64,000 nt of DNA from positions 3,534,001-3,598,000 of the forward strand of contig NZ_CP052766.1 of NCBI RefSeq assembly GCF_002499975.2, given 5' to 3'. This DNA is from Alteromonas pelagimontana (GTDB taxonomy: Bacteria > Pseudomonadota > Gammaproteobacteria > Enterobacterales > Alteromonadaceae). A program made the translations under genes and the position numbers. This document shows, piece by piece, positions 1 to 64,000 of this stretch. The notes beneath the pieces were generated by a model that saw only the letters and a list, made by a program, of their open reading frames with translations, was not told where the DNA came from and did not search any database. Each line of letters begins with the position of its first letter. Position 1 is the stretch's first letter.

Positions 1-831
1 ACGGAATTCGGTTACCACATCATTAAGCTTACGGATGTGAAGCCGGAACAAGTTACTCCCTTTGAAGAGGTTTCTACGGAAATTCGTGAGACATTATTAG
101 CTGACAAGGCTACAGAGAAATTCTTTGACTTACAGTCAAGAATGGCAGAAGTCGCATTTGAGGTTCCCGATACGTTGGAAGACGTAGCCGGGGTAGCCAA
201 TAAAGAGATCAAGGAAACCGGCTTATTTAATCAGGCTTCTGCGCCGGCGCCTATGGATAATCCAGCGGCACTATCTGCTGCATTCTCACCAGAGTTGATT
301 GAAGATGGTGTGAACAGCGAACTTATTGAGCTGGATGAAAACAATGTAGTGGTAATGCGGGTAAAAGAGCATGAACCGCAACGTACACGTAGTCTGGAAG
401 AGGTGAAATCTCGTATTGAGTCTAGCTTGCGTGCGGAAAAGGCGCAGCAAGCAGCAATGGCCTGGGCTGAATCTTTGGTAGCGAAGACGGAAGCTGGAGA
501 AAGTATCGAGGACATGCTGGCGCAGTATGATCTTGATTGGAAGTCCGTTGAAGGTGTAAATCGAGCAGGCGGCGAACTACCCGCTAATCTGGCGGAAACA
601 CTGTTTCGCCTGGCTCCGACAGAAGGCGAAAAAACTGATGTTGTTTCACTAACCTCTGGTGATGTTGGTGTTATCGAACTTACTGCTGTAAATACTGCTG
701 AGAAGCTGGATGACTCTGTAAAAGCGGATCTTAAGCAGCGTCTGGCTTCTAATTTCGGGCAGAGTACCTATGAGAGCTTTGTCAGCGCATTGAGAGAGGA
801 AGCGGATGTGAGTATTGCCAGCAATCTTTAG
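1..831 (+). CDS. ppiD: Peptidyl-prolyl cis-trans isomerase D, C-terminal part (5' end outside window)
   Basis: The reading frame is open from base 1 and continues into the predicted protein, so this is the 3' part of a longer gene. The first codons give TEFGYHIIKLTDVKPEQ, the typical end of a parvulin rotamase domain; the rest is the long helical C-terminal region of PpiD/SurA-like periplasmic folding factors. PpiD is anchored in the inner membrane by an N-terminal helix (not visible here) and associates with the Sec translocon to help outer-membrane and exported proteins fold. About 276 residues are visible of a family length near 620. An insertion sequence lies directly downstream and separates the stop codon from the likely terminator. 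Confidence 0.88.
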   Translation, partial: TEFGYHIIKLTDVKPEQVTPFEEVSTEIRETLLADKATEKFFDLQSRMAEVAFEVPDTLEDVAGVANKEIKETGLFNQASAPAPMDNPAALSAAFSPELIEDGVNSELIELDENNVVVMRVKEHEPQRTRSLEEVKSRIESSLRAEKAQQAAMAWAESLVAKTEAGESIEDMLAQYDLDWKSVEGVNRAGGELPANLAETLFRLAPTEGEKTDVVSLTSGDVGVIELTAVNTAEKLDDSVKADLKQRLASNFGQSTYESFVSALREEADVSIASNL

Positions 832-861
832 CATGCGAAATAGCTAGTTTTAGGATAAATA

Positions 862-1849
862 ACCCCAATCCTGTTTAAGAAATTGAACTAAAAGCCTGTT
901 CCAAGATCGGATCTTTCGACAAAGAAATGACCAAATCAACAAGGAACAGGCATGAAGAATCTAGTTGAATTATTTTGCGATGTCGATGACTTTTGCAAAG
1001 TGTTTATTCCCCAATGGCAAAAGCAGCTACTTGAAGACGGCACCAGAAGACGACGACGTGAGTGCCGTATGTCAATGAGTGAAATGATGACAATCATCAT
1101 CGGTTTTCACATGTCACATCATCGCGATTTTAAGAATTATTACTCGGGATATGTAAGAGTATTTTATCGCAACGCATTTCCTGATTTGCTTAGTTATACG
1201 CGCTTTTTAGAAGTAATGCCGCGAACAATTGTGCCCATGTGTGCCTACTTCAGTACTTTAAAGGGAAAGCCTACAGGCATTGAATTCATTGACTCTACCA
1301 GCCTAAAGGTTTGCCATAACATTCGCATACCTCGCCATAAAACCTTTGACGGGATAGCGCAAAGAGGAAAAGGAACAATGGGCTGGTTTTACGGCTTTAA
1401 ACTACACTTGATAGTGAGCCATCTGGGTGAAATCGTGGCGGCAAAAGTGACGACGGGGAATGTCCATGACACAAAACCTGTCGAAGAATTAGCTCGACAT
1501 TTACCCGACAAATTGTATGGCGATAAAGGGTATTTGAGCAAAGCATTAGAAGCTAATTTATTTGAGAAAGGCGTCAAACTTATCACCACGGTTCGCAAAA
1601 ATATGAAAGCAAAAGCGATGTCTTTATGGGACAGAGCGATGCTATCGAAGCGCTTCATTATTGAAACTATCAACGACCAATTAAAGAACATTTCATACAT
1701 TGAGCACTCAAGGCATCGCAGTATAAATGGTTTTACACTCAATTTAATGGCTGGTCTGGTGGCTTATTGTCTTAAAGAAAACAAGCCATCCCTTAATATC
1801 AGTGACATTGAGCGCAATGCGATGGTTGTTGCTTAAGCCGATCTGGGGT
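862..1849 (+). mobile_element. IS982-family insertion sequence, complete, with 6-bp target duplication
   Basis: A 988-bp element with one transposase gene. The ends are imperfect inverted repeats of 18 bp: 862-879 reads ACCCCAATCCTGTTTAAG and the reverse complement of 1832-1849 reads ACCCCAGATCGGCTTAAG, 13 of 18 matching. The element is flanked by direct repeats TAAATA at 856-861 and 1850-1855, which is a target site duplication. Size, single gene and ACC ends fit the IS982 family. Restoring the empty site joins the ppiD 3' region to the hairpin at 1861-1881, so the element landed between gene and terminator. The intact repeats suggest a recent insertion. Confidence 0.88.
952..1836 (+). CDS. 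IS982-family transposase
   Basis: A 294-residue DDE transposase that cuts and joins the ends of the surrounding element. Candidate catalytic residues are D114 (in IEFIDSTSLKVC), D191 (in LYGDKGYLS) and E238 (in RFIIETINDQLKN), with the DDE region filling the C-terminal two thirds. The length is normal for IS982 and there is no frameshift, so the protein may be active. The start ATG follows AAGGAACAGGC, a good ribosome-binding site. The stop codon lies inside the right inverted repeat, 13 bases from the end of the element. No second copy was seen in the window. Confidence 0.9.
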   Translation: MKNLVELFCDVDDFCKVFIPQWQKQLLEDGTRRRRRECRMSMSEMMTIIIGFHMSHHRDFKNYYSGYVRVFYRNAFPDLLSYTRFLEVMPRTIVPMCAYFSTLKGKPTGIEFIDSTSLKVCHNIRIPRHKTFDGIAQRGKGTMGWFYGFKLHLIVSHLGEIVAAKVTTGNVHDTKPVEELARHLPDKLYGDKGYLSKALEANLFEKGVKLITTVRKNMKAKAMSLWDRAMLSKRFIIETINDQLKNISYIEHSRHRSINGFTLNLMAGLVAYCLKENKPSLNISDIERNAMVVA

Positions 1850-1860
1850 TAAATAGGAAA

Positions 1861-1889
1861 GGGCGCTGAATCTCAGCGCCCTTTTTTTT
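1861..1889 (+). terminator. Rho-independent terminator, originally of ppiD
   Basis: A perfect 9-bp stem, GGGCGCTGA and TCAGCGCCC, with a 3-base loop, is followed by eight T residues. It lies just downstream of the insertion sequence and would have ended the ppiD transcript before the insertion; it now also terminates the transposase transcript. Confidence 0.85.
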
Positions 1890-2182
1890 GCTGTTGCTGC
1901 GCTGTATACCTATTTTGAGCTGCGCCAATTGCGTTCGATAGCCCCGCAAAACCTTAAGGAGATTGGTTCGTCAAAAGTTGAAGAATTCTCGCGCTAAGTG
2001 AGCAAACATCAAGGCGGATTAGTATTATACGCAGTCAAAATTCCATAATGCATAATTCTGCACTAGTGTGGAGGCATAGGGGTGACATGCGTGATTTGAG
2101 GGAATGGCCATTCGAATCATAGCGGCGCCTTGTGTGGTGACCGCATAGGGCAGTAGACCACTTCCCCTGCTGATTATAAGCG
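1890..2182. other. Gene-free stretch
   Basis: About 290 bases without a convincing reading frame, tRNA or strong hairpin. A 12-bp palindrome GAATGGCCATTC is present at 2102-2113. No function is assigned. Confidence 0.4.
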
Positions 2183-2368
2183 TTAATGGGTCAGGAAAAG
2201 CATTAGTGTGTAGAATGCGGCAATGACACTCGATAGGATAAGAATATACACAAATCCTTGTTTCCCTTCACTGATGGCATAACCATTCATTTTCAAATAG
2301 CCAATCCATAGCGCGCTGAGCAGTAGCGGTAATAGCACAAATATTTTAATCAAAAGTTTTATCCACAC
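2183..2368 (-). CDS. Small hypothetical protein with two membrane helices
   Basis: A 61-residue frame whose composition is nearly all membrane: residues about 4-27 (IKIFVLLPLLLSALWIGYL) and about 40-58 (VYILILSSVIAAFYTLMLF) are two hydrophobic helices joined by a short polar loop. The start codon is GTG at 2368, after GGAAAAAGGAC; the spacing is short, so the start is uncertain. I do not recognise the family. The gene stands alone between the ppiD region and a divergent periplasmic-protein gene. A chance frame cannot be excluded, but two well-formed helices in a protein this short argue for a real small membrane protein. Confidence 0.45.
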   Translation of the reverse strand: MWIKLLIKIFVLLPLLLSALWIGYLKMNGYAISEGKQGFVYILILSSVIAAFYTLMLFLTH

Positions 2369-2541
2369 GTCCTTTTTCCAGCATGTGCTGATTATCTTAT
2401 GCTTCCATAGGATATGAAAGCAACTTCTCTGTAAAGATTATGCCGATGAAGTTTTCACTTTGTTAAAGAAATTATCATTTCGCGAACATGGTGCGCCCCT
2501 TGCACTGACAAGCTCGTGCGCAAATTAAATAGGGAGCATTT

Positions 2542-2853
2542 ATGAATCTAGCCACAGCAATAGTCTGCGTTGGGATAATACTTACCACTTGCTCAGCTGA
2601 GCTTTTGGCTGCTGATAGAAGCAATGCGCTATCGTCCGGATACGACAGAAAACCTGCCAAAGAAGGAGACCTGCCTGTAGGCTGGCAGAAGAACCTTTTA
2701 AAGGGGCAATTTCTGGATTATGACGTGTATCGTATGGGACAGCTCGTGTACAGAGAGCCTTCAGCGGGAATTGTATCCATCCGCATTGAAAATAAAGTGA
2801 TACGGCTGGTGGAGAACACGCGAGAAATTGTGAGTGTGTTGGATACCCTGTAA
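2542..2853 (+). CDS. Secreted RcnB/CigR-like small protein
   Basis: A 103-residue protein with an N-terminal signal sequence (hydrophobic LATAIVCVGIILTTCSAELLAA, likely cleaved near residue 24). The mature part contains GDLPVGWQKNLLKGQFLDYDV, then a VYR-like segment and VSIRIENKVIRLVENTREIV. The pattern LPxGWQKxLxxG followed by a short beta hairpin ending in TREI is typical of the RcnB/CigR family of small periplasmic proteins, one member of which affects nickel/cobalt export in E. coli. No metal exporter gene lies nearby, so the metal link is not supported here. The start ATG follows AGGGAGC, a good ribosome-binding site. Confidence 0.6.
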   Translation: MNLATAIVCVGIILTTCSAELLAADRSNALSSGYDRKPAKEGDLPVGWQKNLLKGQFLDYDVYRMGQLVYREPSAGIVSIRIENKVIRLVENTREIVSVLDTL

Positions 2854-2891
2854 TCGCTTCTGTTGAGTCATTTCCCTGGTGAGTCGCAAAT

Positions 2892-2920
2892 CGTGTCATG
2901 CCAAATATCGTCATGACACG
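2892..2920. repeat. Inverted repeat, 9-bp perfect arms
   Basis: CGTGTCATG at 2892-2900 and CATGACACG at 2912-2920 form a perfect inverted repeat with an 11-base centre, in the space between two convergent genes. No T run follows, so it is not a typical terminator; it could be a weak hairpin end or a protein-binding site. Confidence 0.45.
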
Positions 2921-3023
2921 CTAAAGGAAACCCGAACGAATCGAGCTTTCTGTCGCTGAAGAGAGACAATTTCAAAAGTGACTTCTACTCCTTTCTTTTA
3001 CTTTTCCGCTGATTTGTCTGATG

Positions 3024-4745
3024 TTATGCTGTCTTAGTCATGTTGCAATCTTGCAAATAGCGCTTTTTCTTTTTCGCGGTAAGCTGGTGCATATCAACCA
3101 CTATTAAGCCATCGATACAATTATTGAAATCCGGATCTACGTTAAAATCGATAAAAGCCGCGCCGCCTTCATGACATATCTCGGTGTATTGCTTATATAA
3201 GGTCGGAACATTTACACCCATGTTGGCAAGTAAATGCTTTAACAGGGTGAACTCCTTTTTATAGTTGTTACCGACAAACCTTTGAAGAGTATCTCCGTTT
3301 CCCTGATAGGGGAGTCGGGAGCGTGCCTCAGCAAATTTCGCGGGATAATAGGTGCGATAAAATTGTACCAATAAGTCTTGTGCGGGTTTGGGATAAGCAT
3401 TGCTTATACTAACCGCACCAAATAAGTATCGATACTTTGGATAGCGAGCCAAAAATGCCCCAATACCAAACCAGAGATAATCAAGGCTACGTTTGCCCCA
3501 GTAGGCAGGTTGTACAAAGCTGCGGCCCAGCTCCAGTCCTTGAGAAAACAACCTGTCATTTTGCTGCGAATAATTAAACAGGGTTGCTGAGTAAAGCCCG
3601 GTAGGGTGGGTTGGCGCGGCAAGTTGTTCGGCATCACCAAAACGATACGCGCCAACAATTTCAAGATCATTTTCATCCCACAATATCAGATGATAGTAAT
3701 ACGCATCATAGGCATCGATGTCACGACGTTTGTTGGTTCCTTCCCCCACTGCGCGGAATGCGATCTCTCGTTGACGGCCTATTTCCCGCATGATAGGTGA
3801 GCAATGGGTGTGCTGATAAAGAAAGATATGTTTGCCATCGGCGGTGTGGCCCAGGTGTTCACATTGCTGCCTGATGGCTTTGCTCAATTCTCTTCTATCT
3901 TCAGGAGGCGCAATGGCTGCTTGTGTGGTCAATAAACCTTTTTTACTGTGGCCAATTCTATAAAGATGTCGTTTAAACAATTTAACCTGAGCGGCAATGG
4001 GCAAAGCAAGTGGCTGGTAAACTTGTGCTGGTATAAGTTCGCCAATTCTAATTGGCAAATGGCTTTGATGTTTACGAAACATTTCTTTGACCAACATGGC
4101 GGTTGCCAAAGGCTTATAGATCATGGACAACCCGTAGAACAATGATGAATTCTTAGCATCAATGTAAACCGGCAGAATAGGCGCTTTTGCGAGCCGGGCA
4201 ATGCGTAAAAAGCCGCTATTCCATGTGGTGTCGCGCACGCCTTGCGGACGTAGACGAGAAACTTCACCGGCGGGAAATATTAGTAAAGCGCCTTCAAGAT
4301 GGAGGTGGCGTTGAATTGCCTCAAGATGCTGTTTGGGTGTACCGCCTTGCATATTGTTGACGGGCAACAGTATATTTTGCAAAGGTTCAATTGCCATGAG
4401 CATTTGATTTGCCACCACTTTGATGTCGCTGCGCACTTCGCTAATAAGCTTAATAAGCGCAAGACCATCAAGGGAACCGATGGGATGATTGGCAATAATG
4501 ACGACACGTCCCGCACTGGGAATGCGCTCCTTTTCCACGTCTCGTGTAGAATAGCTAACGGTGAAATATTCAAGAACCTGTTCTACGAAATCAATGTCTT
4601 TGTAATGCGGGTAAGCGTCTTTGAATTCGTTCATTTCCCGCTCGTGCAACAAGTGGCGCAGGACAAAAGACAAAGATTTGAAAAGAACAGGGTTATTGCT
4701 TACCTGTGGATAATGCTTATTGAGAACTTCATCGACTGTGAACAT
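3024..4745 (-). CDS. olsF: Bifunctional ornithine lipid synthase (LPLAT + GNAT fusion)
   Basis: A 573-residue fusion of two acyltransferases. Residues about 60-270 are an LPLAT-type O-acyltransferase domain with NHPIGSLDG (H87, D93; an H-x5-D variant) and FPAGEVSR near 157-164. The C-terminal half (about 300-570) is an acyl-transferring GNAT-like domain with EIVGAYRFGDAEQ. This two-domain order is that of OlsF, in which the C-terminal half N-acylates ornithine and the N-terminal half O-acylates lyso-ornithine lipid, making phosphorus-free membrane lipids. The chosen start is ATG at 4745; an in-frame GTG at 4799 would add 18 residues. Monocistronic, downstream of rpsT and separated from it by a terminator. 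The substrate is inferred from architecture only. Confidence 0.78.
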   Translation of the reverse strand: MFTVDEVLNKHYPQVSNNPVLFKSLSFVLRHLLHEREMNEFKDAYPHYKDIDFVEQVLEYFTVSYSTRDVEKERIPSAGRVVIIANHPIGSLDGLALIKLISEVRSDIKVVANQMLMAIEPLQNILLPVNNMQGGTPKQHLEAIQRHLHLEGALLIFPAGEVSRLRPQGVRDTTWNSGFLRIARLAKAPILPVYIDAKNSSLFYGLSMIYKPLATAMLVKEMFRKHQSHLPIRIGELIPAQVYQPLALPIAAQVKLFKRHLYRIGHSKKGLLTTQAAIAPPEDRRELSKAIRQQCEHLGHTADGKHIFLYQHTHCSPIMREIGRQREIAFRAVGEGTNKRRDIDAYDAYYYHLILWDENDLEIVGAYRFGDAEQLAAPTHPTGLYSATLFNYSQQNDRLFSQGLELGRSFVQPAYWGKRSLDYLWFGIGAFLARYPKYRYLFGAVSISNAYPKPAQDLLVQFYRTYYPAKFAEARSRLPYQGNGDTLQRFVGNNYKKEFTLLKHLLANMGVNVPTLYKQYTEICHEGGAAFIDFNVDPDFNNCIDGLIVVDMHQLTAKKKKRYLQDCNMTKTA

Positions 4746-4910
4746 AATCTTTCCCGGCTTTTTGCGCACTGTATCAACTGAACATGACGCTTTTTGCACA
4801 ATCTTGCTTCACTTATTTGACAATGTACGCGGGGAACTGACTGTTGCTAAGGAACGTGGAATGGTGATGGGCTGTTGCTGACACAGCAGTAGTACCGGAA
4901 AGCAGATATA

Positions 4911-4937
4911 AAAAAAGCGCCGAAGGGCGCTTTTTTA
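4911..4937 (-). terminator. Rho-independent terminator of rpsT
   Basis: The arms AAAAAAGCGCC and GGGCGCTTTTTT form a stem with a short GAA loop, 19 bases past the rpsT stop codon. Read on the minus strand it ends in a run of T, separating rpsT from olsF. Confidence 0.85.
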
Positions 4938-4955
4938 AATGTTGCTAAATAAAAC

Positions 4956-5219
4956 TTAGCCTAGTGCTTTAATTTGTGCAGCTAGACGGCTCTTATGGCG
5001 AGCAGCTTTATTCTTGTGAATCAAACCTTTGGTAGCCATTCTGTCAAGGATCGGCGTAGCAGTAGCAAGTGCAGCTTGAGCACCTTCTTTATCGCCATTA
5101 GCGATTGCTGCTACTACTTTTTTGAGACTTGTACGAGTCATGGAGCGACGGCTGGCATTATGCTGACGACGCTTTTCGGCCTGAATTGCACGTTTCTTAG
5201 CAGATTTAATGTTAGCCAA
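4956..5219 (-). CDS. rpsT: 30S ribosomal protein S20
   Basis: An 87-residue basic helical protein, full family length, starting [22 protein letters not shown] and containing the conserved [17 protein letters not shown] end. S20 binds 16S rRNA at the base of the small subunit and is needed for assembly. Standalone gene divergent from murJ, as in many gammaproteobacteria, with its own promoter and terminator. The start follows CGGAGTTACACC, a clear ribosome-binding site. Confidence 0.98.
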
Positions 5220-5520
5220 GGTGTAACTCCGAAATAAAATTCATGTCAAAAACGAGGGTGCGGATTTTGCCTACCAATCGCTTAATTGTCAAACTGTTTT
5301 AGCAACTAAGACAGACTCAATAGGAAAAGACACTCTGTTCACGCGGCGCGCATTATAGCAGTACTTTTCGGGAATATCACCCGAGTTTTTATCTAAAATT
5401 AAATACAGTCCTAATTATGCATCGGTTTTAGCTAAAAACTTCTGCGTTGAGTTATTTCCCCGCTATCGCCATTCCGCTATGATGTCGGTCCGCTAATTTA
5501 CGCGCTAATCAAGAGGTATT
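5220..5520. other. Divergent intergenic region rpsT-murJ
   Basis: About 300 bases without a gene. It holds the rpsT promoter and the upstream region of murJ, which has AAGAGG ahead of a GTG start. A clear murJ promoter with both boxes was not found. Confidence 0.5.
5264..5292 (-). promoter_or_regulatory. Sigma-70 promoter of rpsT
   Basis: On the minus strand TTGACA (5292-5287) is followed after 17 bases by CAAAAT (5269-5264). The -35 box is perfect and the -10 box matches four of six. The start of transcription would be about 37 bases before the rpsT start codon. Confidence 0.65.
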
Positions 5521-7080
5521 GTGTCAGGGAAGCTATTAAAGTCAGGGCTAATTGTCAGCGTCATGACCTTGTTATCCAGAGTGTTGGGCCTGGCACGGGA
5601 CGTCGTCGTTGCTCGACTGATGGGCGATGGGGCTGCTGCTGATGTTTTCTTTTTTGCCAACAAGATTCCCAATTTTTTGCGCCGGCTATTTGCTGAAGGT
5701 GCGTTTGCTCAAGCTTTCATTCCTGTACTAACGGAAGTGCACCATGAAAACGATAAGGCGCAGCTGCGGGAATTCGTCGCGAAAGTATCCGGAACATTGG
5801 GCGCTATAGTGTTTGTTGTGGCTTTAGTGGGAGTAATCGCCTCACCTGTGCTGGCTGCTTTATTTGGCATGGGATGGTTTATTGATTGGTGGAACGGCGA
5901 AGAGGCGGGTGATAAATTTCTGCTAGCCTCTACCATGCTCAAAATTACCTTTCCCTATCTGGCATTTATTTCGCTTACCGGATTAGCGGGCGCAATTCTC
6001 AACACTCTTAATAAGTTTGCGGTAGCGGCATTCACCCCAGTGCTGCTAAATATCTGTATTATTATTCTTGCTGTGTATCTGGCTCCCCATTTGGCGCAAC
6101 CGGCTTTTGCCCTTGCCTGGGGCGTATTCATAGGGGGAATCGTTCAGCTAACTTTTCAATTGCCATTTTTATATCAGGCTGGACTGCTGGTAAAACCTAA
6201 GTGGGGCTGGCACGACCCTGGAGTCGTTAAAGTAAGAAAGCTCATGATACCCGCGCTTTTTGGCGTGTCAGTAGGGCAAATTAATCTGCTGCTTGATACC
6301 TTTATTGCCAGTTTTTTAATGACGGGTTCGATTAGCTGGCTTTACTATTCCGATCGTTTATTAGAATTTCCTCTTGGGCTATTTGGCATTGCCATAGCAA
6401 CGGTGATATTGCCTACGTTATCGCGGAATCATGTGGCGAAAGATCCTAAAGCCTTCGCCGGTAATATCGATTGGTCGGTACGTATGGTGTGCTTTCTTGG
6501 TTTACCCGCGGCTGTTGGGCTTGCAGTGATGGCCGAACCTATTCTTACTGTCATTTTCCAGCGCGGGGCGTTTACGCCAGAAACCGCTCGAATGTCTTCT
6601 TACTCCTTGACGGCATATGCTTTTGGTTTGCTCAGCTTTATGCTGGTAAAGGTGCTGGCGCCGGGGTTTTACTCTCGTCAGGATCTGAAAACGCCAGTGA
6701 AATATGGTATCTGGTGTATGATAGCCAATATGGTTTTCAATCTGATATTTGCCATTCCGTATGGCTATATCGGGTTGGCTATTGCCACCAGTCTGTCTGC
6801 CACCATGAATGCAGGATTACTGTATTTAACATTACACCGGGTCGGGGTGTTTAGAGTCAGTCGCGAAACATTTTGGTTCTTAATCCGGATTATCGCAGGC
6901 AGTACGGTGATGGGGGCGGTGATACTATGGCTGGACAAAGGCGATAGTTTTTATTTACTGTCGTTGCTGGAACAGATTAAACATGTGGTGCTGACCATCG
7001 GCCTTGCCGTAGTTACCTTCATTGCGACGTTACTTATTCTGGGAATTCGCCCCCGGCATTTCAGGGCTATTGGCGGATAA
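5521..7080 (+). CDS. murJ: Lipid II flippase MurJ
   Basis: A 519-residue polytopic inner-membrane protein of the MOP superfamily with about 14 hydrophobic helices. It moves lipid II, the peptidoglycan precursor, from the cytoplasmic to the periplasmic face. The N-terminal segment LLSRVLGLARDVVVARLMG and ADVFFFANKIPNFLRRLFAEG are hallmark MurJ sequences, including the conserved arginines of the transport cavity. Length is normal. It starts with GTG at 5521 behind AAGAGG. It is followed 88 bases later by ribF, which has its own promoter; the rpsT-murJ-ribF-ileS order is the usual one in this class. Confidence 0.96.
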   Translation: MSGKLLKSGLIVSVMTLLSRVLGLARDVVVARLMGDGAAADVFFFANKIPNFLRRLFAEGAFAQAFIPVLTEVHHENDKAQLREFVAKVSGTLGAIVFVVALVGVIASPVLAALFGMGWFIDWWNGEEAGDKFLLASTMLKITFPYLAFISLTGLAGAILNTLNKFAVAAFTPVLLNICIIILAVYLAPHLAQPAFALAWGVFIGGIVQLTFQLPFLYQAGLLVKPKWGWHDPGVVKVRKLMIPALFGVSVGQINLLLDTFIASFLMTGSISWLYYSDRLLEFPLGLFGIAIATVILPTLSRNHVAKDPKAFAGNIDWSVRMVCFLGLPAAVGLAVMAEPILTVIFQRGAFTPETARMSSYSLTAYAFGLLSFMLVKVLAPGFYSRQDLKTPVKYGIWCMIANMVFNLIFAIPYGYIGLAIATSLSATMNAGLLYLTLHRVGVFRVSRETFWFLIRIIAGSTVMGAVILWLDKGDSFYLLSLLEQIKHVVLTIGLAVVTFIATLLILGIRPRHFRAIGG

Positions 7081-7094
7081 AGCGGGATGAACAA

Positions 7095-7123
7095 TTGGTA
7101 TTACGGAACGGGTCGTTTATAAT
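7095..7123 (+). promoter_or_regulatory. Sigma-70 promoter of ribF
   Basis: TTGGTA (7095-7100), a 17-base spacer and a perfect TATAAT (7118-7123). Transcription would begin near 7130, which fits a ribF start at GTG 7169 and not at the further upstream codon near 7127. Confidence 0.7.
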
Positions 7124-7168
7124 CGCGTGTTTTGTGATGTAGCGAACGAAAAAAGGCAGCGTTCAACA

Positions 7169-8089
7169 GTGGAATTAATTCGGGGGCTTCACAACCTACG
7201 CCCGCACCACCGCGGATGTGTACTGACTATCGGTAAGTTTGATGGTGTACATAAAGGGCACCAGGCGGTATTAGCCAGTGTCATTGAAAAAGCAAGAGCC
7301 CTGTCGTTGCCCGCCACAGTCATGGTTTTTGAGCCGCAACCAGAAGAAGTTTTCAGCCCGGAAACCGCACCGGCCAGACTGAGCACTTTGCGTGAAAAAT
7401 ACGTTCAGTTAAAAGCCCTGGGCGTAGACAGACTTATCTGTGTGCGTTTTAATCGTCATTTTGCCAGCCAGAGTGCTGATGCGTTTGTGCACGATTTACT
7501 GGTAGACAAACTGGGTGTGAAATTTTTGGTGGTGGGCGATGATTTTCGCTTTGGTCGAGGTCGTGAAGGTGATTTTTCCATGCTCACGCACGCCGGTGAG
7601 CAGTATCAGTTTGATGTCGTCAGTACCCAAAGTTTTCAGGTCAATGACTGTCGGATCAGCTCAACGGCTATTCGGCAATTGCTAGCGGCGGGAGAATTTG
7701 CCAAAGCGGCGGTTATGCTGGGCCGGCGCTTCTCTATCAGTGGCAAAGTGGTGCATGGTGAAAAAAAAGGCCGGACTATCGGTTTCCCCACGGCTAACGT
7801 CTTGCTTAAACGCTTTCGCACCCCCATCAAAGGAGTGTTTGCGGTAACTGTCAGTATCGGCAAAGACACCTATCACGGGGTGGCTAATGTAGGGTCCAGG
7901 CCCACAGTGGCGGGAAAACGAACGCAACTGGAAGTACATGTTTTTAATTATTCGGGCAGCTTGTACGGCCAAACCATTATTGTTTGCCCTGAATTTAAAA
8001 TCAGAGACGAAATAAAATTTGCCTCCTTTGAGGCGTTAAAAGAACAAATAGAGCGTGACGCCGAGCAAGCGCGTCAGGCATTCACTTAA
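7169..8089 (+). CDS. ribF: Bifunctional riboflavin kinase / FAD synthetase
   Basis: A 306-residue two-domain enzyme: the N-terminal FMN adenylyltransferase domain (TIGKFDGVHKGHQ near residues 22-34, with the GxHxGH-type nucleotidyl-transfer motif) and the C-terminal riboflavin kinase domain (KKGRTIGFPTANV, near 205-217). It makes FMN from riboflavin and FAD from FMN. I placed the start at GTG 7169, giving VELIRGLHNLRPHHRGCV, because the family begins there and an upstream promoter would leave the longer frame without a leader. The gene precedes ileS, as in most gammaproteobacteria. Confidence 0.95.
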   Translation: MELIRGLHNLRPHHRGCVLTIGKFDGVHKGHQAVLASVIEKARALSLPATVMVFEPQPEEVFSPETAPARLSTLREKYVQLKALGVDRLICVRFNRHFASQSADAFVHDLLVDKLGVKFLVVGDDFRFGRGREGDFSMLTHAGEQYQFDVVSTQSFQVNDCRISSTAIRQLLAAGEFAKAAVMLGRRFSISGKVVHGEKKGRTIGFPTANVLLKRFRTPIKGVFAVTVSIGKDTYHGVANVGSRPTVAGKRTQLEVHVFNYSGSLYGQTIIVCPEFKIRDEIKFASFEALKEQIERDAEQARQAFT

Positions 8090-8100
8090 GTAGTCGCGGA

Positions 8101-8175
8101 CAGTGTCGCACAGAACAGTGTCGCACAGAACAGTGTCGCACTGAACAGTGTCGCACTGAATAATGTCGCACAGTA
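8101..8175 (+). repeat. 15-bp tandem repeat, five copies
   Basis: Four contiguous copies of CAGTGTCGCACAGAA or its one-base variant CAGTGTCGCACTGAA occupy 8101-8160 exactly (copies 1-2 and 3-4 are identical pairs), followed by a diverged fifth copy TAATGTCGCACAGTA at 8161-8175. It lies 11 bases past the ribF stop codon and upstream of ileS and is not translated in the ribF frame. Confidence 0.95.
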
Positions 8176-8178
8176 AAG

Positions 8179-8199
8179 GGCATATCCATTTGATATGCC
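8179..8199 (+). repeat. Hairpin in the ileS leader
   Basis: GGCATATC (8179-8186) and GATATGCC (8192-8199) form a perfect 8-bp stem with loop CATTT, 30 bases before the ileS start codon. No T run follows, so a role in mRNA stability or translation is more likely than termination. Confidence 0.55.
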
Positions 8200-8229
8200 A
8201 TCAAAATAGGTGGACGGAAAAACAAGTTT

Positions 8230-11052
8230 ATGAGTGATTATAAAGCCACATTGAATCTACCCGAAACACCCTTTCCCATGCGCGGTAATCTGGCTCAGCG
8301 CGAGCCTAAAATGCTGCAGGACTGGCAGGAAAAAGGTGTCTATAAAAAAATTCGCGAAGCAAAGGCGGGAAAAACGCCGTTTGTTTTGCATGATGGCCCT
8401 CCGTATGCCAATGGCGATATTCATATTGGGCATGCGGTAAATAAAATCCTCAAAGACATTATTGTTAAAGCCAAAACGTTATCTGATTTCGACGCGCCTT
8501 ACGTGCCGGGATGGGACTGTCACGGCTTGCCTATTGAGTTAATGGTAGAGAAGAAAGTGGGTAAACCTGGCAAAAAGGTCACTGCCGCTGAATTTCGCCA
8601 AAAGTGCCGCGATTACGCACAAAAGCAAATTGATGGCCAAATGGCCGACTTTATCCGATTAGGTGTTTTTGGCGCTTGGGACAAGCCGTATAAAACCATG
8701 GATTTCAGCTCTGAGGCTGACATTATCCGGGCACTAGGAAAAGTGGTAAATTCCGGGCATCTGGAAAAAGGTTTTAAACCTGTTCATTGGTGTACTGATT
8801 GTGGTTCTGCCTTGGCTGAAGCGGAAGTAGAATACAAAGATAAAGTTTCACCTGCCATTGACGTAAAATTTCCTGTTGCTGATAGCACGGCTATCGCCGC
8901 AGCATTTGGAGTGACAGAGCAGGATTTAACAGCGCATAAGACATCGGTAGTGATCTGGACAACAACGCCTTGGACGTTGCCCGCTAACCGCGCCATCAGT
9001 TTGCACCCGGAGCTAACCTATTCATTGGTTGAATTAAGCGTAAGCGGAGACTGGATTGTCGTTGCCCACGATCTGATGGAAAGCTGCATGCAGCGCTATG
9101 GCATCACCGACTATAAAGAAGTTGCCAGTTGCGTTGGTGAAGCACTGGATACGTTAAAAGTGAAGCATCCGTTTCTGGACATGACTGTGCCGCTGATTTT
9201 AGGTGAGCACGTTACGACTGAATCCGGTACCGGTTGTGTTCACACCGCGCCAGCTCATGGTGTGGATGATTTTAACGTAGGCAAACGCTACGGCATCGAA
9301 GTGTACAACCCGGTTGGAAACAATGGTGTGTATTTAGACAATACACCTTTGTTTGGCGGCCAATTTGTATTTAAAGCAAACAGCGCTATTGTCGACACGG
9401 TAGCAGAGCACGGCAACCTGATGTTAAGCGTGTCCTATGAACATAGCTATCCTCATTGCTGGCGTCATAAAACGCCAATAATCTTCCGTGCGACACCGCA
9501 ATGGTTTATCAGTATGGATAAACAAGGCTTGCGTGCAGAATCGTTAAGGCAAATCGAACAAACGAAATGGATCCCTGAATGGGGTCAACAACGCATTGAG
9601 AAAATGGTGGAAGGTCGCCCCGATTGGTGTATTTCCCGACAACGCACCTGGGGTGTGCCCATTCCTTTATATGTGCATAAAGAAAGCGGAGAGCTGCATC
9701 CTGAAACTTCTGTACTCATTGAAAAAGTGGCAGAGCAGGTTGAGCTCAGTGGCATTCAAGCGTGGTGGGATCTGGATGACGCCACGTTGTTGGGGGATGA
9801 GGTGGCGCAGTACGATAAAGTTACTGATACCCTCGACGTGTGGTTTGATTCAGGTGTAACCCATTATTTTGTGGTAGAGCGCCGTGACGACATTCCTGCC
9901 AGTGCCGATTTATATCTTGAAGGTTCTGATCAACATCGCGGTTGGTTTATGTCATCGCTTATGACGTCTACGGCAATGTACGGTCACGCTCCCTACAAAG
10001 AAGTATTGACCCACGGCTTTACGGTTGATGCGCATGGACGAAAAATGTCCAAATCTGTAGGCAATGTCGTGGCGCCGCAGGAAGTTACCAACAAATTAGG
10101 CGCAGATATTCTGCGTTTGTGGGTTGCATCCACGGACTATCGCGGCGAAATCGCAGTTTCTGATGAAATTCTTAAACGCGCAGCTGATGCTTATCGACGT
10201 GTGCGTAACACTGCGAGATTCTTGCTAGCTAACCTGAACGGTTTTGATCCTAACGTACACGCCGTTGATGAATCTGAGATGGTGGCATTGGATCAATGGG
10301 TTGTAGCGCGCACCCGGACGCTGCAACAGGAAATTATCAACGCCTATAACAACTACGACATGCTGGTGGTTATGCAAAAGCTTACACATTTTTGTTCTGT
10401 GGAGCTGGGCAGTTTTTACCTGGATATTATAAAAGACAGACAATACACCGCTAAAAGCGACAGTGTGGCGCGTCGTTCCTGTCAAAGCGCGCTTTACCAT
10501 ATCATTGAAGCACTGGTGCGGTGGATGGCGCCTATCACCAGTTTTACCGCGCAGGAGATCTGGCAGGAGTTGCCTGGTGATCGTGAAGAATTTGTGTTCA
10601 CGCAAAGCTGGTATTCTGGGTTTGACAATTTTGCCTCATCGGGTGCCTTCAATGATGACTTCTGGCACCAGATACTGGCAGTAAAAGATGCAGCTAACCA
10701 GGCCATGGAGCAAGCCCGTAAAGAAGGACGTCTCGGTGGTTCTCTTGAGGCTGAAATTCGTCTTTATGCTGATGACAATTTGTTTCAGCAACTGAGTCAG
10801 TTAGAAAATGAACTTAGATTCGTACTTATCACCTCTGGCGCTGTTTTAGCGCCGCTTGCAGATAAAACCGATGACGCTCAGGAGACTGAAGTTAAAGGGC
10901 TATGGATTGAGGTGACAAAAAGTGCGGGTGAAAAATGTGTTCGCTGCTGGCATCATCGGGAAGATGTAGGCACTGATGCATCACATCCTGAGCTATGTCA
11001 ACGTTGTATCACCAATGTTGATGGGGAAGGGGAAGTGCGTCAGTATGCGTAA
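8230..11052 (+). CDS. ileS: Isoleucyl-tRNA synthetase
   Basis: A 940-residue class I aminoacyl-tRNA synthetase that charges tRNA-Ile and edits mischarged valine. The HIGH motif is HIGH at residues 65-68 (in [11 protein letters not shown]), the second ATP-binding motif is KMSKS at 605-609, and the C-terminal zinc site is CVRCWHHR followed by CQRC. Length and all motifs are those of a normal bacterial type 1 IleRS. The start ATG is preceded by a GGTGGACGG stretch. It overlaps the next gene lspA by 8 bases, so the two are translationally coupled. Confidence 0.98.
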
Positions 11053-11578
11053 TGTGCTCACTCAGACGGGTCTGCGCTTTTTATGGTTAAGCGCTGTAAT
11101 ATTTGTGCTTGATCAGTGGAGCAAACACGCAGTGCTCGACAGCATGCAGTTGTACCAGTCGGTACAACTGCTGCCTTTTTTCAACATTACCTACGTACAC
11201 AACTATGGTGCAGCGTTTAGCTTTTTGCACGATGCTGACGGCTGGCAGCGCTGGTTTTTTACTGCGATTGCCGCTGCGGTAAGCGCTGTGATCCTATGGT
11301 GGCTCAAGCAGGCTACGAAATCACAGCGATTGCTGCCAATAGCATTTAGTTGCATATTGGGCGGGGCGTTGGGCAACGTTTATGATCGCCTCGTTCATGG
11401 TTACGTGATTGATTTTTTGGATTTTTATATTAGTAATTGGCACTGGCCTGCGTTTAATATAGCCGATAGTGCCATTTTTATTGGTGCGGCATTGCTAATT
11501 ATCGATATGTTTTTACATAAAGACGTGAAAAAAGCCGATAGTGCCAATTCACCTACTTCACCTTCAACGAAGCCGTAG
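11045..11578 (+). CDS. lspA: Lipoprotein signal peptidase (signal peptidase II)
   Basis: A 177-residue inner-membrane aspartic protease with four transmembrane helices that removes signal peptides of diacylglyceryl-modified prolipoproteins. The catalytic aspartates lie in [16 protein letters not shown] and FNIADSAIF, and the conserved NYGAAFSFL segment is present. I chose ATG 11045, which gives [14 protein letters not shown], over an upstream in-frame codon that lies well inside ileS. The start overlaps the ileS end by 8 bases. Confidence 0.96.
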
Positions 11579-11591
11579 CGGGGAGGCCGCC

Positions 11592-12047
11592 GTGTCACAA
11601 ACAATTATTGGTCCTGACAGCGAAGTCATTATGCACTTTGATCTTAAGCTGGAAGATGGTTCTGCAGCGGACAGCACAAGAGTCAACAATAAGCCGGCGA
11701 AACTGGTAATGGGAGACGGAAGTTTAACGCCCAATTTTGAAGCCTGCTTGTTAGGATTGGAAAAAGGGCAGAAAAAATCTTTCACGCTTCACGCTGAAGA
11801 AGCGTTTGGTAAAGCGAATCCAGATAATATTCATCATATGGATCGCAGTCGCTTTGGTGCTGATATAGAGATTCAAGAAGGGGCTATTCTGGCATTCTCG
11901 CAACCCGATGGTTCCGAAATTCCGGGTATAATACGCAGTGTGGCTGGCGATTCGGTAACGGTGGACTTTAATCATCCGCTGGTTGGTCAAACTGTCATTT
12001 TTGATGTAGAAATTATTGATGTTAAACCCGCAAAGCGAGAGGCTTAA
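11592..12047 (+). CDS. fkpB: FKBP-type peptidyl-prolyl isomerase FkpB (SlpA)
   Basis: A 151-residue cytoplasmic FKBP isomerase of the SlyD-like type, with the insert-in-flap arrangement ([20 protein letters not shown]) and no histidine-rich tail. The start is GTG 11592, directly behind the strong site GGGAGG at 11580-11585; longer in-frame readings run back into lspA. It sits between lspA and ispH, its usual place. The physiological substrates of this protein are not well established in the family. Confidence 0.93.
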
Positions 12048-12057
12048 GGAGTATTCC

Positions 12058-13002
12058 ATGCAGATCCATCTTGCTAATCCTCGCGGTTTCTGCGCCGGCG
12101 TAGACAGAGCCATTACCATTGTAGAACGAGCTTTAGAGATATTTAGCCCGCCAATCTACGTGCGCCATGAAGTTGTTCATAACCGTTTCGTCGTTGATGG
12201 CTTGAAAAAGCGCGGCGCGGTGTTTGTCGATGAACTTAATGAAGTGCCCGATGATAGTATCGTCATTTTTTCTGCCCATGGGGTATCGCAGGCTGTACGC
12301 AATGAAGCGACCTCTCGAGGATTGAAGGTTTTTGATGCGACCTGTCCGCTGGTGACAAAAGTGCATATGGAAGTGACCCGCGCCAGTAAAACGGGAACCG
12401 AGTGCATTCTTATCGGCCATGCCGGACACCCAGAAGTAGAAGGGACAATGGGGCAGTATAATAATGAGGCCGGTGGAATTTACCTTGTTGAATCCATCAG
12501 TGACGTTGCGCTATTGAATGTAAAAAATCCGGAGCATCTGTATTATTGTAGCCAAACCACCCTGTCGGTGGATGATACCGCGGAAGTGATTGATGCATTA
12601 CGAGAGCGTTTTCCTGCAATTCATGGCCCGCGTAAAGATGATATCTGCTACGCAACTCAGAACCGTCAGGATTCCGTACGAGAGCTCTCGAATGACTGTC
12701 AGGTTTTGCTAGTTGTGGGAGCGCAGAACAGCTCTAATTCAAACCGATTGCGAGAGCTGGCAGAAAAAGTAGGAGCTCAGGCTTATTTAATTGCTGATGC
12801 TAACTGCATTCAAAAAGACTGGCTGGAAGGCGTCGAGCATATTGGTGTGACCGCAGGCGCATCAGCACCTGAAGTGCTGGTACAGGGCGTGGTTGACCGG
12901 TTAATAGAATGGGGGGCAACAAAAGCATTTGAGCGACCTGGACGAGAGGAAAACGTAGAATTCGCCGTTCCTAAAGAGCTAAGAATTAAGCAGGTTGTTT
13001 AA
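12058..13002 (+). CDS. ispH: 4-hydroxy-3-methylbut-2-enyl diphosphate reductase
   Basis: A 314-residue iron-sulfur enzyme that catalyses the last step of the MEP isoprenoid pathway, reducing HMBPP to IPP and DMAPP. The three cluster cysteines appear in [11 protein letters not shown] (C12), [10 protein letters not shown] (near 96) and [11 protein letters not shown]; the catalytic glutamate region and SSNSNRL substrate motif are present. ATG 12058 follows AAGGAGTATTCC. It ends the ileS-lspA-fkpB-ispH run and works in the same pathway as dxs and ispA further right. A pilus cluster begins 135 bases later, an arrangement also seen in Pseudomonas. Confidence 0.97.
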
Positions 13003-13137
13003 ATAAGTCGCCAGCAGCGATAGGTATATTCGCGAATCATTTTCGATACTCACTGACGTTAAGGAATACGTTAAAACAAACTACTCTGGTATAGGATAAA
13101 TTTGAAAAGCTATTCTTAAGTAGTGAGTATAAACCAT

Positions 13138-13761
13138 ATGCGCAATCATGCGCTGTTGGGCCGTCAGGCGGGCGTGGGGTTAATCGAAATTTTGATTACT
13201 CTATTTATTCTTGCAATCGGGCTATTAGGTGTTGCCTCATTGCAGTTCGTCGGATCGTTTGCCAACAAAGATGCCATTAGCCGAACCCAATCCGAATTTG
13301 TCGCCGAACAGGTGGCAGAGCGTTTGCGTGCTGCCTCAAGACCTGCTCAGGCGGGAGATGGTCTGGTGGTTAATAATCGCTATTTTGAGGCAGCAAATTA
13401 CAATTTCTCTTCCCTAAGTTGTAACAGCGGCTCCTCGCCTTATCAATGTTACTGCTTATCTCGTCCCGCCGATATTCCAGATTGTGAATCGGGTCAGTGT
13501 GACGAAGCGCAGATGGCAAAATACGACGGCTGGGCGTTGTCATGCTCGGCAGTTCAAACCAATCCCGCCACTATTCTCTCTGTGGCTTGTAATGATAATA
13601 ATGGCGCCGACGCAGATAATTGCAGTGCTGGTTCACGCATCGAAATCTTGTTGCGGTGGCCCGTAAGTACAACCGTTAATCGCCAATACACCCTTCATGA
13701 ACGTTGTAATCCAGACAGCGATACTGCCAATGCCTGTGTCTTTAAGGATATAACTTTATGA
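13138..13761 (+). CDS. pilV: Type IV pilus minor pilin PilV
   Basis: A 207-residue prepilin-like protein. The prepilin peptidase site is RQAG|VGLIEILITLF, with the glutamate at +5, followed by the hydrophobic helix typical of pilins; the rest is a cysteine-containing globular domain. As part of a PilVWXY1E priming complex it initiates pilus assembly with PilY1. The start is ATG 13138 with GTGAG 10 bases upstream; a GTG at 13123 is an alternative that adds five residues. It heads a five-gene operon with minimal spacing and overlaps pilW by four bases (ATGA). Confidence 0.86.
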   Translation: MRNHALLGRQAGVGLIEILITLFILAIGLLGVASLQFVGSFANKDAISRTQSEFVAEQVAERLRAASRPAQAGDGLVVNNRYFEAANYNFSSLSCNSGSSPYQCYCLSRPADIPDCESGQCDEAQMAKYDGWALSCSAVQTNPATILSVACNDNNGADADNCSAGSRIEILLRWPVSTTVNRQYTLHERCNPDSDTANACVFKDITL

Positions 13762-14603
13762 CGCGGCAACAGGGTTTTTCACTCGTGGAATTAATGATTT
13801 CGCTGGTGCTGGGGCTGATTATCTCAGGAGCAATTATCCAGACCATGGTCAGTAGCCGGGTGACGAATTCGTTAAATCAGGCAGTGGCACAGGTGCAGGA
13901 ATCGGGGCGGTTTATCGTGCTTCGTCTGACGCGCGAATTGCTGGAAGTGGGACGCTACGACCAGGTTAAAGCTAATGTGGACAGCAGCGTAGACATGGTG
14001 GTTGAGGCGGCTTTTGTGCAGAACCGGCCAGTAGCCGTACCCGGAGATTTTCCTGCTAACAGAACGTTAGGCTCTGCGCAAGGTGCTTCAGGCGCAAACG
14101 ATACATTGGTGGTTAACTTATTGGCTAAAGCAGACTGTGCCGGTAATTCTTATGGCTATGCCACAGGGAGTGAATTTCACGTCGCGAACCGTTACAGCGT
14201 TGTCAGTGGTAAATTGCAGTGCACTGGTTTTGATGGAAGAGTATTGCGAGGCTTAAAGACAGGGGCGGCAGTTAACCAGGCGGTAACCTTGATGGATAAC
14301 GTTGTAAGCTTTCAGGTTCAATATGGCGTCACGGCGCAGGCTAACACCTCTGAAGGTCAGGCTGTTCGTTATGTCACTGCCGATGAACTGGCTGGATTAC
14401 GTACCCAAAACCAGCAGGTTGTAGCTATCCGCTTTGGCGTGTTGCTTCAAAGTGATAGCGCAAACGTCAATCAGACGACGACGCAACAATACGCGCTTCT
14501 CAATGAAAATCCTGTGACGACGGATAAGCAACATTATTTTCAGGTGTTTACTCAAACGCTTGGTCTACGAAATATGAAAAATTTTGTAAGGAGCGCGCAG
14601 TGA
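13758..14603 (+). CDS. pilW: Type IV pilus minor pilin PilW
   Basis: A 281-residue minor pilin. The leader MTRQQG is followed by FSLVELMISLVLGLIISG, a class III signal with glutamate +5 and the pilin helix. The globular part contains TLVVNLLAKADCAGNSYG and related strands of the PilW/GspJ type. It is one of the core minor pilins thought to sit at the pilus tip. It overlaps pilV by four bases and pilX by four bases, so the operon is translationally coupled. Confidence 0.88.
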   Translation: MTRQQGFSLVELMISLVLGLIISGAIIQTMVSSRVTNSLNQAVAQVQESGRFIVLRLTRELLEVGRYDQVKANVDSSVDMVVEAAFVQNRPVAVPGDFPANRTLGSAQGASGANDTLVVNLLAKADCAGNSYGYATGSEFHVANRYSVVSGKLQCTGFDGRVLRGLKTGAAVNQAVTLMDNVVSFQVQYGVTAQANTSEGQAVRYVTADELAGLRTQNQQVVAIRFGVLLQSDSANVNQTTTQQYALLNENPVTTDKQHYFQVFTQTLGLRNMKNFVRSAQ

Positions 14604-15163
14604 AACAGCAAGGTGTGGTAATGGTGCTGGCGCTTCTGGTACTGCTTTCCCTGACTATTCTTGGAGTCAGCGCAGTGTCCGGCAGCCTTGGCCAATCAAA
14701 AATGGCAATGTCTATGCAACAATCCGGTATGGCATTTGATGCGGCAGAGGCGGCGCTGGCAGGCGTTTTTTTTGAAGCAGAAGATGAAGTGCTATTGGTA
14801 GACGATACCAAAGAGGATCCGCTATCTGAAGCACGTCAAGGGGCGGCATTCGACCCCAAATCAGATACCATGAGCTGCGCAGATGATAGCAGCTGGACAA
14901 ATCGCCAACTTACCGCGGCCGGATTGACCACCGGAAATGAACATACGGCAACAGGAAATTATCAGTCATCCCCTTCAACCCAAAGTTGGTCCCGAACCGC
15001 TTTTGTGAGAGAGCAGGCATGTCGTGGTTCGAGTAATGTCATTGGCGGTAGTAACATCAACTGTCATGTGTTTATTGTGCGCGGCTGTGGAAAAATAGCC
15101 GGTAAAAAAACGATAGTGGCGAACACTGTGTCAGCTGCGGTGCTTGCACCAGCGTCGCAGTAA
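14600..15163 (+). CDS. pilX: Type IV pilus minor pilin PilX
   Basis: A 187-residue PilX-type protein: leader MKQQG, then VVMVLALLVLLSLTILG. The +5 position is not glutamate, as is normal for PilX and its type II secretion counterpart GspK, which cap the tip complex. The globular region has several cysteines. GTG start at 14600 behind TAAGGAGC, overlapping the pilW stop. It is followed directly by pilY1, its functional partner. Confidence 0.87.
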   Translation: MKQQGVVMVLALLVLLSLTILGVSAVSGSLGQSKMAMSMQQSGMAFDAAEAALAGVFFEAEDEVLLVDDTKEDPLSEARQGAAFDPKSDTMSCADDSSWTNRQLTAAGLTTGNEHTATGNYQSSPSTQSWSRTAFVREQACRGSSNVIGGSNINCHVFIVRGCGKIAGKKTIVANTVSAAVLAPASQ

Positions 15164-15174
15164 CCGGAGTGGAT

Positions 15175-18100
15175 ATGAAGAACCTAGTACAGTGTCTGTT
15201 TTCATTAATTCTGTGGCTTTGTATCGGCTGGTCGGCGGTAGGGGATGACCTTGATATCTATTTAGGAACTTCCGGTTCTGCTGTTACTTATAGTCCTAAC
15301 GTGCTGTTTATTATGGATACCTCCGGAAGTATGACGGCAAAGGATAATACAGATTTATCCAGAATGGTAAGAGTACAGGATGCGCTCAAATCTACGCTAA
15401 GCTCGGCGACAAACATTAACGCCGGCTTGATGCGGTTTTCGGATTATGGCGGACCTGTACTGTTTCCGGTACGCAATATTGACGATACCGTCAGCCCGGA
15501 AATTATTACTTCTACTTCCCAGGGAAGCGACGATGCATACGAGGTGAACGGCAATGTTAATTTTAATAGCAATACGTTGGTGCTAAGTCTGGGAACGTCT
15601 ACCGTCCTTTCGGCCTTTCGTTTCACCGATGTAGACATTCCACGGGGCGCGGTAATTACCAGCGCTCAATTGCGTCTGACTTCCAGTCAATTAAATACTG
15701 CCGCGACATCCTTTGTTATAAAGGGGGAATTAAGTGGAAATAGTGCTGAGATTACAAACTCCGCCAATAATCTCTCCTCACGCACTATCACCTCAAATGA
15801 CATATTGTGGGACAGTAATAATAGTTTTCCTGTGACTGATGAAATTGTAATTACACCTGACATTTCTGTCATCCTGCAGGAAATTGTTGATCAAGAAGCG
15901 TGGTGTGGTGGGCAGGCGCTCACGCTAATGATGGAAGCTTCCAGCACAGACAGCGCCAGCAATCGTCAGGCAAAAGCCTACGATCAAGGCCTGGGTAGCT
16001 CGCCCCAATTGGTGGTGACGTATGACGAGACAACTGCTGTTGGATGTGTGGCGGGTGAAGCCGTTTTTCAGGTAGATACCAATAAAGATAACGTAGAAGA
16101 GCAATCACGAGGTTATGACGCAACGGGTACAGAACTGACCTTTGACAGTCGAAACAATGAATATGTTGGCATCCGATTTCATAACGTTAACATTCCCCAG
16201 GGAGCCACTATCAAAGAGGCTCATCTTGAATTTACTGCTTACGATACCGAATACTGGTCTGCTTCTGCAAGAATCAGGGGTGTTGCTCAGGATAATCTTG
16301 AAGACTTTCACCCTCACCGCCGGTATATGGTGCGTGATCTACCGAAGACCGCGGGAATAGACTGGAATATACCTGCTTTTTACCGTAAGTATGATGTGCA
16401 GACACCAGATGTTTCGTCCATTGTGCAGGCTATTGTTAACCGCGGCGGCTGGTCACCCGGCAATGCCCTGGGTTTTGTATTTAGTGATTTTTCTGGTACC
16501 CGGGGTATTTACTCCTACAACGGACAAGCATCCTATGCGCCAAGACTGGTGATAAAGTTTAACGGCAACGCCTCACCCGGCGTGTCGGCAACAGTTCGAG
16601 AGCACCTAATCAGCAAAGTAGATGAACTGTACGCCAGCGGCATGACACCTATTGTCGATTCCTTATATGAAGGCGTTCTGTACTACGGCGGCTTAGACGT
16701 AGATTATGGTTTGGCCCGAGGAAATTCCAGTGTTTCCAGCACGCTAAGACGTAGTACCCGCGTCAGCCACCGAGCCTCTTATATTGGCGCTGATTCGGTG
16801 CTGCCAAATGGTTGTACTGAAGATAATCTGAGCAGTTATGAATGTATGAACGAGTATATACCCTCTGGCGCGACGTATATTTCGCCGGTGCAGGATTTGC
16901 AGTGTCAGACGAACAATCATATCGTCTTGCTCTCCGACGGTGAAGCAAACAACAATCATAGCGTATCGAAAATTCAGTCTTTGCTTAACAAATATTGCAC
17001 AGGTTCCGGCGGAGAAAAATGCGGACTGGATCTGGTAAAAAATGTCAGCAAAACTGAAACTTCGGCTATTGACCGACGGGTAATTACCCATACCATCGGT
17101 TTCGCTGCTAACACCACGGCCAATAATTTTCTTAATCAATTAGCAGTTCAAAGCGGTGGCGGCTTTTATAAGGCCGATGATAGCGAACAACTCACCAACG
17201 CCTTCCAATCTATTTTGCGATCAGTAAAAGACATAAATGCGACCTTTGTATCACCGGGGGTGGCGGTAAACCAGTTGAACCGTCTGACACACCGGGACGA
17301 GTTGTACTTTGCGCTTTTCAAACCCGCTGAAGGTACCATTTGGCCGGGCAATCTTAAGAAATATAAATTAAGTGGCGATCAAATTCTGGATAGAAACGGC
17401 ATTGATGCGGTCGACAGTGTTACCGGATTTTTTGCCGACAATTCCCACAGTTACTGGTCTGTACTCGCGGACGGCAACGATGTACGTGAGGGCGGGGCAG
17501 CCAGCTTGCTCAATAGCAACAGAAATGTCTATTTCTTCGATACCCCGGGGAATGTAATTTCATCAGTGAATCGCCTGCATGAGACCAACACCACTATTAC
17601 TAGACGCGACTTAGCAATTGAAGCTATTGATGACGACAGTCTGCGCGCTAATCTTTTGAAGTGGGCCCGAGGCGTAGATATAAAAGACGTTGATGGAGAC
17701 GGAAGCACTACCGACGTGCGATTGCAAATGGGCGATCCTATCCATTCGCAGCCCGTCATTGTGAATTATGGAACCACAGATTCAGCAATTTTTGTCGCTA
17801 CCAACCAAGGTTTTCTGCATTCATTTGATGCTTACACAGGGGAAGAGAATTTCGCCATTATCCCCAAAGATTTGCTCGGCAACCTGTACGATTTTTATCA
17901 GGATAACTCCACGTTTAACCATGTGTATGGATTAGACGGTGACATGGTATTACGGTATGTCGATGATAAAACCTACCTGTATCTCGGGATGCGCCGTGGT
18001 GGTCGAAACTACTATGTGTTTGATGTTACCAGCAAAACCTCCCCCTCCTTGCTTTTTACTATCAATGGCGGTGATGTCGGGCTGGAAAAACTCGGTCAGA

Positions 18101-19239
18101 CCTGGTCAAGGCCTACCATTACCAAAGTTAAAATAGGTTCCACCGAGCGCAATGTGATGATTGTAGGCGGTGGATACAGTGATGAACAAGATACTAAATC
18201 AGTTCGCTCGGCTGATGCTTACGGCAATGCCGTATACATGTTTGATGCTGATAGCGGCGAATTATTATGGCACGCCAGCAACGCTGATGCTGATTTAAAC
18301 CTTCCTGACATGCAATATAGTATTCCCGGCAGAATTTCAGTCATTGATCGAGATAATGATGGATTTGCTGATCACATGTATGTGGCCGATATGGGCGGTC
18401 AACTATTCCGTATGGACATTTACAACGGCAGCACGGGCGCTGATTTTGTAAAAGGCGCAAGATTGGCTGATTTTGGAGGGCCGTTAGAAGCCGATAATCG
18501 ACGCTTTTTCTATGGCGCTGATGTATCAGAGGTCGCGCTGGGAGATGAGCTTTACTATGCGGTAGCCATTGGCAGCGGCTGGCGCGCTTCCCCGCTCAAT
18601 ACCACTGTGGCTGACCGCTTCTATATGTTGAAGGATAAAGGTGTGTTCCTTAGAGACAGTGAAGGCTTGTATACGTTTGACACTGTTCTGACCGAATCAA
18701 ACCTTTATGACGCCACTAATCATCTTCTCACTGACAGTGACGCTACCACCCGAGAAATCGCAACCTCGGCTTTTGCGGGAAAGTCGGGCTGGTATATCCG
18801 CTTAGGAACCGCGGGTGAGAAGGTGCTGTCTTCTCCGCTTATCATAGATTATAAAATACTTTTCACATCTTATGTGCCAGCGAGTAGCTCCGAGAGTGCC
18901 TGTGCGCCGCCTACAGGAAACAGTCGGGCTTATCTGGTGGATATGTTCAACGGGAACGCGGTGGATGATCTAAATAATAACAACAATTTAGACAATGAGG
19001 ACAGGTATGCGCAGCTGAAACAAACCGGAATTGCGCCGGAAACCAAAATACTGATTGAAGAGATTGTCAGGCCGGTGGTGTGTCTTGGAACCGAATGCGT
19101 CTCAGCAGTGATTGATGTTGATGAAAATGGCGACGAAGAAGACTGCGGTTCTGATTTCGCTTGTCTGGCACGGCATATCTATGGTCGATTCGAGCGGGTA
19201 CAGCGAGGCAGTTGGGAAACAGAAACCGAACGCCAATAA
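15175..19239 (+). CDS. pilY1: Type IV pilus tip adhesin/assembly factor PilY1
   Basis: A 1354-residue secreted protein with an N-terminal signal peptide. It begins with a von Willebrand A domain: the MIDAS motif DTSGSM is at 48-53 and the later vWA strand with LLSDGEANNN is near 585-591. Between these, two related beta-rich units (about 115-283 and 284-464) interrupt the fold; both have the pattern of DNRLRE-like domains, ending in QLVVTYD and RLVIKFN. The C-terminal third (about 830-1260) is the PilY1 beta-propeller, with calcium loops DVDGDGS (838-844) and DRDNDGFAD (1058-1066). PilY1 promotes pilus extension and adhesion. ATG 15175 is preferred, as GGAG lies 5 bases upstream; GTG 15169 is possible. 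Confidence 0.92.
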   Translation: MKNLVQCLFSLILWLCIGWSAVGDDLDIYLGTSGSAVTYSPNVLFIMDTSGSMTAKDNTDLSRMVRVQDALKSTLSSATNINAGLMRFSDYGGPVLFPVRNIDDTVSPEIITSTSQGSDDAYEVNGNVNFNSNTLVLSLGTSTVLSAFRFTDVDIPRGAVITSAQLRLTSSQLNTAATSFVIKGELSGNSAEITNSANNLSSRTITSNDILWDSNNSFPVTDEIVITPDISVILQEIVDQEAWCGGQALTLMMEASSTDSASNRQAKAYDQGLGSSPQLVVTYDETTAVGCVAGEAVFQVDTNKDNVEEQSRGYDATGTELTFDSRNNEYVGIRFHNVNIPQGATIKEAHLEFTAYDTEYWSASARIRGVAQDNLEDFHPHRRYMVRDLPKTAGIDWNIPAFYRKYDVQTPDVSSIVQAIVNRGGWSPGNALGFVFSDFSGTRGIYSYNGQASYAPRLVIKFNGNASPGVSATVREHLISKVDELYASGMTPIVDSLYEGVLYYGGLDVDYGLARGNSSVSSTLRRSTRVSHRASYIGADSVLPNGCTEDNLSSYECMNEYIPSGATYISPVQDLQCQTNNHIVLLSDGEANNNHSVSKIQSLLNKYCTGSGGEKCGLDLVKNVSKTETSAIDRRVITHTIGFAANTTANNFLNQLAVQSGGGFYKADDSEQLTNAFQSILRSVKDINATFVSPGVAVNQLNRLTHRDELYFALFKPAEGTIWPGNLKKYKLSGDQILDRNGIDAVDSVTGFFADNSHSYWSVLADGNDVREGGAASLLNSNRNVYFFDTPGNVISSVNRLHETNTTITRRDLAIEAIDDDSLRANLLKWARGVDIKDVDGDGSTTDVRLQMGDPIHSQPVIVNYGTTDSAIFVATNQGFLHSFDAYTGEENFAIIPKDLLGNLYDFYQDNSTFNHVYGLDGDMVLRYVDDKTYLYLGMRRGGRNYYVFDVTSKTSPSLLFTINGGDVGLEKLGQTWSRPTITKVKIGSTERNVMIVGGGYSDEQDTKSVRSADAYGNAVYMFDADSGELLWHASNADADLNLPDMQYSIPGRISVIDRDNDGFADHMYVADMGGQLFRMDIYNGSTGADFVKGARLADFGGPLEADNRRFFYGADVSEVALGDELYYAVAIGSGWRASPLNTTVADRFYMLKDKGVFLRDSEGLYTFDTVLTESNLYDATNHLLTDSDATTREIATSAFAGKSGWYIRLGTAGEKVLSSPLIIDYKILFTSYVPASSSESACAPPTGNSRAYLVDMFNGNAVDDLNNNNNLDNEDRYAQLKQTGIAPETKILIEEIVRPVVCLGTECVSAVIDVDENGDEEDCGSDFACLARHIYGRFERVQRGSWETETERQ

Positions 19240-19264
19240 TAACAATAATTACTGAGTGATGTAC

Positions 19265-19726
19265 ATGAAGAGCACATTAAAGCAGGGTTTTACCCTTATC
19301 GAACTGATGATTGTAGTGGCGGTGGTAAGTATAATTACCGCCATAGCCTATCCTTCGTATCAATCTGTGATCAAGAGCAGTTACCGCAGCAGCGCGCAGG
19401 CGGATTTAATGGCCCTTGCCGCTGCCATGGAACGCCACCACAGTGGCACATTCAGCTATCAGGGCGCAGCATCAGGAGGGGCAAACACCGGTAGTCCCGC
19501 AATATTTGCCGGTTACTCACCTGCCTCGGAAAGCGAAACCAATAAACGCTATTCGCTCACCATAGTGGCCGCTTCAGATACGGCTTATGAACTTAAGGCG
19601 ACGCCGGTTTCAGGTTCATCTCAGGCCGGCAACGGTGATTTGTTTTACTTCAGTGATGGTCGCAAAGCGTGGGACAGCGATAGTAACGGCAGTATTCAGG
19701 CAACAGAATACTGCTGGTCCTGTTAA
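19265..19726 (+). CDS. pilE: Type IV pilus minor pilin PilE
   Basis: A 153-residue pilin: leader ending KQG, then FTLIELMIVVAVVSIITAI with glutamate +5, a helix, and a C-terminal region with an extended loop and the cysteine pair C-WS-C at the very end. It closes the pilVWXY1E operon, as in Pseudomonas. ATG 19265 is taken as start (GAG 8 bases upstream); in-frame GTG 19256 and ATG 19259 are alternatives. The stop codon overlaps the stop of the convergent minus-strand pilin gene by four bases, leaving no room for a terminator between them. Confidence 0.88.
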   Translation: MKSTLKQGFTLIELMIVVAVVSIITAIAYPSYQSVIKSSYRSSAQADLMALAAAMERHHSGTFSYQGAASGGANTGSPAIFAGYSPASESETNKRYSLTIVAASDTAYELKATPVSGSSQAGNGDLFYFSDGRKAWDSDSNGSIQATEYCWSC

Positions 19727-20250
19727 AAACCTGCAGTCATATTAAGTTGATAAAAGTTATCCAGGCTGCCTGGTGCGGGTGACCTGATAGCTACTGACGT
19801 GGTGATGCTTTTGACGTCACCATCAGCATCAGTCCAGTTTATTGTCACAGTTATTTGTTTTATCGTAGGGCGAATTTCTTCTTGTGGCGTGGAGGTGAAG
19901 TTCGCTCTTAGCGGTGTAGAAAGGTCAAGGTATTGTGAACTCACATGCCAATTTCTTGAAAACGATGCACTTGGATTTGCCGAACCAAGATTGATGGTAG
20001 TTAACCCAGCTGGTTCCCGTGCTCCGCTATTTTCTTCAATTTGCGCAAAAGCGTCGGCCGCCTGATTTGCTGCTAAAAGCTGAAAATCTTGCGCAGTTCC
20101 TATAAGTAAAAAGTTCGCAGCGTGTCTTTCAAAAATTGATTCAGCAAATTGGCGCCAATTCTGCGTCAGCATAATCATACTCTGTGCTGATAATGCGACA
20201 ATGACAGTCGCAATGGCAACTTCAATATAGGTAAAGCCTTGTTGTTTCAT
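19723..20250 (-). CDS. PilV/PpdC-like minor pilin (second set)
   Basis: A 175-residue prepilin: leader MKQQG, then FTYIEVAIATVIVALSAQS with glutamate +5. The C-terminal part has a cluster of beta strands (TIKQITVTINWTDADGDV). It is the last gene of a leftward four-gene set whose order FimT-PilW-PilX-PilV matches enterobacterial ppdA-ppdB-ygdB-ppdC. The start is two bases after the stop of the preceding gene (20253). The stop overlaps the pilE stop on the other strand. Assignment to the PilV/GspI position rests on operon order and the leader. Confidence 0.75.
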   Translation of the reverse strand: MKQQGFTYIEVAIATVIVALSAQSMIMLTQNWRQFAESIFERHAANFLLIGTAQDFQLLAANQAADAFAQIEENSGAREPAGLTTINLGSANPSASFSRNWHVSSQYLDLSTPLRANFTSTPQEEIRPTIKQITVTINWTDADGDVKSITTSVAIRSPAPGSLDNFYQLNMTAGF

Positions 20251-20252
20251 TT

Positions 20253-21344
20253 TCAGAAGCTTCTCCAGGTGCCTGGGATCAATTCCATTTGCTGTAGAAA
20301 AGGATGCCTCTGAAGCGTTAATAAAAGCGCCCGAGAATATAAAATGTTGATAGTAGAGTCAGCATCAACAGCATGGTTGGATATAATTGCTCCTTTCACC
20401 AAGGCACTTATGGGAATGGTGACGCGGTAATCCAGCGCGGAGTTTTCTCTAAAAATCACCACCAAGCCAAAAATTTTGCTGTGAGTTCTTAGCAATAGTT
20501 CGCCATTGTGAACAACTACAATTACCGGCGAGGTTTCGCTACCGAGCATTGCTGAGGTGGCGAGGTCACAGTTTCCTTCTATCCAAATCATTCCGACCAG
20601 TCCTGTAGTATCATCGCAATTGGTGCGCAAAAAATGTGCGCTTTGACGTACTTTTTCATAGCGGCTACTTGTAACGCCGAAGAGATAGGCAAAAATATCT
20701 GGCGGGAATCCTGCTGCGTTATCCACGATATCTGGGCCTTTAACAGCGGACGAGGTAACAGCGTTATCCACGCAACTGGCGACATTGAAGCGCGGTTCCA
20801 GACAGGTGATTTTGTCGTTGCCGCTAAGGTCTAAATGGCTATCACTGACGTACGATAGCCACTGGGGCGTCAGTGTATCTGCGGTAATCGAGTGCAGCAT
20901 TAAGCTGGTCGATGGAGACAGCTCCCCTTGTACCATCAAAGGTGCTGGGGGAAGATTAATAAGTCGCGGAAAGCGTATGTACGATGCTTCAATATGACGT
21001 TGTACTGCGCCGTCCTCGGATGCTCCCCGAACCCGTAAGGTAAAGCTTTCTGTCGTTGCCTCACGAACAATGTTTTTGGAGTAGGATGTAACGTCCTCAC
21101 GCTCGGTAAGAGAAAGCTGCGCCTGCCAATCATTGGTATGTTGTAACTGCGCAACCCGAACCGTAAGTTTATTAACCGCATCGGCTGATGCCTGCTGTTG
21201 CTCTTTGAGGCTTCGGCTAATCGTTTGCTGGCTTAGCAGTATTTTTCCTACCACTACCGCACCAGTAATACTAAAGCCGATAAGCAGCATGATAGGCCCG
21301 AGCAACGCCATGCCGCGAGTCGTCCTTACCGGTAAATTAGCCAT
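20253..21344 (-). CDS. PilX/YgdB-like minor pilin, unusually large (second set)
   Basis: A 363-residue protein with the N-terminal pattern TTRG|MALLGPIMLLIGFSITGAV: a prepilin cleavage site and helix but no glutamate at +5, as in PilX, YgdB and GspK. A heptad-like helical stretch (LKEQQQASADAVNKLTVRVA) precedes a large cysteine-containing domain. It is roughly twice the length of PilX in the first set. It overlaps the PilW-like gene upstream by 8 bases. The +5 anomaly suggests it holds the tip-capping position of this second set. Confidence 0.7.
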   Translation of the reverse strand: MANLPVRTTRGMALLGPIMLLIGFSITGAVVVGKILLSQQTISRSLKEQQQASADAVNKLTVRVAQLQHTNDWQAQLSLTEREDVTSYSKNIVREATTESFTLRVRGASEDGAVQRHIEASYIRFPRLINLPPAPLMVQGELSPSTSLMLHSITADTLTPQWLSYVSDSHLDLSGNDKITCLEPRFNVASCVDNAVTSSAVKGPDIVDNAAGFPPDIFAYLFGVTSSRYEKVRQSAHFLRTNCDDTTGLVGMIWIEGNCDLATSAMLGSETSPVIVVVHNGELLLRTHSKIFGLVVIFRENSALDYRVTIPISALVKGAIISNHAVDADSTINILYSRALLLTLQRHPFLQQMELIPGTWRSF

Positions 21345-21951
21345 TTACAATGCTGGTGGTTGCGCTAATGGTACGGGTAATAGAAGGATAGCGAGTCAGC
21401 TGCGCTTCTATTGTTACAGCAAGTAAGCGATGATGGGGTTGGGTTGGCTGTGAATACAGCGCAAAGTGTAAAGAGAGTACTTCAACTTCATTGGGATCCG
21501 TTAAATTATGCCAACCCAATTGCTTGCAACTGTTGCCATTATACCGCATTTCCACCGCCTTCTCGTGTAGACGAAATCCGAAATTTTCGTTGGGCGATAC
21601 AGCGTCAAACTGCCCGTTGCGATTGTGGTCATAGCGAAAAACCACACAACTGTTATTCATTTCGCCGGGAAAGTGTGAAAGTTTGAGGGTATCGGCGAAT
21701 TCGCTGCTTCCACTGGAAGGGGTATGAAAATAAGTCATGGCATTGCCGTCATACCCGGAATGAGAAAGCTGCCGGGTGAGAACAGTCGCTAACCGTATTA
21801 ACGAATCCTGAAGCTGAAGCGTGAGAGTCATCTTTTGGTGGGTGACAGAAAGATGGGCCGCAAATATGGCTGTAGCAGAAACCATGGCTGTTCCTACTGC
21901 CATGGTGATGAGCAACTCAACTAACGTAAAACCTTTGTTCGCTCTTAGCAT
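21337..21951 (-). CDS. PilW/PpdB-like minor pilin (second set)
   Basis: A 204-residue prepilin: leader MLRANKG, then FTLVELLITMAVGTAMVSA with glutamate +5. The remainder includes TLKLSHFPGEMNNSCVVFRY, similar in layout to PilW-type proteins. I use ATG 21951, which overlaps the stop of the FimT-like gene (ATGCTAA) and gives a leader of normal length; the frame remains open 12 codons further upstream. It is the second gene of the leftward set. Confidence 0.75.
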   Translation of the reverse strand: MLRANKGFTLVELLITMAVGTAMVSATAIFAAHLSVTHQKMTLTLQLQDSLIRLATVLTRQLSHSGYDGNAMTYFHTPSSGSSEFADTLKLSHFPGEMNNSCVVFRYDHNRNGQFDAVSPNENFGFRLHEKAVEMRYNGNSCKQLGWHNLTDPNEVEVLSLHFALYSQPTQPHHRLLAVTIEAQLTRYPSITRTISATTSIVNG

Positions 21952-22475
21952 TGAGGAACACCACTTAGTTGCCCTTGCGCCATACAAACGCGAACCCGCC
22001 CCAGGTTACTTAAAATAAGTTTGGCCTGACGCTCGGCAATTTTAAATGTAAGACTACCCGCAAAGCCATAGGAAAGGCCGGTGGAATCAAACGAGGTTGA
22101 ATTGGCAGGAACAAACGTGGAGTGAAAAAGAAGTATTGGCGTTTTCGCGGCACTCACTTTGTATTCTCGACCCGCGACTGCGCAATCGCTTTCTATCAAG
22201 CAGTTGCAGGATGTTTGGCGGGTAATGGCAAGACACCATGAAGCTCCGGTTGTGATTTGTAAACGGGTAGTTTTACTTTCTACCATAGCCAGACTTTGTG
22301 CTTCTCTGAATAACAGCCGAGTCTGAGTCAATGTTTTTCGCAACAACTGTTGGTGTTGAAGGTCCACGTACGAGGGAATAGCGAGCGTTAATAGCAGGCC
22401 TATCAAGCCCATAACTACCAGTAGTTCTGTTAACGTCAGCCCGTAAGGTGGTGACTGTACTTGTGAAGAGGTCAA
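21945..22475 (-). CDS. FimT/PpdA/GspH-like minor pilin (second set)
   Basis: A 176-residue protein. The prepilin site is SPPYG|LTLTELLVVMGLIGLLLTL, with glutamate +5 and the pilin helix; the remainder has FRTAQSLA-like GspH features (FREAQSLAMVESKTTRL). The frame is open far upstream, to 22628, but that region overlaps the divergent pilin gene and has no pilin character. I place the start at TTG 22475, 7 bases after AGGA, which gives a leader of normal length. It heads the leftward four-gene set and faces the rightward pilin at 22559 across an 83-base gap. Confidence 0.72.
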   Translation of the reverse strand: MTSSQVQSPPYGLTLTELLVVMGLIGLLLTLAIPSYVDLQHQQLLRKTLTQTRLLFREAQSLAMVESKTTRLQITTGASWCLAITRQTSCNCLIESDCAVAGREYKVSAAKTPILLFHSTFVPANSTSFDSTGLSYGFAGSLTFKIAERQAKLILSNLGRVRVCMAQGQLSGVPQC

Positions 22476-22558
22476 AAGGAAGTCCTGCTTTGTTAATCTG
22501 TTTGCAATGTAACGAATAGCAAGAGCTATGAATACTGACCTTAAGCGGGGGAAAGCGA

Positions 22559-22942
22559 ATGCTGGGGCGAAGGGAGACGAAAAGCGAGTGTGGCATGAGC
22601 TTGTTGGAACTGCTGGTGGCGCTGGCAATCAGTGGCATATTGGCAGCCATTGCGGTGCCAGCCTATAGTCAGTTTATTACGCGTGCCAGACAGGCAGATA
22701 TTCGTCTGACCCTGCTTAATTTACAACACTTACAAGAACGCCATCGACTCGAGAATGAAAGCTATGCCAGTGCAGCTGAATTGGGAAGCCCGGTAACAGA
22801 GTATTATACCATTAGCGTGGAGAATACAGGACGAAGCACTTACACTCTTATTGCAAAAAGAATAGATGAAAAACGAGACGGCTGCGATCAAATTTCAGTG
22901 GATCAGTCTTCTCATCAAACGCCGGAAGAATGTTGGCACTAA
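22559..22942 (+). CDS. PilE-like minor pilin, isolated
   Basis: A 127-residue pilin: leader ending SECG, then MSLLELLVALAISGILAAI with glutamate +5 and a continuing helix (FITRARQADIRLTLLNLQHLQERH) typical of PilE/GspG-like pilins. Two cysteines lie near the end (C110, C125 region), as for the disulfide loop of type IV pilins. The start ATG follows GGGGGAAAGCGA. The gene stands between two minus-strand pilin genes and its stop overlaps the stop of the next gene (CTAA, 22939-22942). Confidence 0.78.
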   Translation: MLGRRETKSECGMSLLELLVALAISGILAAIAVPAYSQFITRARQADIRLTLLNLQHLQERHRLENESYASAAELGSPVTEYYTISVENTGRSTYTLIAKRIDEKRDGCDQISVDQSSHQTPEECWH

Positions 22943-23484
22943 CTGCAGGACAAATCCGCGCCGCTGCTACTTTCTTTAATGTCATTGTTGTCACTATCAA
23001 TAGCTACGGCGATGCGGCCATACAAGCTGGTAATTAAAGCGGAAGCATCCTTTGCTGAGCCACCGCTAGGGCAGACAGTAACAGTAAGGGCTTGATCAAT
23101 GCCGCCGTGGGCGCTAAAAAGGAGTGCGCTGGATATGCCTGCAATTGAGTTTCCTTTACTGACAGCATCCGCAGTGGAGAGAACGGGTTCATTGGCATCT
23201 CTGGAACCGTTAGCGTTACTGTCGACGAACACCATTTTGTTTTGCTGCCAGTCGGCAGTACATTGACTGAAATCTGCGGTAGGGCAGAGCGTTACTTCCA
23301 CCTCTTCATCAATGGCGGTAAAGCGCGCAAATCTGGCCGCTGCGCTTAAGTTATTGATATCGGCGGTCACACTGTTTTGTTGTAGAATGCGCTGAATACC
23401 GGGAGCGCCGATTGTCATTAGAATGGCTAGGATGGCAACCGTTGTCATTAACTCTATTAATGTGAGACCGCGGACGTTGCGCAT
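22939..23484 (-). CDS. FimT/GspH-like minor pilin
   Basis: A 181-residue prepilin: leader MRNVRG, then LTLIELMTTVAILAILMTI with glutamate +5. The mature domain contains NNLSAAARFARFTAIDEEVEVTLCP and FVDSNANGSRD, characteristic of the GspH/FimT family that occupies a tip position in the minor-pilin complex. In other species a fimT gene opens the pilVWXY1E cluster; here it is detached, on the opposite strand. Its promoter would lie in the 220-base space shared with nadE. Confidence 0.85.
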   Translation of the reverse strand: MRNVRGLTLIELMTTVAILAILMTIGAPGIQRILQQNSVTADINNLSAAARFARFTAIDEEVEVTLCPTADFSQCTADWQQNKMVFVDSNANGSRDANEPVLSTADAVSKGNSIAGISSALLFSAHGGIDQALTVTVCPSGGSAKDASALITSLYGRIAVAIDSDNNDIKESSSGADLSCS

Positions 23485-23706
23485 ATCGATAGGGATTCTC
23501 GTCGTTTCTTTTGTTGTATAGCCTAAACTATAAATAAAAAATTTGGGTATAATAATTCGAGTGCGTGAGTCTATAGCAATAACAATTTGCGTTTTTTCTC
23601 ACATAGCGTCTGAATTTTCAGATGTCTGTACGTTACGTCATTGCTGACACAACAATCGCAGTAGCGTAGACTCCATTCAGGACGCCAACGCAGACAAGTG
23701 GATTTT

Positions 23707-24887
<1,181 letters not shown>

Positions 24888-25040
24888 CCCTGATTAGTCG
24901 TAATAATTATTTACGCTGCGAAAACATCAAAAGTGCTAATTCTCATAAAGCGGCGCGTGATTCGATACACCGGAGATAAATTAGGTCACTATTAAAACAG
25001 ATGAATATGGCCTCTACTAGCCGGTAATTACCCCAATAAA

Positions 25041-25068
25041 ATAAAAGGTGGCCGCGGCCACCTTTTAT
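25041..25068. terminator. Bidirectional terminator between glnB and slyD
   Basis: A perfect 28-base palindrome with the arm ATAAAAGGTGGCCG. In RNA it gives a GC-rich stem flanked by A on one side and U on the other in both directions, so it can end glnB from the left and slyD from the right. Confidence 0.85.
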
Positions 25069-25083
25069 ATTGGGTTGAGTCAA

Positions 25084-25563
25084 CTAGTGATCGTGACCAC
25101 CCGGCCCGTGCACATGGCCGTGATCCAGTTCTTCTGGTGTCGCTTCACGGACCTCAACCACTTCAACTTCAAATGATAAAGGAACGCCAGCAAGTGGATG
25201 ATTACCATCCACAACGACTTCATCGTCTGTCGCTTCCACAATCACAACAGATTGCTCACCTTGTTCGGTGGTTGCTCTAAATGACATGCCCACTTCAGGT
25301 TCCATGCCTTCAAACATATTTTTAGGTACGCGCTGCACTAGCTGATCCATTCTCTGGCCATAAGCTCTTTCTGGTTCAACCGACACGGAAAAGGAATCGC
25401 CTTTGCTTTTACCCATCAGCGCCTCTTCCAGGCCTTCAATGAGAAATCGTCTGCCCAGCAAAACGGTTAAGGGCTGTTTGCCGAAAGATGAATCCAGCTC
25501 TGTACCGTCTTCTGAAGACACTTTATAGTGAATCGTAACGACGCTGTCTGAGGTAATTGTCAT
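25084..25563 (-). CDS. slyD: FKBP-type peptidyl-prolyl isomerase SlyD
   Basis: A 159-residue cytoplasmic FKBP isomerase with the insert-in-flap chaperone domain (PERAYGQRMDQLVQRVPKNMF) and a histidine-rich tail, DHGHVHGPGGHDH, that can bind nickel and other divalent metals. In E. coli SlyD helps nickel delivery to hydrogenase; here the tail is shorter and poor in cysteine. It is a second FKBP of this type in the window, besides fkpB. The terminator lies just past its stop. Confidence 0.92.
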   Translation of the reverse strand: MTITSDSVVTIHYKVSSEDGTELDSSFGKQPLTVLLGRRFLIEGLEEALMGKSKGDSFSVSVEPERAYGQRMDQLVQRVPKNMFEGMEPEVGMSFRATTEQGEQSVVIVEATDDEVVVDGNHPLAGVPLSFEVEVVEVREATPEELDHGHVHGPGGHDH

Positions 25564-25615
25564 AATATTTCCTTGATTGTGGCAGCCTTGCGCTGCACGT
25601 GAATTTGTCGCCAGC

Positions 25616-26611
25616 TTACTTTTGCTTAGCGAGATTTTCAGAATTCGGTTCTACAGAGTAAGGTAACGTTATAGGAGTGAAGCTGTGTTCTGGAGCGCTA
25701 GCCAACCGATGAACAGCATTCATTTCAGTATCATTTGCTAGTACCGCCATTATCCAGGTTTCCGCTCCTAACGTTGCGGCCCGAATTACCGTACCGCCCC
25801 TGCGCCAGTTGTCCCCTAACTGCTTCTCAAGTATATCTCCAGGCTTTACGGCTAGCGCGGCTGGAATACAAAAGCTGAACGCAGCACGTTTGTTTCGCCC
25901 CAAATAACGAGTCCGTGCTACGACTTCCTGACCCATATAACAGCCTTTGTTAAAATCAATACCATTTAACGCCTGCAGGTTCATCATCTGCGGCACAAAT
26001 TGATTGATATTATCATTAGTGACGTCTGGGATCCCATTCTCGACCGCTAGCGCCTCATATACGGAAGAAGGGTAGTTAACAATCTGATTCTGTCTAACAT
26101 ATGTCTGCAGTGCTTCTGCCCCTGCCGGAGATAAAATCAGCCAGTATAGTGACTGCGGATAGTCCTGTCGAATTACCAGGCCATCAGAAGACTGAAGACT
26201 TTGCATTGGGCTTTCGGGTAACTTACCAAATTGTTCAATAACGAACGCTTCTGCCTGGGTTCCCTGTAAAGCAAACTGCTGAAAGTGAGAGGCTTCATCA
26301 CGGATCTCTATTTTTGAAAAAACGCCGTACTTTTGGAGTTGCGCCATAGATGACGTCAATGCGTCTTTAGCAATGCTAAGCAATACTGCATCGCTGAAAC
26401 GACATACTGTCATCAGCGCCCAGGCTTTGCCTTTAAAATCGCAGTGAGCCGCTCTTCTAGCCTGATCATCAGCCAACTTATTAATATCAACGGTCAATTG
26501 TCCGTGAAGATAGCTATCACGCTGTTCACCAGTCACACTAATGATTGCGTGCTGATCAAGGGTAATACAACAATTTTCCTCAATGTTCTTCAATGAGGCG
26601 AGTGAACTCAT
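25616..26611 (-). CDS. ygfZ: Folate-binding iron-sulfur repair protein YgfZ
   Basis: A 331-residue protein of the GcvT-like family. The signature KGCYMGQEVVARTRYLGRNKRA contains the conserved cysteine. YgfZ binds tetrahydrofolate and supports iron-sulfur enzymes such as the methylthiotransferase MiaB. ATG 26611, with GGAG 5 bases upstream, is preferred; the frame extends to 26716 but without a ribosome-binding site. It is divergent from sdhE-ygfX, a conserved arrangement. Confidence 0.93.
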   Translation of the reverse strand: MSSLASLKNIEENCCITLDQHAIISVTGEQRDSYLHGQLTVDINKLADDQARRAAHCDFKGKAWALMTVCRFSDAVLLSIAKDALTSSMAQLQKYGVFSKIEIRDEASHFQQFALQGTQAEAFVIEQFGKLPESPMQSLQSSDGLVIRQDYPQSLYWLILSPAGAEALQTYVRQNQIVNYPSSVYEALAVENGIPDVTNDNINQFVPQMMNLQALNGIDFNKGCYMGQEVVARTRYLGRNKRAAFSFCIPAALAVKPGDILEKQLGDNWRRGGTVIRAATLGAETWIMAVLANDTEMNAVHRLASAPEHSFTPITLPYSVEPNSENLAKQK

Positions 26612-26767
26612 GCGGGCTCCGAGATCCTGTGAGGTAGCAATATTTTTAACAATGGGGCAATTATTTAAAGAAGCAAGCCCGTTGAGTGGAAAACCGCTAA
26701 AAAGAGCAGTCAACACAATGTTGGAGGCGTGTTATAGTTAGGCGGTGTAATTAACAGTGAATTTTCT

Positions 26768-27019
26768 ATGTTTTCAGTAAAAAGACGAGCCCGATTAAAG
26801 TGGGCGTGCCGTCGCGGTATGCTTGAACTTGATGTGTTGCTGATGCCATTTGTCGATGAAGCATTCGATGATTTAAAAGATGATGAAAAAGAGACGTTTG
26901 AACGCTTACTGACGAGTGACGATCCTGACCTGTTTGCGTGGTTCATGGGTCATCAAAAGTGTGAGGATCCAGAATTGGCAGAGATGGTTTCGATTATCGT
27001 CAATCGTGTCAAAGTATAG
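26768..27019 (+). CDS. sdhE: Succinate dehydrogenase flavinylation factor SdhE
   Basis: An 83-residue protein with the hallmark CRRGMLELDVLLMPF (RGxxE motif) that promotes covalent FAD attachment to SdhA and FrdA. Length is exactly that of the family. It overlaps the start of ygfX. In E. coli the neighbouring genes are also ygfX and ygfZ. Confidence 0.95.
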   Translation: MFSVKRRARLKWACRRGMLELDVLLMPFVDEAFDDLKDDEKETFERLLTSDDPDLFAWFMGHQKCEDPELAEMVSIIVNRVKV

Positions 27020-27446
27020 ACTTTCGCTACAGGTATCACCACTGCGTCGGTATGCTTATTATGGGCCAGTGATAATTTTAGGCGTAGCCTTATATTTACT
27101 GCCAGAACCGGTGTGGACATGGCTGTCTCCACTGTATCTGTTTTTACTGTTTGTACCGGTCGCCCTTTGGTGTGGTTGGCAACATCGTCAACCCGTCGAA
27201 CAACAACCCGAAGCAGTACAGATAAACCAGGAAGCGCACTGGCAGGTTTTATTGCGAAATAATATTGCAGTAGAAGAGCCGTATCAGATAATTTCCCGCA
27301 AAAGCTGCGTCACATTCTTTGCTATATATCTGTGTTTGCTGGACCAGAACAATAAAAAATTTCACCGCTGGATCATGCGAGGGGAGTGTAGCGAGCAGGA
27401 CTATCGTCGTCTGGTGAGGCAAGTTCTTGCGATTAGACAGTCTTAA
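27006..27446 (+). CDS. ygfX: YgfX (CptA-like) inner-membrane protein
   Basis: A 146-residue protein starting at GTG 27006 (MSKYRLSLQVSPLRRYA), overlapping the sdhE end by 14 bases; a longer frame to 26916 only copies sdhE in another frame. Two hydrophobic helices (YYGPVIILGVALYLL and YLFLLFVPVALWCGW) are followed by a cytoplasmic domain. In E. coli the homologue YgfX (CptA) was described as a toxin acting on the cytoskeleton with SdhE (YgfY) as antitoxin, but a role in flavinylation-linked quality control is also proposed. Assignment rests on position and topology. Confidence 0.8.
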   Translation: MSKYRLSLQVSPLRRYAYYGPVIILGVALYLLPEPVWTWLSPLYLFLLFVPVALWCGWQHRQPVEQQPEAVQINQEAHWQVLLRNNIAVEEPYQIISRKSCVTFFAIYLCLLDQNNKKFHRWIMRGECSEQDYRRLVRQVLAIRQS

Positions 27447-27545
27447 AGGGAACAAGCAGAAAATGCGGCACTGACAGAATAGAAGTTTATTTGTGCAACT
27501 GACTTCTCTATTATCTATTTTTAGATTTTCTCTCATAGAACTATT

Positions 27546-28409
27546 TTGAATTTAACTTACTTAAAAGCACTCCTAAAACGGGCAGATACTCAAGCGCTGA
27601 CGCAATTTAATCCTCCGTTGCTGCCACAAAAGGTTTATGTAGAGCACTTGTCTCCTGATCCAGAACACTATCAGGCATATTGCGAAAACGTAGGCTGGAA
27701 TGTGAAGCACCAACCTCATCCGTGCTATCTACAGACAAGAGCCACGAATCTTCAAATGCAATGTCTGGCCGATAAAGGAAGCCCGTTCCCGCTTTTAGGG
27801 TTGATCCACAGAACCAATGAAATTATCCAGCAAACCCAAGTGGACGTATCCAAGCCAGCGAAGTTAACCGCCCGGTTTCATGATGTTCAAGCTCATGTGA
27901 AAGGGTGGGAGATTGGAATAAAAGTTACCGCCGAGCAACAGGGGCAAGATGTTTATCAGGCGATTGGCCGCTATCTGATCAGAATTAATGCGCCTCATGT
28001 GGAGCGAAAAGTAGACAGCTCATTTCCGCCTAAAGCGCAGTGGGAGCAGTTCAATGAGGTCACTGATATTGATGTGCCTGAGGGGATTGGACGGCGCTAC
28101 GCAAAACTTTCCGGCGATTATAATCCTATTCACTTATCGCGTTTTAGCGCCCGTCCGTTTGGATTTGATAAGACAATCGCTCATGGAATGTGGACGCTGG
28201 CAAAATGTGTCTCAGAAATTGAAAAACATGTACGACGTAAAGAAAACGCTGCTGATCCTATATCGCAGATATACTGTGAATTTAAGCGTCCGGTGTTTTT
28301 GCCAGCTCTGACTCACTTACTTATGGACAACCCCGAACAACACACCGCAACTTTCGCTTTAGTCGGAAATGAAAAAACGGCCCCGCATATTCTCGGCACC
28401 GTTTCTTAA
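27546..28409 (+). CDS. MaoC-like hydratase family protein
   Basis: A 287-residue protein. The C-terminal half holds the hotdog hydratase signature LSGDYNPIHLS and FDKTIAHGMWTLA, with the D and H of the MaoC (R)-specific enoyl-CoA hydratase active site. The N-terminal half has low similarity to a second hotdog domain, as in double-hotdog MaoC proteins. The substrate is unknown but likely an acyl thioester. The start is the rare codon TTG at 27546; no Met precedes residue 70. It runs convergent with nadB with only seven bases between the stops. Confidence 0.82.
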   Translation: MNLTYLKALLKRADTQALTQFNPPLLPQKVYVEHLSPDPEHYQAYCENVGWNVKHQPHPCYLQTRATNLQMQCLADKGSPFPLLGLIHRTNEIIQQTQVDVSKPAKLTARFHDVQAHVKGWEIGIKVTAEQQGQDVYQAIGRYLIRINAPHVERKVDSSFPPKAQWEQFNEVTDIDVPEGIGRRYAKLSGDYNPIHLSRFSARPFGFDKTIAHGMWTLAKCVSEIEKHVRRKENAADPISQIYCEFKRPVFLPALTHLLMDNPEQHTATFALVGNEKTAPHILGTVS

Positions 28410-28416
28410 ACGTTGG

Positions 28417-30102
28417 CTACGAGCTGTAAGTGGTCAGAGAGCCAGGTTCAATTTTTGTGCGGTTTTTTGAAGGTTGTAAGATAGTTGGGGTAGGGTGCTC
28501 CAACATGTCCGGGTAGTCGAGGTTAAAGTGCAGACCGCGACTTTCTTTTCTACTCATCGCACAGCGGACAATCAGTTCAGCAACAGTTACCAGATTACGA
28601 AGCTCTAAAAGGTTATTGCTCACCCGGAAGTGAGAATAGTATTCCTGAATTTCCTGCTCTAGCAGATTGATCCTGCGAAGTGCTCTTTCCAGTCGCTTAT
28701 TGGTGCGAACGATGCCGACATAATCCCACATAAACAGTCGTAGTTCGTGCCAATTGTGTTGAATAATAACTTCTTCATCTGAATTACTCACCTGACTTTC
28801 ATCCCAAGGCGCAATCGCCTCTTCCGCATAATCATCATTTGTCCGGGAAATAATATGCTCCGCCGCTGCCGATGCATAAACCACACATTCCAGCAACGAA
28901 TTAGAAGCCATACGATTTGCTCCGTGCAGACCAGTGTAAGCAACTTCCCCAACAGCGTAGACGTTATCCAAATCCGTTCTGGCGTCAAAATCGGTGACCA
29001 CGCCGCCGCAACTGTAATGTGCTGCCGGTACGACCGGTACGGGTTGGCGGGTAATATCGATTCCTAAGGAACGACAGCGCCGGTAAATATTCGGAAAATG
29101 CTTAACGATGAAATCAGCTGGCTTGTGGCTGATATCCAGATACATACAATCTGCGCCTAAACGTTTCATTTCGAAATCGATTGCACGGGCGACAATGTCC
29201 CGGGGCGCCAGATCTCCCCGTTCATCGAAATTGTGCATAAAGCGAGTGCCATCAGCGTGACACAGTTGAGCACCTTCGCCCCGCAGCGCTTCTGAAATCA
29301 AAAAGTTTCTCGCTAGAGGATGATAAAGGCAGGTAGGGTGAAACTGGTTGAACTCCATATTAGCCACGCGACAGCCAGCGCGCCACGCCATCGCTACCCC
29401 GTCACCGCTGGAGACATCAGGATTTGACGTATACTGGTAAACCTTACTTCCGCCGCCGGTTGCCAGCGCAATAAAATTGCTACGAATTACTTCAACATGC
29501 TCGCGCTGACGATTCCATACGTATGCACCTGTGCAACGGCCAGGGTGATTTTTCGAAGGAATTAGGTCGATGGCGTTGTAGCGCTCGAAGAAGTGAATGT
29601 TAGGATGTGCTGATACCTGATCATTCAAAGTAATTTGTAAAGCTTCACCGGTAGCATCTGCGGCATGTAAAATTCGCCGGTGGCTATGACCGCCTTCTCG
29701 GGTTAAGTGGAAACGCTCTACGCCTTGTTCGTTTTTTTCTGTATCAAATGGCACGCCATAATCAATTAACCACTTAAGTGCACCTTTGGCGTGTTCCGCA
29801 GTGAAGCGTACAGCAGCTTCATCACATAAACCTGCGCCTGCATCCAGGGTGTCATTAACATGAGCGTCGATGGAATCGAGTTCATCAAAGACAGCGGCAA
29901 TCCCGCCTTGCGCATAGCGCGTCGAACCTTCATTGCGATCGCTTTTGCTAAGAATAATGACATTGCAGTGATCAGCGAGTTTCAACGCCATGCTTAGACC
30001 AGCAGCACCGCTGCCAATAATTAGTACGTCACAACGATGTTCAATCGCTTGTGAATCTGTGGAAGATAGTGAAGAAGTCACTGTTTTCATGTATTTTAGC
30101 AT
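28417..30102 (-). CDS. nadB: L-aspartate oxidase
   Basis: A 561-residue flavoenzyme that oxidises aspartate to iminoaspartate, the first step of de novo NAD synthesis. The FAD-binding motif [18 protein letters not shown] is at residues about 28-45, and [33 protein letters not shown] and the substrate loop are present. Length is slightly above the family average. Alternative start at ATG 30090. It is divergent from rpoE, as in E. coli. NadA and NadC are not in the window. Confidence 0.97.
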
Positions 30103-30207
30103 TGTCGGATTAAGCGAAGGTTCGGCAAGTCTAATTGATGCAACGAAAAACTTAAATAACGATCAAACATTCGTTTAATTTTTTTGCAATAAAAGATTCT
30201 TTTTTGC

Positions 30208-30234
30208 GAACTTTTTCAGAAGTAGAAAGTCTAC
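30208..30234 (+). promoter_or_regulatory. Sigma-E-type promoter of rpoE
   Basis: GAACTT (30208-30213), a 16-base spacer and TCTAC (30230-30234) resemble the sigma-E consensus (GGAACTT, N15-16, TCTGA/TCTAA). It lies 54 bases upstream of the rpoE start, suggesting autoregulation as in E. coli. Confidence 0.6.
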
Positions 30235-30287
30235 TCCATTGCTTGCATGAGCTATCGAGATGTAGACGTATAGGAGATATAGCTCGG

Positions 30288-30866
30288 ATGAGCGAGCAGA
30301 TAACCGATCAGCAGTTAGTTGAAAAGGTTCAGCGTGGTGATAAAAACGCGTTTAACCTGTTGGTAACCCGATATCAGCATAAAGTGATGCATCTAGTGTC
30401 TCGTTATGTGAAAAATACTGGAGATGTTGCCGACGTAACTCAGGATGCTTTTATTAAAGCGTATCGTGCATTGCCAAATTTCCGTGGTGATAGTGCGTTT
30501 TATACCTGGTTGTATCGAATTGCAGTGAACAGCGCCAAAAACTACCTCGTTGCTCAGGGTAGAAAGCCACCTGCAAATGATGTAGACGCTGAGGAAGCGG
30601 ACTACTATGAGGGCAGTGATGCGTTAAAAGAACAAAATACGCCGGAACGGAACCTCCTTTCCAGTGAGATTGAAGCCACCTTATTTCGTGTGGTAGAGAA
30701 GCTTCCCGATGATTTGCGTATGGCAATTACGTTGCGCGAAATTGAAGGGTTGAGTTATGAAGAAATAGCCAATGTTATGGACTGTCCGGTAGGAACAGTG
30801 AGATCTCGGATATTCCGGGCTCGTGAAGCAATCGACAAAGTGATACAGCCGTTGTTAGAAAATTGA
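30288..30866 (+). CDS. rpoE: ECF sigma factor RpoE (sigma-E, AlgU)
   Basis: A 192-residue extracytoplasmic-function sigma factor for the envelope stress response. Region 2 (VTQDAFIKAYRALPNFRGDSAFYTWLYRIAVN) and region 4 with the helix-turn-helix (LSYEEIANVMDCPVGTVRSRIFRARE) are typical. I use ATG 30288 (MSEQITDQQLVEKVQRGD), behind AGGAG at 30272-30276, because the family starts there; the frame extends to 30204. It heads the rpoE-rseA-rseB-rseC operon and has its own sigma-E-like promoter. Confidence 0.97.
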   Translation: MSEQITDQQLVEKVQRGDKNAFNLLVTRYQHKVMHLVSRYVKNTGDVADVTQDAFIKAYRALPNFRGDSAFYTWLYRIAVNSAKNYLVAQGRKPPANDVDAEEADYYEGSDALKEQNTPERNLLSSEIEATLFRVVEKLPDDLRMAITLREIEGLSYEEIANVMDCPVGTVRSRIFRAREAIDKVIQPLLEN

Positions 30867-30941
30867 ACTTTTTGATGATGTCGGGTACTAACTAGCTGTG
30901 TTAAGGTGTTTATTGATCATCATTGATCAGGATTAGATAAT

Positions 30942-31535
30942 ATGATGCAACAGCAAGAAAAACTGTCAGCCTTTATGGATGGCGAGACTGAAGGCACTGA
31001 TATCATCGATGCCATCAAAAACGATGCACTGCTCCAGGCGAAATGGCAACGCTATCATGTTATTCGTAGCGGTCTTCGCAAAGAAGCATCCGTCGCTCCT
31101 GAGTTGGACTTGACGGCGCAGATTGCCGCAGCCCTTGAACAGGAACCTGCAATAGTGGCGCCGAAGAAATCTCGCTGGCGATCGTTGCCCGTCATCGGCA
31201 ACGTGGTGCCGTTTGCGAAGCAATCTGGTCAGTTTGCAGTGGCAGCTTCGGTTGCAGTTGCAGTGATTCTTGGTGTACAACAGTACAATCAGCCTGCACC
31301 GACAGAGCCATTTGAATCTTTACCGGGGCGTTTAGGACCGCAGGGTGGGATGGCTCCGGTAAGTCTTGAACAAACCCGTTCTTTGCCGCGCAATGATATG
31401 GAAGTATTGCTTGAGAAGAAACGCAAGGTAAATGCGCTGATTGCAGACCATGAACAACAAGTGAGATTAAAGCAGGCAGAGGAACAAAGTGAAGCTGCCA
31501 AGCTGAATGAGGAATCAGACGAAAGTCCGAAATAA
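30942..31535 (+). CDS. rseA: Anti-sigma-E factor RseA
   Basis: A 197-residue inner-membrane protein. The cytoplasmic N-terminal domain (MMQQQEKLSAFMDGETEG) binds sigma-E; one helix (GQFAVAASVAVAVILGVQQY, about 88-107) crosses the membrane; the periplasmic part binds RseB. Envelope damage leads to RseA cleavage by DegS and RseP. It directly follows rpoE. Length is close to the E. coli protein (216). Confidence 0.95.
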   Translation: MMQQQEKLSAFMDGETEGTDIIDAIKNDALLQAKWQRYHVIRSGLRKEASVAPELDLTAQIAAALEQEPAIVAPKKSRWRSLPVIGNVVPFAKQSGQFAVAASVAVAVILGVQQYNQPAPTEPFESLPGRLGPQGGMAPVSLEQTRSLPRNDMEVLLEKKRKVNALIADHEQQVRLKQAEEQSEAAKLNEESDESPK

Positions 31536-31542
31536 ATAAGCG

Positions 31543-32700
31543 ATGAAATTAATGTGTAGTATTAGCATACCAGCCCCTTGTGGGCTGGTATGTGCATTTT
31601 TACGCCCTTACAAATTGGCTTGGGCGATAACAGGTTTATTTCCCGTAGGACTTTACGCTCAGGAAGTTACCCATCCAGATGCTATTCGGTCGAATGGCGA
31701 TCCTAATGTGGTTCAGCAACAAAGCACAGCGGCTGAGTCTACAGCCGAATTTGTGCCCGAGCGCGGTGAAGCGCAACCTGATGACGAAGTTGCAGCCACG
31801 CGTTTGTTGAGCGCATCAGATTGGTTACACCGGCTCACCGACTCGACTCGCAAGCTAAATTTTCAGATTTCTTTTGTGGTGAGTCGTTCAGGCCAGGAAA
31901 CTGAACCTTACCTTTGGCGTCATGCAATATGGGAAGATGGCACTGCCATGGAGCAGTTGAACTTACAGAACGGGCCAGGGCGGGAATTAATTCGGGTAGA
32001 CGATGTAGTCAGCGTATTTGAGCCGGATGTGCCTCCATACAGTTTGCGCTCTACCGAGATAAACGGACCGATTCCCAGCGAGCTACTGTTCCATCCTGAT
32101 ACGCTTAAAAAAGGTTACGAATTCGTTACCGTTGGCAGAGCACGGGTAACCGGGCGCCCCGCTCAGCAGATACGGATTGTCAGCCGCGATAATACCCGTT
32201 TCAGTTATCAATTGTGGCTGGATGAAAAAACGGGTATGTTGCTGAAAATGAATACGCTGGATTTACAGGGAAATCTTCTGGAGCAAATTCAGGTCACTAG
32301 CTTGTCTATTCTTGATTCACCTCACCACTATTTTGCCCGGGTTAACCAGGCTTCCTTACCCGATGTAATGGCAATTGTGCCCAAGTTACCCAGGCAGCAT
32401 AACTGGGAAGTCGAATATCTACCTGAAGGAATGACAGAAGTGAAGCGGGATATCCGTCGTCTGTCTTTGACAGGTCAGGTGGTGGAATACAAGATGTTCA
32501 GTGATGGTCTGGTTGATGTGTCTGTTTATGTTCAACCTGCTACGGATGCTGTGGGCGCCGACCTTGTACTTAGACACGACCTCAACACTTTCCTGACTTT
32601 AACTGATGGTAAAGCGCAGGTAACGGTGGTGGGTGAAATCCCTTTAAAAACAGCAAATGCCATAGCTACGTCATTACGGGTTAAGGACACAGGCAAATGA
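31543..32700 (+). CDS. rseB: Periplasmic sensor RseB (MucB)
   Basis: A 385-residue protein with the MucB/RseB fold (SDWLHRLTDSTRKLNFQISF, RATG-like strands). RseB binds RseA's periplasmic domain and mislocalised lipopolysaccharide or lipids, tuning sigma-E release. Signal peptide near the N terminus: hydrophobic LAWAITGLFPVGLYA before QEV. The annotated start leaves an unusually long n-region of about 27 residues, and a perfect 11-bp hairpin covers the first codons (31566-31592), so the true start may be downstream, for example CTG or GTA near 31586 is not good; ATG 31543 or 31552 remain the only standard options. It overlaps rseC by four bases. Confidence 0.9.
   Translation: MKLMCSISIPAPCGLVCAFLRPYKLAWAITGLFPVGLYAQEVTHPDAIRSNGDPNVVQQQSTAAESTAEFVPERGEAQPDDEVAATRLLSASDWLHRLTDSTRKLNFQISFVVSRSGQETEPYLWRHAIWEDGTAMEQLNLQNGPGRELIRVDDVVSVFEPDVPPYSLRSTEINGPIPSELLFHPDTLKKGYEFVTVGRARVTGRPAQQIRIVSRDNTRFSYQLWLDEKTGMLLKMNTLDLQGNLLEQIQVTSLSILDSPHHYFARVNQASLPDVMAIVPKLPRQHNWEVEYLPEGMTEVKRDIRRLSLTGQVVEYKMFSDGLVDVSVYVQPATDAVGADLVLRHDLNTFLTLTDGKAQVTVVGEIPLKTANAIATSLRVKDTGK
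31566..31592 (+). repeat. Strong hairpin across the 5' end of rseB
   Basis: CATACCAGCCC (31566-31576) and GGGCTGGTATG (31582-31592) form a perfect 11-bp stem with loop CTTGT, only 24 bases past the rseB start codon. A T-rich segment (CATTTTTA) follows five bases later. It could be an attenuator or stability element between rseA and rseB. Confidence 0.7.
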
Positions 32701-33194
32701 TTACTGAAACCGCGCGCGTGGTCGCCGTTGATGGCGATAAAGTTACTTTGGAAGCCGCAATTAAATCGACATGTTCAAGTTGCCAGGCGCAGGCAAATTG
32801 CGGTTCTGGTGTTATCTCTCGTGCTATGGCCCCCAAAACCCAGCAATTAACAGTGACTGCCTTGTTTCCAGTTTCTGTAGGTGACAGCGTTAAAGTGGGA
32901 ATTCCTGAAGCGGGGATTCTTGCCGCTTCAGGCTGGCTGTATCTCGTCCCTTTACTCATTTTTATTGGCTGTGCGCTGCTGCTTACCGAGCTGCTGCCTA
33001 AAATTGGCTTCAACAGCGAGTTATGGGTAGTTGCTGGCAGTATCGCAGCTACGATGGCAGGTTTTATTTGGATTTCTGGCTATCTAAAGCAATTCGATAA
33101 ACGCCGCTTTCAACCGGTGATTTTCCCCCTACAGAAGCACGTTGAAGCCAGCGTTCACACAGCCGCGAACAAAGACGACGCCGAAAGCCGCTAA
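32697..33194 (+). CDS. rseC: RseC, regulator of sigma-E and electron transport
   Basis: A 165-residue membrane protein with a cysteine cluster near the N terminus (TCSSCQAQANCGSG; C-x2-C-x5-C) and two central helices (LVPLLIFIGCALLLTELL and LWVVAGSIAATMAGFIWI). RseC has been tied to sigma-E modulation, thiamine synthesis and SoxR reduction through the Rsx/Rnf system. It overlaps rseB by four bases (ATGA) and ends the operon. Confidence 0.92.
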   Translation: MITETARVVAVDGDKVTLEAAIKSTCSSCQAQANCGSGVISRAMAPKTQQLTVTALFPVSVGDSVKVGIPEAGILAASGWLYLVPLLIFIGCALLLTELLPKIGFNSELWVVAGSIAATMAGFIWISGYLKQFDKRRFQPVIFPLQKHVEASVHTAANKDDAESR

Positions 33195-33355
33195 TCAAAC
33201 GGCGAGTCTATTCGCTTTTCCCTTCAGAAATAGGTAAAATCCGCACGCTTCGCGCGCAATCGCTTTTAATTTAAGTATCGTTGCGCTTAATCAGGCTTTG
33301 CATTAGCAAAGTGACAATACCGTTAACGTTATTCTTGCAGGTAATCTCCAGCATT

Positions 33356-35152
33356 ATGCAACATTCGCACATTCGTAATTTCAGTATCATTGCCCACATT
33401 GACCACGGAAAATCCACGTTGTCAGATCGTCTTATCCAGCACTGCGGAGGGCTTACAGAGCGTGAGATGGCCGAGCAAGTGCTGGACTCCATGGACATTG
33501 AGCGGGAGCGCGGCATCACGATAAAAGCGCAAAGTGTCACCCTTAATTACAAAGCGAAGAATGGTGAAACTTATCAGCTGAACTTTATCGATACTCCAGG
33601 CCACGTAGATTTCACTTATGAAGTCTCACGTTCACTTGCGGCTTGTGAGGGCGCATTGCTGGTAGTGGATGCGGGGCAGGGGGTAGAAGCACAAACATTG
33701 GCGAACTGTTACACCGCTATCGATATGAATATGGAAGTTGTGCCTATTCTCAATAAAATCGATTTGCCACAGGCCGAACCTGAGCGCGTTGCAGAGGAAA
33801 TCGAAGACATCGTAGGTATCGATGCTATTGACGCAGTACGTTGCTCCGCGAAAACCGGTGTAGGTATTGAGGATGTGCTTGAAGTTATTGTTAATAAAAT
33901 TCCGCCGCCAGTAGGAGATCGTGATAAACCACTGCGTGCGCTAATTGTTGATTCCTGGTTTGATAACTATCAAGGTGTAGTGTCACTGGTACGAATTGTC
34001 GAAGGTCAGTTGACCGTGAAAGACAAAATTCAGATTATGTCCAATGGTCACTCACATCAGGTCGACAAAGTTGGGGTGTTTACTCCCAAAGCTTTGGATA
34101 CCGGTGTACTACGAGCTGGTGAAGTTGGTTTCATCATTGCTGGTATAAAAGAAATTCATGGCGCACCTGTGGGCGATACCATTACCTTAGCAAAGCAACC
34201 CGCGGAAAAGGCGTTGCCGGGCTTTAAGAAAGTAAAACCGCAGGTTTATGCCGGTGTGTTTCCTGTTAGTTCCGATGATTATGAAGATTTTCGTGACGCT
34301 TTATCTAAACTTAGTCTGAATGATGCCTCATTATTTTATGAGCCAGAAAGTTCCGCTGCTTTAGGTTTTGGCTTCCGTATTGGCTTTCTGGGCATGCTGC
34401 ACATGGAAATTATCCAGGAGCGCCTTGAACGGGAGTATGATCTTGACCTTATTACCACCGCCCCGACCGTAATTTATGAAGTAAAGACAACACGGGGGGA
34501 AGTGTATACGGTGGATAATCCCTCTAAGCTGCCGGCAGTCAATGAGATTGAAGAAATCCTTGAGCCTATGGTGGAAGCGCATATTCTGGTGCCGCAGGAT
34601 TATCTTGGTAACGTCATTACGCTTTGCGTCGAAAAGCGCGGCATGCAGACCAACATGACTTACCACGGTAAGCAAGTGGCGGTAACTTATGAAATTCCTA
34701 TGGCAGAAGTAGTGCTGGATTTCTTTGACCGATTAAAATCTACCAGTCGGGGCTTTGCCTCGCTGGATTATAACTTCAAACGCTTCCAATCTTCCGACAT
34801 GGTGCGGGTAGACATATTGATTAACGGTGAGCGCGTGGATGCGCTGGCACTTATCACTCACAGAGACAATTCGCAGCAGCGTGGCCGGGATATGGTCGAC
34901 AAACTTCGTGAACTCATCCCAAGACAAATGTTTGATATTGCTATTCAGGCTGCAATCGGGAACCATGTCATAGCACGTAGTACAGTTAAACAGCTACGTA
35001 AGAATGTTATTGCCAAGTGTTATGGCGGCGATGTGAGTCGGAAGAAGAAACTGCTCCAGAAACAAAAAGAAGGGAAGAAGCGAATGAAGCAAGTAGGAAA
35101 CGTTGAGTTGCCACAAGATGCCTTCTTGGCGGTACTGAAGGTTGGTAAATAA
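33356..35152 (+). CDS. lepA: Elongation factor 4 (LepA)
   Basis: A 598-residue translational GTPase. G1 [10 protein letters not shown] at the start, G3 DTPGHVDF, and G4 NKID are present, and the C-terminal domain ends with [19 protein letters not shown], unique to LepA. It helps ribosome recovery and initiation. ATG 33356 is chosen; the frame opens earlier at 33281 without family similarity. The stop codon TAA shares one base with the ATG of lepB. Confidence 0.98.
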
Positions 35153-36066
35153 TGGCGAACTATTTTTCTATACTGCTGGTAATTTTAACCATTGCCTCAG
35201 GTCTGATCTGGCTGATTGATGCTATCGTTTTTGCGCCCAAACGTAAGCGTAAAGCTGCGCAAAGCGACGCTCGCGCCACTGGCACTTCAGCAATGGGGTC
35301 TGAACCAGAGGTGCCTTATCTGGTTGATACCGCACAGCAGATTTTTCCCGTCATTGCTTTTGTACTGATACTGCGCTCGTTTCTGTACGAGCCTTTTCAA
35401 ATACCTTCAGGCTCCATGATGCCAACCCTGCTGGTCGGTGATTTTATTCTGGTAGAGAAGTTTGCTTACGGTCTGCGCGACCCGGTGTTTCGAAACAAGT
35501 TTGTTGAAACGGGAGAGCCTGAACGCGGTGATGTAGTAGTGTTTAAATATCCGGAAGATCCTAATATCGATTACATTAAGCGTGTGGTCGGGCTGCCGGG
35601 CGACACCGTGGTATACCAGAACAAACAAATTTTCATTAAACCTTATTGCGCTAACGAGCAAGCCAAGCAGTGTCCAGCGCTAAAACCGGTTCCGGTAGAA
35701 TTTAAAAGCCGCGGCGATTTTGTTCAGGACATGGCGCCTTTGCTGCGATATACCGAGCAATTAGGAGAGGCGAGCCATGACATATTGCGCCATCCGATGC
35801 GCGATATTCCTGCTTCTAATTACTATACTCAGCCTGGTACCCGCAGTAATGAATGGCTTGTTCCTGAAAACCACTATTTTGTGATGGGAGACAATCGTGA
35901 TAATAGCCGTGACAGCCGTTTCTGGGGATTCGTACCCGAAGAAAATCTCGTAGGTGAAGCCGTGGCTATCTGGATTAGCTTTGAGTTTGAACGGGGTGAA
36001 GACAGTCTGCTGCCCACCTGGATACCAACGGGCGTTCGCTTTAGCCGCGTGGGTAGTATTGAATAA
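35152..36066 (+). CDS. lepB: Signal peptidase I
   Basis: A 304-residue inner-membrane serine protease that cleaves signal peptides from exported proteins. Two N-terminal helices, then the catalytic serine in [20 protein letters not shown] (box B), the catalytic lysine in [11 protein letters not shown] (box D), and [14 protein letters not shown] (box E). It is sandwiched between lepA and rnc, each joined by a one-base TAATG overlap, as in E. coli. Confidence 0.98.
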
Positions 36067-36755
36067 TGCAGGGTATCGACACGTACGCGCATCTTACACG
36101 CGTGCTGAATTATCAGTTCTCAAATATTAGCTTGCTGGAGCAGGCGCTAACCCATCGAAGTGCCGGTAAAAACCATAACGAGCGGCTTGAGTTTCTCGGT
36201 GACGCCGTGCTGGGCATGGTAGTGGCTGATGCGCTGTTTCAGAAGTTTCCGCAGGTGCCGGAAGGCAAACTCACACGCATGCGTTCTACTCTGGTTAAGG
36301 GAGAAACGTTGGCTGAACTTGGACGAGAAGCCAAAGTGGGAGACCTGCTTAAACTCGGACAAGGAGAGTTGAAAAGCGGCGGTCATCGAAGGGGCTCCAT
36401 TCTCGCTGACGCTGTGGAAGCCATTCTTGGCGCTATTTACCTTGACGCAGGGTTAGAAACCGTAAGAGCTGTGATATTGACGCTGTGGGAGAAGCGCATT
36501 GATGCGCTGGATCCTAATGAACATCCCAAAGACAGCAAAACCCGTCTCCAGGAGTACCTGCAATCCCGACGTGAAGCGCTGCCAGTCTATGATGTGGTAA
36601 ATATATCCGGCAAAGATCATGCGCAAGTCTTTGAAATCAGTTGTATGGTTAATCAACTGGATGAGCCCATGATTGGCACCGGAAACAGTCGCCGCAAGGC
36701 AGAACAGGAAGCTGCCAGAATGGCCCTGGAGAAATTAGAAGATGCAGGAAAATGA
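36066..36755 (+). CDS. rnc: Ribonuclease III
   Basis: A 229-residue dsRNA endonuclease involved in rRNA and mRNA processing. Catalytic signature [12 protein letters not shown]; the C-terminal double-stranded RNA-binding domain spans about 155-227 ([20 protein letters not shown] and [19 protein letters not shown]). Its end overlaps era by 14 bases. Confidence 0.98.
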
Positions 36756-37650
36756 CACCTCAACCCGTTGTGGGTTAGTCGCGATTGTTGGTCGTCCCAA
36801 TGTAGGTAAATCTACATTACTGAACCAGTTGCTCGGGCAAAAAGTAAGTATTACCTCACGCAAGCCGCAAACTACCCGCCACCGAATTTTAGGAATTGAT
36901 ACTGACGGCGATACGCAATCTATCTATGTAGATACTCCCGGTCTTCATCAGGATGAAAAACGTGCGATAAACCGCTACATGAACCGTGCAGCGTCAAGTT
37001 CATTGGCAGAAGTAGGATTAGTCCTGTTTGTGGTCGAAGGCACGCGCTGGACCGACGATGATCAAATGGTGCTAAATAAGGTCATTAATTCCGGCTTGCC
37101 TTGCTATCTTATCGTGAACAAAGTGGATAAGGTGCAGGATCGTGATGCCCTGATGAAGCACTTGCAGGTGCTCTCAAGCCAACATACCTTTGAACACATT
37201 ATTCCCATAAGCGCCAGGCAGGGAAAACAGGTGGACGCGGTGCGAGAACAGGTGCAGGCATCATTGCCTTACAGCGAGTTCTATTTTCCTGACGATTATA
37301 TCACTGACCGTTCCAGTCGATTTATGGCTGCGGAAATCATTCGCGAAAAATTAATGCGCTTTACTGGTGATGAATTACCGTATTCCACTACCGTTGAAAT
37401 TGAACAATTCAAATTAATGGAAAACGGCGTGTATCGTATTAATGGCTTGATTCTGGTGGAACGGGAAAGCCAGAAACGTATGGTAATTGGAAAAGGTGGA
37501 AAACAGCTGAAAACCATTGGTGAGCAAGCACGTAAAGATATGGAATCGTTGTTTGACAACAAAGTTTTTCTGGAGCTTTGGGTGAAGGTTAAACAAGGGT
37601 GGGCGGATGATGAGCGGGCATTACGTTCGCTTGGCTATGGTGAAGAGTAA
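36742..37650 (+). CDS. era: GTPase Era
   Basis: A 302-residue GTPase for 16S rRNA maturation and 30S assembly. G1 [10 protein letters not shown]3 DTPG, G4 NKVDK, and the C-terminal KH domain [19 protein letters not shown]. It overlaps rnc. The usual downstream genes recO and pdxJ are absent here; pdxH comes next. Confidence 0.98.
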
Positions 37651-37712
37651 ACGCTAACTCTGGCTTCCCATACTAAGTGAAAATCTCTGGATTCGTAAAG
37701 GCAGGAGGTGTC

Positions 37713-38351
37713 ATGGCAATTTCGGATATGCGTCGACAGTATTCAATGGGCTCTCTGACTGAAAAGCAGTTAACGCCTCATCCGTTGACACTGTTCAAAA
37801 TGTGGCTGCAAGACGCTATTGATGCAGGTATACCGGATCCTACTGCAATGACGGTAGCAACGGTTGCGGCCAATGGGCAGCCTTCCCAGCGTATCGTTTT
37901 ACTTAAAGATGTTACTGAGGAAGGCTTTGTTTTCTACACTAACCTCGGTAGCCGTAAAGCACAGGAAATTGCGGCTAACCCAAAGGTCGCGTTGCATTTC
38001 CCGTGGTTTTTTATGGAGCGTCAGGTTCGAATCTGCGGAACGGCCGAAAAACTCAGCGCGGCAGAAAACGCTCGGTACTTCTTTTCTCGTCCAAAAGATA
38101 GCCAGTTGGCTGCGTACGCTTCGAAGCAAAGCCAGCCCATTTCTACCCGCGAATTGTTAATGACCCAGTTTCATCAGCTAAAAGAAAAATTTGCCAATAA
38201 AAGTCTTCCTGTTCCTGATTTTTGGGGAGGCTTTCGTATTAAGCCGCATCAAGTAGAATTTTGGCAAGGCGGAGAAGATCGCTTGCACGATCGGTTTGAA
38301 TATAATGTCGATGATGCGGGGAACTGGCAAACTCAAAGGTTAATGCCCTAG
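37713..38351 (+). CDS. pdxH: Pyridoxine/pyridoxamine 5'-phosphate oxidase
   Basis: A 212-residue FMN enzyme that makes pyridoxal 5'-phosphate, the last step of vitamin B6 synthesis. FMN and substrate motifs: QRIVLLKDV, FYTNLGSRKAQEI, and the C-terminal FWQGGEDRLHDRFEY. ATG 37713 follows GCAGGAGG; an upstream in-frame codon at 37677 is not favoured. It occupies the position after era normally held by recO-pdxJ. Confidence 0.95.
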   Translation: MAISDMRRQYSMGSLTEKQLTPHPLTLFKMWLQDAIDAGIPDPTAMTVATVAANGQPSQRIVLLKDVTEEGFVFYTNLGSRKAQEIAANPKVALHFPWFFMERQVRICGTAEKLSAAENARYFFSRPKDSQLAAYASKQSQPISTRELLMTQFHQLKEKFANKSLPVPDFWGGFRIKPHQVEFWQGGEDRLHDRFEYNVDDAGNWQTQRLMP

Positions 38352-38367
38352 GCGAGGATTTCGAAAG

Positions 38368-39150
38368 ATGATTGACAGCCATTGCCATCTGGATCTCCCT
38401 GCTTTTAAAGATGATATTGATGATGTTATCGCCAACAGTGAAAAAGCCGGCGTTACGCGATTTCTGGTTCCGGGTACTACGCCATCGGGCTGGCAACGGC
38501 AACTTGATCTGCAGTCACGCTATCCACAGCTCGATTTGGCTTTCGGTCTGCATCCTTATTTTTTTGCAGAATTTAATGACTCCAGTGTTCAAGCTTTGGA
38601 GAAATCGCTGGATGAGCATCGCGACATTCTGGTCGCTGTCGGTGAAATTGGTCTGGATGCCACTGTTGATACCAGTGCACAGGATCAGGAATCGCTGTTT
38701 TCTGCCCAGCTAGCATTGGCAAAAAATTTCAGGTTACCTGTCATTTTACATCATCATAAAACCCATCACCGTCTAATTGGCTTATTAAAAGAAGCGGCTT
38801 TCCCCTTTAAAGGCATTATTCACGCTTTCTCCGGCAGTGAACAGGTTGCTAACGACTATATCGAGATGGGATTCTTACTTGGCATTGGCGGCACTATTAC
38901 CTATGAAAGGGCAAAAAAGACGCGCAACGCGCTGGCTAACATCCCACTAAGGCATCTTGTGCTAGAAACTGATGCGCCAGATATGCCTATGGCCGGACGC
39001 CAGGGGCTGCGCAATTCCCCGCAGTATTTGCCCCAGATAGTCGAAGTGTTAAGTGAACTTAAAGCAACAACATCAGAGGATGTAATACGTCAAACTTCAC
39101 AGAACTACTGCCGCCTGTTTAAGTTCTCACAAACAAAGAGCGATTTGTAA
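38368..39150 (+). CDS. TatD-family metal-dependent hydrolase
   Basis: A 260-residue amidohydrolase-fold protein. DSHCHLDLPAF (HxH metal motif), VGEIGLDA, PVILHHHKTHH, and LETDAPDMPM are TatD-family motifs. Family members are 3'-5' exonucleases or D-aminoacyl-tRNA deacylase-like enzymes; YjjV is the closest E. coli type by layout. The distal end overlaps the convergent Smp-like gene by 46 bases. Confidence 0.9.
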   Translation: MIDSHCHLDLPAFKDDIDDVIANSEKAGVTRFLVPGTTPSGWQRQLDLQSRYPQLDLAFGLHPYFFAEFNDSSVQALEKSLDEHRDILVAVGEIGLDATVDTSAQDQESLFSAQLALAKNFRLPVILHHHKTHHRLIGLLKEAAFPFKGIIHAFSGSEQVANDYIEMGFLLGIGGTITYERAKKTRNALANIPLRHLVLETDAPDMPMAGRQGLRNSPQYLPQIVEVLSELKATTSEDVIRQTSQNYCRLFKFSQTKSDL

Positions 39151-39788
39151 CGTCGTTGCAATAGCGGGCGTAATTTGTAAAAAAACCGCGCTACGTAAAA
39201 GCCGGTGAAAAAAGTGATGAATCCAACAGCAACTATCAGAGGTTGCTTATCCCGCTCGCGAGCTAATGGTTTGGCTAACTGGGCGCGTTGATCTACCAGT
39301 AGACGGAGATAACCGGTAGTTGTTCCGGCGTCATTCACGATGTCCTGCACTTGAGTAACGGGCGGAAAAGGATTGAGGTAAGTTTTACTGACCACCGAGG
39401 ATGTGCTATCTAAAGGCGCGATTATCTCCCCCTGGCTATCAAAAACGGTTGCAGCCAGCACTCGGGGCTCGGACGCTAAGATGGCCAGCGTTGCCGTTAC
39501 CGTTTGCGTATCTTTGTCCTGTACGGCAGGAGCCAAAATTTGGCTGTACTGTCGAACCAGTGTTTTGCCCGGCTCTGCCGCTTGTTCCAGCAACCACGCC
39601 TGCTGTTGCTTCTGATACGTAATCACCACATAAAGGATGAGTAACATTATTGCCGCTAGCAGTAGTGTATGAAAAATTTGCTTTAAAACGCGATAGCCGC
39701 TGTGTGAGACCAATTGAGACGCCCGTTGGTCTGAGATAGGGTTGCCAGGGAATGTGGATTCTGTTGACGAGGCAGGATGTGAAGGCAT
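39105..39788 (-). CDS. Smp/YtjB-like inner-membrane protein (SMP_2)
   Basis: A 227-residue protein with helices at about 38-57 (IFHTLLLAAIMLLILYVVIT) and near 180-205 (PLIVAVGFITFFTGFYVARFF) bracketing a periplasmic domain of about 120 residues. The topology and its divergence from serB match E. coli Smp/YtjB. The start ATG 39788 is chosen, giving MPSHPASSTE; the frame is open to 39854. No catalytic function is known for the family. Confidence 0.8.
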   Translation of the reverse strand: MPSHPASSTESTFPGNPISDQRASQLVSHSGYRVLKQIFHTLLLAAIMLLILYVVITYQKQQQAWLLEQAAEPGKTLVRQYSQILAPAVQDKDTQTVTATLAILASEPRVLAATVFDSQGEIIAPLDSTSSVVSKTYLNPFPPVTQVQDIVNDAGTTTGYLRLLVDQRAQLAKPLARERDKQPLIVAVGFITFFTGFYVARFFYKLRPLLQRRYKSLFVCENLNRRQ

Positions 39789-39929
39789 AAGTGTAAGTCC
39801 GACGGCATTTGACGAGGTATAACCTGTGGGGCAACAGTAGGGTAAATATATCATATTGCCAAGTGGTTATTTCACACGGAGGTATCTTTCGTTAGGATGA
39901 GCGCAGTTTAGAATTAAGGATATGTGCTA

Positions 39930-40949
39930 GTGACCAAAATAACTCCCAATGACTCTCAGCTACACAGCGCAGCTTACCTGCAATCGTTGCTCTGTGTTCC
40001 GAACCTGGCGATGCACCTTACAACCACGGGCTGGCGCCAGGAAGCGCACAAAAGTGATGCCACGCCACCCGCTGATGCCGTAGTGACCGTGGCTGCCCAG
40101 GCGCTGACTTTGCATCAACTTACGGAAATAGTAAAGGCGTTGGCGGATAATGTTTCTGTTGGTGGAATAGTGGAGCATGGGTTAAACCAGGCGTTTGGGG
40201 AAACTGTGCTTACCGCTCCTGTAATGTTGCACAACCACCAGTCTCTTAAGCAGAAGATAACCGAGGTTTCAACGCGCTACCGGGTGGAGCTTGCGGTGCA
40301 GCGTACACAACCGGAACTGGAAAAAGCCGGCCTGCTGGTGATGGATATGGATAGCACCGTGATTCAAATCGAATGTATTGATGAAATTGCTAAACTCACC
40401 GGACTGGGCGATCAAGTTGCGGCAGTAACCGAACGCGCCATGCGGGGCGAAATGGAATTTAAAGAAAGCCTGATTGCGCGAGTCGCGTGTTTAGAGGGAG
40501 TTAAAGCTGAAATGTTAACTCAGATCCGCGATAGCATTCCGGTGATGCCAGGCGCGATTACGCTGGTTGAAGAACTAAAACGCCGTGGCTGGCGAGTTGC
40601 CATTGCATCGGGTGGGTTCACGTTTTTCGCTAATCATCTGGCAACCCGTCTTGGGTTGGATGCTGCCATTTCTAATGAGCTGGAAGTCGTCGCCGGAACC
40701 TTAACCGGAAAAGTTTCAGGCAGCATCGTTGACGCCAACGTTAAAGCACAGACCGTCACCCAACTGGCAACTGACTGGAATATTCCGCTACAACAAACGA
40801 TAGCGATGGGAGACGGTGCCAATGACCTGCTAATGATGGAAAAAGCGGGTTTGGGGGTTGCGTGTCATGCCAAGCCTATAGTAAACGACAACGCTGATGT
40901 CGCCATTCGATACAGTGGCCTTCATGCACTGCTTTACTACATGAAATAA
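39930..40949 (+). CDS. serB: Phosphoserine phosphatase
   Basis: A 339-residue HAD phosphatase for the last step of serine synthesis. Catalytic motif MDMDSTVIQIECIDEIA, the IASGGFTFF motif, and GDGANDLLMMEKAGLG. An N-terminal ACT-like part precedes. GTG 39930 is preferred because AAGGA lies 9 bases upstream; GTG 39924 is an alternative. It stands next to smp-like, radA and PilZ genes. Confidence 0.96.
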   Translation: MTKITPNDSQLHSAAYLQSLLCVPNLAMHLTTTGWRQEAHKSDATPPADAVVTVAAQALTLHQLTEIVKALADNVSVGGIVEHGLNQAFGETVLTAPVMLHNHQSLKQKITEVSTRYRVELAVQRTQPELEKAGLLVMDMDSTVIQIECIDEIAKLTGLGDQVAAVTERAMRGEMEFKESLIARVACLEGVKAEMLTQIRDSIPVMPGAITLVEELKRRGWRVAIASGGFTFFANHLATRLGLDAAISNELEVVAGTLTGKVSGSIVDANVKAQTVTQLATDWNIPLQQTIAMGDGANDLLMMEKAGLGVACHAKPIVNDNADVAIRYSGLHALLYYMK

Positions 40950-40952
40950 AAC

Positions 40953-43484
40953 CTACGCCTGTAACATGGCTCGAATTCCGCCCAGCTCGACCTGATATGT
41001 CGCGTCGAGCTCACGATTTCGATCTCTATCCACTTTGGGCACGTTGTAGCGCATAAGCACTTCATCAGTGATATCAATAAGGTGCGCGCAGGCACAGATG
41101 CTCCACAACTTTTCTTCCAGCTCTTTAGCCCGGTGAATCGCATAGACGCTTACATAGTTTATTTCAGACTGCAGCATTTCCAAATCCGGTTTACCGGTGG
41201 TGGCCAGCATAATATGTAGTGCGATAAACTGGCCTCGGTTCATTGCCTCAGTAATAAAGTTAAGGCGGTTTTCATCATTAATAAAGCGGCTGTCTAAACG
41301 TGGGATAATAGCCATCCTGCTTTCTTTTTGAGAGGGATCATAGGCTATAAATAATTCCTCTCTTAACACATTGTTATCCGCTTTAACCTGTTTAATACCC
41401 CGTTGGACAAAAGCATCAGTCATTTTTCTATCTCTAAACATAAATTCTACGTTTAGATTTCCCTTTTCTGAAAAATGGGTAGCAAGGCGGTTCAGATTAT
41501 TGTCAAATTCGCTAATAATTCCGCCCTGGGGAACATAACGAGTATTTTCTTTGGCGAGCACAAAAGCCATGGACGGCACATTGCGCGCGTTAATACAGCG
41601 GAGCGCATGGCCAATTCCGGGAATTTCTTCTTCTTCCGGATAGGTTTTCAGCGAAGAGCGATTTTGTTTAATGAGATCATCAAAAAAGGCTCTGGCGCTT
41701 TTACCTTCCTCACCTTCCATCGCTTTTAAATGAAGGATATTACGCTCCACGTTGTGATGAATAACGCGATATTTCAGCTCCATCACATTATGTGTGCGGG
41801 TGATTTCCTGCAACTTAGGGAAAGCCACCTCTACCTGAGTGTCCAGTTCGCCAAGAAACTCCTGAGCTAATTCTATCCGTAATCCATGTACCGAAATATC
41901 TTCGCTAACGCCACTCAACGCCGGCGCTGCACCGTTTCTTTTTACAACAATATTTGACCGTAGCAGATAGCGAGTCTCCAGACGTTTATCCTGAAAACAG
42001 ACACGATGCACTTTTATCTCTGCAGGAATACGGTTTTTGGCGTGGCCGAACGCACGCAAATGCGGTAGATTGTTTCGGCTAAATTTTTGGCTCGAATATT
42101 GTCTCTGACCGCTTTCTGAAGTGATATCAGTAATATGAACGATATGGCGTAGATTTTTTAGCTTTGCCATTAAACGCGCTGATGGTGGGTGATTCTGTCG
42201 CTTAATTTTAACACCTACACTGTCAGGTATAGACAGGGGAACATGAGCTTGATCCGGTGACATATCAGCCATTTGAAGCTTATACACTCGCCAGCTTGCT
42301 TTACGCGATCCAAAACCAAGGAACAAACTTTTCAGCTCCTCTTTTTGCTCAAGCTCCTGCGCGGATGCAGAGTAAAAATAAATCTTTTCATTCTGTAGGT
42401 GGGTAAAGCTGTAAACATAGGTGACCCGAGCCGTTGTTGATTGTTCGGCTAACCATGACAAGCGTGTGGGATTGATCAGGTAACCGAGGCGCAAATCCTC
42501 ATTTTCGTCGTTCCAATATGCCAATATCTCGCGGTTTACCTCGTTTGTCATGGCGTAACGAGGAATCAGACCTTGTTCAGTTGTATCCACAAAAACGGGC
42601 AGAGAAGGGCTACGAGGAGAAAAATATTGTTCAAGCATCTTATTTCTGATGGCGTCGATGGTATTGGATATGTTGACTTTATATCGACGCTTATTGCCAT
42701 GGATAAAATTTTCAAGAAACTGATCAAATGCGGCATTAGGAAATTCTTTTGCCCGGCGCAGCATCAGGTGCTGCGCGTCGGGTAAGCGCGAGATCTTCAT
42801 AACGTGATAAGCAATGCCGTGTCGCTTATCCATCGCGAATTCATCTTCCAGCCCTCGAAAATACACCGACAGCTTTTCGCCAGGCTTAAACAGCGCTTCT
42901 TTACCGACTTTTATCTTCATCCCTTCGATGGAGATATCGACGCTGTTGCCACGAATGCTGACACGATTTTCGTTAAAAACTTCAACGGCTACAGCAAAAT
43001 TCATTCGCTCGTGCTCGCGAATGGAATAAGAAAACAAATTGACTACAGGTACATTGTAGCCGTTAAGCGCTCTGCCAGTGACGTCTTCTTCAGCTTTGCG
43101 CTGCGCTTGAGCCGCCTCTGCTGCAGCTTTGTCGCGCATGACACGAAAGTTATTTTCCGTTTCCAATACAGCTTCGTATACGCCGAAACAAAAATGGCCA
43201 AAAATACGCAATTGCTGCTCGAAAACTTCAATGGCAATATCGTCAAGATAGTGGGGAATGCCAGCATGCTCATAAAGGCGACACTCACCATCAACCTGAC
43301 CACGAAGGTCGATGGAACGCATACAGGGGCGAGCCAGCCGTTTAAGTTCCATTTTAATCAAAAAGCGTTTTTCACGGGGAATATCTCGAGTCAACTGCAC
43401 CAACACCTGATTAAACTCAGGTTCGTTAATCATTGATTTTAACTGCTTTATGATTTCGCTGTACTGCTGCAGATCCTGACTCAT
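40953..43484 (-). CDS. Large protein with two PilZ domains
   Basis: An 843-residue cytoplasmic protein. Two PilZ c-di-GMP binding motifs are visible: RxxxR at R156-R160 (REHER) with DISIEG at 183-188, and R501-R505 (RLETR) with DISVHG at 529-534. An acidic/alanine-rich linker (AAAEAAQAQRKAEE) lies near 120-133. The rest is not recognised. Both sets keep the arginines and the D/N-x-S-x-x-G loop, so binding is plausible. It is monocistronic and divergent from radA. Function unknown; a motility, pilus or surface role is typical for PilZ receptors. Confidence 0.85.
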   Translation of the reverse strand: MSQDLQQYSEIIKQLKSMINEPEFNQVLVQLTRDIPREKRFLIKMELKRLARPCMRSIDLRGQVDGECRLYEHAGIPHYLDDIAIEVFEQQLRIFGHFCFGVYEAVLETENNFRVMRDKAAAEAAQAQRKAEEDVTGRALNGYNVPVVNLFSYSIREHERMNFAVAVEVFNENRVSIRGNSVDISIEGMKIKVGKEALFKPGEKLSVYFRGLEDEFAMDKRHGIAYHVMKISRLPDAQHLMLRRAKEFPNAAFDQFLENFIHGNKRRYKVNISNTIDAIRNKMLEQYFSPRSPSLPVFVDTTEQGLIPRYAMTNEVNREILAYWNDENEDLRLGYLINPTRLSWLAEQSTTARVTYVYSFTHLQNEKIYFYSASAQELEQKEELKSLFLGFGSRKASWRVYKLQMADMSPDQAHVPLSIPDSVGVKIKRQNHPPSARLMAKLKNLRHIVHITDITSESGQRQYSSQKFSRNNLPHLRAFGHAKNRIPAEIKVHRVCFQDKRLETRYLLRSNIVVKRNGAAPALSGVSEDISVHGLRIELAQEFLGELDTQVEVAFPKLQEITRTHNVMELKYRVIHHNVERNILHLKAMEGEEGKSARAFFDDLIKQNRSSLKTYPEEEEIPGIGHALRCINARNVPSMAFVLAKENTRYVPQGGIISEFDNNLNRLATHFSEKGNLNVEFMFRDRKMTDAFVQRGIKQVKADNNVLREELFIAYDPSQKESRMAIIPRLDSRFINDENRLNFITEAMNRGQFIALHIMLATTGKPDLEMLQSEINYVSVYAIHRAKELEEKLWSICACAHLIDITDEVLMRYNVPKVDRDRNRELDATYQVELGGIRAMLQA

Positions 43485-43652
43485 GGGCTTGTATTACAAC
43501 TTTTGTTATTATATGAAGAGGGTAAACTGATATCGGCAGTTAAGGCAATATCTGGATAAGAATTGCTTTTGCGATCTGTTTCTAAGCTCAGCATGCGAGA
43601 CCCCAGTTATCGGTGTAGAATACCTCTAATCATTTGTGGTGAAAATATTTTT

Positions 43653-45017
43653 ATGGCAAAACGCAAAACCGCTTACGTGTGTACAGAGTGTGGTGCAGAG
43701 TTTCCGCGCTGGCAAGGTCAGTGCAGTGAATGTAAAGCCTGGAATACCATTTCTGAGTTTGTGGTAAGTCCAGCCTCCGCAGCAAAGGCAGCCCATTCAG
43801 GCTACGCAGGGCAGACACAGGCAAAAATAGAGCCGTTAAATACCATTGATTTAGCCGCACTTCCGCGTTTTTCTTCTGGTTTTAAAGAGCTCGACAGAGT
43901 GTTAGGGGGTGGAATTGTACCTGGTTCCGCTTTGCTGATAGGCGGTTCCCCAGGTGCAGGTAAAAGTACTTTGCTTCTTCAGGTAATGTGCAATTTAGCG
44001 AAAAATTACACCGCTTTGTATGTTACCGGGGAGGAGTCTTTACAACAGGTGGCGATGCGGGCGAATCGCCTCGGTTTACCTGATGACAAGCTACTGATGC
44101 TTGCAGAGACAAACGTAGAAACTATTTGCCAGCTGGCATTAGAGCGAAAGCCAAAGATTATGGTAATTGACTCTATCCAGGTAATGCACATTGCTGACGT
44201 ACAGTCGGCGCCCGGCAGCGTTTCTCAGGTACGGGAAAGCGCGGCCTATCTTACCCGCTTTGCAAAGCAGAATCATATCGCCATGTTTCTGGTGGGGCAT
44301 GTGACAAAAGATGGCAATCTTGCTGGACCTAAAGTGCTGGAACATTGCATTGACTGCTCTATGATGTTGGAAGGCGAAAGCGACAGTCGTTATCGCACAT
44401 TGCGTAGCCAGAAAAATCGCTTTGGGGCGGTGAATGAACTGGGCGTATTCGGTATGACAGAAAAAGGCCTGAAGGAAGTAAATAATCCTTCAGCTATTTT
44501 TTTAAGTCGTGGCGAAAAAGAAGCGCCAGGCTCCAGCGTAATGGTGATTTGGGAAGGCACCCGGCCGCTGTTGGTAGAGATTCAGGCGCTGGTGGATTAC
44601 TCACAAATGGCTAATCCGCGGCGGGTAGCTGTCGGCACAGATGCAAACCGCCTGGCCATGCTATTGGCAGTGTTGCATCGTCATGGAAACGTGCAAATGA
44701 ATGATCAGGATGTCTTCGTTAACGTGGTAGGCGGTGTAAAAGTGGCAGAAACCAGCGCTGATCTTGCTCTGCTTTTAGCCATGATTTCCAGCTTCCGCAA
44801 CCGCGCACTGCCCAGAGATTTAATAGTATTTGGTGAAGTGGGTCTGGCCGGCGAAATCAGGCCTGTGCCAAATGGCTCCGAACGCATTACCGAAGCTGCC
44901 AAACACGGTTTTAAGCGTGCGATTGTACCAAAAGCCAATGCGCCCAAACAACCCATCCCCGGTTTGCAGGTTGTACCGGTTTCTCAGCTTTCTGATGCAC
45001 TTGACGCTTTACCGTAA
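43653..45017 (+). CDS. radA: DNA repair protein RadA
   Basis: A 454-residue RecA-like protein for branch migration in recombination. N-terminal C4 zinc finger (CTECGAEFPRWQGQCSEC), Walker A GGSPGAGKST, KNRFG motif, and a C-terminal Lon-like domain. ATG 43653 is used, as the frame start at 43563 lies upstream of the zinc finger. Its end overlaps the convergent small PilZ gene by 34 bases. Confidence 0.97.
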   Translation: MAKRKTAYVCTECGAEFPRWQGQCSECKAWNTISEFVVSPASAAKAAHSGYAGQTQAKIEPLNTIDLAALPRFSSGFKELDRVLGGGIVPGSALLIGGSPGAGKSTLLLQVMCNLAKNYTALYVTGEESLQQVAMRANRLGLPDDKLLMLAETNVETICQLALERKPKIMVIDSIQVMHIADVQSAPGSVSQVRESAAYLTRFAKQNHIAMFLVGHVTKDGNLAGPKVLEHCIDCSMMLEGESDSRYRTLRSQKNRFGAVNELGVFGMTEKGLKEVNNPSAIFLSRGEKEAPGSSVMVIWEGTRPLLVEIQALVDYSQMANPRRVAVGTDANRLAMLLAVLHRHGNVQMNDQDVFVNVVGGVKVAETSADLALLLAMISSFRNRALPRDLIVFGEVGLAGEIRPVPNGSERITEAAKHGFKRAIVPKANAPKQPIPGLQVVPVSQLSDALDALP

Positions 45018-45406
45018 ATTGCTTCAATAAACGCGTTGAGATCTTTTTCGCTCACATCTTCGTGGCGGCTGTTAAGTTGGATGAGCCTGCGTAGCGCCGC
45101 CAGGCTCTCCACATCAATATGATCAACTTTACATCCCATGATGATATCGGAACGCCGAGTGTCGGTTTGCCGATATAGTTGTTGTAAATGCGCCACAATT
45201 TCCGGGCTGTCACCGTTCGCTTGGAACGTGATGGTGTAGGGATCGTGGCTGTCGAATGGGAGCGTTTCTAAAGCTTTTTCGTCTGCACTGATCCGCAGTC
45301 CCTGGAGAGATAAATCTACAACGGTTACATTAATACTAGCTTGTTGATGGCTTAATTTTCCCGCCACACCAATTGCAACACGCTGAAACATGCGCTTGTC
45401 TGTCAT
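44984..45406 (-). CDS. Small PilZ-domain protein
   Basis: A 140-residue single PilZ domain: RxxxR as RMFQR (R5-R9) and DLSLQG (31-36), followed by strands and a helical tail (VESLAALRRLIQLNS). It likely binds c-di-GMP. It and the large PilZ protein flank radA on the opposite strand. Partner unknown. Confidence 0.88.
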   Translation of the reverse strand: MTDKRMFQRVAIGVAGKLSHQQASINVTVVDLSLQGLRISADEKALETLPFDSHDPYTITFQANGDSPEIVAHLQQLYRQTDTRRSDIIMGCKVDHIDVESLAALRRLIQLNSRHEDVSEKDLNAFIEAIYGKASSASES

Positions 45407-45485
45407 GCTGATACTCTCCTAAAAATTCGCTACCATTATTAGTGCATAGAGTAGGTTCAGGTCAACAGCTGTTGTTGAGCTGGTG

Positions 45486-45512
45486 TAAAAAAGCCGGATA
45501 ATAATCCGGCTT
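45486..45512 (-). terminator. Rho-independent terminator of ettA
   Basis: AAGCCGGAT (45491-45499) and ATCCGGCTT (45504-45512) form a 9-bp stem with a 4-base loop; on the minus strand it is followed by TTTTTT. It lies ten bases after the ettA stop. Confidence 0.88.
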
Positions 45513-45521
45513 CAGCTATGT

Positions 45522-47189
45522 TTATTTGGTCATGCGTTTGTATTTGAGGCGGTGTGGCTCTACTGCAGCCTGGCCATAAGTGCCTTTCAGCCATTCTTCG
45601 TAATCAGTATAATTACCTTCGAAGAAATTAATACTCCCTTCATCACGATAATCCATAATATGCGTTGCGACGCGGTCCAAAAACCAACGGTCATGGGAAA
45701 TCACCATAGCGCAACCCGGAAACTCGAGCAGTGAATTTTCCAGCGCCCGCAAGGTTTCCACGTCCAAATCATTGGTTGGCTCATCGAGTAACAGCACATT
45801 TCCACCTGCTTTTAACAGCTTCGCCAGATGTACTCGGTTACGTTCTCCGCCGGATAAATCCTTGATAAATTTTTGCTGGTCATTGCCCTTGAAGTTAAAG
45901 CGGCTACAATACGCGCGGCTGTTAATTTCAAAATTACCAATGCGGATAATGTCCTGATCGTTCGAAATTTCCTTCCATACCGTATTTTTTTCATTCATAT
46001 GATCGCGGAACTGTTCAACACTGGCAATGCGAACCGTTTCGCCAATATCAATTGTGCCCGCGTCCGCTTGTTCCTGGCCTGTCAGCATACGAAACAGCGT
46101 TGATTTACCGGCACCGTTTGGACCGACAATGCCCACTATCGCGCCTTTAGGAACAGAAAATGTCATGTCGTCGATCAGTACCCGATCGCCGTAGGACTTT
46201 TTCAGCCCGCTAACGTCAATAACTTTATCGCCCAGACGCTCCCCGGGAGGAATGAAAAGTTCGTTCGTTTCATTACGCTTTTGGTAATCTGTCGTAGACA
46301 TTTCCTCAAACCGAGCCATCCTCGCTTTACTTTTCGCGTGTCTGCCTTTGGGATTTGATCGCACCCATTCCAATTCCTGCTTCATTGACTTCTGGCGAGC
46401 ACTTTCAGTCCGTTCTTCCTGCTGCAAACGGTTTTCTTTTTGCTCCAACCATGAAGAGTAATTACCTTCCCATGGAATGCCTTGTCCGCGGTCCAGTTCC
46501 AAAATCCAGCCCGCAACATTATCTAAAAAGTAACGGTCGTGAGTAATGGCTACCACAGTGCCCTCATAGTCGTGCAAAAAGCGTTCGAGCCACGCCACCG
46601 ATTCAGCGTCGAGGTGGTTGGTAGGTTCATCCAGCAATAGCATGTCAGGCTTTTCGAGTAACAGACGACAAAGCGCTACTCTGCGGCGTTCGCCACCGGA
46701 CAATTTGCTGACATCGGCATCCCAAGGAGGCAGACGTAATGCATCAGCGGCGCGCTCCAATGAGTTTTCCAGGTTGTGACCATCTTTTGCCTGGATTATT
46801 GCTTCCAGTTCGCCTTGCTCTTTTGCCAGGGCATCAAAATCGGCATCTGGATCTGCATAGGCCGCATAAACTTCGTCAATCCGTTTGAGCGCATGGGTGA
46901 CATCGGCCACTGCTTCTTCAATGTTGCCGCGCACATCTTTGGTTTCATCCAGATGGGGTTCTTGCGGCAGGTAGCCGATTTTCAAACCCGGCTGAGGACG
47001 GGCTTCGCCTTCAATGTCGGTATCAATACCGGCCATAATGCGAAGCAGGGTAGATTTACCCGCACCATTGAGACCCAGCACACCAATTTTTGCACCAGGG
47101 AAAAAACTTAACGAAATGTCTTTTAAAATTTGACGATTAGGCGGGACAATTTTGCCCACCCGATGCATAGAATAAACGTATTGTGACAT
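45522..47189 (-). CDS. ettA: Energy-dependent translational throttle protein EttA
   Basis: A 555-residue ABC-F ATPase that acts at the ribosomal E site. Two ABC domains: Walker A GLNGAGKST and GPNGAGKST, signatures LSGGERRR and LSGGERNR, and Walker B DEPTNHLD and DEPTNDLD; the arm and linker regions are present. No membrane segments. It is divergent from lpxD and has its own terminator. Confidence 0.97.
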   Translation of the reverse strand: MSQYVYSMHRVGKIVPPNRQILKDISLSFFPGAKIGVLGLNGAGKSTLLRIMAGIDTDIEGEARPQPGLKIGYLPQEPHLDETKDVRGNIEEAVADVTHALKRIDEVYAAYADPDADFDALAKEQGELEAIIQAKDGHNLENSLERAADALRLPPWDADVSKLSGGERRRVALCRLLLEKPDMLLLDEPTNHLDAESVAWLERFLHDYEGTVVAITHDRYFLDNVAGWILELDRGQGIPWEGNYSSWLEQKENRLQQEERTESARQKSMKQELEWVRSNPKGRHAKSKARMARFEEMSTTDYQKRNETNELFIPPGERLGDKVIDVSGLKKSYGDRVLIDDMTFSVPKGAIVGIVGPNGAGKSTLFRMLTGQEQADAGTIDIGETVRIASVEQFRDHMNEKNTVWKEISNDQDIIRIGNFEINSRAYCSRFNFKGNDQQKFIKDLSGGERNRVHLAKLLKAGGNVLLLDEPTNDLDVETLRALENSLLEFPGCAMVISHDRWFLDRVATHIMDYRDEGSINFFEGNYTDYEEWLKGTYGQAAVEPHRLKYKRMTK

Positions 47190-47387
47190 GCTGAATCCTT
47201 GCCCAAAGAAAGGGCTATTGTAATCGTTTTATAGCAGCGTATTCCAGTGAACCTGCGTGGATTCATCGGTAACTGATGTAAAAGTAACCAGTGGCGTGTA
47301 ATAAGGCCAGTTTTTTAATGGCGGATGAGGAAGTATCTGAAAATTTACAGTAGCATAGGATTAGGATAAATTTTAGAGGATGTATCA

Positions 47388-48413
47388 ATGACCGCATTTA
47401 ACAAACGTGTTTACACCTTATCGGAGCTAGCGGCGCATGCAGGCGGTGAAGTATCAGGAAACGGCGACGCACAGATCTCAGCAGTTGGTACGCTCGCGCA
47501 ATCCCAGTCACACCAGATATCCTTTTTAACCAATACCAAATACAAACCCCAGTTAGCCCGAACGAAGGCTGGCGCAGTCATTTTGCATGAAAGTATGAAG
47601 GGAGACTGTCCGGTCCCTGCACTTGTCCATAAAAATCCCCACGCCGCTTTTGCTCGTATCGCTCAGCTTTTCGATACCACGCCAGCGGTAACAACTGGCG
47701 TGGCAGATTCGGCAATTGTGGCGGCTTCAGCGGCGGTGGGTGCCAATGTTTCACTAGGGCATCATGTTATTATTGAAGACAATGTTGTGCTGGGCGACAA
47801 CGTCGTAATCGGCGCAAATGCCATCATTCGTAAAGGCGCAAGAATCGGCGAAAATACGGTAATTTACCCGAGTGTGACTATCTATCACGATGTGGTTATC
47901 GGTAAACGGGTGACAATACATAGCCAGACGGTCATTGGTGCCGCAGGTTTTGGCTATGCGAATGACAGCGGGACCTGGCTACCGATTCCCCAGACCGGGT
48001 CGGTACAGATTGGTGATGACAGTCAAATCGGTGCCTTAAGCAGTATTGATCGGGGAGCTATGGAAGATACCTTGATTGGCAAAAATGTCATCATCGATAA
48101 TCAGGTTCAGGTTGGGCACAATTGCATTATTGAAGACCATTCCTGCATTTGTGGCGCAACAGGGATTGCAGGGAGTGTGCATATTGGCAAACATGTCATT
48201 ATCGGTGGCGGTGTGGGAATAAACGGCCATATCAGCATTTGTGATAACGTGCAGGTTACCGGCTATACCATGATTGTTCAGGATATTACTGAACCGGGTT
48301 TATATTCATCAGGTCAGCCAGCAATGAAAAACCGTGACTGGCGTAAAAACACCGTACGGCTACGTCAAATTGATACATTATTTGAGCGTGTAAAGGCGCT
48401 GGAAAAGCAATAG
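47388..48413 (+). CDS. lpxD: UDP-3-O-(3-hydroxyacyl)glucosamine N-acyltransferase
   Basis: A 341-residue left-handed beta-helix acyltransferase for the third step of lipid A synthesis. N-terminal uridine-binding domain with SFLTNTKYK, then hexapeptide repeats (VVLGDNVVIGANAIIRKGARIG) with the catalytic histidine in DNQVQVGHNCIIED. It lies outside the usual bamA-skp-lpxD-fabZ-lpxA cluster, so it may be a second paralogue. ATG is preceded by GAGG. Confidence 0.93.
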   Translation: MTAFNKRVYTLSELAAHAGGEVSGNGDAQISAVGTLAQSQSHQISFLTNTKYKPQLARTKAGAVILHESMKGDCPVPALVHKNPHAAFARIAQLFDTTPAVTTGVADSAIVAASAAVGANVSLGHHVIIEDNVVLGDNVVIGANAIIRKGARIGENTVIYPSVTIYHDVVIGKRVTIHSQTVIGAAGFGYANDSGTWLPIPQTGSVQIGDDSQIGALSSIDRGAMEDTLIGKNVIIDNQVQVGHNCIIEDHSCICGATGIAGSVHIGKHVIIGGGVGINGHISICDNVQVTGYTMIVQDITEPGLYSSGQPAMKNRDWRKNTVRLRQIDTLFERVKALEKQ

Positions 48414-48558
48414 TCGCCGTTTGGTAAAGTGCTGCAAACGAAGTGTTACATGGCTGAGACAGACAAATCGACCATAAAGCAGTATACATGCTGTTTAAAA
48501 TGACTAGAATAAGCGTTCATTTTAATGCCACCTCAAATCGCTGTAATAAGGAGCCTTC

Positions 48559-49815
48559 ATGTTTTCTCGTGAAATGACAATTGCGGATTTCGATCCTGAA
48601 TTAGCACAAGCCATTGCTAAAGAGAATGAGCGTCAAGAACATCATATTGAACTGATTGCCTCAGAAAACTACTGTAGTCCACGAGTGATGGAAGCGCAGG
48701 GCACCCAGTTAACCAACAAGTATGCCGAAGGTTATCCGGGCAAACGTTATTACGGCGGTTGTGAGAATGTCGATGTGGTTGAACAATTAGCCATCGACCG
48801 CGCTAAGCAATTGTTCGGCGCTGATTTCGCGAATGTGCAGCCTCACTCAGGTTCTCAAGCCAACGCCGCAGCTTTTATGGCGTTGCTTGAGGCGGGTGAT
48901 ACTGTGTTAGGCATGAGCTTGTCTGAAGGTGGTCATTTAACTCATGGCTCGCATGTTAACTTTTCTGGTAAAACCTATAATGCAGTTCAGTATGGTTTAA
49001 ACGACGAAACCGGTGAAATTGATTACGATCAGGTTGCAGCGCTCGCTGAAGAGCATAAGCCTAAAATGATTATCGGCGGTTTTTCTGCGTATTCAGGCAT
49101 AGTGGATTGGCAGCGGTTCCGCGAAATTGCTGATTCAGTTGGGGCTTATCTGCTGGTAGATATGGCTCATGTTGCTGGTTTGATTGCGGCTGGCGTCTAT
49201 CCGAATCCTTTACCCCACGCACACGTTGTGACCACTACCACGCATAAAACGTTAGCAGGTCCTCGCAGCGGTTTGATTTTATCATCCTGCGGTGACGAAA
49301 CGATTTATAAAAAACTGAACAGTTCTGTCTTTCCCGGCAATCAGGGCGGTCCGCTGTGTCATGTTATTGCTGCAAAAGCCGTGGCGTTTAAAGAAGCGCT
49401 ACAGCCCGAGTTCAAAGAGTACCAGCAACAAGTGGTAAAAAATGCCAAGGCTATGGTTGCTGTTATGCAGGACCGTGGCTATAAGATTGTTTCCGGTGGT
49501 ACTGAAAATCATTTGTTCCTGTTGGACCTGATTGACAAAGATATCACTGGTAAAGACGCTGATGCCGCACTGGGTCGAGCCAATATTACGGTGAATAAAA
49601 ACTCTGTTCCTAACGATCCACGCTCACCTTTTGTCACTAGTGGCTTACGTATTGGTAGTCCGGCTATCACCCGTCGTGGCTTCAAAGAAGACGAAGCGAA
49701 ACAAGTGGCCAACTGGATTAGCGACATACTTGATAATCTTGGCGATGAAAGTGTTGTCGATCGGGTGCGCAGTGAAGTTGTCGCGCTGTGCGAGAAGTTC
49801 CCTGTTTACGGCTAA
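48559..49815 (+). CDS. glyA: Serine hydroxymethyltransferase
   Basis: A 418-residue PLP enzyme that interconverts serine and glycine while loading tetrahydrofolate with one carbon. PLP lysine in [35 protein letters not shown] and the C-terminal [11 protein letters not shown] are typical. It precedes nrdR, as in many gammaproteobacteria; AAGGAG lies before ATG. Confidence 0.98.
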
Positions 49816-49825
49816 ATAGCTAATT

Positions 49826-49857
49826 GGCGTTGTGCACTGCTTTATAAGAACAACGCC
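49826..49857 (+). repeat. Hairpin between glyA and nrdR
   Basis: GGCGTTGT (49826-49833) and ACAACGCC (49850-49857) form an 8-bp stem with a 16-base loop, ending 15 bases before the nrdR start. Without a T run it is not a standard terminator; possible mRNA processing or leader structure. Confidence 0.45.
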
Positions 49858-49872
49858 CATCGAGGACGTGCC

Positions 49873-50322
49873 ATGTTTTGCCCATTTTGCTCAGCTCAGG
49901 AAACGAAAGTTATCGACTCTCGCTTGGTTGCGGAAGGGCATCAGGTACGTCGTCGTCGTGAATGTGTGATGTGCCATGAGCGTTTTACCACCTTTGAAAG
50001 CGCTGAACTGGTTATGCCTCGTGTTATCAAGCGAGACGGTTCGCGCGAACCTTTCAATGAGGAGAAACTGCGAGCAGGTTTGCAGCGCGCGTTGGAAAAA
50101 CGTCCGGTGAGTACCGAAAAAGTCGAGCAATGTGTGCTTTCTTTAAAGTCGAAGTTACGGGCTACTGGTGAACGTGAAGTATCGAGCCAGTTTCTGGGAA
50201 ATCTGATAATGAGCGCACTGAAAGAGCTGGATAAAGTCGCGTATGTGCGGTTTGCTTCAGTTTATCGCTCGTTTGAAGATATTCGTGAATTTGGTGAAGA
50301 AATCGCCCGGTTAGGGGATTGA
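49873..50322 (+). CDS. nrdR: Transcriptional repressor NrdR
   Basis: A 149-residue repressor of ribonucleotide reductase genes. The N-terminal zinc ribbon MFCPFCSAQ and [12 protein letters not shown], then the ATP-cone domain. It controls nrd genes through ATP/dATP sensing. It starts the nrdR-rib-nusB operon; its stop overlaps the ribD start by one base (TGATG). Confidence 0.98.
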
Positions 50323-51455
50323 TGCTTTCTATGAAAACTAGCGAAATTCCTCAGAATACTAACGCCGTTCAAACCGATTATTTGTGGATGGCAGAAGCCA
50401 TTAAGCTCGCCCGTAAAGGACACTATACCACTTCTCCAAACCCCGCCGTTGGCTGTGTAATCATTGATAGCAATGGAAATAAATGCGGGACAGGTTTCCA
50501 TCTTCGAGCGGGTACGCCGCATGCCGAGGTCCACGCGTTGCAGGAAGCCGGCGCATCAGCAAAAGGTGCCACTGCCTACGTCACACTCGAACCCTGTAGT
50601 CATTTTGGTCGCACTCCTCCCTGTGCTGAAGCCCTAATTAAGGCAGGCGTAAAGCGGGTGGTTGTGGCAATGACTGATCCTAACCCCCGTGTAAGCGGGC
50701 GGGGTATAGAGAAATTACAAGCGGCAGGTATTGAGGTGACTTCAGGTATACTTGCCGCTGAGGCGGCTACCCTCAATCGCGGTTTTATTAAAAGAATGGT
50801 GACCGGAAAGCCTTTTGTTACTGTTAAAGTAGCTGCCAGCATTGATGGTAAAATTGCATTAGCAAACGGCGTGAGCCAGTGGATAACCGGGCCGGAAGCA
50901 CGTCAGGATGTGCAGCGTCACCGAGCTGCCAGTTGCGCGGTATTAACGGGTTCTGGCACCGCAAAAGCAGATAACCCGAGTTTGTTAGTCAGGCCCGGGC
51001 AAGCGGCGCTAGATCATTATCCCCTTGCCGAAATCCGCCAGCCACTACGCATCGTTGTCGATAGTAATTTATCTTTGCCGCCTGACCTGCGACTTTTTCA
51101 CGACGGCTTTCCCACTATTGTTGCGACCTGTATACATGACTCAGCCAGATTATCTGATTTGGTGTTACCAAGAAAAAACCGTCACATTGATGTAAACGCG
51201 CTAATGCAGGCGCTAGGGGAACGGCAGTTAAATGAAGTTTGGGTTGAGGCGGGACCAGGACTGAGTGGCGCGTTGTTTCAGGCTGGCGAGGTCGATGAAC
51301 TTATTGTTTATCAAGCGCCTAAGCTATTAGGTAGCGAAGGTAAATCTATGCTCGCCCTGCCTGCGTTCACTTCACTTGATGAAACTTTTCAAATGCAGTT
51401 GCTGGATAGTCGCCAGCTCGGCAATGATATTAAAATGACCTACCGCGTTAGGTAG
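50322..51455 (+). CDS. ribD: Riboflavin biosynthesis deaminase/reductase RibD
   Basis: A 377-residue bifunctional enzyme. The N-terminal cytidine-deaminase-like domain holds HAEVHAL and EPCSHFGRTPPC (zinc site); the C-terminal reductase domain begins near residue 150 (KVAASIDGKIAL). It makes 5-amino-6-ribitylamino-uracil phosphate. ATG 50322 is chosen with AGGGG 4-5 bases upstream; ATG 50331 is possible. Confidence 0.96.
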   Translation: MLSMKTSEIPQNTNAVQTDYLWMAEAIKLARKGHYTTSPNPAVGCVIIDSNGNKCGTGFHLRAGTPHAEVHALQEAGASAKGATAYVTLEPCSHFGRTPPCAEALIKAGVKRVVVAMTDPNPRVSGRGIEKLQAAGIEVTSGILAAEAATLNRGFIKRMVTGKPFVTVKVAASIDGKIALANGVSQWITGPEARQDVQRHRAASCAVLTGSGTAKADNPSLLVRPGQAALDHYPLAEIRQPLRIVVDSNLSLPPDLRLFHDGFPTIVATCIHDSARLSDLVLPRKNRHIDVNALMQALGERQLNEVWVEAGPGLSGALFQAGEVDELIVYQAPKLLGSEGKSMLALPAFTSLDETFQMQLLDSRQLGNDIKMTYRVR

Positions 51456-51482
51456 CAGACAGCTTACGGTACTAAAATAGTT

Positions 51483-52145
51483 ATGTTTACTGGAATAATA
51501 CAGGCGCTGGGAAGTATCAGTCGTTTAGACAGGCGGGGCGAGAATATTCGTCTTACGGTATCTTGTGGAAAGCTGGATATGGCCGATGTTGCTTTGGGCG
51601 ATAGTATAGCGACCAATGGCGTTTGCCTGACCGTAGTGGAATTTGGCAAGGATTATTACTGCGCCGATGTCTCGGCTGAGACCATCAAACATACCGCCTT
51701 TGCACAATATCAATCAGGTTCGAAGGTAAATTTAGAAAAAGCTATGCGGCCCACGGACCGTTTTGGTGGCCACATTGTTTCCGGCCATGTTGATGGTGTA
51801 GGCAATGTCAGCAACGTGATCCACCGTAACAATTATGTAGAAATCTGGGTTGAAGCCCCCAGTGATTTAGCCAAATATATTGCTCATAAAGGCAGTATCA
51901 CCGTTGATGGTGTCAGCTTAACGGTGAACGATGTAAATGGCGCCGAGTTTATGCTCTGGATAATCCCTCACACGTTACAGGAAACAGTCATAGGCACGTA
52001 TAAATCAGGGAGTAAAGTGAATCTTGAAGTCGACGTAATCGCGCGATATCTAGAACGTCTGATGATGGGGGACAAGGCAGCCAGACCTCAAGCCAGTTCA
52101 ATAGATATGGCTTTTTTAGCAGAAAATGGTTTTTTACGAAAATGA
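51483..52145 (+). CDS. ribE: Riboflavin synthase, alpha subunit
   Basis: A 220-residue enzyme with two lumazine-binding barrel repeats (MFTGIIQALGSI and HIVSGHVDGVGNV as the repeated starts). It dismutates two lumazines to riboflavin. Named ribC in E. coli. Lies between ribD and ribB with short spacing. Confidence 0.97.
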   Translation: MFTGIIQALGSISRLDRRGENIRLTVSCGKLDMADVALGDSIATNGVCLTVVEFGKDYYCADVSAETIKHTAFAQYQSGSKVNLEKAMRPTDRFGGHIVSGHVDGVGNVSNVIHRNNYVEIWVEAPSDLAKYIAHKGSITVDGVSLTVNDVNGAEFMLWIIPHTLQETVIGTYKSGSKVNLEVDVIARYLERLMMGDKAARPQASSIDMAFLAENGFLRK

Positions 52146-52172
52146 TAACAATACCCTACATAAGCAAACACT

Positions 52173-53273
52173 ATGGCATTTAATACAACTGCAGAAATAA
52201 TTGAAGACATCCGTCAGGGAAAAATGGTTATCTTGATGGATGATGAAGATCGGGAAAACGAGGGTGATTTGATCATGGCAGCAGAGCATGTGACACCCGA
52301 AGCTATAAATTTTATGGCTACCCATGCAAGAGGGCTCATTTGCCTGCCAATGACACAAGAGCGTTGTAAGCGTCTTAATTTGCCTTTAATGGTGGATAAA
52401 AACGGCGCGCAGTTTTCTACTAATTTTACCGTTTCCATTGAAGCTGCCCGTAATGTAACGACGGGAATTTCCGCAGCCGACAGAGCCACTACTATATTGG
52501 CCGCTGTGGGGGCAAACGCAAAAGCCTCGGATATAGTGCAACCCGGCCACATTTTTCCTCTCATTGCTAAAGAAGGTGGCGTCCTGAATCGTGCTGGTCA
52601 TACCGAAGCGGGTGTGGATCTGGCACGCTTAGCAGGATGTGAACCTGCCGCAGCCATCGTGGAGGTGCTTAAAGACGATGGTTCTATGGCGCGCCGACCG
52701 GAATTGGAAGACTTTGCGAAAAAGCACAATTTAAAGATAGGTACTATTGCTGATTTAATTGAATATCGAAATCTTAACGAAACCACGATCGAAAAAGTGG
52801 CTCAGTGTCAGCTACCGACAGAATACGGCGAATTCGAACTACATACCTACAAAGACATTATCGATAACCAAATTCATTTTGCGCTTAAGAAAGGCGATAT
52901 TTCTGAAAACGAGCCTACGCTGGTGCGTGTCCATCTTCATAATACTTTAAGCGATTTGCTCGGTTCCACCCGTTCAATAAATCGTTCAATGACGTTACCC
53001 GAAGCCATGCAGCGTATTGCTCAGGAAGGAGGCGTACTGGTGCTTCTTGGGAAAGAGGAACATCTTGAAAGTCAGGTGCGTCGTTTTGCCGCAGAGGATC
53101 GCGGTGACCAACCTGAGGGGCAAACGTGGCAAGGGTCTTCGCGCACAGTAGGCATTGGCAGTCAGATTTTAGCCACGCTGGGAGTGAAAAAGATGCGTCT
53201 ATTGAGTAAGCCAATCAAATACCATGCGCTTTCCGGCTTCGGACTGGAAGTCGTCGAATATATTTATCAATAA
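52173..53273 (+). CDS. ribB: 3,4-dihydroxy-2-butanone 4-phosphate synthase with degenerate GTP cyclohydrolase II domain
   Basis: A 366-residue fusion. Residues 1 to about 205 are a full DHBP synthase domain with [16 protein letters not shown] and the [14 protein letters not shown] active site. The C-terminal 150 residues align in length with GTP cyclohydrolase II but lack the zinc cysteines: where a RibA has HSECLTGD and CDCG, here [13 protein letters not shown] and STRSINRS occur. The C-terminal part is therefore probably not a cyclohydrolase (RibBX type), and a separate RibA would be needed elsewhere. Function of the remnant is unknown. Confidence 0.93.
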
Positions 53274-53378
53274 AAGTAGTAACATCTCGGTTTACGCCGG
53301 AATAGATAAAAATCAATTCATTCAGTTTCTGTGCAGTTATGCTATACTGCGCGCCGTTTTTTCTTAAGGGTTTAGGTC

Positions 53379-53852
53379 ATGCAGGTGATTGAAGGTAACA
53401 TCAGAGCAACAGGTAAGAAGTTTGCCATTGTTGTATCACGCTTTAACAGTTTCGTGGTTGAAAGCCTGCTTGAAGGGGCGTTAGATACTCTTGAACGCCA
53501 TGGTGAAGTGAGCGATGGGGATATTACGCTGGTGCGCGTACCTGGTGCTTATGAGCTTCCGGTAGCGGCGAAAAAAATAGCTGAAAAAGGGGGCTATGAT
53601 GCAATTATTGCCCTTGGTGCAGTCATCCGCGGCGGAACGCCTCATTTTGATTTCGTTGCAGGAGAATGTAACAAAGGTCTGGCTCAGGTCTCTCTCGAAT
53701 TCGGAATCCCGGTTTCTTTTGGGGTAATCACTACCGATTCTATTGAGCAGGCAATTGAACGCTCAGGAACTAAAGCAGGTAATAAAGGTTCTGAAGCTGC
53801 ATTAGGCGCTCTGGAAATGGTCAATGTTATGTCAGCCCTCGATAACCTTTAA
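53379..53852 (+). CDS. ribH: 6,7-dimethyl-8-ribityllumazine synthase
   Basis: A 157-residue lumazine synthase forming icosahedral or pentameric shells. [45 protein letters not shown] are family motifs. It supplies the substrate of RibE. nusB follows 12 bases later, as in E. coli. Confidence 0.98.
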
Positions 53853-53864
53853 GGTACGATTTAA

Positions 53865-54284
53865 GTGAAAGTTTCAGCACGTCGTAAAGCTCGCGAACTT
53901 GCCTTGCAGGGTGTCTATTCCTGGCAAATGAGTAAAAACCCTATTGATCAAATCGAGCTGGCATTGGCTACCAGCAATGATATGCAAAAAGTAGATATGG
54001 TTTATTTTCAGTCATTGCTGCGGGGAGTCGCGAAAAATGTCAGTAAACTGGATGCCGCTATTAAGCCATATTTAGGCAGATTGCCCGAAGAGTTAGATCC
54101 AATTGAAAAAGCTATATTGCGTTTAGCTGCTTTTGAATTAACTGAACGCATGGATGTGCCCTATCGTGTAATCATTAATGAGGCTATTGAATTGGCCAAG
54201 ACTTATGGCGCAGAAGAAAGCCATAAGTTTATTAATGGTTCGTTGGATAAAGCGGTGAAAACGCTGCGTCAAAATGAGCGCTGA
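53865..54284 (+). CDS. nusB: Transcription antitermination factor NusB
   Basis: A 139-residue all-helical protein that binds boxA RNA with S10 (NusE) in rRNA antitermination. ARRKARELALQGVYSWQ and NEAIELAKTYGAEESHKFING are typical. GTG start. Next is thiL. Confidence 0.97.
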   Translation: MKVSARRKARELALQGVYSWQMSKNPIDQIELALATSNDMQKVDMVYFQSLLRGVAKNVSKLDAAIKPYLGRLPEELDPIEKAILRLAAFELTERMDVPYRVIINEAIELAKTYGAEESHKFINGSLDKAVKTLRQNER

Positions 54285-54344
54285 TGATCAAGGAAGGCGT
54301 TTAGTGCGTATTCTCTCATCTCATATAAATACCTGCGAAATCTC

Positions 54345-55310
54345 GTGAAAGAATTCGATTTAATCGGCCGCTACTTTGCAGGTGGCGGCCATCAGCGTAA
54401 GGATGTGCTGGTGGGAATTGGCGATGATTGTGCCGTTACCACTGTCGCAGAAAATCAACATCTGGCCATTACCACTGATACCTTAGTAGGAGGCATCCAT
54501 TTTTTTGAAAGTGCGCCTGCTAAGTCAGTGGCGTATAAAGCTGTTGCCGTTAATCTGAGCGATTTAGCTGCAATGGGAGCGGAACCGGCGTGGATTAGCC
54601 TTTCGCTTTCACTTCCTAAAATTGATGAAAACTGGCTGGCAGATTTTGCCGAAGGATTGTATGAGCTTACCCGATACTACTCTGTGCAGTTAATCGGCGG
54701 TGATACGGTACATGGACCCATGGCGATGACAATTACCGCTCAAGGCTTCATACCTCCAGAGAATGCGTTAAAACGCAGTACTGCCAAACCAGGTGACTGG
54801 ATTTATGTCACAGGCACATTAGGTGACGCTGGTGCAGGACTGGGAATTCTGTCAGGCGAGATTGAGACAACTGCACAAAATCGGGACTATCTGGTCAATC
54901 GCCATTATTTTCCAACACCCAGAGTTGCTGTTGGAACGGCTTTGCGTCGAACGGCGAGCTCGTGTATTGATATCTCAGACGGCTTACTTGCGGATCTCGG
55001 TCATATTCTTAAAGCGTCTGGTTGCGGTGCAACAGTTCACGTTGACAGACTTCCTCTTTCCAGACAACTAACGGAGTGTTTGGGGGAAGGAAAAGCCCGC
55101 GAGTTTGCGCTGACTGCAGGTGATGATTACGAGTTGGCGTTTACTGTCAATGAAGAGCAGCGCGGACATCTGGAAACCTCTTTAAGCAGTACCAATGTTA
55201 AGGCTACCTGTATTGGACAGATAACGGGACATTCTGGAAAGCTGGAATTGAAGCTGGAAGATGCTCCTTATCCTATGCCCAGTAAATCAGGGTTCGAGCA
55301 CGAGTTTTAA
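54345..55310 (+). CDS. thiL: Thiamine-monophosphate kinase
   Basis: A 321-residue enzyme making thiamine pyrophosphate from thiamine phosphate. GIGDDCAV, TTDTLVGGIHF, VNLSDLAAMGAEP and GGDTV motifs match the PurM-like ATP-binding fold. GTG start 54345. Its TAA shares one base with the pgpA start (TAATG). Confidence 0.96.
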   Translation: MKEFDLIGRYFAGGGHQRKDVLVGIGDDCAVTTVAENQHLAITTDTLVGGIHFFESAPAKSVAYKAVAVNLSDLAAMGAEPAWISLSLSLPKIDENWLADFAEGLYELTRYYSVQLIGGDTVHGPMAMTITAQGFIPPENALKRSTAKPGDWIYVTGTLGDAGAGLGILSGEIETTAQNRDYLVNRHYFPTPRVAVGTALRRTASSCIDISDGLLADLGHILKASGCGATVHVDRLPLSRQLTECLGEGKAREFALTAGDDYELAFTVNEEQRGHLETSLSSTNVKATCIGQITGHSGKLELKLEDAPYPMPSKSGFEHEF

Positions 55311-55807
55311 TGCAGCCACTATATCGCGAACGGATTTCAATGAAGAATCCGGCGCATTTTTGTGCCGTAGGTTTCGGTAGTGGGTTAATTCCATTTATGC
55401 CCGGAACTTTTGGCTCGCTTGCCGCATTACCTTTACTGTTGGCGGCGGATTTACTAAACGCATGGCAATTTGCTACTGTCACTACAATAATATGTCTGGC
55501 AGGGATATACATATGCGGTAAAACGGCTGAGGATATGCAAGTTCACGATCACGGCTCCATTGTGTGGGACGAAGTAGCGGGCATGTTTGTAACGTTTTTA
55601 CTTATTCCCATTAGCTTACCGAATTTAGCTGTAGGATTTGTCATCTTTCGCTTCTACGATATTCTTAAACCTTGGCCAATTGGGATGGTAGACAAACGTT
55701 TACATGGCGGGATAGGAATAATGTTAGATGACGTTCTCGCTGGCCTTATGGCTTGCCTGACGTTGCAGTTGTTTAATATGAATTGGCCTTTGTCGCTACC
55801 AGCTTGA
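55310..55807 (+). CDS. pgpA: Phosphatidylglycerophosphatase A
   Basis: A 165-residue membrane phosphatase making phosphatidylglycerol. GFGSGLIPFMPGTFGSLAAL and WDEVAGMFV are the PgpA signatures; three to four helices. ATG 55310 overlaps thiL; ATG 55340 would start at MKNPAHFCA. Confidence 0.94.
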   Translation: MQPLYRERISMKNPAHFCAVGFGSGLIPFMPGTFGSLAALPLLLAADLLNAWQFATVTTIICLAGIYICGKTAEDMQVHDHGSIVWDEVAGMFVTFLLIPISLPNLAVGFVIFRFYDILKPWPIGMVDKRLHGGIGIMLDDVLAGLMACLTLQLFNMNWPLSLPA

Positions 55808-55926
55808 TGTTAATCCACCTTGATCTGTGCTCAATCAGCGCGAGAATTTTTCCACTTTTGACAAGCCATTTTCGTGAAGGTTTAGGGGGGCTAATTCGAG
55901 CGCAATTTGGCGCAGCTCAAAATTTG

Positions 55927-55953
55927 AAAAACCCGCTTTGAGCGGGTTTTTTC
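55927..55953. terminator. Bidirectional terminator between pgpA and dxs
   Basis: AAAACCCGCT and AGCGGGTTTT pair with loop TTG; T runs flank the stem on both strands. It can end the nrdR-pgpA operon rightward and the xseB-ispA-dxs operon leftward. Confidence 0.88.
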
Positions 55954-55980
55954 TGTAAGGGCATAATACCAGTTAGTTAA

Positions 55981-57843
55981 TTACTTCAAAGCCCGTTGGA
56001 TTTTCTCCACAATACCTGCTTTATCTAACCCGTGTTCAGCATACATTTCTTGCTGTGTGCCCTGAAGAATGAAGGTGTCGGGTAACCCAATCTGCAATAA
56101 CTGTTTAAGCTGTTTGCTGCTGTTAAGGTATTCAGCTACGGCACTGCCTGCGCCACCCATAATACAGCCATCTTCTATTGTCACCAGTAGTTCGTGTTGC
56201 TGGCATACCTCATCGATTGCTTTTTCGTCCAGCGGCTTCACGAACCGCATATCAATGACGGTGGCATCCAATTCATTCGCCGCCTGTTCAGCGTAGGGTA
56301 ACAAAATGCCGAAGTTAAGGATGGCAACGCGTCTGCCTTCCCGCATGATACGAGACTGACCCAGCGGTATTGCTGTCATTGTCTCGTCAGGCGCTACGCC
56401 GTTACCTGATCCCCGGGGATAGCGCACTGCAACAGGCTGCTTGGCCTTGTGGCCGGTGTAAAGCATCTGACGACATTCATTTTCGTCAGCAGGTGTCATA
56501 ATGACAAGATTGGGTATGCAACGTAAAAAGGCCAAATCGAATGCGCCCTGATGAGTTGGCCCATCAGCGCCTACGATGCCAGCGCGATCAATGGCAAAAA
56601 GCACAGGAAGATTTTGTAGCGCCACGTCATGAATAAGCTGATCATAAGCGCGTTGCAGGAAAGTAGAATATATTGCTACAACCGCGTTATATCCTTCCTT
56701 CGCCAATCCAGCAGCAAAGGTAACAGCATGTTGCTCGGCAATGGCAACGTCAAAATATTGCGCAGGAAACTGCTGAGAAAAGGCAACCATTCCGGAGCCT
56801 TCCCGCATTGCGGGCGTTACCGCCATAAGCTTGGGATCGGCTTTCGCCATATCGCACAGCCACTGACCAAAAATTGCTGAAAATGTTGGAGCGGAAGGCG
56901 GCGATTTAGGTAAGGCATCATCCGCAGGGTTAAACTTTGGCACTGCATGAAACTTAATAGGATCTTTTTCAGCTTGAGGGTAGCCTTTGCCTTTTCGGGT
57001 GACAACATGCAGCAACTGAGGCCCTTTTAATCTTCTAAGGTTGCGTAAGGTGTCCACCATCACGTCCACATCGTGACCATCAATAGGGCCGATGTAGTTG
57101 AAGCCAAGTTCTTCAAAAATGGTCCCGGGAACCACCATGCCCTTAATGTGTTCTTCAGCGCGGCTGGCAAATTCTTTAATGGGCGGAACATTACTTAGCA
57201 GTTTTTTGCCACCATCTCGAATTTTATTGAAGAAGTTACCGGTGAGCAGGCGGGCAAGATGGCTGTTAAGCGCTCCTACGTTTTCGGAAATTGACATTTC
57301 ATTGTCGTTTAGCACCACCACCATATCCGTATTAATATCACCGGCATGATTCATTGCTTCAAACGCCATTCCCGCAGTAAGTGCGCCGTCACCGATAACG
57401 GTTACCACTTTACGGCCTTTACCATCTTTCTCTGCAGCTACGGCCATGCCTAATCCAGCGCTGATAGTAGTAGAAGAATGTCCAACGGCAAAGGTATCGT
57501 ACTCACTTTCCGCTGGCCATGGAAATGGATGAAGGCCGTCTTTTTGACGAATAGTAGACATTCTGCCTGCTCTGCCGGTGAGAATTTTATGCGGATAAGC
57601 CTGATGGCCTACATCCCATAGCAAACGGTCAAAGGGGGTGTTGTAGACATAATGCAGCGCCACCGTTAGCTCCACCGTGCCCAAACCCGAAGCAAAATGA
57701 CCGCTACTTTGGCTTACACATGTCAATAGGTACTGACGAAGCTCATCAGCAAGGGCCTTAAGTTGTTCTTGCGGCAGCTTTCTCAAGCTCTCAGGTGTTT
57801 GTGCCAGCGCCAGCGTGGGGTAGTGCGTTAAATCTAAACTCAT
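55981..57843 (-). CDS. dxs: 1-deoxy-D-xylulose-5-phosphate synthase
   Basis: A 620-residue thiamine-pyrophosphate enzyme for the first step of the MEP pathway. [19 protein letters not shown] (TPP/Mg motif), [18 protein letters not shown], and the transketolase C-domain are present. Last gene of the xseB-ispA-dxs operon; the pathway continues with ispH at 12 kb and uses ThiL-made cofactor. Confidence 0.98.
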
Positions 57844-57881
57844 TATTCGTTGTTCTTATGTTTTTAAGTAACATATCAGCG

Positions 57882-58772
57882 TTAGTAATTCCGCTTAACC
57901 ATCAAGTCGGTAAACGCTACTAAATATTCTGTATTGTAGGGCAAACTGTCGAGCGCTTGAAGCGCCCGTTCGTGAAGTTGCGCTAATTCCTTCTTGGCAT
58001 TGTCCATTCCAAGCAAGGCCGGAAAAGTCATCTTTCCTTGGGCAATATCTGATCCAGTCGATTTACCCAGTTGCCCGGCATCACCTTCAACATCCAGAAT
58101 GTCATCCTGAATTTGAAAGGCAAGACCAATTAAGCGAGCGAATTCTATAAATTGCGCTCTGTCTTTGATGCTCACTTCTGGACTCACCAATGTGATCATT
58201 TCCACACAAGAACACAACAATGCACCGGTCTTCAGTTGATGAAGCTCAGTTAGCCGTGACAACGACACGTTTTTGCCTGTGCTGTCCAGATCAATTGCCT
58301 GACCGCCGCACATTCCCAGATACCCCGCCGCTTTTGCCAGCAGCGATACCAGCCTCGCGCGTTGTGCGTGACCAAATTCAGACATGGGATGATCAGCTAA
58401 TATGGTAAACGCCAATGTTTGCAATGCATCTCCAGCAAGAATTGCCGTGGCCTCATTGAAAGCAATATGACACGTAGGCTGACCGCGCCGCAGCTCATCA
58501 TCATCCATCGCTGGCAGATCATCATGTACCAGTGAATAGGCATGAACACACTCAATGGCCATACTGATGGTAAGCTGGTCTGATGTAGGTACGTCCAGCG
58601 TATTACCTACCAAATTAACCAGCAAAGGGCGCATCCGTTTGCCGCCTACTAATAACGCATGTTGCATTGCGGCTTTCAACTGCGGAGCATGATCTGGCAG
58701 TATAGAGATGAGATGCAGAAGACTCTCATCTGTCTGGTTTTTCACCTGCTGACGAAGAGCATCGAAAATCAT
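57882..58772 (-). CDS. ispA: Farnesyl diphosphate synthase
   Basis: A 296-residue prenyltransferase. First aspartate-rich motif DDLPAMDDDELRRG and second DDILDVEGD; GGKRMRPLLV at the front. Condenses IPP with DMAPP and GPP to farnesyl diphosphate for ubiquinone and undecaprenyl routes. In the operon with dxs and xseB. Confidence 0.97.
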   Translation of the reverse strand: MIFDALRQQVKNQTDESLLHLISILPDHAPQLKAAMQHALLVGGKRMRPLLVNLVGNTLDVPTSDQLTISMAIECVHAYSLVHDDLPAMDDDELRRGQPTCHIAFNEATAILAGDALQTLAFTILADHPMSEFGHAQRARLVSLLAKAAGYLGMCGGQAIDLDSTGKNVSLSRLTELHQLKTGALLCSCVEMITLVSPEVSIKDRAQFIEFARLIGLAFQIQDDILDVEGDAGQLGKSTGSDIAQGKMTFPALLGMDNAKKELAQLHERALQALDSLPYNTEYLVAFTDLMVKRNY

Positions 58773-58853
58773 AAAATTAAACCTGTAAGGGAAGCGTTTG
58801 TCGCGCTTAGCCTTTGCGTGTCAAGGAAAGTGAGAAACGGTTAGACAAAAAAC

Positions 58854-59108
58854 TTATTCTTCAGCCGTACTATTAAAATCTCGAAGTTTATTTTCGTCTT
58901 GTTCATTCAGCAAAATTTTAACTTTTTGTTCAGCTTGTTCAAGAGCTTGCTGGCTGAGTCGGGATAGTTTAATACCGCGTTCAAATTTTTCCAACGCCAC
59001 GTTTAGCGGCAAGTCACCAGATTCCATCTCTGAAACGATGGCTTCCAGTTCGGTGAGGCTATCTTCAAAAGCAGGTGCAGTGGTTTTTTCAGTCACGGTT
59101 ACTGACAA
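58854..59108 (-). CDS. xseB: Exodeoxyribonuclease VII small subunit
   Basis: An 84-residue helical coiled-coil protein: FEDSLTELEAIVSEMESGDLPLNVALEKFERGIKL is the family hallmark (quoted here as its two halves FEDSLTELEAIVSEMESGD and LPLNVALEKFERGIKL). It pairs with XseA to degrade single-stranded DNA. First gene of xseB-ispA-dxs. Confidence 0.95.
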   Translation of the reverse strand: MSVTVTEKTTAPAFEDSLTELEAIVSEMESGDLPLNVALEKFERGIKLSRLSQQALEQAEQKVKILLNEQDENKLRDFNSTAEE

Positions 59109-59158
59109 TGCCTGGTTGGTTTCAATAGGCGCACATTAACCGAGGCCTTGCGCCGGGT

Positions 59159-59188
59159 CAAATGGTTTGTCCGCAAATGGTTTGTCCG
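59159..59188. repeat. 15-bp perfect tandem duplication upstream of xseB
   Basis: CAAATGGTTTGTCCG occurs twice in direct contact at 59159-59173 and 59174-59188, in the divergent space between xseB and pomA. No function is assigned. Confidence 0.9.
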
Positions 59189-59265
59189 GTGTTAATGGGA
59201 AGACGTGCGAATACAAAAGGATACGGAAATACTGCATCTATAAGGTGGTAATGAACTAAATAGGT

Positions 59266-59292
59266 TATAGAATTCTTCACCAATGCCGATAG
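59266..59292 (+). promoter_or_regulatory. Candidate sigma-28 (FliA) promoter of pomAB
   Basis: TATAGAAT (59266-59273), an 11-base spacer and GCCGATAG (59285-59292) resemble TAAAGTTT-N11-GCCGATAA. It lies about 110 bases upstream of pomA, fitting late flagellar control. Confidence 0.6.
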
Positions 59293-59400
59293 AATAACGG
59301 GCAGAAGTTTGTTGTTGCTCTAAGCAGCTAATATAAAAGGCATTATGATAAGACCTTTATCAGATCTTCCGATTTGTTTTTGTATATTGAGGATTGACAC

Positions 59401-60159
59401 GTGGATTTAGCAACCGTCATTGGCATGTTGGGTGGGATAGGCTTTATTATCATGGCCATGATTCTCGGCGGGGATCTCGGCATGTTTTTCGACGTTCCCT
59501 CGGTACTGATTGTTTTCGGTGGCTCTACGTTCGTCGTGTTGTCGCAGTTCACGCTGGGGCAGTTTTTCGGTGCTGGCAAAATTGCCGGAAAAGCCTTTAT
59601 GTTTAAAATCGATCCGCCAGAACAGCTGATCGAGAAAATTGTGGAAATGGCAGATGCTGCTCGCAAAGGAGGATTTTTAGCGTTGGAAGAAGCTGAAATT
59701 GAAAATCCCTTTATGCAAAAAGGAGTGGATATGTTGGTGGACGGTCATGACATAGAGGTTGTGCGGGAAACGCTGGCAAAAGATATTTCCATGACCACAG
59801 AGCGTCACGCTTTCGGGGCTTCTATCTTTAAGGGGATGGCCGACGTCGCGCCAGCGATGGGCATGATCGGCACCTTGGTGGGATTGGTGGCAATGCTATC
59901 TAATATGGACGACCCAAAAGCCATTGGACCGGCAATGGCAGTGGCGTTGTTAACTACCCTGTATGGTGCTTTTTTAGCTAACGTGGTCTGTTTGCCAATT
60001 GCCTCCAAGCTGGCCAATCGAATGGAAGAAGAAAAGCTAAATCAAAAGCTTGTGCTAGACGGAATTGTAGGAATTGCCGATGGGCAGAATCCTCGCGTTA
60101 TCGAAGGAATACTTAAAAACTATCTCGCGGCGGGTAAGCGCGGCGTAGAAGAGGAATAA
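59401..60159 (+). CDS. pomA: Sodium-driven flagellar motor stator protein PomA
   Basis: A 252-residue MotA-family stator subunit with four helices. MDLATVIGMLGGIGFIIMAM, AFMFKIDPPEQLIEKIVEMADAARKGGFLALEE (quoted in part: EMADAARKGGFLALEE) and DVAPAMGMIGTLVGLVAML closely follow Vibrio PomA, so sodium coupling is likely. GTG start 59401. It is eight bases from pomB. Confidence 0.95.
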   Translation: MDLATVIGMLGGIGFIIMAMILGGDLGMFFDVPSVLIVFGGSTFVVLSQFTLGQFFGAGKIAGKAFMFKIDPPEQLIEKIVEMADAARKGGFLALEEAEIENPFMQKGVDMLVDGHDIEVVRETLAKDISMTTERHAFGASIFKGMADVAPAMGMIGTLVGLVAMLSNMDDPKAIGPAMAVALLTTLYGAFLANVVCLPIASKLANRMEEEKLNQKLVLDGIVGIADGQNPRVIEGILKNYLAAGKRGVEEE

Positions 60160-60166
60160 CGGTCCC

Positions 60167-61108
60167 ATGGCTCATCAAGAAGAGTGTCCTAAGTGTCCGC
60201 CACCAGGTCTGCCTGCGTGGATGGCAACATTTGCCGATCTTATGTCGCTGTTAATGTGCTTTTTTGTATTGTTACTTTCATTTTCAGAAATGGATGTCCT
60301 CAAGTTCAAACAAATTGCCGGCTCCATGAAATTTGCTTTTGGTGTGCAAAACAAGATAGAAGTTAAAGATATACCGAAAGGGACCAGTGTTATTGCTATG
60401 GAATTTCGGCCAGGGCGTCCCGATCCTTCGCCTATCGAAACTATTCAGCAGCAGACGATTGAAATGACACAGCCCACACTGGAGTTTCAGGCTGGCGATG
60501 AAGAATCTGCGGGTGGGCGTCAAAAGCAGCATGGGGAAGAACGAGGAGGACAAGCTCAACAAACTGCGACTGAACAGAGTTCCTCGGCACAGGAAAGTGC
60601 GGACCAGGAGCAAGTAAGTGAAATGATGAAAAAAGTGGCTCAACAACTTCAGAAGGAACTGTTAGATGGATCGATTGAAATGGAGTCTCTGGGTCAACAA
60701 CTTACAATTCGGATCCGCGAAAATGGTTCTTTCTCTGCTGGGTCAGCCTTTCTGCAACCGCAGTTCGCACCTATTTTAAGAAAAATTGGTACCTTGCTGG
60801 CAGATATACCTGGTGAGATTGAAATTTCCGGCCACAGCGACGGTCAGCAGATATCAAATGAGCTATATCGTTCAAACTGGGATTTATCGGCGCAGCGAGC
60901 TGTGGCTGTTGCAGAAGAGCTGCGAATGGCACCGGGATTCGACGAATCCCGTATGACAGTCGTGGGTAAGGCGAGCACTGAGCCCCTTATAGAAGATGCC
61001 GCTACTGCGGAAGATCTAGCCACGAATCGACGGGTAGAAATTAATATTAATCAGGGAAAGCCCATGCTATCCAAGCCAATCTCGGTGATTGAAAATAAGC
61101 AAGAATAA
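60167..61108 (+). CDS. pomB: Sodium-driven flagellar motor stator protein PomB
   Basis: A 313-residue MotB-family subunit. One helix near 20-42 (FADLMSLLMCFFVLLLSF) carries the ion-binding aspartate D24; a low-complexity Gln/Ser/Glu linker (about 105-145) follows; the C-terminal OmpA-like peptidoglycan-binding domain has ISGHSDGQQI and TNRRVEI. It anchors the stator to the cell wall. Confidence 0.95.
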   Translation: MAHQEECPKCPPPGLPAWMATFADLMSLLMCFFVLLLSFSEMDVLKFKQIAGSMKFAFGVQNKIEVKDIPKGTSVIAMEFRPGRPDPSPIETIQQQTIEMTQPTLEFQAGDEESAGGRQKQHGEERGGQAQQTATEQSSSAQESADQEQVSEMMKKVAQQLQKELLDGSIEMESLGQQLTIRIRENGSFSAGSAFLQPQFAPILRKIGTLLADIPGEIEISGHSDGQQISNELYRSNWDLSAQRAVAVAEELRMAPGFDESRMTVVGKASTEPLIEDAATAEDLATNRRVEININQGKPMLSKPISVIENKQE

Positions 61109-61199
61109 CCCACGCGATCTTTGTGGGAATTCTGTGCAGCAGTGATACTAATACTTTGTGATATGGATATAAGGTATCACTGGCGAAACATGGGGCGTC

Positions 61200-61545
61200 T
61201 GCACTGAGCTTAGAATAATAGCGATGCCACACTGTTAACAACACCGAAAAAATTTCGTTTAAAGACACGCCGGAACATTTCTGGAGCAAAGGCATCAATA
61301 TCCACATATTCGTGTGACCCTGCGTTAGCTCGGCAATGTCAAAAACGCTTCTTTTGCAGAGCACGTTGAGTTGCCTTCCCATCAGATACATCAAAATGAC
61401 AACTTTCTATGTTCTCGAGCTCGGCAAGTTGATTAAGTACTCCGATTTCTGCCGCAGGCAGTAACGTAATAACCTTTCTTAGCGGCTATTGCGCCAGAAC
61501 TTTGCCAATACCCGATGTGACCACTGTTACTTATAGGGTCGTCAT
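61200..61545 (-). pseudogene. Decayed short-chain dehydrogenase/reductase (SDR) gene
   Basis: Reading leftward from ATG 61545: MTTL, stop, then TSGIGKVLAQ, the cofactor-binding TGxxxGIG segment, then after a frame change AIAAKKGYYVTACGRNRS, then back to VLNQLAELENIESCHFDV, a stop after KKRF, then NAGSHEYVDIDAFAPEMF and NFFGVVNSVASLL. The order of the NAG motif and the following helix is that of an SDR enzyme. At least two in-frame stops and two frameshifts break it, and the catalytic YxxxK half is missing. The start overlaps the end of the next remnant by ATGA. Confidence 0.8.
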
Positions 61546-61980
61546 GTCTTTATCTTCCTCTTGATCTTTTTGGCTATCCCACCTGGAGCAGGAATATGTT
61601 CATATATCATTTCACCGAAACCATAGTAATCGCGTAAGAATTCCATTTTCATTAGCTTTTAGCTGGCTGATGCCGTACGGCTACACGGTAATGTCAGATG
61701 CACCATTCAAGTAACGACGTCAGTGGAATTATGGGATTGCCATAGCACTAAATAACGATCCGGATAAAAAATGGCAGGTGCCAAGGTTTACAGTTGTTTT
61801 GTGAGTTATTTCTTGACGCAAGCAAGCTTTTGGGCAGTGTAAATAGGGTCTATAAACTCTACATCGTTAGTGTAAATAGTTCCCAGCATTTCACTGTTCA
61901 AACTGCCAATGTCTTGAAAGGCCGTAAAAAACTGGCTAATTATCGACAAAGGGAAAGGCCATAATCGTTAGTAGATCCAT
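61542..61980 (-). pseudogene. Decayed NTF2/SnoaL-like gene
   Basis: Reading leftward: QFFTAFQDIGSLNSEML, GTIYTNDVEFIDPIYT, a stop, then (shifted) RYLNGASDITV and PYGISQLKANENGI, then (shifted) FLRDYYGFGEMIYEHIPAP and GGIAKKIKRKIKT with stop TGA at 61544-61542. These segments are in the order of an NTF2/SnoaL-like protein that accompanies SDR and flavin genes near sigma/ChrR pairs in related bacteria. Several stops and frame changes mark it as dead. The stop codon still overlaps the SDR start. Confidence 0.75.
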
Positions 61981-62108
61981 TACCGCCAGCTACAGGAGAA
62001 AGATCATTGCTGGCCCCCCAAAACCTTTGGGTTCGCGGGTTTAACAGCGATCCGAAAAGAGTGTCGTAGCGTAGACAGCCTAAAAGCTATTTTTAAAAAA
62101 ATTAATCA

Positions 62109-62684
62109 ATGATGCAAAGCCAAATACCCTTGTTTCCTCTGTCTGCACACTTGCTGCCTGGAGGGCGTACATCCTTAAGAATCTTTGAGCCCCGGTACGT
62201 GCGGATGGTAAAGGAGGCGTGTGCATCAAACTCTGGTTTTGTTCTTTGTATGCTTAATGCGCGAGGGAACAAAGAGAACAACGAACATATCTTTCCCATA
62301 GGAACTTACGCTGAGGTCATTGATTTTGATGTTCTTGATGATGGTCTTCTTGGCATCAAAGTTGCTGGTCTATTTGGTGTAGAGGTGAGTGATATTAAAA
62401 CTGAAGCCGATGGCCTTAGGATTGGTAGTTGCCAAACCATTGAACCGTGGCGTTGCAATATCACCCCTGAAGAAATTTCACCTATGGACGAACGCTTAAA
62501 GGAGATTTTCGACCGTTATCAGGAGTTAAGCTCATTGTATGAAAAACCCGCATTCGAAGATCCTTTGTGGGTAGTTCATCGCTGGTTAGAGTTGCTTCCG
62601 GTAGACGCCAGACAGAAACAGTATTTTCTTGAGCAGAAAGATTGTCACAAACTGCTTAACTATTTGTCAGCGCTGGTTCAGTGA
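62109..62684 (+). CDS. LON-substrate-binding-domain protein
   Basis: A 191-residue protein with an N-terminal Lon-type PUA-like domain: QIPLFPLSAHLLPGGR, LRIFEPRYVRMVKEA and GFVLCMLN are the family strands. There is no ATPase or protease domain. Function is unknown; it lies between the eroded NTF2/SDR remnants and the sigma/ChrR pair. ATG 62109 or 62112. Confidence 0.88.
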   Translation: MMQSQIPLFPLSAHLLPGGRTSLRIFEPRYVRMVKEACASNSGFVLCMLNARGNKENNEHIFPIGTYAEVIDFDVLDDGLLGIKVAGLFGVEVSDIKTEADGLRIGSCQTIEPWRCNITPEEISPMDERLKEIFDRYQELSSLYEKPAFEDPLWVVHRWLELLPVDARQKQYFLEQKDCHKLLNYLSALVQ

Positions 62685-62711
62685 TAGAATTTGAACTTTT
62701 TACAGCGTTAC
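62682..62711 (+). promoter_or_regulatory. Candidate ECF (ChrR-type) autoregulatory promoter
   Basis: TGATAG (62682-62687), an 18-base spacer and CGTTAC (62706-62711) resemble the TGATCC-N18-CGTA pattern described for RpoE/ChrR systems. It lies about 97 bases before the sigma gene. The match is partial, so this is a hypothesis. Confidence 0.4.
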
Positions 62712-62807
62712 CGGTAAGTTAGATTATACGACGGGCGTAAGAACGGGATCTTTTTTAAACATTTGTACCTGGATATCTATTAACCAAGTAGAAAACGGAC
62801 GAAACTT

Positions 62808-63419
62808 ATGTTAGTTGGAATTCCATTGGAACAAAGTAACAGTGTAGTTAAGCCTAAAGATTGCGCTGGAGAGATGTCAGATTATATCGTGTCGGTAGCA
62901 GAAAGCCGTTGCAAAAAGTCTTTCGCCAGAGTCTTTAGCTATTTCGCTCCACGGCTACGGTCCTACGCGCTTAAGCAAATGGGTAACGAAGCGCTCGCTA
63001 TGGAGTTAGTTCAGGATACAATGTCCAATGTCTGGCAGAAAGCCCATCTTTTCAATGCTGAGAAAGGTAGCCCGTCTACGTGGATTTTTACGATAGCTAG
63101 GAACATCCGTTTCGATATGCTTCGTAAATTACAAAATCGCAAGGAAGACGTCTGTTCAGATGACCTTTGGCCGGTTCTTTGCGAGCAAACTGCAGACGCG
63201 AATGAAGCGCCTTTAGATGAACAAATTACTCTGGAGCAAATCGGATTCATGTTTGAATCATTGCCAGTGAAGCAGAAAGCCGTCATTGAAGCCATTTATA
63301 TTGACGGTAAATCTCAGCAGGAAGTGGCCGATGAACTTAGTATTCCTTTAGGAACTGTAAAATCAAGAACGCGCCTTGCGCTACAGAGATTAAAAGGCAT
63401 GCTTCAGGATCATGATTAA
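62808..63419 (+). CDS. ECF sigma factor of the RpoE/ChrR type
   Basis: A 203-residue ECF sigma factor. Region 2 includes LVQDTMSNVWQKAHLF and STWIFTIARNIRFDMLRK; region 4 has LPVKQKAVIEAIYIDG and VADELSIPLGTVKSRTRLAL. The adjacent ChrR gene, overlapping by eight bases, marks it as the ECF11-type sigma that answers singlet oxygen and related oxidants. It differs from the envelope-stress RpoE at 30.3 kb. Confidence 0.93.
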   Translation: MLVGIPLEQSNSVVKPKDCAGEMSDYIVSVAESRCKKSFARVFSYFAPRLRSYALKQMGNEALAMELVQDTMSNVWQKAHLFNAEKGSPSTWIFTIARNIRFDMLRKLQNRKEDVCSDDLWPVLCEQTADANEAPLDEQITLEQIGFMFESLPVKQKAVIEAIYIDGKSQQEVADELSIPLGTVKSRTRLALQRLKGMLQDHD

Positions 63420-64000
63420 GTTCCATCCCGGCCCTGAGCAATTGACGAGGTTTGTTGAGGGCACGCTGCTTCCTGTAGAAAGTATAATGGTGTCGGCCCA
63501 CTGCGACATGTGCAGGAAATGCAGGGATGATATAGATAAGGAAACGGCTCGAATAGCGGAGAACGAGTTTCTCTTCGCCGACGAAGGAAACGTCCCTTCT
63601 TTAGAAACAATGTTGGCACAGATCACGGAGTTGCCCGCATCCACGCAGTTAGTAGTCTCAACCTCGCAAGTTCATCCTACTGCTATTGAATTAGATGGAA
63701 AGTCGTTTCCATTGCCAGCTACTTTACATCGATTTATCTCCAAAACAGGAAACTGGTCATCGCTAGTGGGTAGGCTGTGGCAGGCTCCTGTAAGTTTCGG
63801 TCATTCAGGAGTCGCAAACTTCATCTATATGGGAAAGGGAGGAGGTGTTCCTGAGCACACTCATCAGGGAATTGAATACTCATTGGTAATTAGTGGCGAA
63901 TTCAGCGATAACCTCAACACCTACAGGAAAGGTGACTTTCTTTGCTTCCGGGACGATCAAACTCATGCTCCGCATTCTCAAGTCGATGAAGGTTGCCTGA
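63412..64000 (+). CDS. chrR: ChrR-family anti-sigma factor (3' end outside window)
   Basis: The frame from ATG 63412 is open to the window end (196 codons). The N-terminal zinc-binding anti-sigma domain has H5, H30, C34 and C37 (MIKFHP and SAHCDMCRKC). The C-terminal part is a cupin with HTHQGIEYSLVISGEF and DDQTHAPHS, giving the His/Glu metal site. ChrR holds the sigma factor inactive until singlet oxygen or organic peroxides appear. The start overlaps the sigma gene by eight bases. Confidence 0.92.
   Translation, partial: MIKFHPGPEQLTRFVEGTLLPVESIMVSAHCDMCRKCRDDIDKETARIAENEFLFADEGNVPSLETMLAQITELPASTQLVVSTSQVHPTAIELDGKSFPLPATLHRFISKTGNWSSLVGRLWQAPVSFGHSGVANFIYMGKGGGVPEHTHQGIEYSLVISGEFSDNLNTYRKGDFLCFRDDQTHAPHSQVDEGCL

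Follow-up and report, generated by a model that had tools for sequence, protein, structure and literature searches.

Remains of a probable sigma/ChrR-controlled operon beside an intact sigma/ChrR pair in Alteromonas pelagimontana

Between pomB and a gene for a LON substrate-binding-domain protein, the chromosome of Alteromonas pelagimontana carries a kilobase (61109-62108) in which the reading of open frames revealed no convincing intact gene, followed by the genes of an ECF sigma factor and its anti-sigma factor ChrR. Positions are those of the window, that is, the whole analysed stretch of 64,000 nucleotides (positions 3,534,001 to 3,598,000 of contig NZ_CP052766.1). The question raised by this locus is what the apparently empty kilobase once encoded, and what the loss of that content means for the regulators that stayed. 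The answer reached here is that the kilobase very probably holds the remains of a sigma/ChrR-controlled operon of five genes, in the order NTF2-like protein, SDR enzyme, FAD oxidoreductase, DUF1365 protein and cyclopropane-fatty-acid synthase-type (CFA) methyltransferase, of which the last three (the trio) were deleted and the rest decayed, with the switch, LON and at least one other predicted target remaining in place. The features on which this reading is based are as follows.

60167..61108, plus strand: pomB, an intact open reading frame, 82-86% identical to pomB of four clade members
61109..61132, no strand: deletion junction, approximate, placed from the size of the pomB-LON gap and the lack of a FAD, DUF1365 or CFA match in the kilobase
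61133..61545, minus strand: SDR pseudogene, frame broken (blastn, tblastn in frame -3, alignment)
61542..61545, minus strand: ATGA overlap of the NTF2 stop and the SDR start, read in the sequence and shared by relatives
61542..61949, minus strand: NTF2-like (DUF2358/SnoaL) pseudogene (tblastn, alignment with indel list, Pfam domains of an intact relative)
61981..62005, minus strand: ECF-type promoter GATCT-N16-GGTA toward the dead operon (36-region alignment, genome pattern match)
62049..62073, plus strand: ECF-type promoter GATCC-N16-CGTA of the LON gene (36-region alignment, genome pattern match)
62109..62684, plus strand: LON substrate-binding-domain gene, an intact open reading frame (PF02190, 70.5 bits)
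62808..63419, plus strand: ECF sigma factor of the ChrR type, an intact open reading frame (NF008890, 350.7 bits against a cut-off of 284)
63412..64000, running to 64131 past the window, plus strand: ChrR zinc anti-sigma factor (TIGR02451, 147.9 bits against a cut-off of 124.5)

Two gene fossils next to pomB

A preliminary description had read the minus strand of the kilobase as ordered, frame-broken pieces of an NTF2/SnoaL-like protein and an SDR enzyme, and comparison with relatives revealed that these pieces are real. In blastn searches of 61109-62108 against the relatives' loci, the SDR/NTF2 stretch was matched in 35 loci at 57.6-65.7% identity, with a best E value of 2.7e-35, and some of these loci also gave a separate match to an NTF2 stretch, at E values as low as 4.7e-6. 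As controls, 200 dinucleotide-shuffled queries and the query in reverse (201 in all) were searched, and every one stayed above an E value of 1e-3, the best reaching 0.002. The frame-shift-aware search of the minus strand that the description had proposed likewise returned significant similarity to both families. By tblastn (E < 1e-3 at an effective size of 5 Mb), 34 of 35 NTF2 proteins of relatives matched in frame -1, best at 61572-61949, and all 34 SDR proteins, the stop-containing SDR of locus L061 being excluded, matched in frame -3, best at 61216-61515. Proteins of the FAD, DUF1365 and CFA families (35 of each) found no match in the kilobase, even at E <= 1. The 4-base ATGA overlap claimed for 61542-61545 is also present, and at 61545-61542 it lines up with the overlap between NTF2 stop and SDR start in the relatives. 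The orthology of the fragments is a matter of direct observation.

The same holds for their decay. Among the 72 NTF2 columns that are invariant in 35 relatives, A. pelagimontana keeps 58, the others being lost to 11 substitutions and three gaps, and in the SDR gene it keeps 77 of 86 invariant columns from the ATG at 61545 to 61220 and 13 of 30 in the tail from 61220 to 61133; similarity to SDR is clear as far as ~61216-61220 and poor in the tail, which reaches ~61133. When the relatives were left out in turn, the lowest retention was 72 of 75 columns for NTF2 and 86 of 90 for SDR. The column of the relatives' NTF2 ATG reads TTG here, the NTF2 tblastn match contains four stops, and both genes are interrupted along their length by frame-shifting indels. 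Both fragments are thus pseudogenes, frame-broken homologues that lie in the syntenic place and have lost invariant positions. SDR mismatches at codon positions 1, 2 and 3 were 0.29, 0.30 and 0.64 between A. pelagimontana and locus L031, and 0.18, 0.15 and 0.61 between L031 and L032; since the distant functional pair L031-L048 (0.29, 0.27 and 0.68) matches the first comparison at positions 1 and 2, the codon-position test does not by itself establish decay. Taken as a whole, the pattern fits evolution under constraint followed by recent loss.

At the junction itself (61109..61132, with approximate ends), the deletion has taken the 3′ part of SDR and the genes for the FAD oxidoreductase, DUF1365 and CFA. 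It had been stated earlier that the leftward arm has decayed and is truncated at pomB. The decay is borne out; as pomB is intact, the truncation is to be understood as a deletion end just past the pomB stop codon, and not as damage to pomB.

The operon of the relatives and the fate of the missing genes

All 35 congeneric genomes of an initial set have an orthologue of the sigma factor, at up to 97% identity, the closest named relatives by this protein being Alteromonas indica and Salinimonas species. In 33 of these 35 relatives the pomB-LON interval measures 4,604-5,580 bp, against 1,004 bp here. In L031 this interval is a minus-strand NTF2-SDR-FAD-DUF1365-CFA operon, whose products carry, in that order, an NTF2-like domain (PF10184, with a weak SnoaL_2 match), an SDR domain (PF00106), a FAD amine oxidase domain (PF01593), DUF1365 (PF07103) and a CFA-type methyltransferase domain (PF02353). 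The Alteromonas/Salinimonas operon, as exemplified by L031, shares with the window its position, its orientation, the NTF2-SDR overlap and the divergent promoter motifs; however, all five genes are open in L031, whereas two fragments are left in the window. The gene order that had been predicted beside LON, sigma and ChrR was observed in 35 of 35 congeneric loci, all five genes being present in each and stop-free except for the SDR gene of L061 (120-contig relative G016), which has one in-frame stop. In L033 and L034, pomA, pomB and ispA were not found within the fetched ~10 kb upstream of sigma, and the operon lies beside LON, which is a rearrangement adjoining the operon.

In a set of 80 named Alteromonadaceae loci, which overlaps the 35-locus congeneric set, FAD, DUF1365 and CFA genes occurred together in all 80, and NTF2 was unmatched in seven, three of which also lacked an SDR match. 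The fossils of A. pelagimontana are therefore the less conserved genes of the operon, and it is the conserved core that was deleted. In three Paraglaciecola loci (L142, L147 and L150) the FAD-DUF1365-CFA core is kept and an NTF2/SDR match beside sigma is absent, a loss opposite to that of the window.

The preliminary description had suggested that part of the output of the stress response may have been lost or relocated. The genome is a single contig of 4.31 Mb, rated 100% complete, and it gave no match to the FAD protein, which was matched in 58 of 59 genus genomes, that is, in all but this one. In another genus genome (G073, C5 343344-344605) the FAD gene matches in two overlapping pieces in two frames, which may reflect an assembly error or a frameshift in that lineage. 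The genome-wide search for DUF1365 and CFA genes that had been recommended gave a similar picture. DUF1365 was over the family cut-off in 58 of 59 genus genomes and absent from that of A. pelagimontana; a search of 14 control genomes gave one match, in Caulobacter, and the matches in G003 and G027 contain one TAA inside the matched stretch, the locus reading of both genes being stop-free. The operon-type CFA was likewise found in 58 of the 59. The sole CFA gene of A. pelagimontana is 39% identical to the operon CFA and passes the E. coli Cfa equivalog NF008686 with 587.7 bits against a cut-off of 400; it lies at L151 7777-8961, with neighbours that look by eye like an amidohydrolase gene and rho. 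The best 120 of 8000 protein matches to the operon CFA are named SAM-dependent methyltransferase or CFA synthase, names that carry no proven product. Relocation is therefore rejected, because FAD and DUF1365 are absent from the one-contig genome and the only CFA gene is of the other type; loss, the other half of the suggestion, stands. A plasmid outside the one-contig assembly could carry the genes.

Cyclopropane and furan fatty acids are different products. This difference bears on an alternative in which the E. coli-type Cfa took over the membrane role of the operon and made it dispensable. In favour of such a replacement, A. pelagimontana has an intact gene of this type, and second genes of comparable match strength were found in only four of 59 genus genomes, its own included; however, the other three holders also keep the operon CFA, the genome scan described below placed no GATCY-N16-SGTA site near the cfa gene, and the two products are not equivalent. 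Replacement is thus considered unlikely.

State of the sigma/ChrR pair and its predicted targets

It had been claimed that the sigma pair and the LON gene survive, and their intact frames and family scores agree with this: both members of the pair exceed the cut-offs of their families (TIGR02451 and NF008890), the sigma factor is 95-97% identical to those of six clade members, and the full frame of ChrR was seen in locus L069. The ChrR protein displays the zinc-ligand patterns H, H-x3-C-x2-C of the anti-sigma domain and H-x-H-x3-E, H of the cupin domain, with ligands as given in the available part of PMC6852236 and the pattern read in an alignment with six relatives rather than with the Rhodobacter protein. 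Its gene (63412-64131) encodes a C-terminal extension of ~15 residues that is absent from the six aligned relatives. In trees of sigma, ChrR and LON, the terminal branch of A. pelagimontana falls inside the span covered by the six clade members, that of ChrR being long (0.461) and still within 0.093-0.551; these trees do not include L061 and L064, and the pom trees lack L033 and L034. The branch lengths accordingly give no support to relaxed evolution of any of the three genes. A seemingly broken sigma gene in a relative (G006, L060) was also dismissed, since the in-frame TGA is the fourth codon from the end of a sigma factor of the length found in A. pelagimontana.

Alignment of the NTF2-LON region of 36 loci revealed, among the blocks listed, two divergent motifs whose letters are shared by 95% or more of the rows, TGATC...GTA toward NTF2 and GATCC...CGTA toward LON. 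They resemble the TGATCC...CGTA promoters of Shewanella RpoE2 (PMC4336711) and the Vibrio cholerae motif TGATC-N16-18-CGTAW given in the available part of PMC5241685. Upstream of the sigma gene of A. pelagimontana, GATC and GTA stand at an unusual spacing, which is variable among relatives. A genome scan for GATCY-N16-SGTA found 72 sites, of which 70 were followed (the two in the window being left out), and five of these 70 were intergenic and upstream of an open frame. The reversed pattern gave 25 sites against 72, which is an unfair control because the reversed motif contains CTAG, a tetranucleotide that is rare in bacterial genomes.

Two of the five sites, L164 and L185, were compared in 12 relatives, the others being L204, L207 and L215. 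In L164 (C1 532418-534042) the site precedes a dkgB-type aldo/keto reductase gene (NF008377, 367.3 bits against 327), and GATCY-N16-CGTA was observed upstream of this gene in A. pelagimontana and of its orthologue in 11 of 12 relatives, the twelfth having an N15 spacer; GATC...GTA-type motifs also precede LON and NTF2 in the alignment of 36 loci. Neither of the two paralogues that were read carries the motif. The dkgB-type reductase is therefore predicted to belong to the sigma/ChrR regulon of the group, as judged from its upstream sequence. As the LON and dkgB-type motifs are kept, the sigma factor has at least two predicted targets left. L185 (C1 1570338-1571962) holds an apparent membrane-protein gene with GATCC-N16-CGTA upstream; in all nine relatives that have this gene, GATC-N16-18-GTA lies ~90-160 bases upstream, GATCY being found in none of the nine and CGTA only in L245 and L246.

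The recent appearance of the operon loss and the off-spacing promoter of sigma itself would be consistent with a sigma/ChrR pair that is itself on its way out, its decay still pending. However, the intact frames and ligand pattern, the close identity of sigma to its six counterparts, terminal branches within the clade range, an intact LON promoter and the remaining dkgB-type target all argue against this, and such an impending loss appears quite unlikely.

The promoter that faces the dead operon keeps all eight invariant columns, which might suggest that it is selected for a new output, for instance a small RNA or an antisense transcript across pomB. However, A. pelagimontana also keeps 135 of 158 invariant coding columns (85%), and at this background retention eight of eight are expected with a chance of ~0.28; no selection is thus claimed, and the survival of this promoter was rejected as evidence for it. 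Moreover, in the alignment of relatives no invariant column was found outside the promoter between 62004 and 61960, so that no conserved leader was seen, and reuse of the promoter is very unlikely. An operon still intact in the living strain and hidden by assembly or sequencing error is barely credible, for although a single and perhaps incomplete assembly of the species was seen, such an error would have to produce a net deletion of ~3.6-4.6 kb together with many indels and substitutions in one kilobase between intact flanking genes, and to leave FAD and DUF1365 without a copy anywhere in a one-contig genome.

The lost trio and the signal for ChrR

What the deleted genes may have done is suggested by Rhodobacter sphaeroides, in which, as here, an ECF sigma factor (sigmaE) is paired with a ChrR anti-sigma factor, and in which a FAD protein, a DUF1365 protein and a SAM-dependent fatty-acyl methylase are tied to the pair, as in the relatives. 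The available part of PMC7380195 describes the makers of furan fatty acids in this organism as UfaM, a SAM-dependent fatty-acyl methylase (ufaM, RSP2144), UfaO, a DUF1365 protein, and UfaD, an NAD/FAD-binding protein related to phytoene desaturases (ufaD/ufaO, RSP1091 and RSP1090). According to the accessible text of PMC6852236, these genes are sigma targets, and ChrR turnover under singlet oxygen also depends on them; mutants without them are impaired in raising sigmaE activity in response to singlet oxygen, activation by t-BOOH can be separated genetically, and the loop of furan lipid and ChrR was proposed to be general. In the relatives of A. pelagimontana, a FAD amine-oxidase/desaturase-like protein, a DUF1365 protein and a CFA-type methylase are encoded together, as the domains of L031 and the 80 named loci indicate. 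The lost trio thus resembles UfaD-UfaO-UfaM, a likeness drawn from domains, gene order and the published description rather than from alignment with the Rhodobacter proteins. Whereas Rhodobacter keeps its furan genes and needs them for ChrR turnover, as far as the available parts of PMC6852236 and PMC7380195 describe, A. pelagimontana has lost the trio and retains the switch; with the FAD and DUF1365 members absent, its assembled genome lacks this putative furan-fatty-acid gene set.

In Shewanella oneidensis, RpoE2-ChrR acts, as would be expected here, on TGATCC...CGTA promoters, with a LON-domain gene and a cfa operon among its targets (PMC4336711, available part). The same text describes several psychrophilic and deep-sea Shewanella in which regulator and regulon are absent together, in contrast to the window species, in which only the lipid arm is gone.

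The events may be outlined as follows. A deletion in a single species of the Alteromonas group probably took out the three distal genes together with part of SDR, and point changes and indels eroded NTF2 and what was left of SDR. The sigma factor probably drives the promoters of the dead operon, LON and the dkgB-type gene, and the trio of the relatives presumably makes furan fatty acids. If so, loss of the trio would have removed the lipid-derived input that ChrR turnover under singlet oxygen needs in Rhodobacter, and the switch would persist on account of the targets left to it and could now respond to different signals, organic hydroperoxides being one example. The best reading is a recent loss of the lipid arm in a single lineage, leaving a naturally uncoupled ChrR switch, which by analogy with Rhodobacter is predicted to operate without furan-lipid input. 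The furan-gene likeness of the trio, the remaining predicted sigma targets and the surviving promoter of the dead operon are points that go beyond the first reading of this locus.

DUF1365 accompanies ChrR in all 35 congeners and in all nine of the 24 order-level genomes in which ChrR exceeded its cut-off, being present in four of the 15 without it. Among the genomes checked for both, the window species is therefore the sole exception to 44 others that pair the two. Of the 295 genomes sampled from the order, 129 have ChrR over the cut-off, and as 113 ChrR-bearing ones lie outside the DUF1365 count, there may be further uncoupled cases beyond the genus. A literature search combining ChrR, ECF sigma and Alteromonas found no publication.

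A recent loss of the lipid genes with the regulator kept amounts to a natural knock-out for asking whether the switch needs the lipid signal. It is tentatively proposed, as something possible rather than probable, that A. pelagimontana has a working ChrR switch without the furan arm, released independently of lipid and turned to carbonyl and peroxide defence through LON and the dkgB-type reductase. If this is true, the natural uncoupling would demonstrate a route of ChrR release that does not depend on lipid.
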